The notes below the pieces were generated by a model. That model was given only the letters and a program-made list of their open reading frames with translations. It did no database searches and was not told where the DNA came from. The translations under genes and the position numbers were made by a program. A stretch of 52,226 nt of DNA from Methyloversatilis sp. (lineage in GTDB: Bacteria > Pseudomonadota > Gammaproteobacteria > Burkholderiales > Rhodocyclaceae): positions 1 through 52,226 of the forward strand of contig JAGNYW010000019.1 in NCBI GenBank assembly GCA_017984755.1. Reading direction: 5' to 3'. Below, piece after piece: positions 1 through 52,226 of the stretch (its first letter is position 1; every line of letters starts with the position of its first letter).

Positions 1-237
1 GACACGCTCGGCTGGATGCTGGTTCAGCAGGGGCAGATGGATGCCGGTCTGCAACACCTGCGGGAGGCGCGTCTTCGTGATCCGGCAAACCCGGAAATCC
101 GGTATCACCTCGGGTGGGCGCTCGCAAAATCCGGGCGCAAGGCAGAGGCGCGGCAGGAACTCGAAGCCGCGCTTCAGCCCGGTGTTGCCTTCCCCGGGGT
201 CGAGGCCGCGCAAGTGCTGCACGCCGAACTCAAGTGA
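1..237 (+). CDS. C-terminal end of a TPR protein, probably PrsT of the XrtA/PEP-CTERM system (partial)
   Basis: The reading frame is open from the first base and ends with TGA at 235-237, so only the last 78 residues are in the window. They form TPR-like helices: a DTLGWMLVQQG segment, then DPANPEIRYHLGWALAKSGRKAEA, a typical TPR second helix pattern. Proteins of the exosortase-associated PrsT family end in this way, and the next gene encodes a PEP-CTERM protein, which supports that reading. PrsT proteins are normally about 900 residues and are thought to act in exopolysaccharide/PEP-CTERM protein sorting. With so little sequence any other multi-TPR protein is possible. Confidence 0.6.
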   Translation, partial: DTLGWMLVQQGQMDAGLQHLREARLRDPANPEIRYHLGWALAKSGRKAEARQELEAALQPGVAFPGVEAAQVLHAELK

Positions 238-300
238 AGCTGGAGTCCGGTGTCGATTTTATTTACAACACACAATTTTGCATTTGATATGTCTTTGTTT

Positions 301-329
301 TTGTTTAACAAAATAAAGTGGACTATAAA
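301..329 (+). promoter_or_regulatory. Candidate sigma-70 promoter of the PEP-CTERM gene
   Basis: TTGTTT (301-306) and TATAAA (324-329) are separated by 17 bases and lie 51 bases upstream of the ATG at 380. The surrounding 60 bases are strikingly AT-rich compared with the rest of the window. A dyad TTTTGTT-T-AACAAAA (299-305/307-313) overlaps the -35 element and could be an operator. Seen in sequence; function is inferred. Confidence 0.5.
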
Positions 330-379
330 TTGCTACGCTGTAACAACACGTTGCATCATCCGTACAGCGAGGAATTGAG

Positions 380-1201
380 ATGAACCGAACAGCCCTGAAC
401 ATTCTGAGTGCCGCAGTCATTGCGGGTCTTTCCGGTGTCGCTTCCGCAGCGACCTATTCATGGGGTCTCGGGTCGTCGCTGGCGACCAAGACGTCGGCTA
501 CCGGTTTCGTTTCGGAGGCCGAGTACTCGAAGCTGCAGTACAGCACGAGCGGCGCCACGATGTCGCTTCAGGCATACGCCGAGACGGGCGCGTCATCGGC
601 GATCGAGGCGGCCTACTTGACGTTTCAAGGTTCGTGCTGCGTCGGTGTGACCAGCCGCGAGACAAGCACCAACGGAAACGACGAATGGTATTGGAATACG
701 AGCTTAAGCCCGGACGGTTATTCAGCCAGAGCACCTGAGCATTCGTTCGACAACGCAGGCAAGTCGGAACTGCTTCTCGTGTCGTTTGATCAGGCTCTGA
801 GCATCAGTTCCCTCAGCTTCGGCTGGGCGCAGACTGACAACGACTACAAGCTTTATGCCTTCAACGAAACGACCAACAGTTTTGCCTCCACCGGAGCGGT
901 GACCGGGAAAACGCTCGGTACGCTCGGAGCCGGCTGGGCTCAGGTGGGCAGTGCATTCGAAGGAACCCAGTCGGGGAACAATGCCGGCACGCGTGATACG
1001 GACAACAGCGTGTATTCGCGTTACTGGCTGATCACTCCGGGCGGCACCGACGGAGTGCGCAACGATTACACCAAGCTTTCGACCATCGTTGCAAAGACCG
1101 CACCGCCGCCCTCAACCGGTGTTCCCGAACCGGAGTCGATCGCCCTGATGGGTGCGGCGCTGGCCGGCATGGTGTTCGTGCGCCGTCGCCGGCAGGCCTG
1201 A
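380..1201 (+). CDS. PEP-CTERM sorting-domain exported protein
   Basis: A 273-residue secreted protein. Residues 1-23 form a signal peptide ending ASA-A. Residues 248-273 are a classical PEP-CTERM tail: VPEP, then a hydrophobic helix, then RRRRQA. Such tails are recognised by exosortase (XrtA/EpsH type) and the protein is released to the outer surface, usually together with exopolysaccharide. The central part (about 24-245) is Ser/Thr/Gly/Asn-rich with two adjacent cysteines (SCC near residue 85) and no catalytic motif that I recognise. It follows the PrsT-like gene. The ATG has GAGG about nine bases upstream (371-374). Confidence 0.9.
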   Translation: MNRTALNILSAAVIAGLSGVASAATYSWGLGSSLATKTSATGFVSEAEYSKLQYSTSGATMSLQAYAETGASSAIEAAYLTFQGSCCVGVTSRETSTNGNDEWYWNTSLSPDGYSARAPEHSFDNAGKSELLLVSFDQALSISSLSFGWAQTDNDYKLYAFNETTNSFASTGAVTGKTLGTLGAGWAQVGSAFEGTQSGNNAGTRDTDNSVYSRYWLITPGGTDGVRNDYTKLSTIVAKTAPPPSTGVPEPESIALMGAALAGMVFVRRRRQA

Positions 1202-1221
1202 TCGGGTCGGCAGGCAATGCG

Positions 1222-1252
1222 AAAAAAAACCGCGCGCTGCGCGGTTTTTTTT
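1222..1252. terminator. Bidirectional rho-independent terminator
   Basis: Eight A, then CCGCGC-GCT-GCGCGG, then eight T: a perfect GC stem with A and T tracts on both sides. It lies between the PEP-CTERM gene (+) and the ABC exporter gene (-), which converge here, and can end transcription from both. Confidence 0.93.
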
Positions 1253-1300
1253 CGTCCCTCCACTGCTCGCAGCTTGCCAGCCGCGCGTATTCGATAGATG

Positions 1301-3139
1301 TCAGACGGCGTCTTCCTCCTGCGCCTGCAGCGCCCACATCTGCGCATAGGCGCCGTCCTGCGCCAGCAGTTCGGCGTGCGAGCCGCGCTCGATGATGCGG
1401 CCGGCGTCCATGACCAGAATCTGGTCAGCATCCATGATGGTGGACAGGCGGTGCGCGATGATCAATGTGGTGTGGCCGCGCGCGACCTGTTCGAGCTGGG
1501 TCTGTATCGCCTGTTCGGTCTTCGAATCGAGGGCCGACGTGGCTTCATCGAAGATGAGTACCGGCGGGTCCTTCAGCAGTGCGCGGGCGATCGCGACCCG
1601 CTGTTTCTCGCCGCCGGACAGCTTGAGGCCGCGCTCGCCGACCTTCGTGTCGTAGCCGTCGGGCAGGCGGGTCACGAAGTCATGCAGCTGCGCGGCGCGG
1701 CTGGCGGCTTCGACTTCTTCGGCCGACGCGGTCACGCGACCGTACTGAATGTTGTAGTGGATGCTGTCGTTGAACAGCACCGTGTCCTGCGGAACGATGC
1801 CGATGGCACCGCGCAGGCTGTCCTGCGTGAGCTTGCGGATGTCGGTGCCGTTGATCAGTATCCGGCCGCCGCCGCTGTCTACATCGTAGAAGCGGTACAG
1901 CAGGCGGGCCAGCGTCGATTTGCCCGATCCCGACTGACCGACCACGGCGACACGGCCACCGGCCGGTATCGTGAAATCGACGTCGAACAGGATCCGGCGC
2001 GACGGCTCGTAGCTGAAGTTCACCTGCTGGAAGCGCACCTCGCAGGGACCCGGGGCGAGCACCTTCGCCTCGGCATCGTCAGCCACTTCGCGGTGGGTTT
2101 CCAGCAGGCCGAACATGCGTTCGATGTCGGTCAGCGACTGGCGGATTTCGCGGTACAGCACGCCGAGGAAATTCAGCGGGATGTAGAGCTGGATCATGAA
2201 GGCATTGACCAGCACGATGTCGCCCAGCGTCATGCGGCCTTCTGCCACGCCGACCGTGGCGCGCCACATCATGAGCGTGACGCCGATGGCGATGATGAAG
2301 GCCTGGCCGATGTTCAGATAGGACAGCGAAATCTGGCTGCGCTCCTGCGCCCGCTGCCAGCGTGCCATCTGTTCGTCGTAGCGGCGCGCCTCGAAGCCTT
2401 CGTTGTTGAAATACTTGACCGTTTCGTAGTTGAGCAGGCTGTCGATGGCGCGCGTGTTGGCAGCCGAGTCCAGCTCGTTGACCTCGCGCCGCAGCTTGGT
2501 GCGCCAGTTGGTCACCATCACGGTGAAGGTGATGTAGATGACCAGCGTAATCGCCGTGATGAGCGCGAACGCCGCTTCGTACTTCACTGCCAGGATGCTG
2601 AGTACGAGTCCCATTTCGACCAGCGTCGGCAGGATGGAATACAGCGTGTAGCTGATCAGCGAGCCGATGGCGCGGGTGCCGCGTTCGATGTCGCGGGTCA
2701 GGCCGCCGGTCTGACGCTCGAGGTGAAAGCGCAGCGACAGCGCATGCAGATGCTGGAAAACCTGCATCGAGATGCGTCGCACGGCCTGCTGCGTGACCCG
2801 CGAGAACACGATTTCGCGCAGTTCGGTCAGCAGCGAGGTCGAAAAACGCAGAGCACCGTAGGCCGCCAGCAGCCCGAGTGGCACCAGCAGCGGCGCCAGT
2901 TCGAGTGCGCTCTTCTGCATGGCTGCGGCTGGCGTAAGTGCATCGATGAGCTCTTTGAAGACGAGGGGTACCGTGACGTTCGCCGCCTTGGCGCCGATCA
3001 GGAAGGTGAGCGCGATCAGCACGCGCCACTTGTAGGCCCAGAGGTAGGGAAAAAGGCTCTTCAGGGTGTCGAGGTCCCGGCGGCGGGTGCCGGGTGCAGC
3101 GTCGGGGGCGGGCAGGGGGCCGCTGGCGGAATGTCTCAT
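1301..3139 (-). CDS. ABC exporter, Atm1/HMT1-type fused permease-ATPase
   Basis: A 612-residue half-transporter with the order membrane domain then nucleotide-binding domain. About residues 30-345 hold six membrane helices of the ABCB type. The ATPase has Walker A GQSGSGKST (401-409), Q-loop PQDTVLF (450-456), signature LSGGEKQ (507-513), Walker B VLIFDEATSALD and a switch His (IIAHRLSTI). The closest family is the Atm1 group of proteobacteria (glutathione/persulfide or metal-conjugate export; homodimer in the inner membrane); the substrate cannot be told from sequence. A second ATG-proximal start is possible because no clear Shine-Dalgarno precedes 3139. It lies downstream of the MgtC-like gene on the same strand. 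Confidence 0.9.
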   Translation of the reverse strand: MRHSASGPLPAPDAAPGTRRRDLDTLKSLFPYLWAYKWRVLIALTFLIGAKAANVTVPLVFKELIDALTPAAAMQKSALELAPLLVPLGLLAAYGALRFSTSLLTELREIVFSRVTQQAVRRISMQVFQHLHALSLRFHLERQTGGLTRDIERGTRAIGSLISYTLYSILPTLVEMGLVLSILAVKYEAAFALITAITLVIYITFTVMVTNWRTKLRREVNELDSAANTRAIDSLLNYETVKYFNNEGFEARRYDEQMARWQRAQERSQISLSYLNIGQAFIIAIGVTLMMWRATVGVAEGRMTLGDIVLVNAFMIQLYIPLNFLGVLYREIRQSLTDIERMFGLLETHREVADDAEAKVLAPGPCEVRFQQVNFSYEPSRRILFDVDFTIPAGGRVAVVGQSGSGKSTLARLLYRFYDVDSGGGRILINGTDIRKLTQDSLRGAIGIVPQDTVLFNDSIHYNIQYGRVTASAEEVEAASRAAQLHDFVTRLPDGYDTKVGERGLKLSGGEKQRVAIARALLKDPPVLIFDEATSALDSKTEQAIQTQLEQVARGHTTLIIAHRLSTIMDADQILVMDAGRIIERGSHAELLAQDGAYAQMWALQAQEEDAV

Positions 3140-3157
3140 GCCAGGATTGTAAGGTAC

Positions 3158-3175
3158 CGGCAGGATGCTGCCGGG
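3158..3175. other. Small intergenic hairpin between MgtC-like gene and ABC exporter
   Basis: CCGGCAG-GATG-CTGCCGG is a perfect 7-bp stem with a four-base loop in the 119-base gap. There is no T tract on the minus strand after it, so it is a weak terminator at best; it may be an attenuator or mRNA-stability stem between the two minus-strand genes. Confidence 0.5.
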
Positions 3176-3258
3176 GTCGTCGAGCCTTGCGGCGACGGAT
3201 CTTCCGGTTCGCGAAGGGCGATCACGGACGCAGCTGCCCGGTCACGCCGATGCGTCGC

Positions 3259-4506
3259 TCACGCGCCCGCCAGCCACGCCACCCAGGCGGCGCCGACCGA
3301 CAGCAGTACCCCCGGGGCGACCTGACCGACGAATCCGCGGTCGCCTGCGGCGGCGGCAACGACGATCTTGCTCACGGCGTTGCTGGTGAAGCCGATCAGG
3401 ATCGGCAGTACCGCCCCGGCGGCGGTGATCTTGCCGCTGCCATGCACCGCGGCCACGGCGGCGGCGGCCGAGTGGGCATCCGCAAAACCGGCCAGTCCTG
3501 CGGCCAGGCCAAGGCCGACCTGACCCAGCGCGTCGGTCAGCAGCGAGGTGAGCAGCAGCATGGCACCGATGGTCAGTGCGAAGAGGATGGCGACACGCGG
3601 GTTGAAGGCACGCCCGGGCGGCGCGGTCTGACCGTCCGGCACGCGGGCGCCGCGTGCGGAAATCAGCAGACCGTAGGCGAGGGCCATGACGCCGGCGGCC
3701 AGCAGGGGCAGCGCCATTTCGCGCAGCACCGGAGTACTGGTGAAGGACAGCAGCAGCACCAGCTGCAGCACGGTCGCGACCGAGGACAGCACGGCACCAG
3801 AAACCGCCGCCGCGCGCAGCGCCGGCGTGCGCACCGCCTGCGCACCCATGGCCGCGATGGTCGCGGTGCTCGACACGAAACCCGAGGCAAAGCCGGCGAA
3901 CGACAGACCGAGCGCCGGCCCGATCGCGCGCAGCGCGATGTGGCCGCAGGCGTTGATCGTCATCATGAGCACCGCCAGCGTCCACAGCGTGCGCGGGTTG
4001 ATCGCGTTGAACGGATCGACCGTGCGATCGGGCGTGAGCGGCAGGATGACGAGTGCCGCCGCCGCCAGCAGCAGCGCGTCGTGAAGTTCGTCTTCCGACA
4101 TCACGCGCACCACGAAGCGGTGCAGCTGGGTACGCGCAGCCAGCGTGATGGCGACCAGCACGCCGATGCCGGTGGCGAGCGGCGCGTCATGCAGCGCCAG
4201 CGCACCGAGCATGAAGGTGAGCACGAGCGCGATTTCGGTGGTCAGGCCCGGGTCGTCGGCGGACGAGCGGACATACGACACCGTGGTCAGCACGCCGACG
4301 ACGCCGGCCAGCACGGCCAGCGTCAGGCCGCCGCCCAGCAGCATGGCCAGGGCGCCGAGCAGCGCCGCCAGCGTGAAAGTGCGCAAGCCGGCCGCGGCGC
4401 GCGCCGGTCCTTCGCCCTTGCGCCGCTCGCGCTCCATGCCGATCAGCAGGCCGATGCCGAGCGCGGCAGCGAGCCCGATCAATCGGTGGTCGATGTTGTC
4501 CGGCAT
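3259..4506 (-). CDS. MgtC/SapB family membrane protein with DUF4010 domain
   Basis: A 415-residue polytopic membrane protein. The N-terminus carries the MgtC/SapB pattern (GLAAALGIGLLIGMERERRK, roughly residues 7-27, then LRTFTLAALLGAL), and the C-terminal two thirds match the DUF4010 layout with about ten further helices, including FASGFVSSTATIAAMG and a late FADAHSAAAAVA segment. Long MgtC-DUF4010 proteins are found widely in proteobacteria; a role in Mg2+ stress or membrane homeostasis is assumed only by family. I chose ATG 4506 because the MgtC helix starts directly after it; an extension of 38 residues upstream is open, and an AAGGA lies about 20 bases upstream, so the start is uncertain. 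Confidence 0.82.
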   Translation of the reverse strand: MPDNIDHRLIGLAAALGIGLLIGMERERRKGEGPARAAAGLRTFTLAALLGALAMLLGGGLTLAVLAGVVGVLTTVSYVRSSADDPGLTTEIALVLTFMLGALALHDAPLATGIGVLVAITLAARTQLHRFVVRVMSEDELHDALLLAAAALVILPLTPDRTVDPFNAINPRTLWTLAVLMMTINACGHIALRAIGPALGLSFAGFASGFVSSTATIAAMGAQAVRTPALRAAAVSGAVLSSVATVLQLVLLLSFTSTPVLREMALPLLAAGVMALAYGLLISARGARVPDGQTAPPGRAFNPRVAILFALTIGAMLLLTSLLTDALGQVGLGLAAGLAGFADAHSAAAAVAAVHGSGKITAAGAVLPILIGFTSNAVSKIVVAAAAGDRGFVGQVAPGVLLSVGAAWVAWLAGA

Positions 4507-4709
4507 GGGGAAGACGGCAGGAAAGGCATCCTTCAACGATACGCGAGTCGTGATGGCCGTCCAGTCTCGCGAGCATTGCCATTGATTGCGAGCAAGTCTG
4601 CAGACCGGGCCACGCTGCAAACTGAACAGAGCCGTAACCGGGGCCGTCTGCTACCGTGCAGACTTCGAAACGCCCTGCGCACTGCCGTTACTGCTTCAAG
4701 GGAGGACTC

Positions 4710-4916
4710 ATGCACACGACACTGATAACCGTCTGCGATCTGGACGGCGAGCACTGCATTGCCGAGATCACCAACGTCATCCACGATCTGCCGGGAATCG
4801 ACACGGTGGATGTGACCCCCGAAACCGGTGCTGTGTGCGTCGAGCACAGCCCGCTGGTGTCGGGCGCCGACATCCGGCAGGCGCTCGAAGACGCCGGTTA
4901 CCAGGTACAGCACTGA
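4710..4916 (+). CDS. Small HMA-fold (metallochaperone-like) protein without a CXXC motif
   Basis: A 68-residue protein with the beta-alpha-beta-beta-alpha-beta pattern of heavy-metal-associated domains (…LPGIDTVDVTPETGAVCVEH… ADIRQALEDAGYQV). The usual metal loop GMTCxxC is replaced by CDLDGEHC: Cys9 and Cys16 remain but are six residues apart. The start ATG has a strong GGAGG at 4701-4705. It stands alone between divergent and unrelated genes, with no copper ATPase beside it. Family by fold is fairly sure; copper binding is not. Confidence 0.8.
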   Translation: MHTTLITVCDLDGEHCIAEITNVIHDLPGIDTVDVTPETGAVCVEHSPLVSGADIRQALEDAGYQVQH

Positions 4917-5244
4917 CACCGCGCCCCCGGACGACGGATCTCGGCGACCCGCGCCGATTCCTGCGCCGGCAGCGTTGCGCCGGTCGTTGGTCGGTGCGCG
5001 GCGCCTGCATCCGTCGATGGAACAAGTGCGGCGTGCGGGCGTCGAAGCGGCGTCGTGTGGGTGCGCTATCCTTGCACGCCGGTGGCCGTATCTGCGGAGT
5101 GTGCCTGATGTTCGCCTGACACAGCGTGTGGCCGCCGTCCGACCGAATTCGCCCCGTTCGTGAAACGCACGCAAGTGCGCTGCCGATGCGCGATGTTTCG
5201 TGTGGCCCATCAAGACAAACCCTTCACGGCGTCACCGCCCGGTC
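4917..5244. other. Gene-free stretch before the cyclase-like gene
   Basis: About 330 bases. I see no gene, RNA, clear promoter or terminator in it. The short open frames crossing it have no ribosome binding site and no recognisable protein. It presumably holds the promoter of the following three-gene unit. Confidence 0.5.
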
Positions 5245-6225
5245 ATGACCCAGCACGGCAACAGCCCTTCCTTCTGCAGCGTCGTCTTCATCGACATCGT
5301 CGAGTATTCGAAGGTGAGCGTCGGCGACCAGATGCAGCTGACGGCGCGCTTCAATGCGTTGCTGGAGAAGGCGCTCACGTACCTCAGGGTAGAGGACCGC
5401 ATTGTTCTCGATACCGTCAGCGGTGTGGTCGTGACCTTTCTCGACGGACCGGAAGAGGCTTTCCTTTTTGCGCTGGCGCTGCACGCATCGCCGGAAGGCG
5501 ACCGCAACGACGGCGCCCTGCCGTTGCGCATCGGCATCAATCTGGGTCCGGTCAGGCTGGTCACCGATGCAGACGGACAGCCGAACATCATCGGTGACGG
5601 CATCGACGTGGCGCAGCAGGTGATGCGGTTTGCGGACGTCGGTCAGGTGCTTGCATCGCGTGGCTATGTCGAAGCACTCGCCGACGTGTCGGTCGAGTCG
5701 GGTGCGTCGTTCACCTTCGACGGCGTCCGCACCGACCCGCAGGTCAGGGAACACGATGTGTTTGCGTTGAGCCGGCATCCGGTGACGGATCTGCCGGCAC
5801 GACTCGAATCCCTGCGCGCGAGCGCGCACCCCCGCGGGCAGATATGGCGTCGTCCGCCGGTCGCAACGGCGCTCGTCGTTGCGCTGATCGTGATCACGGC
5901 CATCTTCGTCCGGCTTGTCGTACTGGTTCCCGACGACGTCCCGGTCCCGGCTGTCACGCAGGCCGCCGCTGTCCCGGAGGAAGCCCGCCTATCCGCCGAG
6001 GCCGCGCCGGCTGCACGGTCCGTCATGCTTCGTGTCAATGTGCTTCCGTGGGGTGACATCCGCGTGGATGGCGTCGAATATGGCGCTGCACCGCCGCAGC
6101 GCGAGGTCGCGCTGTCGCCCGGCATGCATGTGCTCGAGATACGCAACCCGGCATTCCCCCCGCACCGACGGGAGTTCGAAGTCAGTGCCGGCCAGGAGAT
6201 CAGGATTCGCCATGAATTCCGCTAG
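5245..6225 (+). CDS. Class III nucleotide-cyclase-fold protein, probably catalytically dead, with TM helix and PEGA-like tail
   Basis: A 326-residue protein. Residues 10-175 have the class III adenylate/guanylate cyclase layout: FIDIVEYSK with the first metal Asp (D17), a β-hairpin LDTVSGVVVTF, and IIGDGIDVAQQV followed by GQVLAS. The second metal Asp expected after Gly60 is Val61, the base-specifying Lys is Thr57, and the Asn/Arg transition-state pair is replaced (Asp121 and Val126). One membrane helix follows (about 205-229) and then a PEGA-like domain (262-315), likely periplasmic. The 3' end overlaps the next gene by 14 bases. A GTG at 5200 would add 15 residues; neither start has a good Shine-Dalgarno. 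It is best viewed as a sensor or scaffold rather than an enzyme. Confidence 0.78.
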   Translation: MTQHGNSPSFCSVVFIDIVEYSKVSVGDQMQLTARFNALLEKALTYLRVEDRIVLDTVSGVVVTFLDGPEEAFLFALALHASPEGDRNDGALPLRIGINLGPVRLVTDADGQPNIIGDGIDVAQQVMRFADVGQVLASRGYVEALADVSVESGASFTFDGVRTDPQVREHDVFALSRHPVTDLPARLESLRASAHPRGQIWRRPPVATALVVALIVITAIFVRLVVLVPDDVPVPAVTQAAAVPEEARLSAEAAPAARSVMLRVNVLPWGDIRVDGVEYGAAPPQREVALSPGMHVLEIRNPAFPPHRREFEVSAGQEIRIRHEFR

Positions 6226-6739
6226 AAGAAGTGCGCCTCCCGTTGCGGGGTGGCGCGCGTTTGCCGCGCTGTGTGCGGTGCTTTTGCTGACGGGCTGCGC
6301 TGCGGTTCAGAAGCGAGTCGATGAGGTGGTCACTGCGCTGAAGCCCGAACCGTCCCAGCCGCAGCCCCAGTCAAAACCCAGGGCGACACCGACGACCGCG
6401 TCCGCACCCCCACCCGCGCCTGCGAAACCTGCAGCGGTACCCGCCCGTACGCCGGAAGACCTGCTCGCTGCCGGTGTTGCGCAGTACGAGGACGGTCGCT
6501 ACACGCAGGCGACCGAACTGCTGAAGGCCAGCCTCGCCGGTGGTCTGCGCAGCCGTGCCGGCCAGGCGCGCGCGCACAAGCACCTCGCATTCATCCATTG
6601 CATCAGCGACCGCGAATCCGCCTGCCGGCAGTCTTTCGGCAACGCCCTGGCGGCGGACCCCGAGTTCGCACTGACGGCTGCAGAGTCCGGACACCCGAAA
6701 TGGGGCCCGGTTTACCGCAGCGTCATTCAGGGGCGGTGA
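6212..6739 (+). CDS. TPR lipoprotein, TssQ-like
   Basis: A 175-residue predicted lipoprotein: signal peptide with lipobox LTGC (Cys29), a Pro/Ala/Lys-rich linker (about 45-80), then TPR-like helices (LLAAGVAQYEDGRYTQATELL, RAHKHLAFIHCISDR, CRQSFGNALAADPEF) and a C-terminal GHPKWGPVYRSV. The last two blocks resemble the type VI secretion-associated TssQ lipoproteins as I remember them; this is recognition from memory, and no other T6SS core gene is in the window. ATG 6212 lies inside the end of the previous gene and has GGAG at 6195. The gene ends 10 bases before the kinase, so the three genes look like one operon. Confidence 0.75.
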   Translation: MNSARRSAPPVAGWRAFAALCAVLLLTGCAAVQKRVDEVVTALKPEPSQPQPQSKPRATPTTASAPPPAPAKPAAVPARTPEDLLAAGVAQYEDGRYTQATELLKASLAGGLRSRAGQARAHKHLAFIHCISDRESACRQSFGNALAADPEFALTAAESGHPKWGPVYRSVIQGR

Positions 6740-6749
6740 GACGCATTCC

Positions 6750-7943
6750 ATGAACGCGCTGGCCAACATCGGTCGTTACGATGTCGTTGCCGAAATCGGC
6801 CGCGGGGCGATGGGCGTCGTGTATCGCGCCTTCGATCCGCTGCTCGATCGCACGGTCGCCATCAAGACCATCAACATGGCGCTCGATCTGGACGAGATCG
6901 AGTTCTACGAAAAACGCTTCCTGATCGAAGCGCGCGCCGCCGGTGGCCTGAACCATCCGAGCATCGTGACGATTCACGACATCGGTCGCTGCGGAGACAT
7001 GGCCTACATGGCGATGGAGTTCCTCGACGGCCGCGAACTGAAGGATCTGATCACCGATGGCGAACTGACCCTGGACCGTGCGCTGGATATCGCGGCACAG
7101 GTGGCCGACGGACTGGCGTATGCGCACGAACGCGGCGTGATTCACCGCGACATCAAACCCGGAAACATCATGATCATCGGCGACGGACGTGCCAAGATCA
7201 CTGATTTCGGCATTGCGCGCATGCACAGCGCCGACGTGCGTACCCAGACCGGCATCCTGCTCGGTTCGCCGCGCTACCTGTCGCCGGAACAGGTGCTGGG
7301 CCGAAGTCCGGACTCGCGGGTCGATGTGTTTTCGCTCGGCGTCATCCTCCACGAAATGGTCACCGGGCGTTCGCCCTTCAACGGCAGCGACATCCAGTCG
7401 GTGATGTACCAGGTCATTCACCACACGCCGGCAGCTCCCGGTTCGATCAATCCGGCGCTGCCGCCGATGCTCGATCTCATCGTTGCGAGAGCGCTGGCCA
7501 AGTCGCCGGACGACCGCTACGCAAGTGCCGCCGACATGGCGGCCGATCTGACGGCCTGCCGGGAACAGTCCGCGGGGGCATCGGACTTGCGCCTGCCCGC
7601 GCGCGGGCAGGCGTCGTCGCAGGCTGGCAGCGACGGCCGGATGCCGTCGGGCGAGCGTCTGGTCGCACGCGGTCTGGCCCGCGAGTTCGACTCGACGGCC
7701 GCGACCATCCGTCTCGCGGCGTGGTCGGGCGCCATCGGCGATCCCGACCGCTTCGCCGCCACCGTCGGCGTCAGTCGTCAGGTCATCGACGCCGCGCTGA
7801 AGGATGCCGGTCCGGCCCCGGTGCGCGTGCCGTCGGCGCGCAGCGCTTTGCCGCCCTCTCCCTGGTCGGCGGCAGACCGCAGGGGCATGCTGATCGCCGT
7901 GCTCATTGCGCTTGTGGTGGCGATGCTGCTGCTCGTCGTCTGA
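6750..7943 (+). CDS. Membrane-anchored eukaryote-like Ser/Thr protein kinase
   Basis: A 397-residue PknB-type kinase. Gly loop GRGAMGVVY (18-25), catalytic Lys39 (VAIK), HRDIKPGN with H132-D134 and N139, DFG at 152-154, activation segment ending SPRYLSPEQ. All catalytic residues are present, so it should be active. The region from about 275 to 375 is low in known domains; residues 378-397 form a C-terminal membrane helix that ends the protein, so the kinase faces the cytoplasm as a tail-anchored protein. Its partners are probably the two preceding genes. No PP2C phosphatase or FHA gene is visible nearby. Confidence 0.93.
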   Translation: MNALANIGRYDVVAEIGRGAMGVVYRAFDPLLDRTVAIKTINMALDLDEIEFYEKRFLIEARAAGGLNHPSIVTIHDIGRCGDMAYMAMEFLDGRELKDLITDGELTLDRALDIAAQVADGLAYAHERGVIHRDIKPGNIMIIGDGRAKITDFGIARMHSADVRTQTGILLGSPRYLSPEQVLGRSPDSRVDVFSLGVILHEMVTGRSPFNGSDIQSVMYQVIHHTPAAPGSINPALPPMLDLIVARALAKSPDDRYASAADMAADLTACREQSAGASDLRLPARGQASSQAGSDGRMPSGERLVARGLAREFDSTAATIRLAAWSGAIGDPDRFAATVGVSRQVIDAALKDAGPAPVRVPSARSALPPSPWSAADRRGMLIAVLIALVVAMLLLVV

Positions 7944-7998
7944 GCAAACGCTCCGGCGCTGCTCCATCGCCGATACCTCGTGCGCTTGTCGGAATGAC

Positions 7999-8027
7999 TT
8001 GACAGAAGCCGAAACGTCCCCTAGATT
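7999..8027 (+). promoter_or_regulatory. Sigma-70 promoter of the PsrA-like regulator
   Basis: Perfect -35 TTGACA (7999-8004), 17-base spacer, -10 TAGATT (8022-8027). It lies 32 bases upstream of ATG 8060. This is the clearest sigma-70 promoter in the window. Confidence 0.8.
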
Positions 8028-8028
8028 A

Positions 8029-8041
8029 AAACGAACGTTTG
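8029..8041. promoter_or_regulatory. PsrA-type operator (AAAC-N4-GTTTG)
   Basis: AAACG-AA-CGTTT is a perfect dyad immediately after the -10 box, followed by G. Known Pseudomonas PsrA sites have the form (C/G)AAAC-N2-4-GTTT(G/C). A repressor bound here would cover the transcription start, so the regulator is probably autorepressed and relieved by long-chain acyl ligands. Family knowledge plus direct sequence. Confidence 0.75.
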
Positions 8042-8059
8042 AATCCAGGGTGTGGCTGC

Positions 8060-8737
8060 ATGGATGTCCGTCGCACGTCGCTGTCCGCCGGTGAAACACG
8101 CACCCGCATTCTCGATGCGGCGCTGGCGCTGTTCGTCGCGCACGGCTTCGAGGCGACGTCGATGCGCATGATCACCGGCGCCGCCGGCGTCAATCTCGCG
8201 GCGGTGAACTACCACTTCGGTTCCAAGGACGTGCTGGTGCAGGAGGTACTGCGCCGCCATCTGCATCCGCTCAACGAAAAACGCATGAATGCGCTCGATG
8301 CCGCGGAACAGGCGGCCGGCGACCGGCCGGTCAGGGCTAGCGTGATCATGGAGGCGTTTTTCGGCGGCTCGCTCGAACTGGCGGCCGGAAGCCGGAAGGG
8401 GCACGACTTCATGCGGCTGCTCGGTCGCACCTTCACGGAACCGTCGCCGCAGGTACGGGCCTTCCTGTCGACTGAATATGCAGTGGTGATCAGCCGTTAC
8501 AAGCAGGCATTGCAGCGTGCGCTTCCGGCCGTTCCGCTCGAGGAGATCGTGTGGCGCCTGCATTTCATGCTGGGTGCCATGTCGTATGCGGTGTCGGGCA
8601 TCGATTCGCTGCAGGTACTGACCGGCGTGCGGATCGACGAGCCGGACGCCATGCAGCGCATGGCCCCGCGGCTGATGAGCTTCCTGCTCGGTGGTTTGCG
8701 AGCTCCGCTGCCCGGCATGGAAGGCCGGATCGACTAG
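8060..8737 (+). CDS. psrA: TetR/AcrR family regulator, PsrA-like fatty-acid repressor
   Basis: A 225-residue TetR protein. Residues 10-60 form the HTH domain; the recognition segment MRMITGAAGVNLAAVNYHFGSK is nearly that of Pseudomonas PsrA. PsrA represses beta-oxidation genes and its own gene and is released by long-chain fatty acids or acyl-CoA. The context fits exactly: a matching operator lies in its own promoter, and a full set of fatty-acid degradation genes follows on the same strand. I chose ATG 8060; an upstream TTG at 8039 lies inside the operator and is unlikely. Confidence 0.88.
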   Translation: MDVRRTSLSAGETRTRILDAALALFVAHGFEATSMRMITGAAGVNLAAVNYHFGSKDVLVQEVLRRHLHPLNEKRMNALDAAEQAAGDRPVRASVIMEAFFGGSLELAAGSRKGHDFMRLLGRTFTEPSPQVRAFLSTEYAVVISRYKQALQRALPAVPLEEIVWRLHFMLGAMSYAVSGIDSLQVLTGVRIDEPDAMQRMAPRLMSFLLGGLRAPLPGMEGRID

Positions 8738-8810
8738 CAGTACATCATGGATGCAAAAGTGCAGGTCGTCTGCCGGCAGCGGCAGCGGCGCACCGGATAC
8801 GGAGATCGTC

Positions 8811-11288
8811 ATGGCCTGGATACTGCTGCTTGTGCCTGTGGGAGCGATCCTGCTCGCTTACCTGCGTGCGCCGCTGCTCGTCTGGACAGCTGCTGCAGCC
8901 GCGTGGCTGACCGGTGCGAGCCTGCATTTCGGCTGGTCGACCGGAGTGAACGTCTGCGTCGCACTGCTCGCGGGCGTACCCGTGCTGCTGCTGAACGTCG
9001 TGCCGCTGCGCCGCACCCTCATTGCCGCGCCGTTGCTGAAGGTGTACCGGAAGATCCTGCCGCCGATGTCCGACACCGAACGCATCGCGCTCGAGGCAGG
9101 CACGGTGTGGTGGGAGGGCGAACTGTTCCGCGGGCGCCCCGACTGGACACAGCTGTACGGCTATCCGGAGCCGCGCCTGAGCGTCGAGGAACAGGCCTTC
9201 ATCGACAATGAAGTCGAACAGTTGTGCCGGCTGTCGAACGACTGGCGCATTTCGCACGAACTGAAGGACCTGCCGCCCGATGCGTGGCAGTACATCAAGG
9301 ACGCCGGCTTCCTCGGCCTCATCATTCCGAAGCAGTACGGCGGCAGGCAGTTTTCCGCCTGGGCGCATTCGCAGATCGTGACCAAGCTGTCGACCCGCTG
9401 TTCGGCGTCGGCCGTGACCGTCATGGTGCCCAATTCGCTCGGTCCGGCCGAACTGCTGCTGCACTACGGCACCGACGCGCAGAAGGATCACTACCTGCCG
9501 CGGCTCGCCAGAGGTCTGGAAATTCCGTGCTTCGCGCTGACCAGCCCACAGGCCGGGTCGGATGCGGCAGCCATCCCGGATTTCGGCGTCATCTGCCGGG
9601 GCTGGCACGAAGGGCGCGAAGTGCTGGGCATGCGCGTGACATGGGACAAGCGCTACATCACGCTCGGCCCGGTCGCCACGCTGCTCGGTCTCGCTTTCCG
9701 CCTGTACGATCCGGACCACCTGCTGGGCGACGCGGAAGACATCGGCATCACCTGCGCGCTGATTCCCACCTCGCACCCGGGCGTGCAGATAGGTCGTCGC
9801 CACTATCCGCTCAATGCGGTGTTCCAGAACGGGCCGAACTGGGGCAAGGACGTGTTCATGCCGCTCGACTGGATCATCGGCGGCCCGGCCATGGCTGGTC
9901 AGGGCTGGCGCATGCTGATGGAGTGCCTCGCCGCCGGCCGCTCGATTTCGCTGCCGGCCTCGAACACCGGCATGGCCAAGCTCACCGCGCGCTGCGTCGG
10001 CGGATATGCCCGCGTGCGCAGCCAGTTCAAGACCGCAATCGGCCGCTTCGAGGGCATACAGGAGCCGCTGGCGCGCATCGGCGGCCACCTCTACATGATG
10101 GATGCCGCGCGCACGCTGACGGCCGGCGCCATCGATCTCGGTGAAAAGCCTTCCGTCGTGTCGGCCATCGTGAAATACCACATCACCGAACGCACGCGTC
10201 AGGTGGTCAACGACGGCATGGACATTCTGGGCGGCAAGGGCATCTGTCTCGGCCCTTCCAACTTCCTCGGCCGCGCCTACCAGCAGATTCCGATCGGCAT
10301 CACGGTCGAGGGCGCGAACATCCTGACGCGCAGTCTCATCATCTTCGGCCAGGGTGCCGTGCGCTGCCATCCCTACGTGCTGCGCGAAATGCGCGCCGCG
10401 CTGGCGGAGGACACGCCGACTGCGCTCGCCGAATTCGACGATGCGCTGTTTTCTCACATCGGCTACACCGTCAGCAATGCGGCGCGCACGCTGGTGATCG
10501 GCCTGACCGGTTCGCACTGGCTGTCGCTGCCGGTCGATGTGGCACCGGAAACGCGGCGTCATCATCAGCAGCTCATGCGCATGTCGTCAGCGTTCGCCTT
10601 CCTTGCAGACGCGGCAATGCTTACCATGGGTGGCGACCTCAAGCGCAAGGAAAAGCTGTCGGCGCGGCTGGGCGACATCCTGTCGCAGATGTACCTGTGT
10701 TCGGCAACGCTCAGGCGCTTCGAGGCCGAAGGCCGCCAGGCGGCCGATGCGCCGCTCATGCACTGGGCCATCCGCGATGCGCTGTACCAGGCGCAGAACG
10801 CTTTCGAAGGCGTCATCGCCAACTTCCCGAACCGGTTTGTCGGCGGGGTGCTGCGCCGGCTCATCTTCCCGCTTGGCCGGCCCTACATCGTGCCGTCCGA
10901 CCGCCTTGGCGGTGAAGTGGCGAAGCTGCTGATCGAGCCGTCGGCCACGCGTGACCGTCTGAGCGCCGGCATGTACGTGCCGGCTGACGAACACGATCCG
11001 GTCGGCGTCATCGAGTACGCCCTCGCCGCCACGGTCGCAGCCGAGCCGATCGAGGCGCGCGTGCGCGCTGCACAGAAGAAGGGCGCGCTGAAGGCGCGCG
11101 GTGCCGGTCTGATGCAGGCCGCGTTCGACGCCGGCCTGATCGATGCCGCCGAATTCGCGCTGATCGAACGGCGCGACGCGCTGCGCGACCGCGTGGTGAG
11201 GGTTGACGATTTCCCGCAGGACCTCGGCGCCGATGTGGTCGCGGCGCCACCGGCCGAATCGCACAACGTTTCGGCGATGGCCGCCTGA
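8811..11288 (+). CDS. fadE: Acyl-CoA dehydrogenase, FadE type
   Basis: An 825-residue protein, the usual length of the large proteobacterial FadE. Two or three hydrophobic segments at residues 1-70 anchor it to the membrane, followed by the acyl-CoA dehydrogenase N-terminal, middle and C-terminal domains (for example IIPKQYGGRQFSAWAHS, CFALTSPQAGSDAA, GMDILGGKGICLGPSN) and the DUF1974 C-terminal extension. It performs the first, FAD-dependent step of beta-oxidation and passes electrons to ETF. ATG 8811 has GGAG at 8801-8804 with ideal spacing. The stop overlaps the thiolase start (TGATG), showing translational coupling. Confidence 0.95.
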   Translation: MAWILLLVPVGAILLAYLRAPLLVWTAAAAAWLTGASLHFGWSTGVNVCVALLAGVPVLLLNVVPLRRTLIAAPLLKVYRKILPPMSDTERIALEAGTVWWEGELFRGRPDWTQLYGYPEPRLSVEEQAFIDNEVEQLCRLSNDWRISHELKDLPPDAWQYIKDAGFLGLIIPKQYGGRQFSAWAHSQIVTKLSTRCSASAVTVMVPNSLGPAELLLHYGTDAQKDHYLPRLARGLEIPCFALTSPQAGSDAAAIPDFGVICRGWHEGREVLGMRVTWDKRYITLGPVATLLGLAFRLYDPDHLLGDAEDIGITCALIPTSHPGVQIGRRHYPLNAVFQNGPNWGKDVFMPLDWIIGGPAMAGQGWRMLMECLAAGRSISLPASNTGMAKLTARCVGGYARVRSQFKTAIGRFEGIQEPLARIGGHLYMMDAARTLTAGAIDLGEKPSVVSAIVKYHITERTRQVVNDGMDILGGKGICLGPSNFLGRAYQQIPIGITVEGANILTRSLIIFGQGAVRCHPYVLREMRAALAEDTPTALAEFDDALFSHIGYTVSNAARTLVIGLTGSHWLSLPVDVAPETRRHHQQLMRMSSAFAFLADAAMLTMGGDLKRKEKLSARLGDILSQMYLCSATLRRFEAEGRQAADAPLMHWAIRDALYQAQNAFEGVIANFPNRFVGGVLRRLIFPLGRPYIVPSDRLGGEVAKLLIEPSATRDRLSAGMYVPADEHDPVGVIEYALAATVAAEPIEARVRAAQKKGALKARGAGLMQAAFDAGLIDAAEFALIERRDALRDRVVRVDDFPQDLGADVVAAPPAESHNVSAMAA

Positions 11289-12571
11289 TGACGATGCCCG
11301 ATGTCTTCGTGGTCGATGGCGCGCGCTCGCCCTTCCTGAAGTCGCGCAATGCGCCCGGCCCGTTCGCAGCCGCCGATCTGGCCGTCGCGGCGGGCAGCGC
11401 GCTGCTGTCGCGCCAGTGCTTCCGGCCGGACCAGCTCGACGAGGTCATCCTCGGCTGTGCGGCACCGTCGGCCGAAGAAGCGAACATCGGCCGCATCGCC
11501 GCACTGCGCATGGGCTGCGGCGACCGCGTGCCGGGCTGGACGGTGATGCGCAACTGCGCCAGCGGGATGCAGGCGCTCGATTCGGCCATGGCCGACATCC
11601 AGCGCGGCCGTGCCGATCTGGTGCTGGCTGGCGGCGTCGATGCGCTGTCGCGCGCCCACCTGCTGTTTTCCGATGCCATGGTGCGCTGGCTGTCGCAGTG
11701 GTATGCCGCCAAAAGCCTCGGCGCGCGTGCGCAGCTGCTGACGAAATTCCGCCCCGGCATGCTGGTGCCGGTGATCGGCCTGCTCAAGGGACTGACCGAT
11801 CCGGTGATCGGCATCAATATGGGCCAGACTGCCGAAAACCTCGCCGCGCGCTTCGGCATCGGCCGCACGCAGATGGATTTCTTCTCGATGCGCTCGCACC
11901 AGCGCACCGCAGCCGCGCTCGATGCCGGCCACTTCGGCGAAATCGTCCCGGTCGCCGATGGACGTGGTCGCATATATACAGAGGACGATGGCACGCGGCT
12001 CGATTCGTCGGTGCCGCGGCTGGCGAAACTGCGGCCGGTGTTCGACCGTCGCCATGGTCGCATCACGGCCGGCAACAGTTCTCAGGTCACCGACGGCGCG
12101 GCCTGGCTGCTGCTGGCGTCGCAGAAGGCGGTCGATGAACATCGTCTGACGCCGCTCGGACGCATCGTCGATGTGCAATGGGCCGGGCTGGACCCGGCGC
12201 AGATGGGGCTGGGGCCGGTGCATGCCGCCACGCCGCTGCTGCAGCGCCACGGCCTGGGCCTGAATGATCTCGACGCCTGGGAAATCAACGAGGCGTTCGC
12301 CGCCCAGGTGATCGGCTGCATCGAGGCGTGGAAGAGCGACGACTACTGTCGCACCGAACTGGGCTTGCCGGGTGCGCTGGGCACGCTGGACGATCGCCGG
12401 CTGAACATCGACGGCGGCGCCATCGCCATCGGTCATCCGGTCGGCGCCAGCGGCGCGCGCATCGTGCTGCATCTGCTGCACGTGCTGCGCCGGCAGGGTG
12501 GTGGTCGCGGCATCGCATCAATCTGCATCGGCGGCGGACAGGGCGGTGCCATGCTGGTGGCAACGACATGA
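11288..12571 (+). CDS. Acetyl-CoA C-acyltransferase (thiolase), FadI-like
   Basis: A 427-residue thiolase. The acyl-accepting Cys90 is in MRNCASGMQ, EINEAFAAQ is the conserved loop, the His is in IAIGHPVGASG, and the second Cys is in SICIGGGQGGAM. It cleaves 3-ketoacyl-CoA to acetyl-CoA and a shortened acyl-CoA. Start and stop overlap both neighbours by one to four bases (fadE before, the FadJ-type gene after), so the three proteins are translationally coupled. Its partner is most likely the adjacent hydratase-dehydrogenase, as in FadI/FadJ. Confidence 0.93.
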   Translation: MTMPDVFVVDGARSPFLKSRNAPGPFAAADLAVAAGSALLSRQCFRPDQLDEVILGCAAPSAEEANIGRIAALRMGCGDRVPGWTVMRNCASGMQALDSAMADIQRGRADLVLAGGVDALSRAHLLFSDAMVRWLSQWYAAKSLGARAQLLTKFRPGMLVPVIGLLKGLTDPVIGINMGQTAENLAARFGIGRTQMDFFSMRSHQRTAAALDAGHFGEIVPVADGRGRIYTEDDGTRLDSSVPRLAKLRPVFDRRHGRITAGNSSQVTDGAAWLLLASQKAVDEHRLTPLGRIVDVQWAGLDPAQMGLGPVHAATPLLQRHGLGLNDLDAWEINEAFAAQVIGCIEAWKSDDYCRTELGLPGALGTLDDRRLNIDGGAIAIGHPVGASGARIVLHLLHVLRRQGGGRGIASICIGGGQGGAMLVATT

Positions 12572-14529
12572 CCTCATCGATGACGACCGGACTGCAGCAC
12601 TGGCGTCTGGCGCGCGACGCCGATGGAATCGCCTGGCTCACCTTCGACCGCGCTGACGCGAACGTGAACACGCTGTCGGCCGGCGTGATGCGCGAACTGG
12701 GTGATGTGCTCGACACGCTTGACGCCGCACCGCCGCGCGGGCTGGTCATCCAGTCCGGCAAGGCCGGCGGCTTCATCGCCGGCGCCGACATCGCCGAATT
12801 CGGTCAGGTCAGCGATGTGGCCGGCGCGCGCGCGCTGCTCGAACGCGGCTGGAATCTGTTCAACCGGTTGGCCGGCGTCGCCTACCCGACCTGTGCGCTG
12901 GTGCGCGGTTTCTGTGTCGGCGGCGGTACCGAACTTGCGCTGGCCTGCCGCACCATCGTTGCGGTGGACGAACCGGGTACGCGTTTTTCGCTGCCCGAAG
13001 TCATGCTGGGCATCGTGCCCGGCTGGGGCGGCATGCTGCGCTTGCCGGCCCGCATCGGCGCGCCGGCCGCGCTCGACATGATGCTGACCGGCCGCGCACT
13101 GGATGTGCGCCGTGCGAAGTCACTCGGGCTGGTTGATGACATCGCGCCGGCGCGGCTGATGCGTGAACACGCGACAGCCGCCGTACTGTCCGGCGCACCG
13201 CGGCGCGCGCTTTCCTTCATGCAGCGCCTGCTGACCGGGCCGCTGGGCGGCATCGTGGCGGGCAAGGCCCGCCAGGGCGTGGCGAAGCGGGCGAGCCGCA
13301 CGCACTACCCCGCACCGTGGGCCATCATCGACATCTGGCAACGCTTCGGCGGCAATGCGCTGGCGGTGCCCGACGTGCATCCGTCATCGCTTGCCTCGCT
13401 GGTGACGCACCCGACCACGGCCAGCCTGCAGCGCGTGTATCACCTGCGCGAGCGCCTGCGTGCGTTCGGCAAGGGCGACGGTGCAGGGCTGCCGGTCATC
13501 CGGCGCGTGCACGTGATCGGCGCCGGCGTCATGGGCGGCGACATCGCGGCCTGGTGCGCCCTGCGCGGTTTCCAGGTCACACTGCAGGACAACGGTGCCG
13601 AGCGCATCGCGCCCGCCATGCGGCGTGCGACCAGTGCCTTTTCACGTAAATTCCGCGGCGACCGCCGTGCCGCGCGTGCCGCCCTCGACCGCCTGATTCC
13701 CGACGTCACGGGTGCCGGCGTGGCCGGGGCCGACCTCATCATCGAAGCCATCTACGAAGACCTCGCCGCGAAGCAGGCGCTGTTCCGCGACATCGAACGG
13801 CGCGCCAAACCCGACGCACTGATCGCGACCAACACCTCCAGCCTGCGCATCGAGGACATCGCCGCCGCGCTGCGGGATCCGTCGCGGCTGATCGGCATCC
13901 ACTTCTTCAACCCGGTGGCGCAGATGCCGCTGGTCGAAGTGGTGCGCGGCGCTGCCAGCGATGCCGTCGCCGTGCAGCGCGCAGCGGCCTTCGTCGCGGC
14001 GCTCGACAAGCTGCCGCTGCCGGTGGCAAGCAGCCCGGGCTTCCTGGTCAATGCGGTGCTCGGCCCCTACATGCTGGAAGCGATGAAGTGCGTCGACGAA
14101 GGCATCGCGCCAGAGGTGGTGGATCGCGCCGCACTCGATTTCGGCATGGCCATGGGGCCGATCGAACTGGCCGACACGGTCGGGCTGGACATCGCGCTGG
14201 CAGCCGGCGCGCGCCTGACCGGCGCCGCGCAGGCACCCGGCTGCCTGCAGCGTCATGTCGATGCCGGCCGGCTCGGCCGCAAGACCGGTGCCGGTTTCTA
14301 TACGTGGCAGGACGGCAAGCCGCTGCGAGGCACCGTGCAGGCCGCTCCCGCCGCTTCCGCCGGACTGGCCGACCGCCTGATCGCGCCACTGGTCGCGGCA
14401 ACCTCTCGCTGCGTCGAGCAGCATGTCGTTGCCGACGCCGATCTGGCCGACGCCGGACTGATATTCGGCGCCGGCTTCGCACCCTGGACCGGCGGACCGC
14501 TGCATCATGCGGCGCCCGCCACCCCCTGA
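12568..14529 (+). CDS. Bifunctional enoyl-CoA hydratase / 3-hydroxyacyl-CoA dehydrogenase, FadJ/FadB order
   Basis: A 653-residue protein with the order crotonase then dehydrogenase. The hydratase part (about 1-230) has GFIAGADIAEFG and CVGGGTELALAC; the NAD-binding part starts at about residue 305 with VIGAGVMGGDIA, and HFFNPVAQMPLVEVV and FLVNAVLGPYMLEA follow. It converts enoyl-CoA to 3-ketoacyl-CoA. It is some 60 residues shorter than E. coli FadJ; the second C-terminal dehydrogenase repeat appears reduced. ATG 12568 overlaps the thiolase stop (ATGA). Confidence 0.92.
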   Translation: MTSSMTTGLQHWRLARDADGIAWLTFDRADANVNTLSAGVMRELGDVLDTLDAAPPRGLVIQSGKAGGFIAGADIAEFGQVSDVAGARALLERGWNLFNRLAGVAYPTCALVRGFCVGGGTELALACRTIVAVDEPGTRFSLPEVMLGIVPGWGGMLRLPARIGAPAALDMMLTGRALDVRRAKSLGLVDDIAPARLMREHATAAVLSGAPRRALSFMQRLLTGPLGGIVAGKARQGVAKRASRTHYPAPWAIIDIWQRFGGNALAVPDVHPSSLASLVTHPTTASLQRVYHLRERLRAFGKGDGAGLPVIRRVHVIGAGVMGGDIAAWCALRGFQVTLQDNGAERIAPAMRRATSAFSRKFRGDRRAARAALDRLIPDVTGAGVAGADLIIEAIYEDLAAKQALFRDIERRAKPDALIATNTSSLRIEDIAAALRDPSRLIGIHFFNPVAQMPLVEVVRGAASDAVAVQRAAAFVAALDKLPLPVASSPGFLVNAVLGPYMLEAMKCVDEGIAPEVVDRAALDFGMAMGPIELADTVGLDIALAAGARLTGAAQAPGCLQRHVDAGRLGRKTGAGFYTWQDGKPLRGTVQAAPAASAGLADRLIAPLVAATSRCVEQHVVADADLADAGLIFGAGFAPWTGGPLHHAAPATP

Positions 14530-14559
14530 TTTCCAGCAGAACAGAAACGAGAACGAATC

Positions 14560-14955
14560 ATGAGCTACCCGACAGACACACTCCCCGAAGAACAACCTGC
14601 GCTGCGGCTGCTGCCGATGCCGCGCGACCTCAATGCCGCCGGCGACATCTTCGGCGGCTGGGTCATGTCGCAGGTCGACGTGGCCGGCTCCATCGCCGCC
14701 ATGCGCCGCACCCGCTCGCGCGTGGTCACCGTCGCGGTCAATTCCTTCGTGTTCCTGCAGCCGATCACCACGCAGCACTTGGTGTCGTTCTATGCCGCCG
14801 TATCCCGCGTGGGCAACACGTCGATCACGGTCGATATCGCGGTGTATTCGGAAACGGGCTACGAAAACATATACATAAAGAAGGTGGCCGAGGCGACGTT
14901 AACCTATGTCGCGGTGGGCGAAGATGGCCGGAAACTGAATATTCCAGCGGAGTGA
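14560..14955 (+). CDS. yciA: Acyl-CoA thioesterase, YciA-like hotdog protein
   Basis: A 131-residue single hotdog domain: LRLLPMPRDLNAAGDIFGGWVMSQ-like N-terminus with the conserved Asn and Asp (N33/G34-D35 region), then VTVAVNSFVFLQP and a C-terminal ATLTYVAV strand. YciA-type enzymes hydrolyse acyl-CoA and may act as overflow valves that restore free CoA. It follows the FadJ-type gene by 30 bases and is probably in the same transcript. GAGAACGA precedes the ATG at 14560. The codons near 14870 (ATATACATAAAG) are unusually AT-rich for the region. Confidence 0.9.
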   Translation: MSYPTDTLPEEQPALRLLPMPRDLNAAGDIFGGWVMSQVDVAGSIAAMRRTRSRVVTVAVNSFVFLQPITTQHLVSFYAAVSRVGNTSITVDIAVYSETGYENIYIKKVAEATLTYVAVGEDGRKLNIPAE

Positions 14956-15048
14956 CCGATGGAGCAGTGTGCAGTTGCGTGAGCATCATGAATGCGCCAC
15001 GCAGGACTTGAACAAACAGGTGATCGGATAGAGGAAAGAGGAGACGTG

Positions 15049-16341
15049 ATGTCGAGGAAAGTGAAAGCCGCCGTGGCGGGTCAGTCGTCCGCACTGCTTG
15101 CCGGTCTCATCGGCGCACTGCTGTCCGGGCAGGCGATGGCGGCCGGTTTTGCCGTACAGAACCAGAACGGGGCCGGTACGGGTGTCGCCTTCGCCGGCGC
15201 CGCGGCGATGGCCGAGGACGCCAGCACCATTTACTTCAATCCGGCCGGCATGACCTATCTGCCGCCGGGGCACAGCATTTCGGCGGCGGGCACGCTGCTG
15301 AATCGCTCGCTGCGCTTCGACGATCGCGGCAGCAATGCGCTCGGGCCGTTCCCGCTCGGTGACGACGGCGGTCAGGGCGGCGGCATGTCGCTCATTCCGG
15401 CGGCCTACTACTCGTATGCCGTGAATGATCGATTCCGCATCGGTGTCGGCGTGTCGGCGACCTTCGGCAACAAGACCGACTACAGCACGACCTTCGTCGG
15501 GCGCTTCCAGGGCAATTACGTCGACCTGAAGGCGCTGAACGTCAATCCGTCGTTCGCGTGGCGCGTCAACGACCAGCTGTCGGTCGGCGCCGGCGTGAGT
15601 TTCGTCAAGCTCGAAGGCGACATCCAGCAGCAGCTGCCGATCTCGCCGCTGCTGCCGAATGCGCGCAACCGCCTCGAAGCCGACGACACCGCGATGGGTT
15701 TCAACCTCGGACTCATGTATCAGGTGACGCCCGACATGCGGGTCGGCATGACCTACCGCTCGAAGATCGATTTCAGGCTGAAGGGTGAAGCGACGGCGAC
15801 CGATGCCGGGCCGGCGACCGGTGTGACGCCCGCGTTCGCGAAGATCGAGCTGCCGGATACCTTTTCGGTGGCCGTGCATCAGCAGCTGAACGAGCGCTGG
15901 GAAATGATGGGCGACTACACCTGGACCGGCTGGTCGACCTTCAAGTCGCTTGACGTACGGAACGGGAATACCGGCGCCCGGCTGTCCAACCCGAATTACG
16001 ACTTCCGCGACAGCTGGCGCATCGGTTTCGGCGCCGGCTACAAGTACACCGAGGCGCTGAAGCTGCGCTTCGGTGTCGCGTTCGACAAGACTCCGGTGCC
16101 GGATGCCGACTCGCGCACGCTGACGCTGCCGGACAGCGATCGCTGGTGGCTCGCCTTCGGTGTGCGCTACGCGCTGACGCCGAAATCGAGTCTCGATGTC
16201 GGCTACGCGCACATCTTCTTCGACCGCGAGGCCATAGAGCGGCGCACCGTCGTGGGCACAACGCCCACCGGCCAGATCATCAGCGGCAAGTTCGACACCA
16301 GTGCCGACCTGCTGTCGGTGCAGTACAACCACAGTTTCTGA
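15049..16341 (+). CDS. fadL: FadL/OmpP1 family outer-membrane fatty-acid transporter
   Basis: A 430-residue outer-membrane beta-barrel. The signal peptide ends AMA-AGFAVQNQN, and the first mature residues (GFAVQNQNGAGTGVAFAGAAAMAEDASTIYFNPAG, split here as positions 33-67) are the FadL N-terminal hatch signature, with the conserved NPAG/A element. The chain ends in Phe, as expected for a barrel. It takes up long-chain fatty acids or other hydrophobic compounds. ATG 15049 has AAGAGGAG just upstream. Its position inside the fad cluster supports a fatty-acid substrate. Confidence 0.93.
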   Translation: MSRKVKAAVAGQSSALLAGLIGALLSGQAMAAGFAVQNQNGAGTGVAFAGAAAMAEDASTIYFNPAGMTYLPPGHSISAAGTLLNRSLRFDDRGSNALGPFPLGDDGGQGGGMSLIPAAYYSYAVNDRFRIGVGVSATFGNKTDYSTTFVGRFQGNYVDLKALNVNPSFAWRVNDQLSVGAGVSFVKLEGDIQQQLPISPLLPNARNRLEADDTAMGFNLGLMYQVTPDMRVGMTYRSKIDFRLKGEATATDAGPATGVTPAFAKIELPDTFSVAVHQQLNERWEMMGDYTWTGWSTFKSLDVRNGNTGARLSNPNYDFRDSWRIGFGAGYKYTEALKLRFGVAFDKTPVPDADSRTLTLPDSDRWWLAFGVRYALTPKSSLDVGYAHIFFDREAIERRTVVGTTPTGQIISGKFDTSADLLSVQYNHSF

Positions 16342-16349
16342 TGCAGCGC

Positions 16350-16378
16350 CGGCCGGTCTGCCCACAAGGCACCGGCCG
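16350..16378. other. GC-rich intergenic hairpin after fadL
   Basis: CGGCCGGT (16350-16357) pairs with ACCGGCCG (16371-16378), with an inner GCC/GGC extension. It begins eight bases after the fadL stop and is followed by CCTTCCT rather than a T tract. It could be a weak terminator or an mRNA 3' end stabiliser. Confidence 0.5.
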
Positions 16379-16435
16379 CCTTCCTACTGACCCGGCCGCG
16401 CACTGCTGCCGGCGTACCGACTTCGGGAGACCACC

Positions 16436-18823
16436 ATGTCCCGTCCCACACGAATCCGTCGCGTCGCCGTGCTCGGCGCCGGCGTCATGGGAGCGCAGAT
16501 CGCCGCCCACTGCGCGAATGCGCAGGTTCCGGTCGTGCTGTTCGATCTCCCGGCAAAGGCAGGCGACCCCGACGGCATCGTCCGGCGCGCCCTCGACGGT
16601 CTGAAGAAACTCGAGCCGGCGCCGCTGGCTACCGCCGACGCGCTCGCGCACATCGACATCGCGAACTATGACCGCGACCTCGCACGGCTGGCCGACTGCG
16701 ATCTGGTGATCGAAGCGATCGCCGAACGCATGGACTGGAAGCACGGTCTGTACGCGAAGGTTGCGCCGCATCTGCGCGCCGGCGCGATCTTCGCCAGCAA
16801 CACCTCCGGCCTGTCGATCAACGCGCTGGCCGACGGCTGCCCGGACAGCCTGCGCAGCCGCTTCTGCGGCGTGCACTTCTTCAATCCGCCACGCTACATG
16901 ACCCTGGTCGAGCTGATTCCGTCGCAGTCAACCGATGCCGGCGTACTCGATCAGCTCGAAACCTTCCTCACCACGACACTGGGCAAGAGCGTGGTGCGCG
17001 CGCTCGATACGCCCAATTTCGTCGCCAACCGGGTCGGCGTGTTTTCCATGCTGGCCGCCATGCATCACACCGAGCGCCTCGGCCTGGGCTTCGACGAGGT
17101 CGATGCGCTGACCGGCCCGGCGATCGGCCGGCCGAAGTCGGCCACCTACCGCACGGCGGACGTGGTCGGGCTGGATACGCTGCTGCATGTCGTGAAGACG
17201 ATGACCGACAACCTGTCGGCCGATCCGTGGCACCGCTACTTCGGGGCGCCCGCCTGGCTGGCCGCGCTGGTCGAGCACGGTGCCCTCGGCCAGAAGACGA
17301 AAGCCGGCGTCTATCGCAAGGACGGCCGGCAGATCAAGGTACTCGACCTCGCGATGCAGGATTACCGCGACGCCGCCGGCGCCATCGCCGACGAGGTGCA
17401 GGCCATGCTGGCCGAACGCGACCCGCAGATGAAGCTGGCCGCGCTGCGCGCGTCGACGCATCCGCAGGCGCAGTTCCTGTGGTCCATCTTCCGCGACGTG
17501 TTTCATTACGTCGCGGTGCATCTGGGCGACATTGCGCACAACGCGCGCGACGTCGATTTCGCCATGCGCCGTGGCTTCGGCTGGCAGACCGGTCCGTTCG
17601 AAACCTGGCAGGGCGTCGGCTGGAAGCATGTTGCGGAGTGGCTGCGCGAGGACATCGCCGCCGGCCGCACGATGAGCGATGCACCGCTGCCGGGCTGGGT
17701 GTTCGAACGCAGCGCCGCGCACGAGCCCGCCGGATCATGGTCGGCCGCGACGGCTGCGCTGCAACCACGGCCGGCGCTGCCAGTCAATGCGCGCCAGCTG
17801 TTCCCGGAACAGGTGCTGGGCGAGACGCCGCGCGTCACCCATACGATCTGGGAAGGCGACGAGGTGAGGCTGTGGACGCTGGACGATGCCGATGGCGCAC
17901 GCGCCCCGGTACTGTCGTTCAAGAGCCGCATGTCGGCCATCGGCCCGAAGGTGCTCGACGGCGTGCGCGAGGCGATCGCCCGCGCCGAGCGCGACTTCGA
18001 CGCGCTGGTGATCTGGCAGCCGCAGGGCCCGTTCTCGGTCGGCGCCAATCTCAAGCAGATCCGTCCGGTGCTCGAGGCGGGTGACTTCAAGGGGCTCGAC
18101 CGCGTCATCGACGACTTCCAGCAGACCTCGCAGGCGATCAAGCATGCGCAGGTACCGGTCATCACCGCGGTGCAGAACATGGCGCTCGGCGGAGGTTGCG
18201 AATTCGTCATGCATTCGCCGCGTGCCGTGGTGGCGCTGGAGAGCTACATCGGGCTGGTCGAGGCCGGTGTCGGCCTGATTCCGGCCGGCGGTGGCTGCAA
18301 GGAATTCGCGCTCCGTGCCGCCCGTGCGGCGGCTGCTTCGGCAACGAAGGATCCGATGAACTTCCTTCAGTCCGTGTTCCAGACCATCGCCATGGCGCAG
18401 GTGTCGAAGAGCGCGCGGCATGCGCAGGAGATGGGGCTGCTCAAGCCGGACGACGTGGTGGTCATGCATGCGCACGAATTGCTGCACGTCGCACGCTGCA
18501 ACGCGATCGCCATGGCCGACAGTGCGTGGCGGCCGGCACTGCAGGCGGCGGACATCGTCGTGGCCGGTCGCAGCGGCATCGCGACGCTGGAAATGATGCT
18601 GGTGAACATGCGCGAGGGCGGCATGATTTCGGCGCACGACTATCGCGTCGCGCGCGCCGCCGCCGTGGCGCTGTGCGGCGGCGAGATCGAAACCGGTGCG
18701 CAGGTGAGCGAACAGTGGCTGCTCGAAGTCGAGCGCGCCGAATTCATCGAACTGCTGAAGACGCCGGAAACGCAGGCGCGCATCGCGCACATGATGGACA
18801 CCGGCAAGCCCCTGCGGAATTGA
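16436..18823 (+). CDS. 3-Hydroxyacyl-CoA dehydrogenase / enoyl-CoA hydratase, FadN order
   Basis: A 795-residue protein with the reverse order of the FadJ-type gene: dehydrogenase first (VAVLGAGVMGAQIAAH at 11-26, HFFNPPRYMTLVELI, TPNFVANRVGVFSM), crotonase last (GANLKQI and MALGGGCEFVMHSP). This is the layout and length of Bacillus FadN and of the common betaproteobacterial long-chain FadB-like enzymes. The next gene is its thiolase partner FadA, 10 bases downstream. ATG 16436 has GGGAGA nine bases upstream. Confidence 0.93.
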   Translation: MSRPTRIRRVAVLGAGVMGAQIAAHCANAQVPVVLFDLPAKAGDPDGIVRRALDGLKKLEPAPLATADALAHIDIANYDRDLARLADCDLVIEAIAERMDWKHGLYAKVAPHLRAGAIFASNTSGLSINALADGCPDSLRSRFCGVHFFNPPRYMTLVELIPSQSTDAGVLDQLETFLTTTLGKSVVRALDTPNFVANRVGVFSMLAAMHHTERLGLGFDEVDALTGPAIGRPKSATYRTADVVGLDTLLHVVKTMTDNLSADPWHRYFGAPAWLAALVEHGALGQKTKAGVYRKDGRQIKVLDLAMQDYRDAAGAIADEVQAMLAERDPQMKLAALRASTHPQAQFLWSIFRDVFHYVAVHLGDIAHNARDVDFAMRRGFGWQTGPFETWQGVGWKHVAEWLREDIAAGRTMSDAPLPGWVFERSAAHEPAGSWSAATAALQPRPALPVNARQLFPEQVLGETPRVTHTIWEGDEVRLWTLDDADGARAPVLSFKSRMSAIGPKVLDGVREAIARAERDFDALVIWQPQGPFSVGANLKQIRPVLEAGDFKGLDRVIDDFQQTSQAIKHAQVPVITAVQNMALGGGCEFVMHSPRAVVALESYIGLVEAGVGLIPAGGGCKEFALRAARAAAASATKDPMNFLQSVFQTIAMAQVSKSARHAQEMGLLKPDDVVVMHAHELLHVARCNAIAMADSAWRPALQAADIVVAGRSGIATLEMMLVNMREGGMISAHDYRVARAAAVALCGGEIETGAQVSEQWLLEVERAEFIELLKTPETQARIAHMMDTGKPLRN

Positions 18824-18833
18824 GGAGAAAGTC

Positions 18834-20033
18834 ATGAACCGACAGATCCAGGACGTCTACATCGTCGCGGCGAAGCGCACGGCGGTGGCGCGCAAGGGCG
18901 GCGCCTTGCGTCATGTCCGCCCCGACGACATGCTGGCGCACGTGCTGCGCGGCACGGTCGATGCCGTGCCCGCCTTCGACCTGAACGACATCGGCGACGT
19001 GGTCGTCGGCTGCGCGATGCCGGAAGGCGAGCAGGGCATGAACGTGGCGCGCATCGGTCTGCTGCTTGCCGGCCTGCCGGTGTCGGTGCCGGGCATCACG
19101 GTGAATCGCTTCTGCGCCAGTGGCCTCAATGCCGTGGCCGATGCCGCGATGAAGATCATGACCGGCCAGTGCGACATCGCGATCGGCGCCGGCACCGAGT
19201 CGATGACCGCGATGCCGACCATGATGGGCAACAAGGTGACAGTCAATCCGCGTGCCTTCGAATCGGACGATCACGTGGCCATCGCCTACGGCATGGGCCT
19301 GACCGCGGAAAGGGTTGCCACGCATTACGCCGTGTCGCGCGAGGACCAGGATGCGTTCGCGCTAGCCTCGCACCACAAGGCGCTGGCCGCCATCGCGGCC
19401 GGGCGCTTCCGCAACGAAGTGCTGCCCTGCACGGTACGCAGCCATCTGCCCGATCTGGCGAGCAATACGGTGCGTCTGACCGAGCGCGTTTTCGACACTG
19501 ACGAAGGCCCGCGTGCCGATTCCAGCGCCGAGGCGCTGGCGAAGCTGCGTCCGGCGTTTTCGGCACGCGGCTCGGTCACCGCCGGCAACAGTTCGCAGAT
19601 GTCCGATGGTGCGGCCGCCGTGCTGCTCATGTCGGAAGCCGCGATGCAGCGCACCGGTGCGGTGCCGATCGCGCGCTTCCGCAGTTTTGCAGTGGCCGGT
19701 GTGCCGCCGGAAATCATGGGCATCGGCCCGGTCGAGGCGATTCCGAAGGCGCTGAAGCTGGCCGGCCTTGCGCAGGACGACCTCGACTGGATCGAACTGA
19801 ACGAAGCCTTCGCCGCGCAGGCGCTGGCGGTGATGCGCACGCTCGGGCTGGACCCGGCGAAGGTGAATCCGCTCGGCGGCGCCATCGCGCTCGGTCACCC
19901 GCTGGGTGCCACCGGCGCCATCCGCACCGCCACCGTCATCGCCGCCATGCAGCGCGGCGAGGCACGCACCGGCATGGTGACCATGTGCATCGGCACCGGC
20001 ATGGGCGCGGCCGGGATATTCGAGAAGGTTTGA
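18834..20033 (+). CDS. fadA: Acetyl-CoA C-acyltransferase, FadA
   Basis: A 399-residue thiolase: nucleophile Cys94 in NRFCASGLNA, ELNEAFAAQ, GGAIALGHPLGATGA with the catalytic His, and MCIGTGMGAA with the second Cys. It cleaves 3-ketoacyl-CoA. A GAGGAGAAA ribosome site precedes the ATG and the gene starts 10 bases after the FadN-type gene, so the two probably form the FadNA complex. Confidence 0.95.
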   Translation: MNRQIQDVYIVAAKRTAVARKGGALRHVRPDDMLAHVLRGTVDAVPAFDLNDIGDVVVGCAMPEGEQGMNVARIGLLLAGLPVSVPGITVNRFCASGLNAVADAAMKIMTGQCDIAIGAGTESMTAMPTMMGNKVTVNPRAFESDDHVAIAYGMGLTAERVATHYAVSREDQDAFALASHHKALAAIAAGRFRNEVLPCTVRSHLPDLASNTVRLTERVFDTDEGPRADSSAEALAKLRPAFSARGSVTAGNSSQMSDGAAAVLLMSEAAMQRTGAVPIARFRSFAVAGVPPEIMGIGPVEAIPKALKLAGLAQDDLDWIELNEAFAAQALAVMRTLGLDPAKVNPLGGAIALGHPLGATGAIRTATVIAAMQRGEARTGMVTMCIGTGMGAAGIFEKV

Positions 20034-20038
20034 GTTCC

Positions 20039-20056
20039 CGCAGCACTTCTGCTGCG
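20039..20056. other. Stable small hairpin after fadA
   Basis: CGCAGCA-CTTC-TGCTGCG is a perfect 7-bp stem with a CTTC tetraloop starting six bases after the fadA stop. There is no T tract, so it is probably a 3' stability element or attenuator before the next gene. Confidence 0.5.
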
Positions 20057-20125
20057 TCGGCCGCCGCGAAAGACGGTGAATGAAGCGTGACTGACGGTCA
20101 CGTCGAACAAACAGGGAAAAACCCG

Positions 20126-20950
20126 ATGAGCAGCAGTCAGCACACAGCTGGTTCCGAGGGCCGGATACTCGCCGGCAACGAAGGTGGCGTCGCCACCGTC
20201 ACGATCTCCAGCCCGTCGCGGCGCAATGCCTTCACGATGGCCATGCTGCAGGATTTCCGGCGCGCAGTGGAAGCGCAGCTCGCCGATCCCGCCTGTCATG
20301 TGCTTGTGCTGCGCGGTGCCGGCGGATTCTTCTGTGCCGGCGGAGACATCAACGACTTCCGTGCCATGCTGCATCTGGATTCACTGGCGCGGCTGCATAC
20401 CTTCCGCGTCATGATCGAGAACTGGGTCAATCCGGTCATTCTCGCGCTGCGTGCCGCGCACCAGCCGGTGGTGGCGGTAGTGCAGGGGGCGTGCGCCGGC
20501 TACGGGCTGTCGCTGGCGCTGGCGTCGGACTGCGTCATCGCATCCGACGACGCCGTGCTCAGCACCGCCTACGCCGGCATCGCACTGCCCTGCGACGGCG
20601 GACAGTCGCTGCTGCTGACGCGCGCCATCGGCGAACGGCGGGCGCGCGAACTGATGTGGTCGGCGCGCCGGGTCGATGCGCACGAAGCGCGCACGCTGGG
20701 TCTGGTCGAGCAGGTGGTGCCGGCGGCTGAACTGGATGCCGCGGTGCAGGTGCATGTGGCACGTCTGGCCGGCGGCCCGCGCCATGCACTGGGGGAAATA
20801 AAGCGTCTGCTGGCCGGGCCGGCCGAGGTGCTTGCGATGCAACTGGCGGCAGAGGCACAGGCCTTCGCGCGCTGTGCCGCAACGATGGATTTCGTGGAAG
20901 GCGTGACGGCCTTCGCCGAGCGTCGTCCGCCGGTGTTCCGGGGACGCTGA
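20126..20950 (+). CDS. Enoyl-CoA hydratase/isomerase family protein
   Basis: A 274-residue crotonase. The first oxyanion-hole block is FFCAGGDINDF and the second GACAGYGLSLALASDCVIAS. In the active-site loop, where hydratases carry the second catalytic Glu, the sequence reads STAYAGIALPCDGGQS, which looks like PaaG-type hydratase/isomerases with an Asp before GG. So isomerisation of unsaturated acyl-CoAs is as likely as hydration. It is the last gene of the fatty-acid cluster and converges with the haemoglobin gene. ATG 20126 is chosen; a GTG at 20087 would add 13 residues. Confidence 0.85.
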   Translation: MSSSQHTAGSEGRILAGNEGGVATVTISSPSRRNAFTMAMLQDFRRAVEAQLADPACHVLVLRGAGGFFCAGGDINDFRAMLHLDSLARLHTFRVMIENWVNPVILALRAAHQPVVAVVQGACAGYGLSLALASDCVIASDDAVLSTAYAGIALPCDGGQSLLLTRAIGERRARELMWSARRVDAHEARTLGLVEQVVPAAELDAAVQVHVARLAGGPRHALGEIKRLLAGPAEVLAMQLAAEAQAFARCAATMDFVEGVTAFAERRPPVFRGR

Positions 20951-20963
20951 AGCCGGCGGCGGC

Positions 20964-21386
20964 TCAGTAGTTGGCGACGATGTCGCGTTTCATCGACGCC
21001 AGACGGCGCAGAAGCTCGTTCTTTTCCGCCGTCGACACGCGATCGTCGAGCGAGCTGCGCAGCATGGCGACCACTGCATCGAACTGCGCTTCGGTCACCG
21101 GCGCATCCGCGTGCGTTGCCTTCATGTCCAGTCCCTCGTAGGCGTTCGGGCCGTCCGCCACCAGACAGAGGAACTGCGTGATGCTGTGCTTCAAGTGCTT
21201 CACCTTGATGCCATCGAAGGCGTCGCGCGTGCGCGGGTCGGTCGTGATCTTCCCGACGAAGTCGTCGACGATGTCCGCGATGCCCGGTTCTCCTCCCAGC
21301 CGCTGATACAGGGTGACGTCGCTGCCGCCATGGGAGCAGCCTGCGAGCAGGGCGATCAGGCACAGCAGGGGACGAAGACTTTTCAT
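20964..21386 (-). CDS. Group 1 truncated haemoglobin, predicted lipoprotein
   Basis: A 140-residue protein. Residues 1-17 form a lipoprotein signal with lipobox LAGC (Cys17), and residues 25-140 match the truncated-haemoglobin fold: LYQRLGGEPGIADIVDDFVGKI, then ITQFLCLVADGPNAYEG and MKATHA, whose His92 is the likely proximal haem ligand. Being outside the cytoplasm is unusual for this family and points to O2/NO handling in the periplasm. A start 12 bases upstream (21398) is also open. Monocistronic and convergent with the enoyl-CoA hydratase gene. Confidence 0.85.
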   Translation of the reverse strand: MKSLRPLLCLIALLAGCSHGGSDVTLYQRLGGEPGIADIVDDFVGKITTDPRTRDAFDGIKVKHLKHSITQFLCLVADGPNAYEGLDMKATHADAPVTEAQFDAVVAMLRSSLDDRVSTAEKNELLRRLASMKRDIVANY

Positions 21387-21485
21387 GGCGACGTGCATTC
21401 GTTGAACACGTCATATATCGGATTCAAGCTCGCTGTGCTTGAGTCGATATCAGAAGCATGCCTTGACGCATGTCGCTGCTCGCCC

Positions 21486-22412
21486 ATGGAATTTTCGCCC
21501 GACCGTTTGTTGCCGCTGCTTTCCCTGCTGACCGGTACCGCGATTCTTTGCGCACCGGTGCGGGGTTTCGGCGCCGATGATTCGGCGGATTCGTCGGCTT
21601 CGACCAGTCTGCGGATCGGCGACCGCCTGATCGCGACGGGTGGAGTGACGCAGATCGAAGGTGCTGCCGGCGGGGGGCTGAACCCGTGGGCGGTGATTGC
21701 CGGCTACGGCACGCGCGAGCAGATCGGCGCCACCGCGTTTCACACCCGGGTGCGCACGCGCGGTGACTTCGAACTTGAATCGACCGGTGTTGCGCTCGGC
21801 CTCTACAACCGGGTCGAACTGTCTGCCGCGACGCAGCGCTTCGATCTGTCGGACACGGTGCCCGGCGAGTCGATCGACATTGACGTGATCAGTGCCAAGG
21901 TGCGGCTGTTCGGCGACGCCGTGTATGACCAGGATCGATGGTGGCCGCAGGTGGCGGTCGGTCTGAGCTGGAAGCACAACCGCGACTACGGGCTGGTGCC
22001 TAAGCTGCTGGGCGCCAGGCGCCGATCCGACATCGAAGGCTATGTCGCCGCAACCAAGGTGTATCTCGGGCTGGTCGGAGGCTTCAATATGCTGACCAAC
22101 GTCACGCTGCAGGCGACCCGGGCCAACCAGTTCGGCATTCTCGGCTTCGGCGGCGACAGGTCGGATTCGTACGCATTGATGCCGGGAGCGTCGGTGGCCG
22201 TGATGCTGCGCGATGACCTCCTGCTCGGCGCTGAATATCGCGACAAGCCGAACAAGCTCTCGGCCTTCCGTGAAGACGCGGCCACCGACGTGTTCATCGC
22301 GTGGTTTCCATTCAAGGGCTTCTCCGTCGCGGCGGCCAGCGTCGATCTCGGCAATATCGCGAACAAACCGCAACAGCGAGGCTGGTACCTGTCCGGCCAG
22401 CTTGCGTTCTGA
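21486..22412 (+). CDS. DUF3034 family putative outer-membrane protein
   Basis: A 308-residue exported protein. A signal peptide (about 1-29) is followed by GDRLIATGGVTQIEGAAGGGL and alternating beta strands, ending in an aromatic residue (SGQLAF), as in outer-membrane barrels. The pattern TGGVTQIEGAAGGGLNPWA is typical of the DUF3034 family, found in beta- and gammaproteobacteria without a known function. No good ribosome site precedes ATG 21486. Confidence 0.82.
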   Translation: MEFSPDRLLPLLSLLTGTAILCAPVRGFGADDSADSSASTSLRIGDRLIATGGVTQIEGAAGGGLNPWAVIAGYGTREQIGATAFHTRVRTRGDFELESTGVALGLYNRVELSAATQRFDLSDTVPGESIDIDVISAKVRLFGDAVYDQDRWWPQVAVGLSWKHNRDYGLVPKLLGARRRSDIEGYVAATKVYLGLVGGFNMLTNVTLQATRANQFGILGFGGDRSDSYALMPGASVAVMLRDDLLLGAEYRDKPNKLSAFREDAATDVFIAWFPFKGFSVAAASVDLGNIANKPQQRGWYLSGQLAF

Positions 22413-22544
22413 ACAGATGCAACCTTGCACGCGAGGTTTTCCTGCCAGTGCTGCCAGCCGTGCAGCCCGGTGTGATGACCGCGGCACTCCGATGTCCCCG
22501 GTGCATCCGGGTACAGGCTTCCGGTTTCCGACCTGGGCACAACG

Positions 22545-23264
22545 ATGAACAACAGCGAAATGAGCATGATCGAGTCGGTCGCATCCGGCGCCGGCCAGCC
22601 GGACGTCGGCAAGGAAGTGTTCTTCAGGGACATCGGCCTGAAGGTGGGCGACCGCCTGATCGTCGAGCCGCCCCCGAAGCTCGGTGACCAGCCGGGTACC
22701 GTGAAGCTGATCGGGTATGTCAACGACCTGAGCGTGCTGGTGACCATGCCCGACACGCGTCCCTGGGCGGGCCCTCCGATCGAGGGCGACGAGTTCACGG
22801 TGCGCGCCTTCTCCGGTCGCCATGCCTACGGCTTTTCCACCACCGTCGGCAAGCGGGCGGTCAGTCCCTTCGAGTACCTTCACCTGCAGTTTCCGCGGCG
22901 TATCACGGTGCGCCAGATACGCAACGCCGAACGCATCGCGACATCGATCAGCGCCCGCATTCTCGATGCGGCCGAACCGATTTCCACCGTGGTGACCAAT
23001 CTGAGCGCCACCGGCGCAGAAGTGCGTGCCTGGGAGCCGGCCAGAGTCGTCGGCGACTCGATTTCGCTGGAACTGATACTCGACATCCACAAGGTGCGCA
23101 CGCGCGTCGTGGTGAGCGCGGTCATCCGCAACGCGCATCAGCTTGCCGACAGCGGCGAGTCGGCCTACGGCGTGCAATTCACCGACGTCAACGCGCAGAC
23201 CAACATCTTCCTCAAGAGCTTCGTCTACCAGAATCTGGTCGAACAGCCGCACAAGCGGCTCTGA
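22545..23264 (+). CDS. YcgR-type flagellar brake / PilZ c-di-GMP receptor
   Basis: A 239-residue protein: an N-terminal YcgR_2-like barrel (about 22-115), then a PilZ domain (about 118-230). The c-di-GMP motif is present as an Arg-rich stretch near 119-131 (RRITVRQIRNAER) and NLSATG (about 150-155). Such proteins bind c-di-GMP and slow flagellar rotation or affect exopolysaccharide. No motility genes are in the window. Confidence 0.88.
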   Translation: MNNSEMSMIESVASGAGQPDVGKEVFFRDIGLKVGDRLIVEPPPKLGDQPGTVKLIGYVNDLSVLVTMPDTRPWAGPPIEGDEFTVRAFSGRHAYGFSTTVGKRAVSPFEYLHLQFPRRITVRQIRNAERIATSISARILDAAEPISTVVTNLSATGAEVRAWEPARVVGDSISLELILDIHKVRTRVVVSAVIRNAHQLADSGESAYGVQFTDVNAQTNIFLKSFVYQNLVEQPHKRL

Positions 23265-23378
23265 TTCCGGCGAACGGATGACGCCACGCGCGGTCCAGTC
23301 TTGTACAGTCTGGGAAATCGTGTGGACGCAAATCTCATGTTCAGGGACAGAAGCAGTTTCCGCGTGCGCGGTGCGCAC

Positions 23379-23684
23379 ATGAATGTTCAGCCGCCGGGTT
23401 TCTTCGGACGGGTGTTTGCCGTCATCGCCGGGCTGGTGCTGTTCGTGCTCGGCCTCATGTTTTCGGTGGTCATCATCGCCGTGGCGGTGGCGGCCGGACT
23501 CATCATCTGGGGCTGGATCTGGTGGAAGACGCGCGCGCTGCGCCAGCAGATGCGCGAGCAGATGGAGGCGGCCGGTAGCACCTCCGCGCCCGAGGCGGAC
23601 GACGAAGGGCCCGCGCCGAGCGGGCGAGTGATCGACGGCGAGGTCATCCGCGCCGACGATCCGCCGCAGTCGCCGGGACGCTGA
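23379..23684 (+). CDS. Small membrane protein of unknown function
   Basis: A 101-residue protein with one long hydrophobic stretch (about residues 9-43, one or two helices) ending WGWIWW, followed by a charged acidic cytoplasmic tail. I do not recognise the family. Starts at 23337 (ATG) or 23301 (TTG) are in frame; none has a clear ribosome site. It lies between the PilZ and MscS genes on the same strand. Confidence 0.65.
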   Translation: MNVQPPGFFGRVFAVIAGLVLFVLGLMFSVVIIAVAVAAGLIIWGWIWWKTRALRQQMREQMEAAGSTSAPEADDEGPAPSGRVIDGEVIRADDPPQSPGR

Positions 23685-23745
23685 CCGCACCCCATGCCGG
23701 CGCTGAGGCGCCGGTCTTCCTTTCAATGTCAGTCCGGAGCAATCC

Positions 23746-24846
23746 ATGACAGAGTTCGTCCATCGAATCGGCCTGGGTTTTCTCGCCGAGCCCTGGATCA
23801 CCCGCATCGTCATCATCCTGGCCGTAACGGCGGCGGCCAACCTGCTGGCCGAATTCTTGCTGCGGCACGTCAGGCGCGTCACCGCACGCACAGCCAACGT
23901 GTGGGACGATGCACTGGTGCGCTGCGCCAGCCAGCCCATGCTGGTTGCGATCTGGCTGATCGGCCTGACGCTGGCGGTCGATGTGCTGCGTCGCCATGTC
24001 GACGAACCTTTCCTCGAATATGTCGTGCCGCTGCGCAACATCGGCATCGTCATCTGCCTCGCCTGGTTCCTGCTGCGCTTTGTCGACCGGGTCAGCAAGA
24101 ACATCGTCGCCGCGCGGCTCACGCGCGGCGACGAGATCGACCGCACCACAGTCGATGCGCTGAGCAAGTTGGGCCGTCTCGTGGTGGTGGTGTCGGCGCT
24201 GCTGCTCTGCCTGCAGACGCTGGGGGTAAGCATCGCAGGCGTACTGACGCTGGGCGGTATCGGCGGTATCGCAGTGGGCTTTGCCGCGAAAGATCTGCTG
24301 GCCAACTTCTTCGGCGGACTCACCATCTACCTCGATCGCCCCTTCAGCGTCGGCGAATGGATACGCTCGCCCGACAAGGCGATCGAAGGCACGGTGGAAT
24401 ACATCAGCTGGCGCCATACGCGCATTCGCGCCTTCAACAAAAACCCGATCTACGTGCCGAACTCGCTGTTCACCACCATCGTGGTGGAAAATCCGTCGCG
24501 CATGACCAATCGCCGCATCCGCGAAGTGGTTGGCCTCCGCTATGACGATCTGCCGAAGATGCCGGTGATCGTGCAAGACATCCGAGCCATGCTGCAGGCG
24601 CATCCGGACATCGACACCACACAGACGTTGATCGTCAATTTCAATGCCTTCGCCGCGTCGTCGCTCGACATCATGATCTATACCTTCACCCGCACCACGG
24701 TGTGGACCGAGTACCACATGGTCAAGCAAGAGGTGCTGCTGAAGATCGCCGGCATCATTGCCGGACACGGCGCACAGATCTCCTTTCCGACGCAGACGCT
24801 GCATGTCGATCTCGAGCATCCGCCTGCCGTCGCCGCGCAGACTTGA
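23746..24846 (+). CDS. MscS-family mechanosensitive channel
   Basis: A 366-residue membrane protein. Four hydrophobic helices at 15-150, then the pore-lining TM3 and MscS β domain: LTLGGIGGIAVGFAAKDLLANFFGG, FSVGEWI, VEYISWRHTRIR, and VPNSLFTTIVVENPSRM. This is a typical small-conductance channel with a C-terminal cage domain, opening under hypo-osmotic shock. Its stop codon lies inside the FNR-type box of the next gene. Confidence 0.92.
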   Translation: MTEFVHRIGLGFLAEPWITRIVIILAVTAAANLLAEFLLRHVRRVTARTANVWDDALVRCASQPMLVAIWLIGLTLAVDVLRRHVDEPFLEYVVPLRNIGIVICLAWFLLRFVDRVSKNIVAARLTRGDEIDRTTVDALSKLGRLVVVVSALLLCLQTLGVSIAGVLTLGGIGGIAVGFAAKDLLANFFGGLTIYLDRPFSVGEWIRSPDKAIEGTVEYISWRHTRIRAFNKNPIYVPNSLFTTIVVENPSRMTNRRIREVVGLRYDDLPKMPVIVQDIRAMLQAHPDIDTTQTLIVNFNAFAASSLDIMIYTFTRTTVWTEYHMVKQEVLLKIAGIIAGHGAQISFPTQTLHVDLEHPPAVAAQT

Positions 24847-24856
24847 TCCGGATCAA
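24843..24856. promoter_or_regulatory. FNR/DNR-type binding site upstream of nnrS
   Basis: TTGAT-CCGG-ATCAA is a perfect FNR consensus. Its centre (24849.5) is about 40 bases upstream of the start predicted from the -10 box TAGAAT (24877-24882), the position of a class II activator site. It points to induction of the NO cluster at low oxygen or by NO. The box overlaps the mscS stop codon. Confidence 0.82.
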
Positions 24857-24876
24857 GCGGGTTTTGAAGATATACG

Positions 24877-24882
24877 TAGAAT
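24877..24882 (+). promoter_or_regulatory. -10 element of the nnrS promoter
   Basis: TAGAAT placed correctly behind the FNR-type box; no good -35 box is present, as expected for an activator-dependent promoter. Confidence 0.6.
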
Positions 24883-24951
24883 ATATGTTCAGCGTCGCCA
24901 TCGACGCCGTATTCAACCTTGTCTTCAACATGCATTCTCCGGAGCCCGATC

Positions 24952-26199
24952 ATGGCCACCCTGCTGTCGATACAGGAAGCGGAACAGCCCCTGCCGCATG
25001 CGCCGGCCTGGGCGGCCTTTCTCGAACTCGGTTTTCGCCCGGTCTATCTCGCCGGTGCGCTGTGGGCGCTGATTGCCGTCGCGCTGTGGATCTTCGCGCC
25101 GCACTGGCTGACCGGCCCGCTGGGCGGCATCGCGTGGCACGCACACGAAATGCTGTGGGGCTTCGTGGCCACCATCGCAGTCGGTTTTCTGATGACAGCC
25201 GGCGCGGCATGGACCGGCATCAATCCGGTGCAGGGGCGCGCGCTGGCGGCCCTGTGCGCGCTGTGGCTGGTGGCGCGGCTCGGCTTTCTTGCCGGTGATG
25301 CAACGACTTTCCTGATCGGTGCGATCGCCGAACTGCTGTTCTTCACCCTCGCCGCGGCAGCGCTGCTGCGCGCGGTGGTCGTGTCGCGCAACGCGCGCAA
25401 CTACGGCGTCCCCTTTCTGCTGCTGGCGCTCGGCGTGTCCGACGCGCTGTTCCTGCTGGCCGCGCACGACGGCGATTACGCGACGCTGATGCGCCACTTC
25501 AACGCCGGCATGCTGTGCATGACGCTGATCGCGCTGCTGGTGGCGCGTCGGGTCATTCCCTTCTTCGCCATGCGCGCGGTGCCCGGCCTGCAGATTCCGA
25601 TGCAGTTGCGCAGCGGTCATGTCCAGCTCGCCGCCAGCGGCATCGCCGTGGCATGCCTGCTGGCCGATCTGCCGATCGCGCAGGCACTGGCGCTTGCGGT
25701 GGCCGGCGCCGTCTCGCTGCTGCACTGGGTCAGCTGGAAACCGCAGGCCGTGCTGCACAAGCCGCTGCTGTGGATACTCTATCTGGGCTACGCCTCGCTC
25801 GGCATCGGCCTGCTGCTCGCCGCGGCGTCGGTCGCCGGTTTCGGCGCGCGCCCGGCGCTGCACATCCACGTGATCGCGATGGGCGGCTTCTCGCTGCTCA
25901 TCATCGGCATGATCACGCGCACCGCGCTCGGCCACCTCGGCCGCCCGCTGGAAACCGACCGCAGCATGGTCACCGCGTACGCACTGGTGATCGTCGCCAC
26001 CGTGCTGCGGCTGGGCGCGCTGCAGCCGACGCCGGCATCGGTGCATCTGCTGCATGTCGCCGCCGCGCTGTGGATCATTGCCTTCGCCCTCTACCTGTGG
26101 CGCTTCTTCCCGATGATGATCCGTCCGCGTGCCGACAGTCCGCCGCCGGCCGCAAAACCCGCCAGCGTCGCGGTCGGCATCACGCGACGCGGAGCGTGA
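24952..26199 (+). CDS. nnrS: NnrS family haem-copper membrane protein
   Basis: A 415-residue protein with about twelve membrane helices. It carries the NnrS signature WHAHEMLWGF and MGGFSLLIIGMITRTALGHLGR. NnrS relieves NO stress, by family knowledge probably by preventing iron-dinitrosyl complexes, and is usually regulated by FNR/NNR. ATG 24952 has GGAG at 24941-24944. It is followed after three bases by nsrR, so the two are an operon. Confidence 0.94.
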   Translation: MATLLSIQEAEQPLPHAPAWAAFLELGFRPVYLAGALWALIAVALWIFAPHWLTGPLGGIAWHAHEMLWGFVATIAVGFLMTAGAAWTGINPVQGRALAALCALWLVARLGFLAGDATTFLIGAIAELLFFTLAAAALLRAVVVSRNARNYGVPFLLLALGVSDALFLLAAHDGDYATLMRHFNAGMLCMTLIALLVARRVIPFFAMRAVPGLQIPMQLRSGHVQLAASGIAVACLLADLPIAQALALAVAGAVSLLHWVSWKPQAVLHKPLLWILYLGYASLGIGLLLAAASVAGFGARPALHIHVIAMGGFSLLIIGMITRTALGHLGRPLETDRSMVTAYALVIVATVLRLGALQPTPASVHLLHVAAALWIIAFALYLWRFFPMMIRPRADSPPPAAKPASVAVGITRRGA

Positions 26200-26202
26200 G
26201 CC

Positions 26203-26655
26203 ATGCGCCTGACCACGCTGACCGACTATTCGATGCGCCTGCTGATGCACGTGGCGCGTCACCCCGACCGGCTATGCACCATTGCCGAGATCGCCGAAAC
26301 CTACGACATTTCCGCGGCGCACCTGATGAAGGTGACGCATCAGCTCGGTCTTGCCGGCTGGATCGAAACCGTGCGTGGCAAGGGCGGCGGCATGCGGCTG
26401 GCGCATGCGCCCGAGGCCATCAGGCTGGGCGACGTGGTGCGCAGCGTCGAACCGGATTTCAGGATGGTCGAATGCTTCGACAGATCCGGGGTCACTGACT
26501 GCCGGCTTGACGGTCACTGCCGTCTGAGCGGCATACTCGGCGGCGCGCTGCAGGATTTCCTCGACCATCTCGACCGCTACACGCTGGCCGATATCCTGCC
26601 GCCGCCCGTCTCGTCCCTGCAACCCGCCGAAGCCGTGCTGAGGAGAATGCGATGA
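26203..26655 (+). CDS. nsrR: Rrf2-family NO-sensing repressor NsrR
   Basis: A 150-residue Rrf2 protein. HTH at about 24-62, dimerisation helix about 115-140, and three cluster-ligating Cys at 91, 100 and 106 (ECFDRSGVTDCRLDGHC), the NsrR arrangement; Asp8 is also present, the non-Cys ligand described for NsrR of Streptomyces. NO destroys the Fe-S cluster and releases the genes for NO detoxification. It begins three bases after nnrS and overlaps the next gene by four bases. Confidence 0.93.
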   Translation: MRLTTLTDYSMRLLMHVARHPDRLCTIAEIAETYDISAAHLMKVTHQLGLAGWIETVRGKGGGMRLAHAPEAIRLGDVVRSVEPDFRMVECFDRSGVTDCRLDGHCRLSGILGGALQDFLDHLDRYTLADILPPPVSSLQPAEAVLRRMR

Positions 26656-26954
26656 TGCCGACCGAAGACACGCTGCGCGCCGCGCTGCACACGGTACCCG
26701 ACCCCGAACTGGTGGAAAGCATCGTCGATCTCGGCCTGGTCAAGTCCATCGTGATCGGCGACGGGCGGGTCGATGTCGTGCTGATTCCGACCAGCGCCAC
26801 CTGCCCCATGGGCGAACTGCTGATCGAAGACAGCACGGCGGCACTGCGTGCAGCTTGTCCGCCTGGCTGCGATATTCACGTCGAATTCGACTGGGACACC
26901 GAATGGCATCCCGGTCGCATGAGTCCCGAACTGCAGCTGCGCTTCGGCTGGTAG
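26652..26954 (+). CDS. MIP18/DUF59-family iron-sulfur assembly factor
   Basis: A 100-residue SufT/PaaD-like domain: DPELVESIVDLGLVKSI at residues 17-33 and the conserved reactive Cys in TSATCPMG. Proteins of this family help insert Fe-S clusters. The placement right after nsrR (whose cluster is damaged by NO) suggests repair of NO-damaged clusters. AGGAG at 26641-26645 precedes the double ATG at 26652/26655; either may be used. Confidence 0.9.
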   Translation: MMPTEDTLRAALHTVPDPELVESIVDLGLVKSIVIGDGRVDVVLIPTSATCPMGELLIEDSTAALRAACPPGCDIHVEFDWDTEWHPGRMSPELQLRFGW

Positions 26955-27001
26955 CCATCCAATCCCCCTTCACGTACTCACACACCCGGCGGAGACATCC
27001 C

Positions 27002-27406
27002 TTGCAGATCACCACTTTCGACGAACTTCTCGATGCCGCACGCCAGCAGCCCGAACCGCAGCGGCTGCTGCTGCTCTTTGCCGCGGCCGAACTGCCCGAC
27101 GGCAGCACCGCTGCCGAGCGCGCCCGCTTCGAGGCGGGGCAGGGCGGCGCACTGGTGCCGCAGGTCTGCGTCGACAAGGCTCCCGATGAACTGCAGGACT
27201 TCGCCGCGCTGGTCGAAGAGGCGAAGCTGTTCACGCAGGGCTGGTCCATCGTGTTCGTGGCTGCGCTGTCCGGCAGCAAGGGCCAGCCGCCCGATACGCG
27301 CAGCATCGACACGGCGCTCGAGCGCATGGTGGAGTCGGTCAAGGCCGGCCGCCTCGACGGCATGATTCCATTCAACCGCAGCGGCCACGGCGTGCAGCTG
27401 GGGTGA
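27002..27406 (+). CDS. Small acidic protein of unknown function, copy 1 (TTG start)
   Basis: A 134-residue acidic protein. Block motifs: QQPEPQRLLLLFAAAELPDG, ERARFEAGQGGALVPQVCVDK, ELQDFAALVEEA and KAGRLDGMIPFNRSG. The start is TTG 27002 with GGAG at 26991-26994; no in-frame ATG fits. A second gene with about 60% similarity starts at 28632 with the same TTG-CAG start. I know proteins like this only from betaproteobacterial NO clusters, some carrying an odd ribonucleotide-reductase annotation, but no function can be named. Its stop overlaps the next gene start (GTGA). Confidence 0.85.
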   Translation: MQITTFDELLDAARQQPEPQRLLLLFAAAELPDGSTAAERARFEAGQGGALVPQVCVDKAPDELQDFAALVEEAKLFTQGWSIVFVAALSGSKGQPPDTRSIDTALERMVESVKAGRLDGMIPFNRSGHGVQLG

Positions 27407-28497
27407 CTGCCGTGCATCCGCCGCTGTGGCGCTGGACGGTCGTGGCCTGCGCACTGCTGGCCGCGCTCAATCTGCTGGCCGGCATCGGCGGCGGGCTTGC
27501 GCGTCTCGGGCTGCCGCTGCCGGCGGCTTCTCTGGCGCAGCACGGCGCCGTCATGGTGTGCGCCTTCTTCGGTACGGTGATCGCGCTCGAACGGGCGGTT
27601 GCGCTGCAGCGTTTGCCCGGTCTGCTGGCGCCGCTGGCTGCCGGTATCGGCGGTCTTCTGGCATGGGCGCTGCAGCTGCCGCTCGCTGCACAGGTCGCCT
27701 GGGCGGTGGCGGCCGCTGCGCTGGTCGCCCTTTATATACATGCAGGTCGCAGCCGCGCATGGTCGCTGCACCTGAAGGTCGAGATGGCGGGTGCCGTGTG
27801 CTGGCTCGCCGGCACGCTGGCCTGGATGGCTGGCGACCTCGCAGCGGGCATCCAGGGCTGGGTCGCCTTCCTGGTGCTCACCATCGCCGGCGAACGGCGC
27901 GAACTGATGCAGATGATCCGGCTGTCGGCGTTGCCGCGCGTGCTGTTCGCGGTCGGCGTCGCGCTGATGCTGATGGCCGTGGCGCTGTCGCCGTGGCAGC
28001 CGATCGTCGCGGGTGCGCTGTTGTGGCTGGCCTGCGCACTGCTCGCAGCGTGGTTGCTGCGCTGGGACATGGCGCCGCGCAAGTGGCGTGCGCCCGGCTG
28101 GCCGGGACACACCGCGCAGTGCCTCACCCTCGGTTACCTGTGGCTGCTGGCCGGCGCGCTGCTCGGTCTGTACGGTGTGTCGACGCCCGGTGCGCTGGCG
28201 GCCACCGGCCTGCATGCCGTCCTGCTCGGTTTCGTGTTCGCCATGGTGTTCGGCCACGCGCCCATCATCCTGCCGGCGCTGCTGCGGCTGCGACCGGTGT
28301 ATTCCGGCTGGGCGCGCGTGCCGCTGTGGCTGCTCGCGGCCAGCCTGCTGCTGCGCATCGCCGCCGGTGCGCTCGCGGACAGCCGCCTCTTTGCGGTGGC
28401 AGGTACCGGCCATGCGCTGGCCATCATCGGCTTCGCGATCGTGATGGCGACGGCGGTCGCACGCGGGCGCGCGGCCATGCCGGTACGGGTAGCCTGA
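27403..28497 (+). CDS. Polytopic membrane protein, distantly NnrS-like
   Basis: A 364-residue membrane protein with about ten helices. The block GLHAVLLGFVFAMVFGHAPIILPAL has a His-Gly spacing like the C-terminal His block of NnrS, and it sits in the same operon, so a haem or copper role in NO metabolism is possible. GTG 27403 overlaps the upstream stop; a second GTG at 27412 is possible. Confidence 0.72.
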   Translation: MTAVHPPLWRWTVVACALLAALNLLAGIGGGLARLGLPLPAASLAQHGAVMVCAFFGTVIALERAVALQRLPGLLAPLAAGIGGLLAWALQLPLAAQVAWAVAAAALVALYIHAGRSRAWSLHLKVEMAGAVCWLAGTLAWMAGDLAAGIQGWVAFLVLTIAGERRELMQMIRLSALPRVLFAVGVALMLMAVALSPWQPIVAGALLWLACALLAAWLLRWDMAPRKWRAPGWPGHTAQCLTLGYLWLLAGALLGLYGVSTPGALAATGLHAVLLGFVFAMVFGHAPIILPALLRLRPVYSGWARVPLWLLAASLLLRIAAGALADSRLFAVAGTGHALAIIGFAIVMATAVARGRAAMPVRVA

Positions 28498-28631
28498 CCG
28501 GATGCGTGCGGCAGGCGAGCGATCTGCAGCGCATGGCCCGACATGCAGCGTCGCCGCGCAAGCTGTCATGATGCCGACCGGAGAAAAGCACGGAGTGCGG
28601 GGCGGCCCGCCCGAACCTATGGAGAGATGTC

Positions 28632-29036
28632 TTGCAGAAAGCAACTTTTGACGGCCTGCTCGAAGCGATGCGCGAGCAACCCGAGCCGCAGCGCCTGCTG
28701 ATGGTGTTCGCCGTGGCCGAACTGCCGGAAGGCAGCAGCGACGAGGAACGTGCGCGTTTCGAAGCGGGCGAGGGCGGTGCGCTGGTGCCCTATGTCTGCA
28801 TCGACAAGACCACCGAAGAACTGACGAGCTTCGCCGCGCTGCTGGACGAGACGCGCACGCTCGAACCGGAATGGGCCCTCTTCTTTGCTGCGGCGCTGTC
28901 CGGCAAGGACGGCCGGGCCCCCACGGGTGCTGACGCCGACAAGCCGCTCGAGCGCATGGTGGCGGCGATCCGGGCCGGCAGGCTCGACGGGCTGATCGCC
29001 TTCGATCGCACCGGCGACGCGGTCAACGTCGGCTGA
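28632..29036 (+). CDS. Small acidic protein of unknown function, copy 2 (TTG start)
   Basis: A 134-residue paralogue of the protein at 27002, with the same blocks (EQPEPQRLLMVFAVAELPEG, ERARFEAGEGGALVPYVCIDK, SFAALLDETR, RAGRLDGLIAFDRTG). It also starts with TTG-CAG, six bases after GGAGAG at 28621-28626. The 16-residue segment FEAGxGGALVPxVCxDK is almost unchanged, so it is probably the functional core, including one Cys. Function unknown. Confidence 0.85.
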   Translation: MQKATFDGLLEAMREQPEPQRLLMVFAVAELPEGSSDEERARFEAGEGGALVPYVCIDKTTEELTSFAALLDETRTLEPEWALFFAAALSGKDGRAPTGADADKPLERMVAAIRAGRLDGLIAFDRTGDAVNVG

Positions 29037-29054
29037 TGGTTCCCATCGGATCGC

Positions 29055-29468
29055 GTGACTGACATGGCGCTGCTCGAACTGTATCCGCAGGTACGACACG
29101 CCCACATCGGACTGGTCGCCGTCAGCGGGGTGCTGTTCGCGCTGCGCGGCATCGGCGTGCTCGCCGGTGCCGGTTGGAGCATGCGCCGCCCGGTGAGGCT
29201 GCTCAGCCAGGTCATCGACACCGCGCTGCTGGGTGCTGCGCTGCTGCTGCTCCATCTGCTGCAGCTCAATCCGTTCGCCATCCCCTGGCTGGCCACCAAG
29301 CTTGCGCTGCTGGCCGTCTACATCGTGCTCGGCAGCTTCGCGCTCAAGCGCGCGCGCAGCCGCCCGGCGCGCGCGTCGTTCTTCGTGGCCGCACTGTCGG
29401 TGTTCGCATTCATGATCGGCGTGGCTCTGGCGCACCACCCGCTCGGTTTTTTCAGTCGCCTGCCCTGA
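29055..29468 (+). CDS. SirB2-like small membrane protein
   Basis: A 137-residue protein with four membrane helices and an H-H-rich end: YPQVRHAHIGLVAVSGVLFALRG, LSQVIDTALLGAALLLLHLL, ATKLALLAVYIVLGSFALKRAR, and a last helix ending LAHHPLGFF. It matches the SirB2 family. GTG 29055 or ATG 29064 can start it. It is close behind the acidic protein and probably shares its transcript. Confidence 0.85.
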   Translation: MTDMALLELYPQVRHAHIGLVAVSGVLFALRGIGVLAGAGWSMRRPVRLLSQVIDTALLGAALLLLHLLQLNPFAIPWLATKLALLAVYIVLGSFALKRARSRPARASFFVAALSVFAFMIGVALAHHPLGFFSRLP

Positions 29469-29480
29469 GCGGAGATTCAC

Positions 29481-30137
29481 ATGTCGATGACTGCAGAGGA
29501 TCTGAAGACCTGGCGTCGTGCCGAACGGCAGCGCCTGCTGGCGCTGCGCGAAGCGCTGCCGGCGAGCGAACGCATGGCGCGCAACGACGCCGTCACGGCC
29601 TTGCTGGAACAGGGTTTTCCGTTGCTGCGGAACATGACGATCGGCTTCTGCTGGCCGTACCGGGGCGAGTTCGACGCACGCTTCCTGATCCATGCGCTGC
29701 GTCCGCACGGCGCGCGGGCGGCCCTGCCGGAAGTGGTCGCGCGCGATACGCCGCTGGTGTTCCGTGAATGGTGGCCGGGCGTGGCGATGACGCCGGGCGT
29801 GTTCGACCTGCCGGTACCCGACGACACCAACGTCGTGCAGCCGCACGCGCTGCTGATTCCGCCGGTCGGCTTCGACGCGCACGGCTTCCGGCTCGGTTAC
29901 GGTGGCGGCTTCTTCGATCGCACGCTGGCTGCGTGCACCGTGCAGCCGCTGAAGATCGGCGTCGGCTTCGAACTGTCGCGCCTGCCGACCATTCACCCGC
30001 AGCCGTACGACATGCCGATGGATTTCATCGTCACCGAAGCCGGCATCCACGTCGTCGAAGACGGCCTCCATCCCATCACCGCGCCCGAGTGCGCACAGCG
30101 CGCGCAAGCCCTTGTTGCCGAGCGCCTCGCCGGCTGA
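29481..30137 (+). CDS. fau: 5-Formyltetrahydrofolate cyclo-ligase
   Basis: A 218-residue MTHFS-family enzyme: RRAERQRLLALREALP and NDAVTALL near the N-terminus, LLIPPVGFDAHGFRLGYGGGFFDR (137-160), the conserved core with the ATP-binding GYGGG. It converts 5-formyl-THF to 5,10-methenyl-THF with ATP. It starts 12 bases after the SirB2-like gene and ends 9 bases before ravA. Confidence 0.94.
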   Translation: MSMTAEDLKTWRRAERQRLLALREALPASERMARNDAVTALLEQGFPLLRNMTIGFCWPYRGEFDARFLIHALRPHGARAALPEVVARDTPLVFREWWPGVAMTPGVFDLPVPDDTNVVQPHALLIPPVGFDAHGFRLGYGGGFFDRTLAACTVQPLKIGVGFELSRLPTIHPQPYDMPMDFIVTEAGIHVVEDGLHPITAPECAQRAQALVAERLAG

Positions 30138-30146
30138 AAGTCACCG

Positions 30147-31604
30147 ATGAATCCCGCACTGTCCGCCCGCCTGCATACCCTGATCGACGCGCTCGAACAC
30201 GGTCTGGTCGAGCGCCGCCCGGTCGTGCGCCTGTGTCTGCTGACCGCGCTGGCCGGCGAGCACACGCTGCTGATCGGGCCGCCCGGCACCGCCAAGAGCG
30301 AACTGGCGCGTCGCCTGCGCAGCGCCTTCCGCGACGCCCGCTACTTCGAGCGTCTGCTCACCCGCTTCTCGGTGCCCGAAGAGCTGTTCGGTCCGCTGTC
30401 CATCCGCGCGCTCGAAGAAGACCGCTACGAGCGCCACACCGACGGCTTCCTGCCCGATGCGGCGATCGCCTTCATCGACGAGGTGTTCAAGGCCAACAGC
30501 GCCATCCTCAATGCACTGCTCACGCTGCTGAACGAACGCGAATTCGACAACGGTGCGGGCCGCCAGCTGTGCCCGCTGATCAGCGTGATCGGCGCCACCA
30601 ACGAGGTACCGGAAGACGAAGTGGGTGAAGCCTTCTTCGACCGCTTTCTGGTGCGCGTGCCGGTGGTGCCGGTCAGCGCCGCCGGTTTCGGTGCGCTGCT
30701 CGGTACGCGCTGTGCCGACGAATGGTCCCCGCCGGACGCCGCACTGGCGCTGGGCGACGAAGATCTCGGCGCCATTGCGCAGGCCGCGCACGACGTCGCG
30801 CTGCCGCCACGCGTAATCGGCGTGCTGGCCGAACTGCGCGCCGAACTGGCGAGTGACGGTCTGTACGTGTCCGACCGCCGCTGGGTCAAGACCGTGTGGC
30901 TGCTGCGCGTGACGGCGGCCAGCGAAGGCCGCGGCGCGATCGGGCTGTGGGATCTGCTGCTGCTGCCGGCCTGCATCGGCAGCGATGCCGAACGTCAGTC
31001 CGCGCTCGCGGACTGGCTGCATGCGCGGCTCGGCCTGCGCGAAGCGTTCGCGCCGGCGCGCCTTACGCGCGTCGTGCAGGCCTTCGAGGCACAGCTCGAA
31101 ACCGAACAGAAAGCCAACGATCTCGATTACGACGATGCAGGGCGGCTGCGTTTTTCGCAGGCGGAGGGGGTGGCCGGGATGGCCGAGCGCCTTGCCGACA
31201 GCATCGGCGACGCCAAGGGCGGGTCGGGTGCGTTGCGCATGAGCTACAGCCGTCGGCGTCGCTACGGTCCGGTGCACATCGCTGCCCGCACGGCGCAGAT
31301 CGACGACCTGCTCGCGCGCATCGCGACCTACGGCGATGAACTGCTCGCCGAGCGCGCCAGTCTGGCCGAGTGCCGGCGCCGCACGCTGTGGCTCGACGAT
31401 GCGCTGCTCGCGCGGGTCGATGCCAACCTCGCCGCGACCGCCGTGGTGATCGATCAGCTGGCCGAACGCGCGCGCGGCGCGCGGCGCGGCTTCGAGAATC
31501 TGCCGCGGCTGCCGCAGTTCGACCTGCCGGACGTTGCGCGTCCGGATCACCCTCTGATCTGCGACGTGCCGCCCGAACCGGTGCTGCACGAGCCGCTGGC
31601 GTGA
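30147..31604 (+). CDS. ravA: MoxR-family AAA+ ATPase RavA
   Basis: A 485-residue AAA+ protein. Walker A GPPGTAKS (44-51), Walker B AIAFIDEVFKAN with D111-E112, sensor ATNEVPEDE, and a C-terminal LARA-like domain. RavA partners with the VWA protein ViaA and in E. coli acts with respiratory complexes and in aminoglycoside uptake. The stop overlaps the viaA start by four bases. Confidence 0.93.
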   Translation: MNPALSARLHTLIDALEHGLVERRPVVRLCLLTALAGEHTLLIGPPGTAKSELARRLRSAFRDARYFERLLTRFSVPEELFGPLSIRALEEDRYERHTDGFLPDAAIAFIDEVFKANSAILNALLTLLNEREFDNGAGRQLCPLISVIGATNEVPEDEVGEAFFDRFLVRVPVVPVSAAGFGALLGTRCADEWSPPDAALALGDEDLGAIAQAAHDVALPPRVIGVLAELRAELASDGLYVSDRRWVKTVWLLRVTAASEGRGAIGLWDLLLLPACIGSDAERQSALADWLHARLGLREAFAPARLTRVVQAFEAQLETEQKANDLDYDDAGRLRFSQAEGVAGMAERLADSIGDAKGGSGALRMSYSRRRRYGPVHIAARTAQIDDLLARIATYGDELLAERASLAECRRRTLWLDDALLARVDANLAATAVVIDQLAERARGARRGFENLPRLPQFDLPDVARPDHPLICDVPPEPVLHEPLA

Positions 31605-33244
31605 CGCCGCACACCGGCGCGCCGCTGCTGTTCGAGGCGCACGAAGCGCGGCTCGGTGCGCTCGATGCGCTGCCGCGCACGTTGTGGCTGGGCGGTCTCA
31701 CGCATGCGCAGGGCCGGCTCGAACCGCGGCTGGCCACGCTGGTCGCGCTGCGCGAGGCGCTGGTCGGCGGGCGCGTGCCGCTCGCCGCCGAGTGGGGCTG
31801 GCCCGCCGCGCAGGGCGTGCCGGCGCTGTGCGACACCTTCGCCGCACTCGACCTCGCCGCCTACTGCACCGGCCGGCAGGAACTGACCGACACGGTCGTG
31901 CTGAGCCTCATGTTCCATCTCGATTTCGTCGTCGACTATCGCGACCGCGGCGCCCGCGAGACGGTCGCCTTCGACATGGCGCTCGAAGCCTTCGCCGCCG
32001 ACTGGCAGAACCGGCGCGGCCAGATGGACGAACTGATCGACGTCTTCGGCAAGCTGCCGGATGACGGCAAGAACACCCGCTGGGACCTCATTCCAGGCCT
32101 GCTGCGCAGCGAGGGCTGGCGCGAGGTGGTGCGCATCCGCCGGCTGCTCGAACGTCTGCCGGAACTGGCGCAGTGCATCCGCCGGCTCGGTCGTGCGCGC
32201 CCGTCCGACGAGACGGATGACGCCAGCCGCGAACAGGTCACCGTGCTGGACGAAGCGGTCGCGCGGCGCACCGAGCGGTACACCGTGCGCGTGCCCGACA
32301 TGCCGGGCGAGACGCTGGGCCTGCATCGCGCCGACCGCATTGCCCGCATGCTGCCCGCCGAGGCGCTGCTGCTCGGTCACCCGAAGCTGCGCATGGTGTG
32401 GCATGCGCGACGGGCCGAGCGCACGCTGCTCTGTTACGAGGACGATGACCGCATGCAGGAGGTGCGGCAGTTCGAAGCGCCGGTGCTGCAGCCGCGCCCC
32501 GATCCGCAGCGCGACCGGCGGCTCGAAATGGGGCCGCTGCTGGTGTGCGTCGACACCTCCGGCTCGATGCAGGGCGGCGCCGGCCAGGTCGCCAAGGCGG
32601 TGGTGCTCGAGGCGGTGCGCACCGCGCATGCGCAGGGCCGCGCGTGCCACGTGTTCGCCTTCGGCGGGCCGGACGAAGTGGTTGATCTCGAAGTCAGCGT
32701 CGATGCAGCAGGTATCGAACGCCTCATCCAGTTCCTCGGCCAGGGCTTCCGCGGCGGCACCGACATCTGCGGTCCGCTGGAAAAATCCATCGAACGCCTC
32801 GAAAGCGCGGCCTGGAAAATGGCCGATCTGCTGATCGCCTCGGATGGCGAATTCGGTGCCACGCCCGAACTGGTCGCGCGCCTCGATGCGGCGAAAGCCG
32901 CGCTCGGCCTGCGCGTGCAGGGCGTGCTGATCGGCGACCGCGAAACCATCGGCTTCCTCGAAGTCGCCGACGACATCCACCCGGTGCGCGACTGGCGCCG
33001 CTACGGCGACGACGCACGCGGCAACGGCGACTCGCCGCTGCACACGCATCGCCTGACCGCCCTCTACTTCCCCGGTGCGCTGCGCACCCCGGAAAACCGG
33101 GATGCCACCGTGAGCGGCGAAGTGGCCTCGGCGGCGGTGCGCGCCGGCCTGCGCCGCGGCCAGTCGCTGCCGCTGCATGTTGCCGAACAAGCCGCACAAG
33201 CTGCCAACCTCGCCGTGAAACCCGAACCGACGGACGACCCATGA
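31601..33244 (+). CDS. viaA: VWA-domain protein ViaA
   Basis: A 547-residue protein that starts with GTG 31601 overlapping ravA. The C-terminal VWA domain has an intact MIDAS motif DTSGS (D318, S320, S322) and GGTDICGP later in the domain. The N-terminal half is helical as in ViaA. It is longer than E. coli ViaA (483 residues). Its stop overlaps the DUF364 gene by four bases. Confidence 0.92.
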   Translation: MTPHTGAPLLFEAHEARLGALDALPRTLWLGGLTHAQGRLEPRLATLVALREALVGGRVPLAAEWGWPAAQGVPALCDTFAALDLAAYCTGRQELTDTVVLSLMFHLDFVVDYRDRGARETVAFDMALEAFAADWQNRRGQMDELIDVFGKLPDDGKNTRWDLIPGLLRSEGWREVVRIRRLLERLPELAQCIRRLGRARPSDETDDASREQVTVLDEAVARRTERYTVRVPDMPGETLGLHRADRIARMLPAEALLLGHPKLRMVWHARRAERTLLCYEDDDRMQEVRQFEAPVLQPRPDPQRDRRLEMGPLLVCVDTSGSMQGGAGQVAKAVVLEAVRTAHAQGRACHVFAFGGPDEVVDLEVSVDAAGIERLIQFLGQGFRGGTDICGPLEKSIERLESAAWKMADLLIASDGEFGATPELVARLDAAKAALGLRVQGVLIGDRETIGFLEVADDIHPVRDWRRYGDDARGNGDSPLHTHRLTALYFPGALRTPENRDATVSGEVASAAVRAGLRRGQSLPLHVAEQAAQAANLAVKPEPTDDP

Positions 33245-34113
33245 GCTTCGCCACCGACTATCTCGCACAGATCGAAACCATCGCGGCACGCATGCCGCTG
33301 CCGCGCGTGCGCGCGCTGCACCTGCCGCCTGCGCGCCCGGACGAACCCTGCCGCGACGGCACAAGCGGACATGCCAGAGGCGAGTTCTGTGCACTCGAAC
33401 TGGACGATGGCTCGATCGGCCTCTCCTACGTGCTGCTCGACGACACGCTCGCCCGCCTGCGCCAGGGGCCCGGCTCGTGCGGCGTGGCCGGTGTCGACGC
33501 GCTGGAACTCGCGCGCCGCTACGTCACCGGTCAGGGCATCGACCGCACGCTCGGCTTCGTGTGCGCCAACGCCATCACGCGCTGCCTGTTCGACCGGGCC
33601 GGCTTCCGCCCGCCGGACAGCAGCGATTCCATCGGCGGGATGAATCCGCAGCCGGGCGAACGCATCGGCATGATCGGTCTGTTCGGGCCGCTGGTGCCGC
33701 GCATCGTCGAGGCGGGCGCACAGCTCACCGTGATCGAGCTGGACGAAAGCGCCGTCGGCGACCGCGACGGCTGGCACGTCACCACCGATGCCACCGAACT
33801 GGAGGGCTGCAGCAAGGTGCTCTCGACCAGCACCCTGCTGCTCAACGACACCCTCGACCGCATGCTCGGCCACTGCCGCAATGCGCAGTGGTTTGCCATG
33901 GTCGGGCCGAGCGCCGGCTGCCTGCCCGATGCGCTGTTCGCGCGCGGCGTCACGCTGCTCGGCGGCAGCTGGGTGGAAGACCGCACCGCCTTCATCGAAG
34001 GCCTCGTGTCGGGAGACAAGGACAACCGGAAGGGACGGAAGGCGACGAGCAAGTTCGCACTCACCGCAGCGGGTTATCCGGGCTTCTCCGAACTGGTGGC
34101 CCGGATAGGCTGA
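33241..34113 (+). CDS. DUF4213/DUF364 Rossmann-like protein
   Basis: A 290-residue protein: N-terminal DUF4213-like part (1-115), then a Rossmann-like half starting ERIGMIGLFGPLVPRI, with DATELEGCSKVLSTSTLLLNDTLDRML and VGPSAGCLPDALFARGV. This is the DUF364 layout, whose members bind nucleotides or metal/nickel chelates in known structures; function is unclear. The ATG overlaps the viaA stop, so the three genes form one translationally coupled operon. Confidence 0.9.
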   Translation: MSFATDYLAQIETIAARMPLPRVRALHLPPARPDEPCRDGTSGHARGEFCALELDDGSIGLSYVLLDDTLARLRQGPGSCGVAGVDALELARRYVTGQGIDRTLGFVCANAITRCLFDRAGFRPPDSSDSIGGMNPQPGERIGMIGLFGPLVPRIVEAGAQLTVIELDESAVGDRDGWHVTTDATELEGCSKVLSTSTLLLNDTLDRMLGHCRNAQWFAMVGPSAGCLPDALFARGVTLLGGSWVEDRTAFIEGLVSGDKDNRKGRKATSKFALTAAGYPGFSELVARIG

Positions 34114-34221
34114 GTCGATCACGGTAGTGCTGCCGGGCAGTCTTGTCCACCCGTGCATACGCTCCCGGCCGATCAGGGCGTCAGATTCCGCGACCGATCG
34201 GCCGCCGAAAGTTGCTAGATT

Positions 34222-34308
34222 GGAGCGATCCGTTCATCGCCGACCCCACATTGAACATGCGCCATCCCCCGCTCAACGTCCGGATCGCGATCAATGATGG
34301 ATTGCTCC
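34222..34308. repeat. Palindromic intergenic repeat, copy 1 (degenerate)
   Basis: GGAGCGATCC at the left (34222-34231) faces GGATTGCTCC at the right (34299-34308), and the right half TCAACGTCC..ATCGCGATCAATG matches copy 2 at 51281-51383. It fills much of the 271-base gap between the DUF364 gene and the LysR gene. Confidence 0.75.
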
Positions 34309-34384
34309 ACGAAGCATCGCGTCATTCATGGTTCGGAATGGGTGGTCTTTTGCGCCAATCATGCAGACGCGAAGCGTTGGCGCT

Positions 34385-35299
34385 TCAGCCGTCGGACGAG
34401 ACTGGCTTCCTGAGACAGGGCCTGCCTGACCAGTCGAAGCCGGGCAGGAAAGCCTGAAGGGCGTCAACGGCGCCGGAACGCGGACGGTCGCTCAGCACCA
34501 TGGCACGGACTTCGCGCACGAAGGTGGCGTCTGCCACAAGGTTGAAGGACAGGCCGCTCGACACCGCGGTCGACTCGGCCATGAAGGCGACGCCCACGCC
34601 GGCGCGCACCATGGTCTGCACCCAGTCCTCGCGCGGCGTCTGCTGGACCACCTTCACGTCGACACCACGCTCTTCCATCTCGCGCTGGATGTAGGTGCTG
34701 TACTCGCACAGGGTGCGTTCGCAGTAGGCCTCGCCCTCCAGATCCTCGAGGTACATCGCAGATGCCTTGCCGAAACGGTGCGCAGACGCATGCGCGACGA
34801 CGAAATCCTCGCTGTAGAGCACCGGTCCGCTGAAGCGTCGTGCGAAGGCATAGGGTGACGCAAGGAGCGCGAGATCGATGTCGCCCTTGTCCAGCGCGTC
34901 GATCAGCGCCTCCATCGAGCCTTCGCGGAACTGGATGTCGACCTTGGGGCATGCTGTCTGAAAGGCGAGGAAGGCGGGAAAGATGGCGCTCAGGTCTATC
35001 GTGCACATGATGCCGACGCGCACGGTCTCCAGGCGGTCCTGCTGCAGTCGCCGGGCCAGTTCGCGAGTCTGGCTGGTGGCGGCGTAGATCTGCTGCAGAC
35101 TGGGGAGCATGGAACGCCCGAAGTCCGTCAGGTTGACCGCGACCTTGCTGCGGTCGAACAGCAGTCCGCCGAGGGTGTCTTCCAGCTTCTGTATGGCCTT
35201 GGTGAGTGCGGGTTGCGACACGAAGCAGCGTTCGGCCGCACGCGTGAAATTCAGCGTTTCGGACACGGCGAGGCAGTAGCGAATCTGATAGAGCTCCAC
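34385..35299 (-). CDS. LysR-family transcriptional regulator
   Basis: A 304-residue regulator. HTH LNFTRAAERCFVSQPALTKAIQKLE at 14-38, a linker helix, then a periplasmic-binding-like effector domain. The start is GTG 35299 with AGGAG at 35306-35310. No target is known; the divergent gene is the orphan protein at 35511. Its effector region does not show a clear resemblance to a named LysR subgroup. Confidence 0.9.
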   Translation of the reverse strand: MELYQIRYCLAVSETLNFTRAAERCFVSQPALTKAIQKLEDTLGGLLFDRSKVAVNLTDFGRSMLPSLQQIYAATSQTRELARRLQQDRLETVRVGIMCTIDLSAIFPAFLAFQTACPKVDIQFREGSMEALIDALDKGDIDLALLASPYAFARRFSGPVLYSEDFVVAHASAHRFGKASAMYLEDLEGEAYCERTLCEYSTYIQREMEERGVDVKVVQQTPREDWVQTMVRAGVGVAFMAESTAVSSGLSFNLVADATFVREVRAMVLSDRPRSGAVDALQAFLPGFDWSGRPCLRKPVSSDG

Positions 35300-35510
35300 A
35301 TTGCACTCCTCGATAAGGTCTCCGGCGCGATAGGTACGGTCTATCGTCCGATGAAAACTGGTGATTTCCACTGCCGGCACGCTGTGACGACAATGTTTCG
35401 TGTCCCGTCGCAGCATGGTCTGCCTGAAGTATGCCCACCCGCCTTGACAGTTTGATGGTCCGTGAAGTTGCGTGGCATGCGTGCCCCCCTCACCCGGCAT
35501 GGTGTGCACC

Positions 35511-36119
35511 ATGACATGCAATGATGCGGACGAACTGGATGCCCTGCGCCGGACCTTTGCGGCACGGTCGATGGGCATCGAGGCCGACGCGGATCTCACC
35601 GATGCGCTGGTGCAACAATACTGGCGCGATGTCGAGCATCTGGTGGCTAACGTTTTGCGCGCCCAAGTTCCCTGCACTGCCGACATGCTCGGAAGCGCCT
35701 GTTTCGGCGCGCTGGTGCGACGCCTGATCGTCGAGCGTCGCGACCTCGGCACGTTGCGGCAGGCCAGACGGATCGTTTCCGGCGGATGGCTCGCGAAGCA
35801 GCACGAACTGCAGGCGCTGCCCTGGCTGGGCGAGCTGGTCCGGCTGGAATCGGCGCTCGCCGATATGACGGAAGCGCTCACCGTGCAGCGCAGGTCGTTG
35901 GTTGAAGTGCTGCACTTCCGTTCCGACTGGGATGTAGTGCAACTTCACGAATGGTGGCGCAGGGGCACGCCAGGTGTCGCACCGTCGCTCTGCGCCCGTG
36001 TCGCGGCACTCATCGTGGGTCGATCCGGGCGCGTGCGCATTCTCAGATTGCCGTGCGTTCCCCCCTCGAACTCGCAGGCAGGGCGCGCCGAGTTCGCGAC
36101 TGTACGTCCCGGCGGGTAA
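35511..36119 (+). CDS. Orphan helical protein of unknown function
   Basis: A 202-residue protein, largely helical (ADLTDALVQQYWRDVEHL, LQALPWLGELVRLESALADM, RSLVEVLHFRSDWDVVQLHEWW). I do not recognise any family. It is divergent from the LysR gene, which may control it. ATG 35511 has no clear ribosome site; an upstream ATG at 35499 and others to 35472 are possible. A long antisense frame exists but looks like a shadow. Confidence 0.55.
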   Translation: MTCNDADELDALRRTFAARSMGIEADADLTDALVQQYWRDVEHLVANVLRAQVPCTADMLGSACFGALVRRLIVERRDLGTLRQARRIVSGGWLAKQHELQALPWLGELVRLESALADMTEALTVQRRSLVEVLHFRSDWDVVQLHEWWRRGTPGVAPSLCARVAALIVGRSGRVRILRLPCVPPSNSQAGRAEFATVRPGG

Positions 36120-36125
36120 GCGAGC

Positions 36126-36176
36126 GTGGCGACCGCAGGCGATGACCTCTCTCTGGAGGTAGTCTGCGGTCGCCAC
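36126..36176. other. Long intergenic hairpin (13-bp perfect arms)
   Basis: GTGGCGACCGCAG (36126-36138) and CTGCGGTCGCCAC (36164-36176) are perfect complements, and an inner ACCTC/GAGGT pair extends the stem. It lies between two converging genes (orphan +, EF-hand -). No T tract follows; it may still stop transcription from both sides. Confidence 0.8.
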
Positions 36177-36196
36177 GGGAAGCGCGAATTTACCGA

Positions 36197-36496
36197 TCAG
36201 CCATTGCCGCCGCCGTAGTGCTTTTCGCCCATCCATTCCTTGCTGTCGAGCATGCCGTCACCGTTCTTGTCCATCTTGCCGAAGCTCATTTCCATCGTCT
36301 TCATGAATTCGGCCTTGCTGACCATCTTGTCGCCATCGCTGTCCATCTTCTTCATGACCTCCATCGTCCGTATCTTTCCGGAGAAGTCCATGAAGTAGAC
36401 AGAGGTTTCGTCGGAGCCGGCCTGAACGGCACTTGCGGCGAAGGACAAAAGCAGAGTGAGCGATGCGGTGCGCAGCGACTCCTTGAGGGTACTCAT
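36197..36496 (-). CDS. Small exported EF-hand protein
   Basis: A 99-residue protein: signal peptide 1-26 ending AVQA, then two EF-hands. Hand 1 is DSDGDKMVSKAE (52-63) and hand 2 DKNGDGMLDSKE (76-87); the calcium-ligand Asp residues at positions 1, 3 and 5 are Asp, Asp, Asp in hand 1 and Asp, Asn, Asp in hand 2. It ends YGGGNG. AAGGAG precedes ATG 36496. Calcium binding is likely; its partner is unknown. Confidence 0.88.
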   Translation of the reverse strand: MSTLKESLRTASLTLLLSFAASAVQAGSDETSVYFMDFSGKIRTMEVMKKMDSDGDKMVSKAEFMKTMEMSFGKMDKNGDGMLDSKEWMGEKHYGGGNG

Positions 36497-36986
36497 TGCG
36501 TGACTCCTTGGTTGACGGGCTGTGACGACCCTGTCTGGGAGACTGCGCAGGCCGTCGACGCGAGTATCCGAAGTGCGGCGAGGGCTGTGAAATACCGAGT
36601 TTCTATCACCCGATAACAGACATGCATCACGTCGACGCCGCCTCGACCCTGATGACCGCGATGATCCATCACCGGATCTTCTGCATCGTGCTCGCCCGAG
36701 CGGCAGCGAATGGCAGGCCACCCCGGCTCCGCCGGACTGCGCCGCGTGTGCTGTGCCGACAGCGCGCGAGTGATCAATGCCGTATCGACGGCGGCAATAT
36801 TCAACGCCGCTGCGTACCGCACGAAGCGATCGTGCGGCTGCTCATGAAGTTCATGCCGGCACGCGAGCGTCGAGCGGGTGATGGCGTGACTTCAAGCAAT
36901 CGGATAGTGTCCGCAGACGGTCGAAAGTCTTTGCGGCAGCACGATGTCCGGCGCGTCGCAGGTCTCGGCCGACCTGAGGGAGTTTC
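36497..36986. other. Gene-free stretch between EF-hand and DUF3147 genes
   Basis: About 490 bases with no supported gene. It should contain the promoters of both divergent genes, but no consensus box is clear. Short frames in it have no ribosome site. Confidence 0.5.
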
Positions 36987-37337
36987 ATGGCCTGGCTCAT
37001 CACGAAATACCTGCTGACGGCCGCGCTCGTCGTCCTCGTTTCCGAGGTGGCGAAGCGCAGCGACAAGTTGGGGGCGCTGATCGCGGCGCTTCCGCTCGTC
37101 TCTGTCCTGGCCCTGATCTGGCTCTACATGGAGCATCAGCCGGAACAGAAGATTGCGGATCAGGCCCGCTACACCTTCTGGTACGTGCTGCCAACGCTGC
37201 CGATGTTTCTGGCTTTCCCGGCGCTGCTGCCGCGAATCGGATTCTGGCCGACCTTCACCGCATCGCTTGTGCTCACCGTCACGTGCTTTGGCCTCCTCGC
37301 ACTGTTCGTGCGTCGCTTCGGCATCGATTTGCTGTAG
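36987..37337 (+). CDS. DUF3147 family membrane protein
   Basis: A 116-residue protein with four membrane helices: ITKYLLTAALVVLVSEVAKRS, LGALIAALPLVSVLALIWLY, YTFWYVLPTLPMFLAFPALL and a last TFTASLVLTVTCFGLLALF. It matches the DUF3147 family of small membrane proteins. GAGGGAG precedes the ATG. Function unknown. Confidence 0.88.
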   Translation: MAWLITKYLLTAALVVLVSEVAKRSDKLGALIAALPLVSVLALIWLYMEHQPEQKIADQARYTFWYVLPTLPMFLAFPALLPRIGFWPTFTASLVLTVTCFGLLALFVRRFGIDLL

Positions 37338-37340
37338 TGC

Positions 37341-37383
37341 GGGAGGTCTCCGATGCGCTGCAGGCGCGAATCGGAGACCTCCC
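37341..37383. other. Perfect 14-bp intergenic hairpin
   Basis: GGGAGGTCTCCGAT (37341-37354) and ATCGGAGACCTCCC (37370-37383) are exact complements around a 15-base loop, directly after the DUF3147 stop. No T tract follows. It is probably a terminator-like or mRNA 3' element. Confidence 0.8.
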
Positions 37384-37427
37384 GGATCGGATCTTTCTTC
37401 AGCTTTGCCGTGCACCGGAAAAAAGCC

Positions 37428-37926
37428 ATGTCAAGCCCCGTCTGCACACTGATTTCCGCTACCGTCGAACCGGATCCGACCGGTCGCGATGCGGTGAAGG
37501 TCGCCTGCGATCATTGCGGCAGCTTCGGACTGACTGCGCCGGTTCATGGCGTGCTTCTCGGGGCCGTCCCCAAGCCGGCTGCGAAGCGCGCGGGCTTCGA
37601 TCTGTTCAAGCTCGACGACCGGGCCCAGGGCAGGACTGATCGACGACCGCATGAGGGTCGAAATAAGCGCCTCGGACTTCATCGTCGCTGATCTGACGTA
37701 CGACAATCTTGGCGCGTACTGGGAAGCGGGCTTTGCGGAAGGCCTGGGAAAACCGGTCATCCATACCTGCGAGCGCAGCAAGTTCGACGCCACCCGGACG
37801 CACTTCGATACCAACCACCATCTGACGATCGTGTGGAACCCGGCCGATGCCGAGACAGCCGGTCGCCAGCTGACCGAAACCGTACGCGCCACGCTGCCGC
37901 ATCTGGCGAAGCTCACCGATGATTGA
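37428..37926 (+). pseudogene. Broken nucleoside 2-deoxyribosyltransferase-like gene
   Basis: The first frame (ATG 37428) encodes a short start with ACDHCGSFGLT, then KPAAKRAGFDLFKLDDRAQ, after which the frame changes. The next frame continues AGLIDDRMRVEISASDF, VADLTYDNLGAYWEAGFAEGLGKPVIHTC, THFDTNHHLTIVWN, the well-known core of deoxyribosyltransferase-like/TIR-fold proteins. Joining them needs one extra base in the GGG near 37627-37629. The usual long middle region between the Cys-rich start and PAAKRAGF is also missing. So it carries an internal deletion and a frameshift and is probably dead. Confidence 0.72.
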
Positions 37927-38084
37927 CCCGGCGTGCGGGAGCCCCGCGGCGGGGAGCGCACGCGCAGTGGCTCCCGAGGTGCAGCGATGATCGTCCGGTT
38001 TCCGTGACGACATCGACCGGTCGCAGTATTGTCCGCACCTGACGACGTGCCGGACGGGCCGGGCACGCGGCTGACGGAACTGAC

Positions 38085-39854
38085 ATGAAACTGCTTCTGA
38101 ATCCGACGCGATACCTTTTCTTCACCGGCAAGGGCGGAGTAGGCAAGACGTCGATCTCCACGGCCACGGCTATCGCACTGGCCGATGCCGGCCGGCGCGT
38201 GCTGCTGGTCAGCACGGATGCGGCATCCAATCTCGATGAAATGCTGGGGGTTCCGCTGCGCAACGCACCGGTGGCGGTGCCGGGCGTGCCCGGCCTGTCG
38301 GTACTCAACATCGACCCGGACGCCGCTGCCGAATCGTACCGGCTGCGCGTGCTGGAACGGATGGGGCCGGATGCGACGGATGACCGCCGCGCGACCGTGC
38401 GCGAGCAGCTGTCCGGCGCCTGCACCACCGAGATCGCGGCGTTCGACGAGTTCTCGAATCTGCTGGCCGGCGGTGCCGATGCGTACGACCACGTCGTGTT
38501 CGACACGGCACCGACCGGCCATACGCTGCGCCTGCTGAGTCTGCCCGCGGCATGGAGCGGCTTCCTGCAGGGCAATGACCGCGGTGCGTCCTGCCTCGGC
38601 CCGCACTCGGGCCTGAAGATGCAGGAGACCCGCTTCAATGCCGCCCTGGCCACGCTGAGCGACCCGACGCAGATCACTGTGGTGCTGGTGACGCGCCCGG
38701 CGCAGGGTGCCATCGACGAAGCGGTGCGTACGTCGGGCGAATTGCGTGCGCTCGGGCTTTGCAATCAGCGGCTGGTGATCAACGGGGTGTTCACCGCGAC
38801 CGATCCGCAGGATGCCGTTGCAGCGGCCATCGAAGAGCTGGGGCGCACGGCGCTGCAGCAGATGCCCGACAACCTGCGCGCGCTGGAAACGGAGGTGGTG
38901 CCGCTGCGTGCCTTCGATACGGTTGGCCTGCTCGCGCTGCGTGCCCTGCTGACGGAGTCGGCCGATGCGCCGTCAGCCCAGCCTGTTGCCGCGCCCGATT
39001 GCGTCTTGCCTGCTGCACGCCTCGATGCGCTGGCGGACCAGCTGGCGGCCGGCGGGCGCGGGCTGATCATGGTGATGGGCAAGGGAGGTGTCGGCAAGAC
39101 CACGATTGCGGCGGCGCTGGCACTCGCGCTGGTGCAGCGCGGGCACAGCGTGCACCTGAGCACGACCGATCCGGCGGCGCATCTGGCAGTGACGCTGGGC
39201 GAAGACGTACCCGGTCTGCGCGTCGACCGCATCGACCCGAAAGCCGAAACGCAGCGCTACATCGACAAGATCATGGCAGCGCGTTCGCCGCGCCTGAACG
39301 AGCAGGAACGTGCGCTGCTGCTGGAGGACCTGCAGTCGCCCTGCACCGAGGAGGTGGCGGTGTTCCATGCGTTCTCGCGCATCGTGAGCGAGGCGCGCAG
39401 TGCCTTCGTGGTGCTCGACACCGCGCCGACCGGGCACTCGCTGCTGCTGATGGATGCCACGGGCGCTTATCACCGGCAGACGATGCGCGAATACGGGGGG
39501 CGCATCGAAGGCCGCACGGCAGCCCATCTGGTGACACCGCTGATGCGCCTGCAGGACGCCGACTACACGCGGATCATCGTGGTGACGCTGCCCGAGGTCA
39601 CGCCGGTTTCGCAGGCTGCGGCGCTGCAGGATGATCTGCGTCGCGCAAAGATAGAGCCCTGGGCCTGGGTGATCAACAAGTCGATCATCGCCGCCGGTAC
39701 GTCCGACCCGCTGCTGCGCGCCCGCCTCGATGGCGAGCGCCGGCAGGTCATGCGGATCGCGGATGGCCTGGCGAAGCGGACCTACGTAGTGCCCTGGGTT
39801 GCCGAGGCGCCGGTAGGTGTCGGCGCGCTCACGCGGCTGCTCGACGCGACGTAG
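38085..39854 (+). CDS. arsA: Arsenite-translocating type ATPase ArsA (two tandem ATPase halves)
   Basis: A 589-residue protein with two ArsA/Get3 halves. P-loops GKGGVGKT at 15-22 and 332-339; DTAPTGHT and DTAPTGHS switch segments. All three metalloid-binding Cys of E. coli ArsA are present at equivalent places (Cys113 in GACTTEIAAFDEF, Cys170 in GASCLGP, Cys420 in SPCTEEVAVFHAF). It should be a real arsenite/antimonite-activated pump subunit. No arsB, arsR, arsC or arsD is in the window, so its membrane partner is elsewhere. Confidence 0.95.
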   Translation: MKLLLNPTRYLFFTGKGGVGKTSISTATAIALADAGRRVLLVSTDAASNLDEMLGVPLRNAPVAVPGVPGLSVLNIDPDAAAESYRLRVLERMGPDATDDRRATVREQLSGACTTEIAAFDEFSNLLAGGADAYDHVVFDTAPTGHTLRLLSLPAAWSGFLQGNDRGASCLGPHSGLKMQETRFNAALATLSDPTQITVVLVTRPAQGAIDEAVRTSGELRALGLCNQRLVINGVFTATDPQDAVAAAIEELGRTALQQMPDNLRALETEVVPLRAFDTVGLLALRALLTESADAPSAQPVAAPDCVLPAARLDALADQLAAGGRGLIMVMGKGGVGKTTIAAALALALVQRGHSVHLSTTDPAAHLAVTLGEDVPGLRVDRIDPKAETQRYIDKIMAARSPRLNEQERALLLEDLQSPCTEEVAVFHAFSRIVSEARSAFVVLDTAPTGHSLLLMDATGAYHRQTMREYGGRIEGRTAAHLVTPLMRLQDADYTRIIVVTLPEVTPVSQAAALQDDLRRAKIEPWAWVINKSIIAAGTSDPLLRARLDGERRQVMRIADGLAKRTYVVPWVAEAPVGVGALTRLLDAT

Positions 39855-39877
39855 AACACCCTGCCAAGGTGCAGACG

Positions 39878-39894
39878 GCTGCCTTTCGGGCAGC
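39878..39894. terminator. Possible hairpin terminator between arsA and the DksA-like gene
   Basis: GCTGCC-TTTCG-GGCAGC with outer TGCA/TGCA repeats lies in the 112-base gap between convergent genes. The stem is short and no T tract follows, so this is only a candidate. Confidence 0.35.
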
Positions 39895-39966
39895 TGCAGT
39901 GGGCAGGGACGTGCGGCAATCCGTCGCGGCGACGCGGTACAGGGGTGTCTCGCCCCCCGACGCTGG

Positions 39967-40356
39967 TTACAGCGTGGCGGCGTGCAGGCGTCCGCGTTCG
40001 CGGACGGTTTCGCAGGCCACGCAGCGTTGGGCCTGCGGTTCGAGTTCGAGCCGGGCGCGCGGAATGTAGGCGGCGCAATCGCTGCACAGGCCGTACGTGC
40101 CCTGGGCAAGCCGTTGCAGCGCGGCGTCGATGGCGATCAGATCGACGTACTCGCGGTCGGTCGTCGCAAGTTCGATCTCGCGGTCGGCATCGCGCTGCGG
40201 CGCATCGTCGCCGTCCTGCAGCAATACTTCGTGTGCATGTTCGGCGCGTGTCTGGCCGCCGAGATGGGCGAGCCGGCGTGCGGTGGTTTCATCGCGCCGC
40301 TGACGCAGTCGCTGCTCGAACAGCGCACGGTCGGCGTGAGTGAGTGGCATGTCCAT
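39967..40356 (-). CDS. TraR/DksA-family C4 zinc-finger protein
   Basis: A 129-residue DksA-superfamily protein: helices at 8-85, then C4 zinc finger CSDC (91-94) and CVAC (112-115) with YIPRARLELEPQAQR between. DksA-type proteins enter the RNA polymerase secondary channel and alter transcription. GGAGG then eight bases precede ATG 40356, so I chose this over the upstream ATG 40371. An FNR-type box lies upstream. It is shorter than DksA itself (151 residues in E. coli), so it is likely a DksA-like accessory. Confidence 0.9.
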   Translation of the reverse strand: MDMPLTHADRALFEQRLRQRRDETTARRLAHLGGQTRAEHAHEVLLQDGDDAPQRDADREIELATTDREYVDLIAIDAALQRLAQGTYGLCSDCAAYIPRARLELEPQAQRCVACETVRERGRLHAATL

Positions 40357-40404
40357 GATTGATTCCTCCATGAATCATGCTTGCATCGTTCCGCGGCCTG
40401 CGTG

Positions 40405-40418
40405 TTGATCGGCATCAA
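40405..40418. promoter_or_regulatory. Second FNR/DNR-type binding site, upstream of the DksA-like gene
   Basis: TTGAT-CGGC-ATCAA is a perfect FNR-type dyad in the gap between the lipocalin end (40439) and the DksA-like start. On the minus strand its centre (40411.5) is about 44 bases upstream of the start predicted from a CATGAT -10 box (40374-40379). It suggests low-oxygen or NO control of the DksA-like gene. Confidence 0.65.
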
Positions 40419-40438
40419 CGAGGCGGGCTGCCGGTGAT

Positions 40439-41002
40439 TCAGGGTGCGGGCGTCCTGTGCGGCGTGCGTTCGAGCTTCGTCACGTCCAGTCCCTTTGTCG
40501 CCAGCCGTGCCAGCAGCGCTTCATAGGCTTGCGGGTCGACCGTCGGCGTACGCGACAACACCCAGAGGTAGTCACGCGTGGGCTCGCTGACCGCGACCAG
40601 CCGGTAGTCGGCATCGAGATCGATGACCCAGTAGTTGCCCCACACCACTGGAATGAAGGAGAGCCAGGCGGGCGCAAAGCGTACCTTCAACTTCGGTGAT
40701 GTCGCAGTGCCCTCCTGTCGCGCGGCACCGGTTACCTGGTCGAACTCGCCGTCTTCGCGCCGGCAGCGGTTGATCACCTGCAGACTGCCTTGTTTGTCCA
40801 GGCTGTATTCGGCCCTCGTGTCGCTTGCGCAGTTTCGCTGGAACCAGTTGGGAAACCTGGCAATTTCGTACCAGGTGCCGAGGTAGCGCGAAACATCCAG
40901 CGTGGCGATGGTGGCCAGTTCGGCTTTTTCGTCCGGTGCGTACTGGGCTGCAGCGCCGAAGGGCAGCAGGCAGGTCAGGAGGGCGATCGTGCGCAGTTTC
41001 AT
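40439..41002 (-). CDS. blc: Bacterial lipocalin (Blc-like), exported
   Basis: A 187-residue lipocalin: signal peptide (1-20, cleavage after GAAA), then GTWYEIARFPNWFQRNC with the GxW element, VINRCRREDGEFDQVTG, and FIPVVWGNYWVIDLD...YRLVAVSEP. E. coli Blc is a lipoprotein; this one has no lipobox, so it may be periplasmic. It binds lipids or stores membrane lipids by family. Start ATG 41002 chosen for the signal peptide. Confidence 0.88.
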   Translation of the reverse strand: MKLRTIALLTCLLPFGAAAQYAPDEKAELATIATLDVSRYLGTWYEIARFPNWFQRNCASDTRAEYSLDKQGSLQVINRCRREDGEFDQVTGAARQEGTATSPKLKVRFAPAWLSFIPVVWGNYWVIDLDADYRLVAVSEPTRDYLWVLSRTPTVDPQAYEALLARLATKGLDVTKLERTPHRTPAP

Positions 41003-41188
41003 TCGGGGAATCCGTGCTTGCCCGAAGTCATGCCGGGCTGGCGGCCGCATGGCATGCGCGAGCCGGACTGCGTGCGATGAGGGGGCGGGCTCGGCGGTGC
41101 CGGCACGCGTTGCTGCCGCGCCGGCAGGGTCGGCCGGAGGCGGCGGCCGTGTGCGCAATTACCGCCTCCGGGTGAGGCAACAACAGAT

Positions 41189-41554
41189 TCAGCGGCGGAA
41201 GCCGGTTTCCTCGACCACGAAATACATGGGCTTCATGGCGGCCAGCGGGTCGCGCAGCTTGGCGATTTCCGAAGCCGGCGCATGCACTTCGAGGCGCGAA
41301 ATGTAGGCGAAGCCGAGCACCTCCTTGAGCAGATCGCCGACGTTGTCGAGGTGGGCCAGCACCGCTTCGGCGTTGTCGTAGCCCTCGCGGCAATGTGCGG
41401 TATTGCCGCTGAACGAGAAGGCGTAATGCACGCAGCCGGGTTCGTTGCGCGTGCGCTCAACGAATTTGAGACCGAGCGCCTTGAACTCATCCATCTTGTC
41501 GGCGGGTACGTCGAAATAGGGCACCAGGGTGCATGTGCGGTCAATCTGGGTCAT
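41189..41554 (-). CDS. Antibiotic biosynthesis monooxygenase (ABM) domain protein
   Basis: A 121-residue dimeric ferredoxin-like ABM protein: LVPYFDVPADKMDEF, CVHYAFSFSGNTAHCREGYDNAEAVLAHL and a C-terminal VVEETGFRR. Family members are small monooxygenases or haem-degrading/quinol-oxidising enzymes without metal. CAGGAGACAGGA precedes ATG 41554. Tandem nine-base repeats lie about 45-65 bases upstream and may be its operator. Confidence 0.85.
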   Translation of the reverse strand: MTQIDRTCTLVPYFDVPADKMDEFKALGLKFVERTRNEPGCVHYAFSFSGNTAHCREGYDNAEAVLAHLDNVGDLLKEVLGFAYISRLEVHAPASEIAKLRDPLAAMKPMYFVVEETGFRR

Positions 41555-41596
41555 TCCTGTCTCCTGCTTGTTGTGGTGGATGTCTGCACGGTTCCT

Positions 41597-41617
41597 TGCG
41601 TACTTTCGTGCGTACTT
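41597..41617. repeat. Tandem direct repeat upstream of the ABM gene
   Basis: TGCGTACTT-TCG-TGCGTACTT: two identical nine-base units with a 12-base period. On the minus strand they read AAGTACGCA twice, upstream of the ABM start. A regulator contacting repeated half-sites would bind here; unknown. Confidence 0.55.
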
Positions 41618-41745
41618 GCGATGTCGTAAGTTTCTTCGGCGCCGGTCTGGCCGCTGCCGAGTCCGGCAGTATGCCGCAGCTGCGCCGCCGCGCGCATGGT
41701 CCTTGCGGTCCTGCGATGTCTTGCCGGTGCCGGCAGCAGGCGTCC

Positions 41746-42387
41746 TTACTTCGCGCCCCACAGTTCCTTCAGCCGCGCGTCGCGGCCGCAGCGCCAGCGG
41801 TAGTAGTTGTAGCGACCGGGATTTTTCCTGTAGTAGTCCTGGTGGTACTCCTCGGCCGGGTAGAAGATGCTGGCCGTTTCGATTTCCGTGACGATGGGTG
41901 CAGCGAAGGGTTTGGTCTTCTGCAGTTCGGCCAGCGATCGTTGCGCGGCCGCGAGCTGCGCCGCGTCGAACGCGAAGATGGCGCTTCGATAGGAGTGCCC
42001 GGCGTCGCAGAACTGGCGGTTCGGCGTGGTCGGGTCGATGCTGCGCCAGAAGGTGGCGAGCAGCTGTTCGTAACTCACCTTCGCCGGATCGTATTCGACG
42101 AGTACCACCTCTGCATGTCCTGTGCCGTCGCTCGACACCTGCCTGTAGGTCGGGTTGGCGAGCGTGCCGCCGGTGTAGCCCGAGGTGGTGGACAGCACGC
42201 CCGGCACCTTGTCGAAATCGGATTCGACGCACCAGAAGCAGCCGCCCGCGAAAATCGCCTTCGCCACCGTGGTCGCCCTGGCCGGCGCCACGGCCGGGGC
42301 CGACGCACCGGTCTGCGCCCGGGCTGCACCGCCCGGCACCGAGCAGACGAGCGCGACGCAGATCAGGGCGTGGCGTGTGATGGTCAT
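41746..42387 (-). CDS. msrA: Peptide-methionine (S)-S-oxide reductase MsrA, exported
   Basis: A 213-residue protein: signal peptide about 1-24, then the MsrA domain with catalytic Cys50 in GGCFWCVES, GYTGGTLANPTYRQV, EYHQDYY and RYNYYRWRCGRD. It reduces methionine-S-sulfoxide in periplasmic proteins. The ATG overlaps the msrB stop by three bases, so the two enzymes are coupled. Confidence 0.94.
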   Translation of the reverse strand: MTITRHALICVALVCSVPGGAARAQTGASAPAVAPARATTVAKAIFAGGCFWCVESDFDKVPGVLSTTSGYTGGTLANPTYRQVSSDGTGHAEVVLVEYDPAKVSYEQLLATFWRSIDPTTPNRQFCDAGHSYRSAIFAFDAAQLAAAQRSLAELQKTKPFAAPIVTEIETASIFYPAEEYHQDYYRKNPGRYNYYRWRCGRDARLKELWGAK

Positions 42388-42863
42388 GCTTCGGCCGGCG
42401 CGAAACGCAGCGCGACGCCGTTGTTGCAGTAGCGCTTGCCGGTGGGCGCCGGGCCGTCGTTGAACACATGACCCTGGTGACCGCCGCAACGGGCGCAGTG
42501 ATATTCGGTGCGCGGCAGGATGAGCTTGTAGTCGGTCTTCGTATTGATCGCGCCGGGCAGCGCGGCGTGGAAGCTCGGCCAGCCGGTGCCGCTGTCGTAC
42601 TTGGCTGCAGACGAGAACAGCGGCAGGTCGCAGCCCGCGCAGTGATAGGTGCCGGCGCGCTTTTCGTCATTCAGCGGACTGGTGCCGGCGTGTTCGGTAC
42701 CTTCGCCGCGCAGCACTGCGTATTGCCCCGGCGTGAGGCGTTTCTTCCATTCGGCGTCGCCGAGTTTCAGCGGTGCCGGTGCATCGGCTGCCTGCGCGCG
42801 CAGCGCAGCAAGGCCCAGACCCGGCAGGGTGAGCAGGCAAAGCATCGTTCGGCGGTTGATCAT
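42384..42863 (-). CDS. msrB: Peptide-methionine (R)-S-oxide reductase MsrB, exported
   Basis: A 159-residue protein. A twin-arginine-like signal (NRRTMLCL, 3-10) ends near ALRAQA; MsrB core with zinc Cys 75, 78, 123 and 126, GTGWPSF and catalytic Cys146 in RYCNN. It reduces methionine-R-sulfoxide. GGAGG with a five-base spacer precedes ATG 42863. Together with MsrA it covers both sulfoxide forms outside the cytoplasm. Confidence 0.93.
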   Translation of the reverse strand: MINRRTMLCLLTLPGLGLAALRAQAADAPAPLKLGDAEWKKRLTPGQYAVLRGEGTEHAGTSPLNDEKRAGTYHCAGCDLPLFSSAAKYDSGTGWPSFHAALPGAINTKTDYKLILPRTEYHCARCGGHQGHVFNDGPAPTGKRYCNNGVALRFAPAEA

Positions 42864-42993
42864 TCGTGCCTCCATGTGGCGGTGGGGTGCGGGCGCGGCA
42901 GGTGGCCATCGAAGAATGGCTGCCGCGTTCGACGCAGTCGTCGCAAAGAAAGACCGGCTGCCCCTGCGGATGCTTACATCGTCGCGTCGCTGT

Positions 42994-43368
42994 TCATGCG
43001 GCCCACAATGCCCAGATCAGCGCCAGCAGCACGAGCATGTTCAGTGCGACGCTGAGCCCGTGCAACTGGCCGAACCGGCGTCGGTCGCCGCGGTCGGTGG
43101 CGGCATTGACCGCGGGTGTCACGCCCCACAGCGACACGGCGAACAGCACGGCGCTCGCTGCAGCAGCCCCGCGTAACTCGGGCGATGCCTCGATCACGGC
43201 TGCGACCACGCAGGCGACACCGAGCACTGCGTAATACTTCGGAAAGAAATTGCGCACATAGACGCCGGCCCATTGCTGCGGCAGCACCTTGAAGATGCCC
43301 GGCGCCACCGCCACGGTGAAGAACACCATAACGCCGACGACCCCTGCAACGATCAGTTCGCTCAACAT
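42994..43368 (-). CDS. DUF4149-like membrane protein
   Basis: A 124-residue protein with four hydrophobic helices: GVVGVMVFFTVAVAPGIFKVLPQQWAGVYVRNFFPKYYAVL near the N-terminus is the DUF4149 pattern. A charged loop (TDRGDRRRFGQLHGLS) precedes the last helix. Function unknown. ATG 43368 is the first ATG before the helix. Confidence 0.8.
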   Translation of the reverse strand: MLSELIVAGVVGVMVFFTVAVAPGIFKVLPQQWAGVYVRNFFPKYYAVLGVACVVAAVIEASPELRGAAAASAVLFAVSLWGVTPAVNAATDRGDRRRFGQLHGLSVALNMLVLLALIWALWAA

Positions 43369-43559
43369 GTGCGCCGCTCCGTTCCTTGAAATTTTGTTCA
43401 CGTCACAGACAGGCACGGCGGCTTCGGGTTCGCGACCGGAGGGTCGAAATGTGCGGGCAGGCATTGATCGAACGCGTCATGCCCGGCATCCTGCTGCCGC
43501 ATAATCCATCGCTCGCCAACACCCCGGGCCACGCACTGACACGCGGGTGGCTTCGTGCC

Positions 43560-44885
43560 ATGGACATCGCACTGCTCTTTGCACTGATCCTGCTGAACGG
43601 CGTTTTCGCCATGTCCGAAATCGCGGTTGTGTCGTCGCGCAAGGCGCGGCTGATGGGGCTGGCCGAGGGCGGCAACGGCGGCGCGCAGGCGGCCATGCGG
43701 CTGCATGATGACCCATCCAACTTTCTGTCCACGATCCAGGTTGGCATCACGTCGATCGGCATCCTGAGCGGTGCCATGGGCGAGACCGTGCTGGCCGATC
43801 CGCTGGCCGCATGGCTGTCCGGTTTTCCGCTCATCGCGCCTTATGCAAGCATTGCGGCGCTGTCGATCGTGGTGGTCGGCATCACCTATTTCTCGGTCGT
43901 GGTCGGCGAACTGGTACCGAAGCGGCTCGCGCTGCTGGCACCGGAAAGTATCGCGTCGCTCATCGCCCGCCCGATGATCATGCTGGCGCGGATCGCCCGC
44001 CCGCTGGTTGCGCTGCTGTCGGTATCTGGCAACCTCCTGCTGCGACTGGCGGGTGCGCGGCGAAGCGAAGCGCCGCCCATCACCGACGAGGAAATCAATG
44101 TACTGATGGGGCAGGGCGCCGAGGCCGGCGTGTTTCACGAAGCCGAACAGGCCATCGTGTCGAACGTGCTGCGGCTCGACGAGCAGCCTGTGGGCGCCAT
44201 CATGACGCCGCGCAAGGACATATTCACGATCGATCTGGATGCGTCGGGAGACGCGATCCGCCAGCGCATCGCCGACAGTCCCTACAGCCGAATCGTGGTC
44301 TGTCGCGACGGCCTCGATCACGTGCTGGGCGTACTGCAGACGGGTGTGCTGCTCAGGCAGTCGCTGGCCGGCGTCGCTGTGGACCGGCGGAGCATCGAGG
44401 CGCTTGTCACGCCGCCGCTTTATGTGCCGGATACCGTCAGCACCGCGCAGCTGCTGGACAATTTCCGTCGCTCGCGCAGCCACCTTGCGTTGCTCGTCGA
44501 CGAGTACGGCGACCTGCAGGGACTGGTCACGGTGCATGACGTGCTGTCGGCGATTGTCGGCGACATGTCGGCGCCCGACAGCCATGACGAGCAGGACGTG
44601 GTGCAGCGCGCCGATGGCTCATGGCTGGTCAACGGCGGTACCACGATCGAAAAGCTGAAGTCGTCCATCGGGTTCGACGACGATCTGCCCGGCGAGCAGG
44701 GTGGCAGCTTTCATACCGTGGGCGGTTTCGTGCTGCACATGCTGGGCCGCATTCCGGTGGACACCGACCACTTCGAAACGCCCGGGTTGCGCATCGAGGT
44801 GATGGACATGGACCGCAACCGCGTCGACAAGGTGCTGGTGCAGCGCCGTGCGGCCGACACGCTGCAGACCCCGGCGCCGGAATGA
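43560..44885 (+). CDS. CNNM/CorC-HlyC family membrane protein (UPF0053)
   Basis: A 441-residue protein: N-terminal DUF21 membrane domain (LLNGVFAMSEIAVVSSRKARL, ISGAMGE and VVVGELVPKRLAL), two CBS domains in the middle (IMTPRKDIFTID.. and VDEYGDLQGLVTVHDVL), and a C-terminal CorC_HlyC domain. Members affect Mg2+/Co2+ efflux. In-frame starts at 43386 and further ATGs upstream exist; I chose 43560 because it begins the first membrane helix. Confidence 0.9.
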   Translation: MDIALLFALILLNGVFAMSEIAVVSSRKARLMGLAEGGNGGAQAAMRLHDDPSNFLSTIQVGITSIGILSGAMGETVLADPLAAWLSGFPLIAPYASIAALSIVVVGITYFSVVVGELVPKRLALLAPESIASLIARPMIMLARIARPLVALLSVSGNLLLRLAGARRSEAPPITDEEINVLMGQGAEAGVFHEAEQAIVSNVLRLDEQPVGAIMTPRKDIFTIDLDASGDAIRQRIADSPYSRIVVCRDGLDHVLGVLQTGVLLRQSLAGVAVDRRSIEALVTPPLYVPDTVSTAQLLDNFRRSRSHLALLVDEYGDLQGLVTVHDVLSAIVGDMSAPDSHDEQDVVQRADGSWLVNGGTTIEKLKSSIGFDDDLPGEQGGSFHTVGGFVLHMLGRIPVDTDHFETPGLRIEVMDMDRNRVDKVLVQRRAADTLQTPAPE

Positions 44886-44897
44886 CGCCGCCCGGCC

Positions 44898-46262
44898 CTA
44901 CAGCAAGGTCTTCAGCACCAGCCCGACCACCGCGCACGCGGCAATCACGTGTATGACGTTGCGCCGGTAGCCGAACAGCGCGACCGCAGCACCCAGAGCG
45001 ATGAGCGCGGACGGCCAGTCGAACGGCCCGGCGAATCCGGCCGGCCACAGCACGTGATAGCCGAAGAACAGGGCCAGATTGAGCACCACACCCACCACTG
45101 CCGCGGTGATGGCGGTCAGCGGCGCCGTGAACTTGAGGTCGCCGTGCGTCGTTTCGACCAGCGGACCGCCGGCCAGGATGAACATGAAGGAGGGCAGGAA
45201 GGTGAACCAGGTGACCAGCGTTGCCGCCGCCGCGCCGGCCAGAAACAGACCGTCGGGACCGAACACTGCACGCATTTCATCACTGAGGTAGCCGCCGACG
45301 AAACCGACGAAGGCGACCACCATGATCAGCGGACCGGGCGTGGTTTCACCCAGCGCGAGGCCGTCGATCATCTGGGTCGGCGTGAGCCAGCCGTAGTGCC
45401 CGACCGCGCCCTGATAGACATACGGCAGCACCGCGTAGGCACCGCCGAAGGTGAGCAGCGCCGCCTTGGTGAAGAACCACGCCATCTGCGTCAGCGTGTG
45501 ATCCCAGCCCCACACCGCCATCAATACGCCCATCGGCATCAGCCACAGCAGCGCGCCGACCGCCAGCACGCGAGCGAGTCGCGCCCAGCGGAAGCGGGTG
45601 TGTTCCGGTGCCGGCGTATCGTCGTCGATCAGCGCAGCACCGTATGACTTGGCGGCGCCACCGTGGCCGCCTCCGACGCGAAATATTTCGGGTGACAGCC
45701 GTCCGCCGACGAAGCCGGTCAAAGCCGCAGCCAGGACGATCAGCGGAAACGGAATGTTCAGCGCGAAGATGGCGACGAAGGACGCACCGGCGATCGCCCA
45801 CAGCACATTGTTCTTCAGTGCGCGCGAGCCGATGCGATGGGCCGCCTGCAGCACGATGGCGGTCACGGCCGGCTTGATGCCGTAGAACAGTCCGGCCACC
45901 AGCGGCACATCGCCGAACGCGATGTACATCCATGACAGTGCGATCAGGATGAACAGCGACGGCAGCACGAACAGTGCGCCGGCCACGACGCCGCCCCAAG
46001 TGCGGTGCATGAGCCAGCCGATGTAGGTCGCCAGCTGCTGCGCCTCGGGGCCGGGCAGCACCATGCAGTAGTTCAGCGCATGCAGGAAACGCCGCTCGGA
46101 AATCCAGCGCCGGTTCTCGACCAGCTCCTGATGCATGATCGAAATCTGTCCCGCCGGTCCGCCGAAGCTGATGAAGCCCAGCTTGAGCCAGAACACGAAT
46201 GCTTCGCGGAAACTGATCGGCGGCGGAGGGGCTTGTCTGTCGGTCACTTCGTCTGGGGCCAT
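44898..46262 (-). CDS. chrA: Chromate ion transporter ChrA (bidomain)
   Basis: A 454-residue transporter with duplicated halves: GFISFGGPAGQISIMHQELVE and NYCMVLPGPEAQQLATYIGW in the first, LLTFGGAYAVLPYVYQGAV and GLALGETTPGPLIMVV in the second. Chromate efflux, exchanged for sulfate by family. It converges with the CNNM gene. ATG 46262 is chosen by fit to the family length. Confidence 0.93.
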   Translation of the reverse strand: MAPDEVTDRQAPPPPISFREAFVFWLKLGFISFGGPAGQISIMHQELVENRRWISERRFLHALNYCMVLPGPEAQQLATYIGWLMHRTWGGVVAGALFVLPSLFILIALSWMYIAFGDVPLVAGLFYGIKPAVTAIVLQAAHRIGSRALKNNVLWAIAGASFVAIFALNIPFPLIVLAAALTGFVGGRLSPEIFRVGGGHGGAAKSYGAALIDDDTPAPEHTRFRWARLARVLAVGALLWLMPMGVLMAVWGWDHTLTQMAWFFTKAALLTFGGAYAVLPYVYQGAVGHYGWLTPTQMIDGLALGETTPGPLIMVVAFVGFVGGYLSDEMRAVFGPDGLFLAGAAAATLVTWFTFLPSFMFILAGGPLVETTHGDLKFTAPLTAITAAVVGVVLNLALFFGYHVLWPAGFAGPFDWPSALIALGAAVALFGYRRNVIHVIAACAVVGLVLKTLL

Positions 46263-46437
46263 GCGGCAGCGGATCCTCTTTGGGCGCTGACGGTGTGCCG
46301 GCGCGTGATCGGCATTCAAGGGTACCGCGGCTTCATGACGAAGCGGCGGCTCGTGCGCGACGGTAGCGCAGGTTCCCCCGCAGCATCCATTGCAGCGGCA
46401 CGCCCCGCGACCTGCCGGCGGATGCCGACCCCCTTCT

Positions 46438-46515
46438 CTGAGACAGCTGTGCCCGCCGGGTATTGAGACGACTGTCTCAGGCGAGGTGGAGACCGGCTCG
46501 TCCCGGGGGTGTCTC
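46438..46515. promoter_or_regulatory. Array of GAGAC/GTCTC half-sites, candidate enhancer for the quinoprotein operon
   Basis: CTGAGACAG (46438-46446) and CTGTCTCAG (46472-46480) are perfect inverted repeats 25 bases apart. Inside and behind them are GAGAC at 46465-46469 and 46489-46493, and GTCTC at 46474-46478 and 46511-46515, so five half-sites fall in 78 bases. They end about 83 bases upstream of the sigma-54 promoter, the place of an enhancer-binding activator. Confidence 0.75.
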
Positions 46516-46597
46516 CGCGCTCCACCGCGATGGCCTTCCGTCATGCGGATCAAGGCTTTCCGCGCCTTGCGCGCGTAACTGTCCGGTGTCGACGGTT

Positions 46598-46613
46598 CAT
46601 GGCATGGATGGTG
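46598..46613 (+). promoter_or_regulatory. Sigma-54 promoter of the quinoprotein dehydrogenase operon
   Basis: TGGCATG-GATG-GTGCT matches the -24/-12 consensus TGGCAyG-N4-TTGCT with one mismatch in each half; GG (46599-46600) and GC (46611-46612) are exactly 10 bases apart. The predicted start, about 12 bases on, leaves a leader of about 90 bases, which carries a short hairpin (46647-46665). Confidence 0.72.
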
Positions 46614-46646
46614 CTGAAGTCATCCTGCCCATCGTCGCAAACGGGG

Positions 46647-46665
46647 GCGCGCAGCGATTGCGCGC
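46647..46665 (+). other. Leader hairpin of the quinoprotein operon
   Basis: GCGCGCA (46647-46653) pairs with TGCGCGC (46659-46665) over a five-base loop. It lies inside the predicted leader, 51 bases upstream of the ATG, and may stabilise the mRNA. Confidence 0.5.
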
Positions 46666-46716
46666 AATCACCCGTGACGCGTCGGCATGTACGCCCACAA
46701 CAAGGAGGAGTTCGAG

Positions 46717-48465
46717 ATGAAAGAGCAGAGCGGCTTCAAGCTGCGTCCGGTGGCAGGCAGTGTCATTGCGCTGATGTTGCTGATGCCCGGTGTGGTCAGT
46801 GCCGAAGATCCGGAACCCCCGCTCGGGGTGAATGTGCTGGAAGCCACCTTCAAGTGGCGGCCGAACTACGTCAGCGACGACATGCTCATCCATGCCGACA
46901 AGGACGCCAACAACTGGCTGCACTATGGCAAGGACTATCAGGGTTGGCGCTTCTCCCAGCTCGGCCAGGTGACGCGCGACAACGTGAAGAAGATGGTGCC
47001 CAAGTGGAACCTGTCCTTCGGTGTCAGCGACGCACAGGTGAGCCAGACCACGGTGGTCAATGGCCGCATCTACGTGACCGCCAGCCAGAACAAGGTGTTC
47101 TCGGTCGATGGCGCAACCGGCCGCATGATCTGGAAGTACGAGCGCTCGCTGCCCGGCGATCTCGGTCCGCGCCTCTGCTGCGAGGCGGTGAACCGCGGCG
47201 TCGCGGTGTACAAGGACATGGTCTACATGGCCACGCTGGACACCCACATCGTCGCGCTGAACAACACCACCGGCCGCGTCGTGTGGGAAAAGAAGATGGG
47301 TGACTACAAGACCGGCGAAATCTACACGTCGATGCCGCTGGTGGCCGACGGCAAGATCGTGGTCGGCAACTCGGGCAGCGACGTCGGCGGCAACGTCGGC
47401 AAGATCACCGCACTCGATCCGGACACCGGTGAAATCGTGTGGCAGACCACGACGCGTCCGACCAGCGCCAGCGACCCCAACGCGAAGACCTGGGCCAACG
47501 ACTCCTGGCGCACGGGTGGCGGTTCGGCGTGGCTGACCGGCAACTACGAAGCGAAGAGCAACACGATCTACTGGGGTGTCGGCAATCCTTCGCCCGACTT
47601 CGATCCGTCGGTCCGCAAGGGCGACAACCTGTACAGCAATTCGACGCTGGCCATGGACGCGAAGACCGGCAAGATCAAGTTCCACTTCCAGTACACGCCG
47701 AATGACGCGTGGGACTACGACGGCAACAACGAAACCATCCTGGTCAATGACGAAAAGGGCCGCAAGGTGTGGCTGCACGGTGACCGCAACGGCCACCTGT
47801 ATTCGATCGACCGGACCAACGGCAAGTGCAACTGGGTGGTGCCGATCGCCCGCGTCAACTGGGTGACCGGCTTCGGCGAGAACTGCCGTCCGATCGTCAA
47901 TCCCGACAAGGTGCCGGGCTACGACAAGATCGCCACGGACATCGCGCCGATTCTCGACGGCGGCAAGGAGTGGCACCCGGCGGCGTACAGCCCGCAGACC
48001 AAGCTGCTCTACGTGCCGTACATCGACAGCTCGATGGACATCCAGGCCAAGAAGATGGAATGGAAGAGCGGCGAGTGGTATCTCGGCTCCAAGGTGCTGA
48101 AGGCCAACCCCTACACCGGCGGCATCAAGGCGTTCAACGCCACGACCGGCGAACAGGTGTGGTCGCGTCCGCAGAGCACGCCGGCGACCAGCGGTCTGCT
48201 GGCCACCGCAGGCGGTCTGGTGTTCTCGGGTGATGCCGAAGGCTTCTTCTCGGCCATGCGCGACGACACCGGTGAAACCCTGTGGCGCTTCAATGTCGGC
48301 ACCGGCATCCACGGCAACCCGACCACCTTCACGGTCGACGGCAAGCAGTACGTGGCCATCGTGTATGGCCCGGGTGGCGGCAGCCTGTGGCCGCTGGTCT
48401 ACGGCGAGCTGTTCAAGCAGCAGAACCGTGGCGGCGGCATGATGATCTTCGGTCTGTCCGACTGA
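46717..48465 (+). CDS. PQQ-dependent alcohol/methanol dehydrogenase, probably lanthanide-type
   Basis: A 582-residue quinoprotein with signal peptide 1-29. It has the eight-bladed propeller Trp-docking pattern, the vicinal disulfide Cys154-Cys155, and the catalytic Asp333 in NDAWDYDGNNE; Asp335 two residues later is the extra ligand seen in lanthanide enzymes (XoxF, ExaF, PedH), where calcium enzymes have Ala or Ser. The middle region (GDNLYSNS, GSDVGGNVGK) resembles ethanol-type enzymes (ExaF/PedH, Mdh2), so XoxF is not certain. AAGGAGGAG precedes ATG 46717. It is under the sigma-54 promoter and starts the operon. Confidence 0.93.
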   Translation: MKEQSGFKLRPVAGSVIALMLLMPGVVSAEDPEPPLGVNVLEATFKWRPNYVSDDMLIHADKDANNWLHYGKDYQGWRFSQLGQVTRDNVKKMVPKWNLSFGVSDAQVSQTTVVNGRIYVTASQNKVFSVDGATGRMIWKYERSLPGDLGPRLCCEAVNRGVAVYKDMVYMATLDTHIVALNNTTGRVVWEKKMGDYKTGEIYTSMPLVADGKIVVGNSGSDVGGNVGKITALDPDTGEIVWQTTTRPTSASDPNAKTWANDSWRTGGGSAWLTGNYEAKSNTIYWGVGNPSPDFDPSVRKGDNLYSNSTLAMDAKTGKIKFHFQYTPNDAWDYDGNNETILVNDEKGRKVWLHGDRNGHLYSIDRTNGKCNWVVPIARVNWVTGFGENCRPIVNPDKVPGYDKIATDIAPILDGGKEWHPAAYSPQTKLLYVPYIDSSMDIQAKKMEWKSGEWYLGSKVLKANPYTGGIKAFNATTGEQVWSRPQSTPATSGLLATAGGLVFSGDAEGFFSAMRDDTGETLWRFNVGTGIHGNPTTFTVDGKQYVAIVYGPGGGSLWPLVYGELFKQQNRGGGMMIFGLSD

Positions 48466-48473
48466 CGGAAGCC

Positions 48474-48500
48474 GGGGCGGGCAGCCTGGCTGTCCGTCCC
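48474..48500. other. Intercistronic hairpin 1 of the quinoprotein operon
   Basis: GGGGCGGGCAGCC (48474-48486) faces GGCTGTCCGTCCC (48488-48500); eleven of thirteen pairs are Watson-Crick and two are G-U. It starts eight bases after the dehydrogenase stop. No T tract follows. It likely protects the upstream mRNA and lowers expression of the distal genes. Confidence 0.7.
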
Positions 48501-48518
48501 GCTGCGTCCTTGCCCGAC

Positions 48519-49289
48519 ATGACGATACGCACCTGTTTCAGCACCGCATTCGGCCTGCTCGCCCTCGCGGCGTGGCCGGTCTTCGCGGCCTCTCCGGCTG
48601 ACGCGCCCCTCAAGGTCTGTGTCGCCGAACACAACGCGCCCTTTTCTTCGCTGGACGGCTCGCCGAAGGGTGTCGACGTGGACGTCGCCCAGGCCATCGC
48701 CGATCGTCTCGGGCGGAGTCTTCAGTTCCACTGGCTCACCGTGCCGGTGCGCGGCGGGCTCGGCCGCGCCATGAGTCAGTCGATCGAGACCGGCACCTGC
48801 GATCTGTTCGCCGGCCTGCCTATGGCGGATGAAAGCGACGACGACCTCGCAAGGCGCGGGCTCGTGGCGTCGACGCCTTATCTGTCGGCCGGCTACGCGC
48901 TGGTCACGCAGACGTCGAGCCGCATCAAGTCGATCGAGCAGGCCCGCGCCGTGAAGATCGGCGCAGTGTCCGCCACGCCGGCCGATCTCTATCTGCTCAA
49001 GGGTGCCTTCAACCGCGCGCCCTATGCCGACAGCAAGGCGCTGCTCGGTGCGCTCGCGCAGGGTGAGATCGCTGCCGCGCTGGTGTGGTCGGCCAGCTTG
49101 GCCGTGGCATCGAAACCACCCGGCATCGTCGTGCGCGGAACGGTCGCGGAGTCCTGGATGCAGACGCGTTTTGCGATGGCCAGCCGGCGTACCGACAGTG
49201 TGCTCCGTGCTGCCGTCGACGACGTCATCAGGACACTGAAGGAAGACGGCTCGCTGCCTGCAATCGCACAGCGAAACGGCTTTCCGTGA
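48519..49289 (+). CDS. XoxJ-like periplasmic solute-binding protein
   Basis: A 256-residue protein: signal peptide (about 1-23), then a bacterial extracellular solute-binding family 3 fold (LKVCVAEHNAPFSS, GVDVDVAQAIADRLG, LFAGLPMADESDDD). MxaJ/XoxJ proteins of this fold help assemble quinoprotein dehydrogenases; being between the dehydrogenase and cytochrome genes makes that the best reading. ATG 48519 is weakly supported by a ribosome site. Confidence 0.85.
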   Translation: MTIRTCFSTAFGLLALAAWPVFAASPADAPLKVCVAEHNAPFSSLDGSPKGVDVDVAQAIADRLGRSLQFHWLTVPVRGGLGRAMSQSIETGTCDLFAGLPMADESDDDLARRGLVASTPYLSAGYALVTQTSSRIKSIEQARAVKIGAVSATPADLYLLKGAFNRAPYADSKALLGALAQGEIAAALVWSASLAVASKPPGIVVRGTVAESWMQTRFAMASRRTDSVLRAAVDDVIRTLKEDGSLPAIAQRNGFP

Positions 49290-49297
49290 TGATCACC

Positions 49298-49326
49298 TGC
49301 ACGCGCATCGTTGCGATGCGCGTGCA
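49298..49326. other. Intercistronic hairpin 2 of the quinoprotein operon (perfect 13-bp)
   Basis: TGCACGCGCATCG-TTG-CGATGCGCGTGCA: thirteen exact pairs around a three-base loop, between the binding-protein stop (49289) and the cytochrome start. No T tract. Strong but of unknown effect. Confidence 0.85.
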
Positions 49327-49344
49327 TTCGAATGGAGTTGCGAG

Positions 49345-49755
49345 ATGTTCCGATTCACATTGATGAGCGTGCTGCTGGCGGCAAGCGTCGGCAGCGCACA
49401 GGCATTCGGACCCGGCGAAGCGGCCGGCAATCCGGTTGCCGGCGACCCCACTGCCGCAGGCAAGGGCGAGGAACTGTTCGGGCGCAACTGCCAGCAGTGC
49501 CACAACTCGCGGGGCAAGGGCGGCAAGGCGCCGCAGCTCGTGAAGGGCGCCTGGGGTCCCGGCGGGGCGAACAGCGATGCCTACATGTTCGATGTCATTT
49601 CGAACGGCCGCACCGGTACCCAGATGGGTGGCTTCGGGCTTTCGCTGAAGCAGGAAGAGATCTGGCAGGTCATTGCGTTTCTGCGGCAGGAAGCGCTGCG
49701 CGTGAAGGCTGCCGAAAAGAACCCGACCGACGAAGACGAAATTCCCTACTACTGA
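49345..49755 (+). CDS. Periplasmic monohaem cytochrome c
   Basis: A 136-residue exported cytochrome. Signal peptide 1-20 ending AQA; haem motif CQQCH at 49-53; axial Met probably Met94 in GTQMGGFG; the end is acidic (DEDEIPYY). It is the likely electron acceptor of the dehydrogenase, like XoxG/PedF. Good ribosome site GGAG upstream of the ATG. Confidence 0.92.
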   Translation: MFRFTLMSVLLAASVGSAQAFGPGEAAGNPVAGDPTAAGKGEELFGRNCQQCHNSRGKGGKAPQLVKGAWGPGGANSDAYMFDVISNGRTGTQMGGFGLSLKQEEIWQVIAFLRQEALRVKAAEKNPTDEDEIPYY

Positions 49756-49774
49756 CCGGGATGCAAGGTGCTGC

Positions 49775-49800
49775 AGGCCGGCCATGCAGGCAGCCGGCCT
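49775..49800. other. Intercistronic hairpin 3 of the quinoprotein operon
   Basis: AGGCCGGC (49775-49782) pairs with GCCGGCCT (49793-49800), with an outer CAAGG/CCTTG pair possible. Between the cytochrome and the GlcG/HbpS-like gene. No T tract. Confidence 0.65.
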
Positions 49801-49829
49801 TGCGCGAACGAAAAACCATGAGGTACACG

Positions 49830-50312
49830 ATGAAGAACAAGCGATTGAATACCCTCGGCGCAGTGGCGCTGTTCGCTGCGCTGTCTGCTCCGGTGGCTGC
49901 CCAGACGGTCCGCCCCGGACTCGACCTTGCGACCGCACAGATGATGGCCGATGCCTGCGAACGGCATGCGCAGGAAAAGGGATGGCGCATGATCATCGCC
50001 ATCAACGACGAAGCCGGAAATCCGAAGTACTTCAGCCGCATGGACGGCAGCATCCTGATCAGCATCCGCGTGGCGCAGCTCAAGGCCGACACGTCGTCGG
50101 GCGCTGCGTTCTCGACGCGCCAGTTCCGCGAACTGTCCAAGACCGTCGTCGGAGCCGAGCTTCTGCCGCGCACCACCACCATCATCGGCGGTCTGCCCAT
50201 CGTGACCTCGAAAGGCGCGCACATCGGCAGCATCGGTGTAAGCGGCGGCTCGGAGGAGGAAGACGAGCAGTGCGCCCGGAAGGGACTCGATGCGGTGAAG
50301 CATCTGCTTTGA
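49830..50312 (+). CDS. GlcG/HbpS-family exported protein
   Basis: A 160-residue protein: signal peptide 1-24 (VAA-Q), then the DUF336/GlcG-HbpS domain (TAQMMADACERHAQEKGW, AINDEAGNPKYFSRMDGSILIS and GLPIV..GAHIGSIGVSGG). Members bind haem or small ligands; many lie next to PQQ dehydrogenase genes. GAGG at 49820 precedes ATG 49830; another ATG at 49818 is possible. Ends the operon. Confidence 0.88.
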   Translation: MKNKRLNTLGAVALFAALSAPVAAQTVRPGLDLATAQMMADACERHAQEKGWRMIIAINDEAGNPKYFSRMDGSILISIRVAQLKADTSSGAAFSTRQFRELSKTVVGAELLPRTTTIIGGLPIVTSKGAHIGSIGVSGGSEEEDEQCARKGLDAVKHLL

Positions 50313-50664
50313 CCGCGTTGAGACAAGGATGAAGGGCACGCCCGCGATCAGCACGTTCAGTCGCGGGCGCGTTGGTGTGCGCGGACGCTGGCCCCCATCT
50401 TGCTAGTGAACCGTGACCACGCTGCCGGTGTGCACCCTCGATGGACGTTACGATCTGTCAGGTGTGCAGGAGTGCGATGGCGATAGTGCTGGAGCGCACG
50501 ATGAAACTTCGATTCAATGTCGTCCGGACAGGATTCGCAGGTTTCGATGCGTGTCGCGACAGCGGCGCCGAAGAGGAGCGCGCCGGCCGACAGCGGAATG
50601 TCCTTGACGGGCTGCAATTGCATGCGCCGGTCAAGCCTGACTCACTCACCGAGAAGGAGTACCC
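50313..50664. other. Gene-free stretch between the quinoprotein operon and a lipoprotein gene
   Basis: About 350 bases. It contains the hairpin at 50339-50369 and no supported gene; short frames in it lack ribosome sites. The lipoprotein promoter must be here but is not clear. Confidence 0.5.
50339..50369. terminator. Hairpin at the end of the quinoprotein operon
   Basis: CGCCCGCGA (50339-50347) and TCGCGGGCG (50361-50369) pair exactly over a 13-base loop, 27 bases after the last stop. It is the fourth hairpin of the operon and probably its end, although no T tract follows. Confidence 0.6.
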
Positions 50665-51231
50665 ATGAAATCCTCACTCATCCCCGGCGCCGCAATCGCC
50701 GTGGCTCTGTTGTCCGGTTGCGCGAGCGTGACCACGCCCTCTTCGTCGAACGGCAAGTCGACGGACATCCACAAGGAATACTGGGCGAAGTACGACCATT
50801 CGATCCGTCCGGCCCCGTCGGCACAGCCCGCCAAGCCCCTTTTCGTGGCAGCGCCTTCGGCGACGGCGGTTCCGGCCGAGGTCCCGCGCGCCAGAACCTG
50901 TTCGGAATCCGCTCCGGACAGCACGCTCAAGCTCATCGAGTCGCTCGAGAAATCGGCGGGCGCGAAGACCGGCGGGTCGGCCGAGCTGGATGCGTCGGTC
51001 GTGAGACTGGCGGAGCGCACGCAGATGCTGGGCTTCCTGCGCGAGTCGCTTTACCGCACATGCGAGCGCGCTGCTGCCGGTCAGATCACGAAGGAAGAAG
51101 CCACCGCCGCCTACGACAAGGTGATGAACTCGGTGCACGCCATCATCGAAACCGACCGCGACCTCGCCAAGGAATCCGCGGCCAAGGCCCTGAAGTCGCT
51201 GTCGCCCGAGCAGATCAAGGCGCTGAAGTAA
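50665..51231 (+). CDS. Lipoprotein of unknown function
   Basis: A 188-residue protein: signal peptide with lipobox LSGC (Cys19), a Ser/Pro-rich linker, and two mostly helical parts (SESAPDSTLKLIESLEKSAG and a long C-terminal helix region with ITKEEATAAYDKVMNSVHAIIETD). I do not recognise the family. GAGAAGGAG precedes the ATG at 50665. Confidence 0.8.
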   Translation: MKSSLIPGAAIAVALLSGCASVTTPSSSNGKSTDIHKEYWAKYDHSIRPAPSAQPAKPLFVAAPSATAVPAEVPRARTCSESAPDSTLKLIESLEKSAGAKTGGSAELDASVVRLAERTQMLGFLRESLYRTCERAAAGQITKEEATAAYDKVMNSVHAIIETDRDLAKESAAKALKSLSPEQIKALK

Positions 51232-51280
51232 GTCCGTATCGCGGGTGGCGAGCAGTGCCTGCCACCCGCGACACCGGTTG

Positions 51281-51383
51281 AATGACGTTCGAATCGTAGG
51301 AGCGATCCATCGATCGCGAACGCGAGCGTTGAACCGGTGCAGGTGCCCGATCAACGTCCCCATCGCGATCAATGGATCGCTCC
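51281..51383. repeat. Palindromic intergenic repeat, copy 2
   Basis: The arms GGAGCGATCCATCGATCGCGA (51299-51319) and its partner 51363-51383 pair at 20 of 21 positions, and an inner CGTTGA/TCAACG pair extends the stem. The left flank AATGACGTTCGAAT (51281-51294) recurs at copy 3. This is the best-preserved copy. Confidence 0.85.
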
Positions 51384-51521
51384 CACAAAACCAGAGCCTT
51401 GCTCCTGTTCGTCGCCCGCAGAGCCGGCTGGGCATGCAAGGGTCAGCCGTGGGCCGCTCGCACAAAAAACCGAAGTACGACGCGCAGAGCCTGTAGCAGA
51501 CGGCACCCGCGATCCCAATCG

Positions 51522-51621
51522 AATGACGTTCGAATTGTAGAGCGCCGATTGATCTCGAACGCGAGCGTTGATGGCGAACCTGCGCATGTTCAGCGCACAG
51601 GTTCGCGATCAATGGATCGCC
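51522..51621. repeat. Palindromic intergenic repeat, copy 3
   Basis: It repeats the left flank AATGACGTTCGAAT and the core TCGAACGCGAGCGTTGA of copy 2, and ends in TCGCGATCAATGGATCGC, the same end as copy 2. It also has its own GCGAACCTG/CAGGTTCGC arms. Between copies 2 and 3, CGCTC(C/G)CACAAAA motifs (51378-51392 and 51455-51471) suggest remnants of further units. Confidence 0.8.
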
Positions 51622-51639
51622 CGCCTTGCCGTTGCGCCT

Positions 51640-52226
<587 letters not shown>

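What the first reader, a model, noticed from the sequence alone, without database searches (positions are those of the whole stretch)
46438..46613. Sigma-54 promoter plus five GAGAC half-sites ahead of a PQQ alcohol dehydrogenase
A good -24/-12 element (46598-46613) sits about 120 bases behind a 25-base spaced perfect CTGAGACAG/CTGTCTCAG pair and three further GAGAC/GTCTC half-sites. This is the classical enhancer arrangement, but the half-site is not one I can assign to a known activator. It suggests an unknown Fis-type activator that senses the alcohol or a lanthanide signal.
Basis: partly seen in the sequence, partly recalled or inferred. Interest (0 to 1): 0.85.

Follow-up and report, generated by a model that had tools for sequence, protein, structure and literature searches.

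The report
AcoR/sigma-54 promoter of quinoprotein alcohol dehydrogenase
The DNA in front of this periplasmic alcohol dehydrogenase gene carries the same switch that stands before acetoin-breakdown genes, so the enzyme probably belongs to the acetoin/2,3-butanediol pathway and its supposedly unknown activator is most likely the known acetoin sensor AcoR.

Summary
Inside the five GAGAC half-sites lies a perfect 16-bp operator, TGAGAC-N4-GTCTCA (46464-46479), with a weaker copy 25 bp upstream and a -24/-12 element at 46600-46615. All 11 of 13 genomes of this genus that carry the enzyme keep these elements. The activator need not be unknown. The only other perfect copy in this assembly lies between an AcoR-type sigma-54 activator gene and acoXABC-lipA. 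Among 83 AcoR-family loci from elsewhere (a capped list), exact TGAGAC-N4/5-GTCTCA occurs only in loci that hold acetoin genes (7 of 10, against 0 of 73): Zoogloea, Paraburkholderia, Mycetohabitans, Pseudomonas. Two Pseudomonas loci carry a second copy beside a 2,3-butanediol dehydrogenase gene. I conclude that AcoR, probably sensing acetoin, drives this quinoprotein with sigma-54. The enzyme is PedH-like, with the aspartate associated with lanthanide use, and may oxidise 2,3-butanediol. Binding, inducer, substrate and metal are inferred. A lanthanide-sensing activator is not supported.

The parts
46439..46454 (+). Upstream AcoR operator (imperfect), TGAGACAGCTGTGCCC
   Evidence: 10 of 16 columns invariant in 11 orthologous promoters.
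46464..46479 (+). Main AcoR operator, perfect palindrome TGAGAC-N4-GTCTCA
   Evidence: 10 of 16 columns invariant in 11 orthologous promoters.
46488..46516 (+). Two further half-sites, GGAGAC (46488-46493) and GTCTCC (46511-46516); possible accessory half-operators
   Evidence: Not conserved in place: L008-L011 have a GTCTC 16-18 bp after the main operator, L002 a GAGAC about 25 bp after it, L003-L007 none within 80 bp.
46600..46615 (+). Sigma-54 -24/-12 element TGGCATGGATGGTGCT
   Evidence: kept as TGGCAYGRATRVTGCW in 11 of 11 promoters.
46717..48465 (+). PQQ-dependent alcohol dehydrogenase, PedH-like; start at ATG 46717 behind AAGGAGGAG preferred over ATG 46687
   Evidence: TIGR03075 551 bits over cut-off 480; best solved relative 6zcv; start from alignment with orthologues.
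48519..49289 (+). MoxJ-like periplasmic binding protein, same operon (inferred)
   Evidence: TIGR03871 below its cut-off, PF00497; matches follow the enzyme gene in 11 of 11 orthologous loci.
49345..49755 (+). c-type cytochrome, likely electron acceptor (inferred)
   Evidence: PF13442 and PF00034; matches follow in 11 of 11 orthologous loci.

Best explanation
The region is the sigma-54 promoter and enhancer of a periplasmic quinoprotein alcohol dehydrogenase operon that belongs to the AcoR (acetoin) regulon. Dimers of the AcoR-type activator encoded elsewhere in the genome (contig C5, beside acoXABC-lipA) bind the two TGAGAC operators at 46439 and 46464. With acetoin as the likely ligand they oligomerise, loop to RNA polymerase with sigma-54 at 46600-46615 and open the promoter by ATP hydrolysis. 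The PedH-like enzyme, passing electrons to the cytochrome c encoded downstream, would oxidise 2,3-butanediol (about even odds) or a related short alcohol or aldehyde of the same pathway, yielding acetoin that AcoABC splits. Shown here: the elements, their conservation, and the tie of the operator to acoR-aco loci. Inferred: binding, ligand, looping, substrate and metal. The confidence given is for AcoR/sigma-54 control, not for the substrate.
For: Two perfect operators in the assembly: here and between acoR and acoX, where a sigma-54 element follows. AcoC passes its curated model (492 against 307 bits). In the genus, 12 of 13 genomes have the AcoR orthologue and each of the 12 has a perfect operator 120-132 bp from the start of the AcoR match; 11 of 13 have the dehydrogenase and each of the 11 has the operator before it at no more than one mismatch; G002 lacks both genes. 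Among 83 AcoR-family loci from elsewhere, exact TGAGAC-N4/5-GTCTCA occurs 9 times, all in 7 of the 10 loci that hold acoA and acoC, none in the other 73 (Fisher p 2.9e-8; N4 alone 4 of 10 against 0 of 73, p 1.1e-4). Pseudomonas loci L092 and L095 carry a second copy between a divergent open frame and a gene over the cut-off of TIGR02415 (2,3-butanediol dehydrogenase/acetoin reductase). A second quinoprotein operon next to acoR has weaker operators and a sigma-54 element in 7 of 7 loci examined; in an Azoarcus MAG its homologue has a one-mismatch operator plus TGGCAGGCAACTTGCG. P. putida PedE/PedH oxidise (2S,3S)-2,3-butanediol to acetoin (PMC8427195, passages).
Against: No binding or expression data. 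The genus genomes are related, and the two Paraburkholderia and three Pseudomonas loci are not independent. The N5 spacer was noticed in three of the seven loci before the count, so the smaller p-value is not for a pre-set pattern. Three of 10 aco loci lack the exact operator: L094 (1-2 mismatches), L101 Pantoea and L191 Caballeronia. G008 has AcoR and aco but not the dehydrogenase. Paralogues of the enzyme at 74% in G005 and G003 have no operator within one mismatch; each has three or four scattered half-sites and a TGGCAC-type element. More distant homologues (L012-L014, 54-56%) show no such operators. Six of the 29 genus sites with up to one mismatch lie elsewhere, three of them at one conserved locus without a visible tie to acetoin; the reversed pattern gave 10. 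Operator forms with two mismatches, on which the second quinoprotein operon partly rests, are not enriched in the genome. A second AcoR-family gene (C46, 40% identical) sits next to another quinoprotein gene, so another activator is not strictly excluded.
Confidence: 0.86

Rival explanations
1. Another AcoR-family activator, such as the C46 protein beside a different quinoprotein gene, or a further sigma-54 activator of this genome, recognises the TGAGAC operator here.
For: Fifteen of 21 Sigma54_activat matches in the genome score over 200 bits; the C46 activator is AcoR-like (40% identical) and lies next to a PQQ dehydrogenase gene.
Against: The 12.7-kb C46 stretch has no operator with up to one mismatch. 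A C46-like gene is kept in G002, whose single one-mismatch site lies elsewhere, in a stretch without a match to the acetoin or quinoprotein queries. The C5 AcoR helix SRATFYRK resembles those of the AcoR proteins whose aco loci carry the operator (SRATFYRK, SRATLYRR); C46 reads SRTTLYRK. The helix alone is not decisive: L093 has SRATLYRK and no operator was seen.
Confidence: 0.07
2. The dehydrogenase is AcoR-controlled (this shares the best explanation's regulation) but its role is to oxidise acetaldehyde or ethanol arising from acetoin cleavage, not to make acetoin from 2,3-butanediol.
For: Acetoin is cleaved to acetyl-CoA and acetaldehyde, and PedE/PedH act on many linear and aromatic alcohols (PMC8427195, passages).
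Against: In two Pseudomonas loci the second AcoR operator lies beside a 2,3-butanediol dehydrogenase gene, which favours a diol-to-acetoin role; not decisive.
Confidence: 0.35
3. A lanthanide- or alcohol-sensing unknown Fis-type activator controls the gene.
For: The enzyme carries the Asp associated with lanthanide use in 11 of 11 orthologues.
Against: The exact operator tracks acetoin genes across genera. Lanthanide genes as such were not searched.
Confidence: 0.05
4. The half-sites and the -24/-12 match are chance or belong to the divergent chromate transporter gene.
For: The -24/-12 match alone is not better than chance.
Against: 31 of 48 columns of the three elements are invariant in 11 sequences against 23 of 215 other ungapped columns. 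The transporter gene was not found in the 1.5 kb of upstream DNA held for the other 10 loci.
Confidence: 0.02

Closest known systems
AcoR-sigma-54 control of aco operons (Cupriavidus necator; Bacillus subtilis)
   Same: AcoR-type activator with Sigma54_activat and Fis HTH domains beside acoXABC; palindromic enhancer; -24/-12 element. C. necator AcoR responds to acetoin (PMC7057948, passages).
   Different: Here the enhancer also stands before a quinoprotein operon on another contig. The Bacillus operator is described as a palindromic region of around 30 bp (PMC10018347, passages); its letters, and those of the C. necator operator, were not seen.
PedE/PedH quinoproteins of Pseudomonas putida
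   Same: Closest solved relatives of the enzyme are 6zcv and 6zcw, then 1flg (the names PedH and ExaA for these entries are recalled). PedE/PedH oxidise (2S,3S)-2,3-butanediol (PMC8427195, passages).
   Different: A two-component system, PedS2/PedR2, governs the rare-earth switch of the ped enzymes (PMC6115532, listing). The words AcoR and acetoin do not occur in the main text of PMC12997753 on ped regulation (term search).
BmoR of Thauera butanivorans, alcohol-responsive sigma-54 activator
   Same: Sigma-54-dependent activator for short-chain alcohols (C2-C8 n-alkanols) and a catabolic operon (PMC8784404, passages).
   Different: Controls a butane monooxygenase; its operator and sequence were not compared.

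Membership tests
Sigma-54-dependent promoter | -24 GG and -12 GC elements with fixed spacing | tested here: met
   TGGCATGGATGGTGCT at 46600-46615; kept in 11 of 11 promoters.
Sigma-54-dependent promoter | rpoN in the genome | tested here: met
   PF04552 at C79, 221.8 bits.
Sigma-54-dependent promoter | Transcription lost without rpoN | not testable with these tools
   Needs a mutant.
AcoR regulon member | Operator shared with the acoR-aco intergenic region | tested here: met
AcoR regulon member | acoR present in genomes that keep the promoter | tested here: met
   11 of 11 genomes with the enzyme have the AcoR orthologue.
AcoR regulon member | AcoR binds the site and acetoin induces the gene | not testable with these tools
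   Needs gel shift and reporter.
AcoR (activator on C5) | Sigma54_activat with GAFTGA, Fis HTH, gene next to acoXABC | tested here: met
AcoR (activator on C5) | Acetoin-sensing N-terminal domain | tested here: inconclusive
   Pfam reported no domain before residue 350; ligand binding cannot be tested here.
Lanthanide-dependent PQQ alcohol dehydrogenase | Asp two residues after the catalytic Asp (WDxD) | tested here: met
   WDYDG in 11 of 11; 6zcv WDFDG, 1flg WDFSG. That this residue marks lanthanide use is recalled.
Lanthanide-dependent PQQ alcohol dehydrogenase | Activity requires a lanthanide | not testable with these tools
   Needs purified enzyme.

The most novel reading that the evidence does not exclude
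A lanthanide-type periplasmic quinoprotein is the entry enzyme of 2,3-butanediol/acetoin catabolism and is wired into the AcoR/sigma-54 regulon. The product acetoin, not the alcohol or the metal, would be the inducer, giving a feed-forward circuit that couples rare-earth enzymology to a classical acetoin switch.
Probability: 0.3. Interest if true: 0.6.

Novelty: new member of a known kind. Interest (0 to 1): 0.45.

Why it matters
It gives a half-site (TGAGAC, spacer 4 in the Betaproteobacteria seen, 5 in the Pseudomonas seen) that could predict AcoR targets across two classes. It also suggests a pathway for one of many quinoproteins whose substrate cannot be read from sequence. It turns a puzzle (unknown activator) into a test that a single acoR deletion can settle.

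Tried and rejected
Rejected: a lanthanide- or alcohol-sensing unknown activator. Considered: the one-mismatch sites of G001, G004 and G010 as further regulon members; they lie between a putative lipoprotein gene and a divergent gene, with no visible tie to acetoin. Three other one-mismatch sites (two in G007, one in G002) were fetched, but beyond a blast against the acetoin and quinoprotein queries without a match they were not examined. Widening the pattern to TGMGAC with one mismatch gave 18 places against 33 for the control; only the one at the C5 porin operon was followed. Paralogous promoters in G003 and G005 gave an ambiguous picture.

Literature: no report of AcoR control of a PQQ dehydrogenase, or of this operator, was seen in what was listed by eight searches (open-access library only; some searches listed only 20 of 437, 20 of 114, 10 of 12 and 15 of 28 papers, and one search matched mostly unrelated words). 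Passages were read from seven papers; none was read whole. Krueger and Steinbuechel 1992 on acoR was seen only as a reference, so an operator may be described there. The genus name was not given by any search; Methyloversatilis is a recalled guess.

Full report
What is there. The five GAGAC half-sites and the -24/-12 element are present. Two of the halves form a perfect 16-bp palindrome, TGAGACGACTGTCTCA at 46464-46479; an imperfect unit, TGAGACAGCTGTGCCC, lies 25 bp upstream. The sigma-54 element is at 46600-46615. Five GAGAC within 76 bp was not reached in 2000 random placements. The enzyme gene most likely starts at ATG 46717, where orthologues begin behind a GGAG ribosome site.

Conservation. 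Of 13 genomes of the genus (the window's own included), 11 have an orthologue of the enzyme at 89% identity or more; G002 and G008 do not. All 11 promoters keep both operators and the sigma-54 element, and the main operator has at most one mismatch in 11 of 11 (6 perfect). In the alignment of the 11, 31 of 48 columns of the three elements are invariant, against 23 of 215 other ungapped columns. These genomes are related, so the counts are not independent. Matches to the MoxJ-like protein and the cytochrome c follow the enzyme gene in 11 of 11 loci; the chromate transporter gene was not found in the 1.5 kb held upstream of the other 10. Paralogues of the enzyme at 74% in G005 and G003 have no operator within one mismatch, only scattered half-sites and a TGGCAC-type element.

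Which activator. The assembly (about 94% complete) has one other perfect operator, on contig C5. It stands between a divergent 697-aa sigma-54 activator gene and acoX-acoA-acoB-acoC-lipA, and TGGCACGACAGATGCA follows. AcoC passes its curated model NF011457. The activator has Sigma54_activat and a Fis-type HTH. The AcoR orthologue (79-88% in the relatives) is present in 12 of 13 genomes, absent from G002 (best match 50%), and each of the 12 has a perfect operator 120-132 bp from the start of the AcoR match; the aco genes themselves were checked at 7 of the 12, where 7 of 7 also have a sigma-54 element before acoX. Of 29 genus sites with up to one mismatch, 23 are at these two promoters and 6 elsewhere; the reversed pattern gave 10.

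Outside the genus. Ten of these 83 hold acoA and acoC by my bit-score limits. Exact TGAGAC-N4/5-GTCTCA occurs nine times, all in 7 of the 10, and in none of the other 73 (p 2.9e-8; N4 alone 4 of 10, p 1.1e-4). The N5 form was noticed in three of the loci before that count, and 12 of the 83 loci are shorter than 10 kb. N4 is seen in Zoogloea oleivorans, Paraburkholderia phosphatilytica, P. mimosarum and Mycetohabitans rhizoxinica; N5 in three Pseudomonas. Over spacers 2 to 8, two control palindromes gave 0 and 3 hits; the same halves in inverted order gave 2, both in aco loci. The three aco loci without the exact form are an Azoarcus MAG (1-2 mismatches), Pantoea coffeiphila and a Caballeronia. 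In two Pseudomonas loci a second copy lies between a divergent open frame and a gene over the cut-off for 2,3-butanediol dehydrogenase/acetoin reductase (361 and 362 against 304 bits); my loose scan found no well-spaced sigma-54 element before that gene.

A second quinoprotein. Next to acoR lies a porin-quinoprotein-cytochrome c operon with weaker operators (one or two mismatches to a widened pattern, such as CGAGACAGCTGTCGCA) and TGGCATGAATGGTGCG-type elements in 7 of 7 loci examined. Such loose operators are not enriched in the genome as a whole, so their weight rests on place and recurrence. In the Azoarcus MAG the homologous quinoprotein gene has TGAGACGAACGTCGCA, CGAGACGTCCGTCTCG and TGGCAGGCAACTTGCG ahead of it.

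Mechanism and function. The most likely mechanism is AcoR binding to the two operators and ATP-driven activation of sigma-54 polymerase in response to acetoin; C. necator AcoR responds to acetoin (PMC7057948, passages). The enzyme resembles 6zcv/6zcw (PedH, name recalled) and has Asp at the lanthanide-associated place in 11 of 11. In P. putida PedE and PedH convert (2S,3S)-2,3-butanediol to acetoin (PMC8427195, passages). I therefore infer oxidation of 2,3-butanediol or a related compound; oxidation of acetaldehyde or ethanol from acetoin cleavage remains possible.

Limits. Nothing here measures binding, induction, substrate or metal. The library holds open-access papers only, and the eight searches do not prove that AcoR control of a PQQ dehydrogenase is unreported.

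Noticed in passing
L071:1737-1862: Second AcoR-like promoter (CGAGACAGCTGTCGCA, TAGGACACCTGTCGCA, TGGCATGAATGGTGCG) ahead of a porin-quinoprotein-cytochrome c operon beside acoR.
   Followed up: yes
L177:7547-9634 (G000 contig C46): A further AcoR-family sigma-54 activator (40% identical) next to another PQQ dehydrogenase gene; a match of 39-40% identity is listed in each of the 13 genomes of the genus. Its operator was not worked out.
   Followed up: partly
G001:C1:2191644-2193542, G004:C49:45701-47599, G010:C1:870034-871797 and like places: Another AcoR-like activator (50-52% identical) in six genomes of the genus, in five of them within about 1.5 kb of a PQQ dehydrogenase gene; not found at that identity in the window's genome.
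   Followed up: no
L168:5191, L169:5440, L179:7574: One-mismatch operators between a putative lipoprotein gene and a divergent gene in three genomes, with no visible link to acetoin.
   Followed up: partly
L092:5870 and 8848; L095:5791 and 8679; L135:5814: Pseudomonas aco loci use the same half-sites with a 5-base spacer instead of 4, with a similar recognition helix.
   Followed up: partly
L193 and L194 (G005 and G003, paralogues at 74%): Promoters with three or four scattered GAGAC half-sites and a TGGCAC-type element but no full operator.
   Followed up: partly
window 44898-46553 (-): Chromate efflux transporter gene (TIGR00937, 219.6 bits over 171.7); the listed open frame runs over the operators, but the family match starts only at residue 123, so the gene proper probably begins below them.
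   Followed up: no
window 51640-52206 (-): C-terminal part of thiC cut by the contig end.
   Followed up: no
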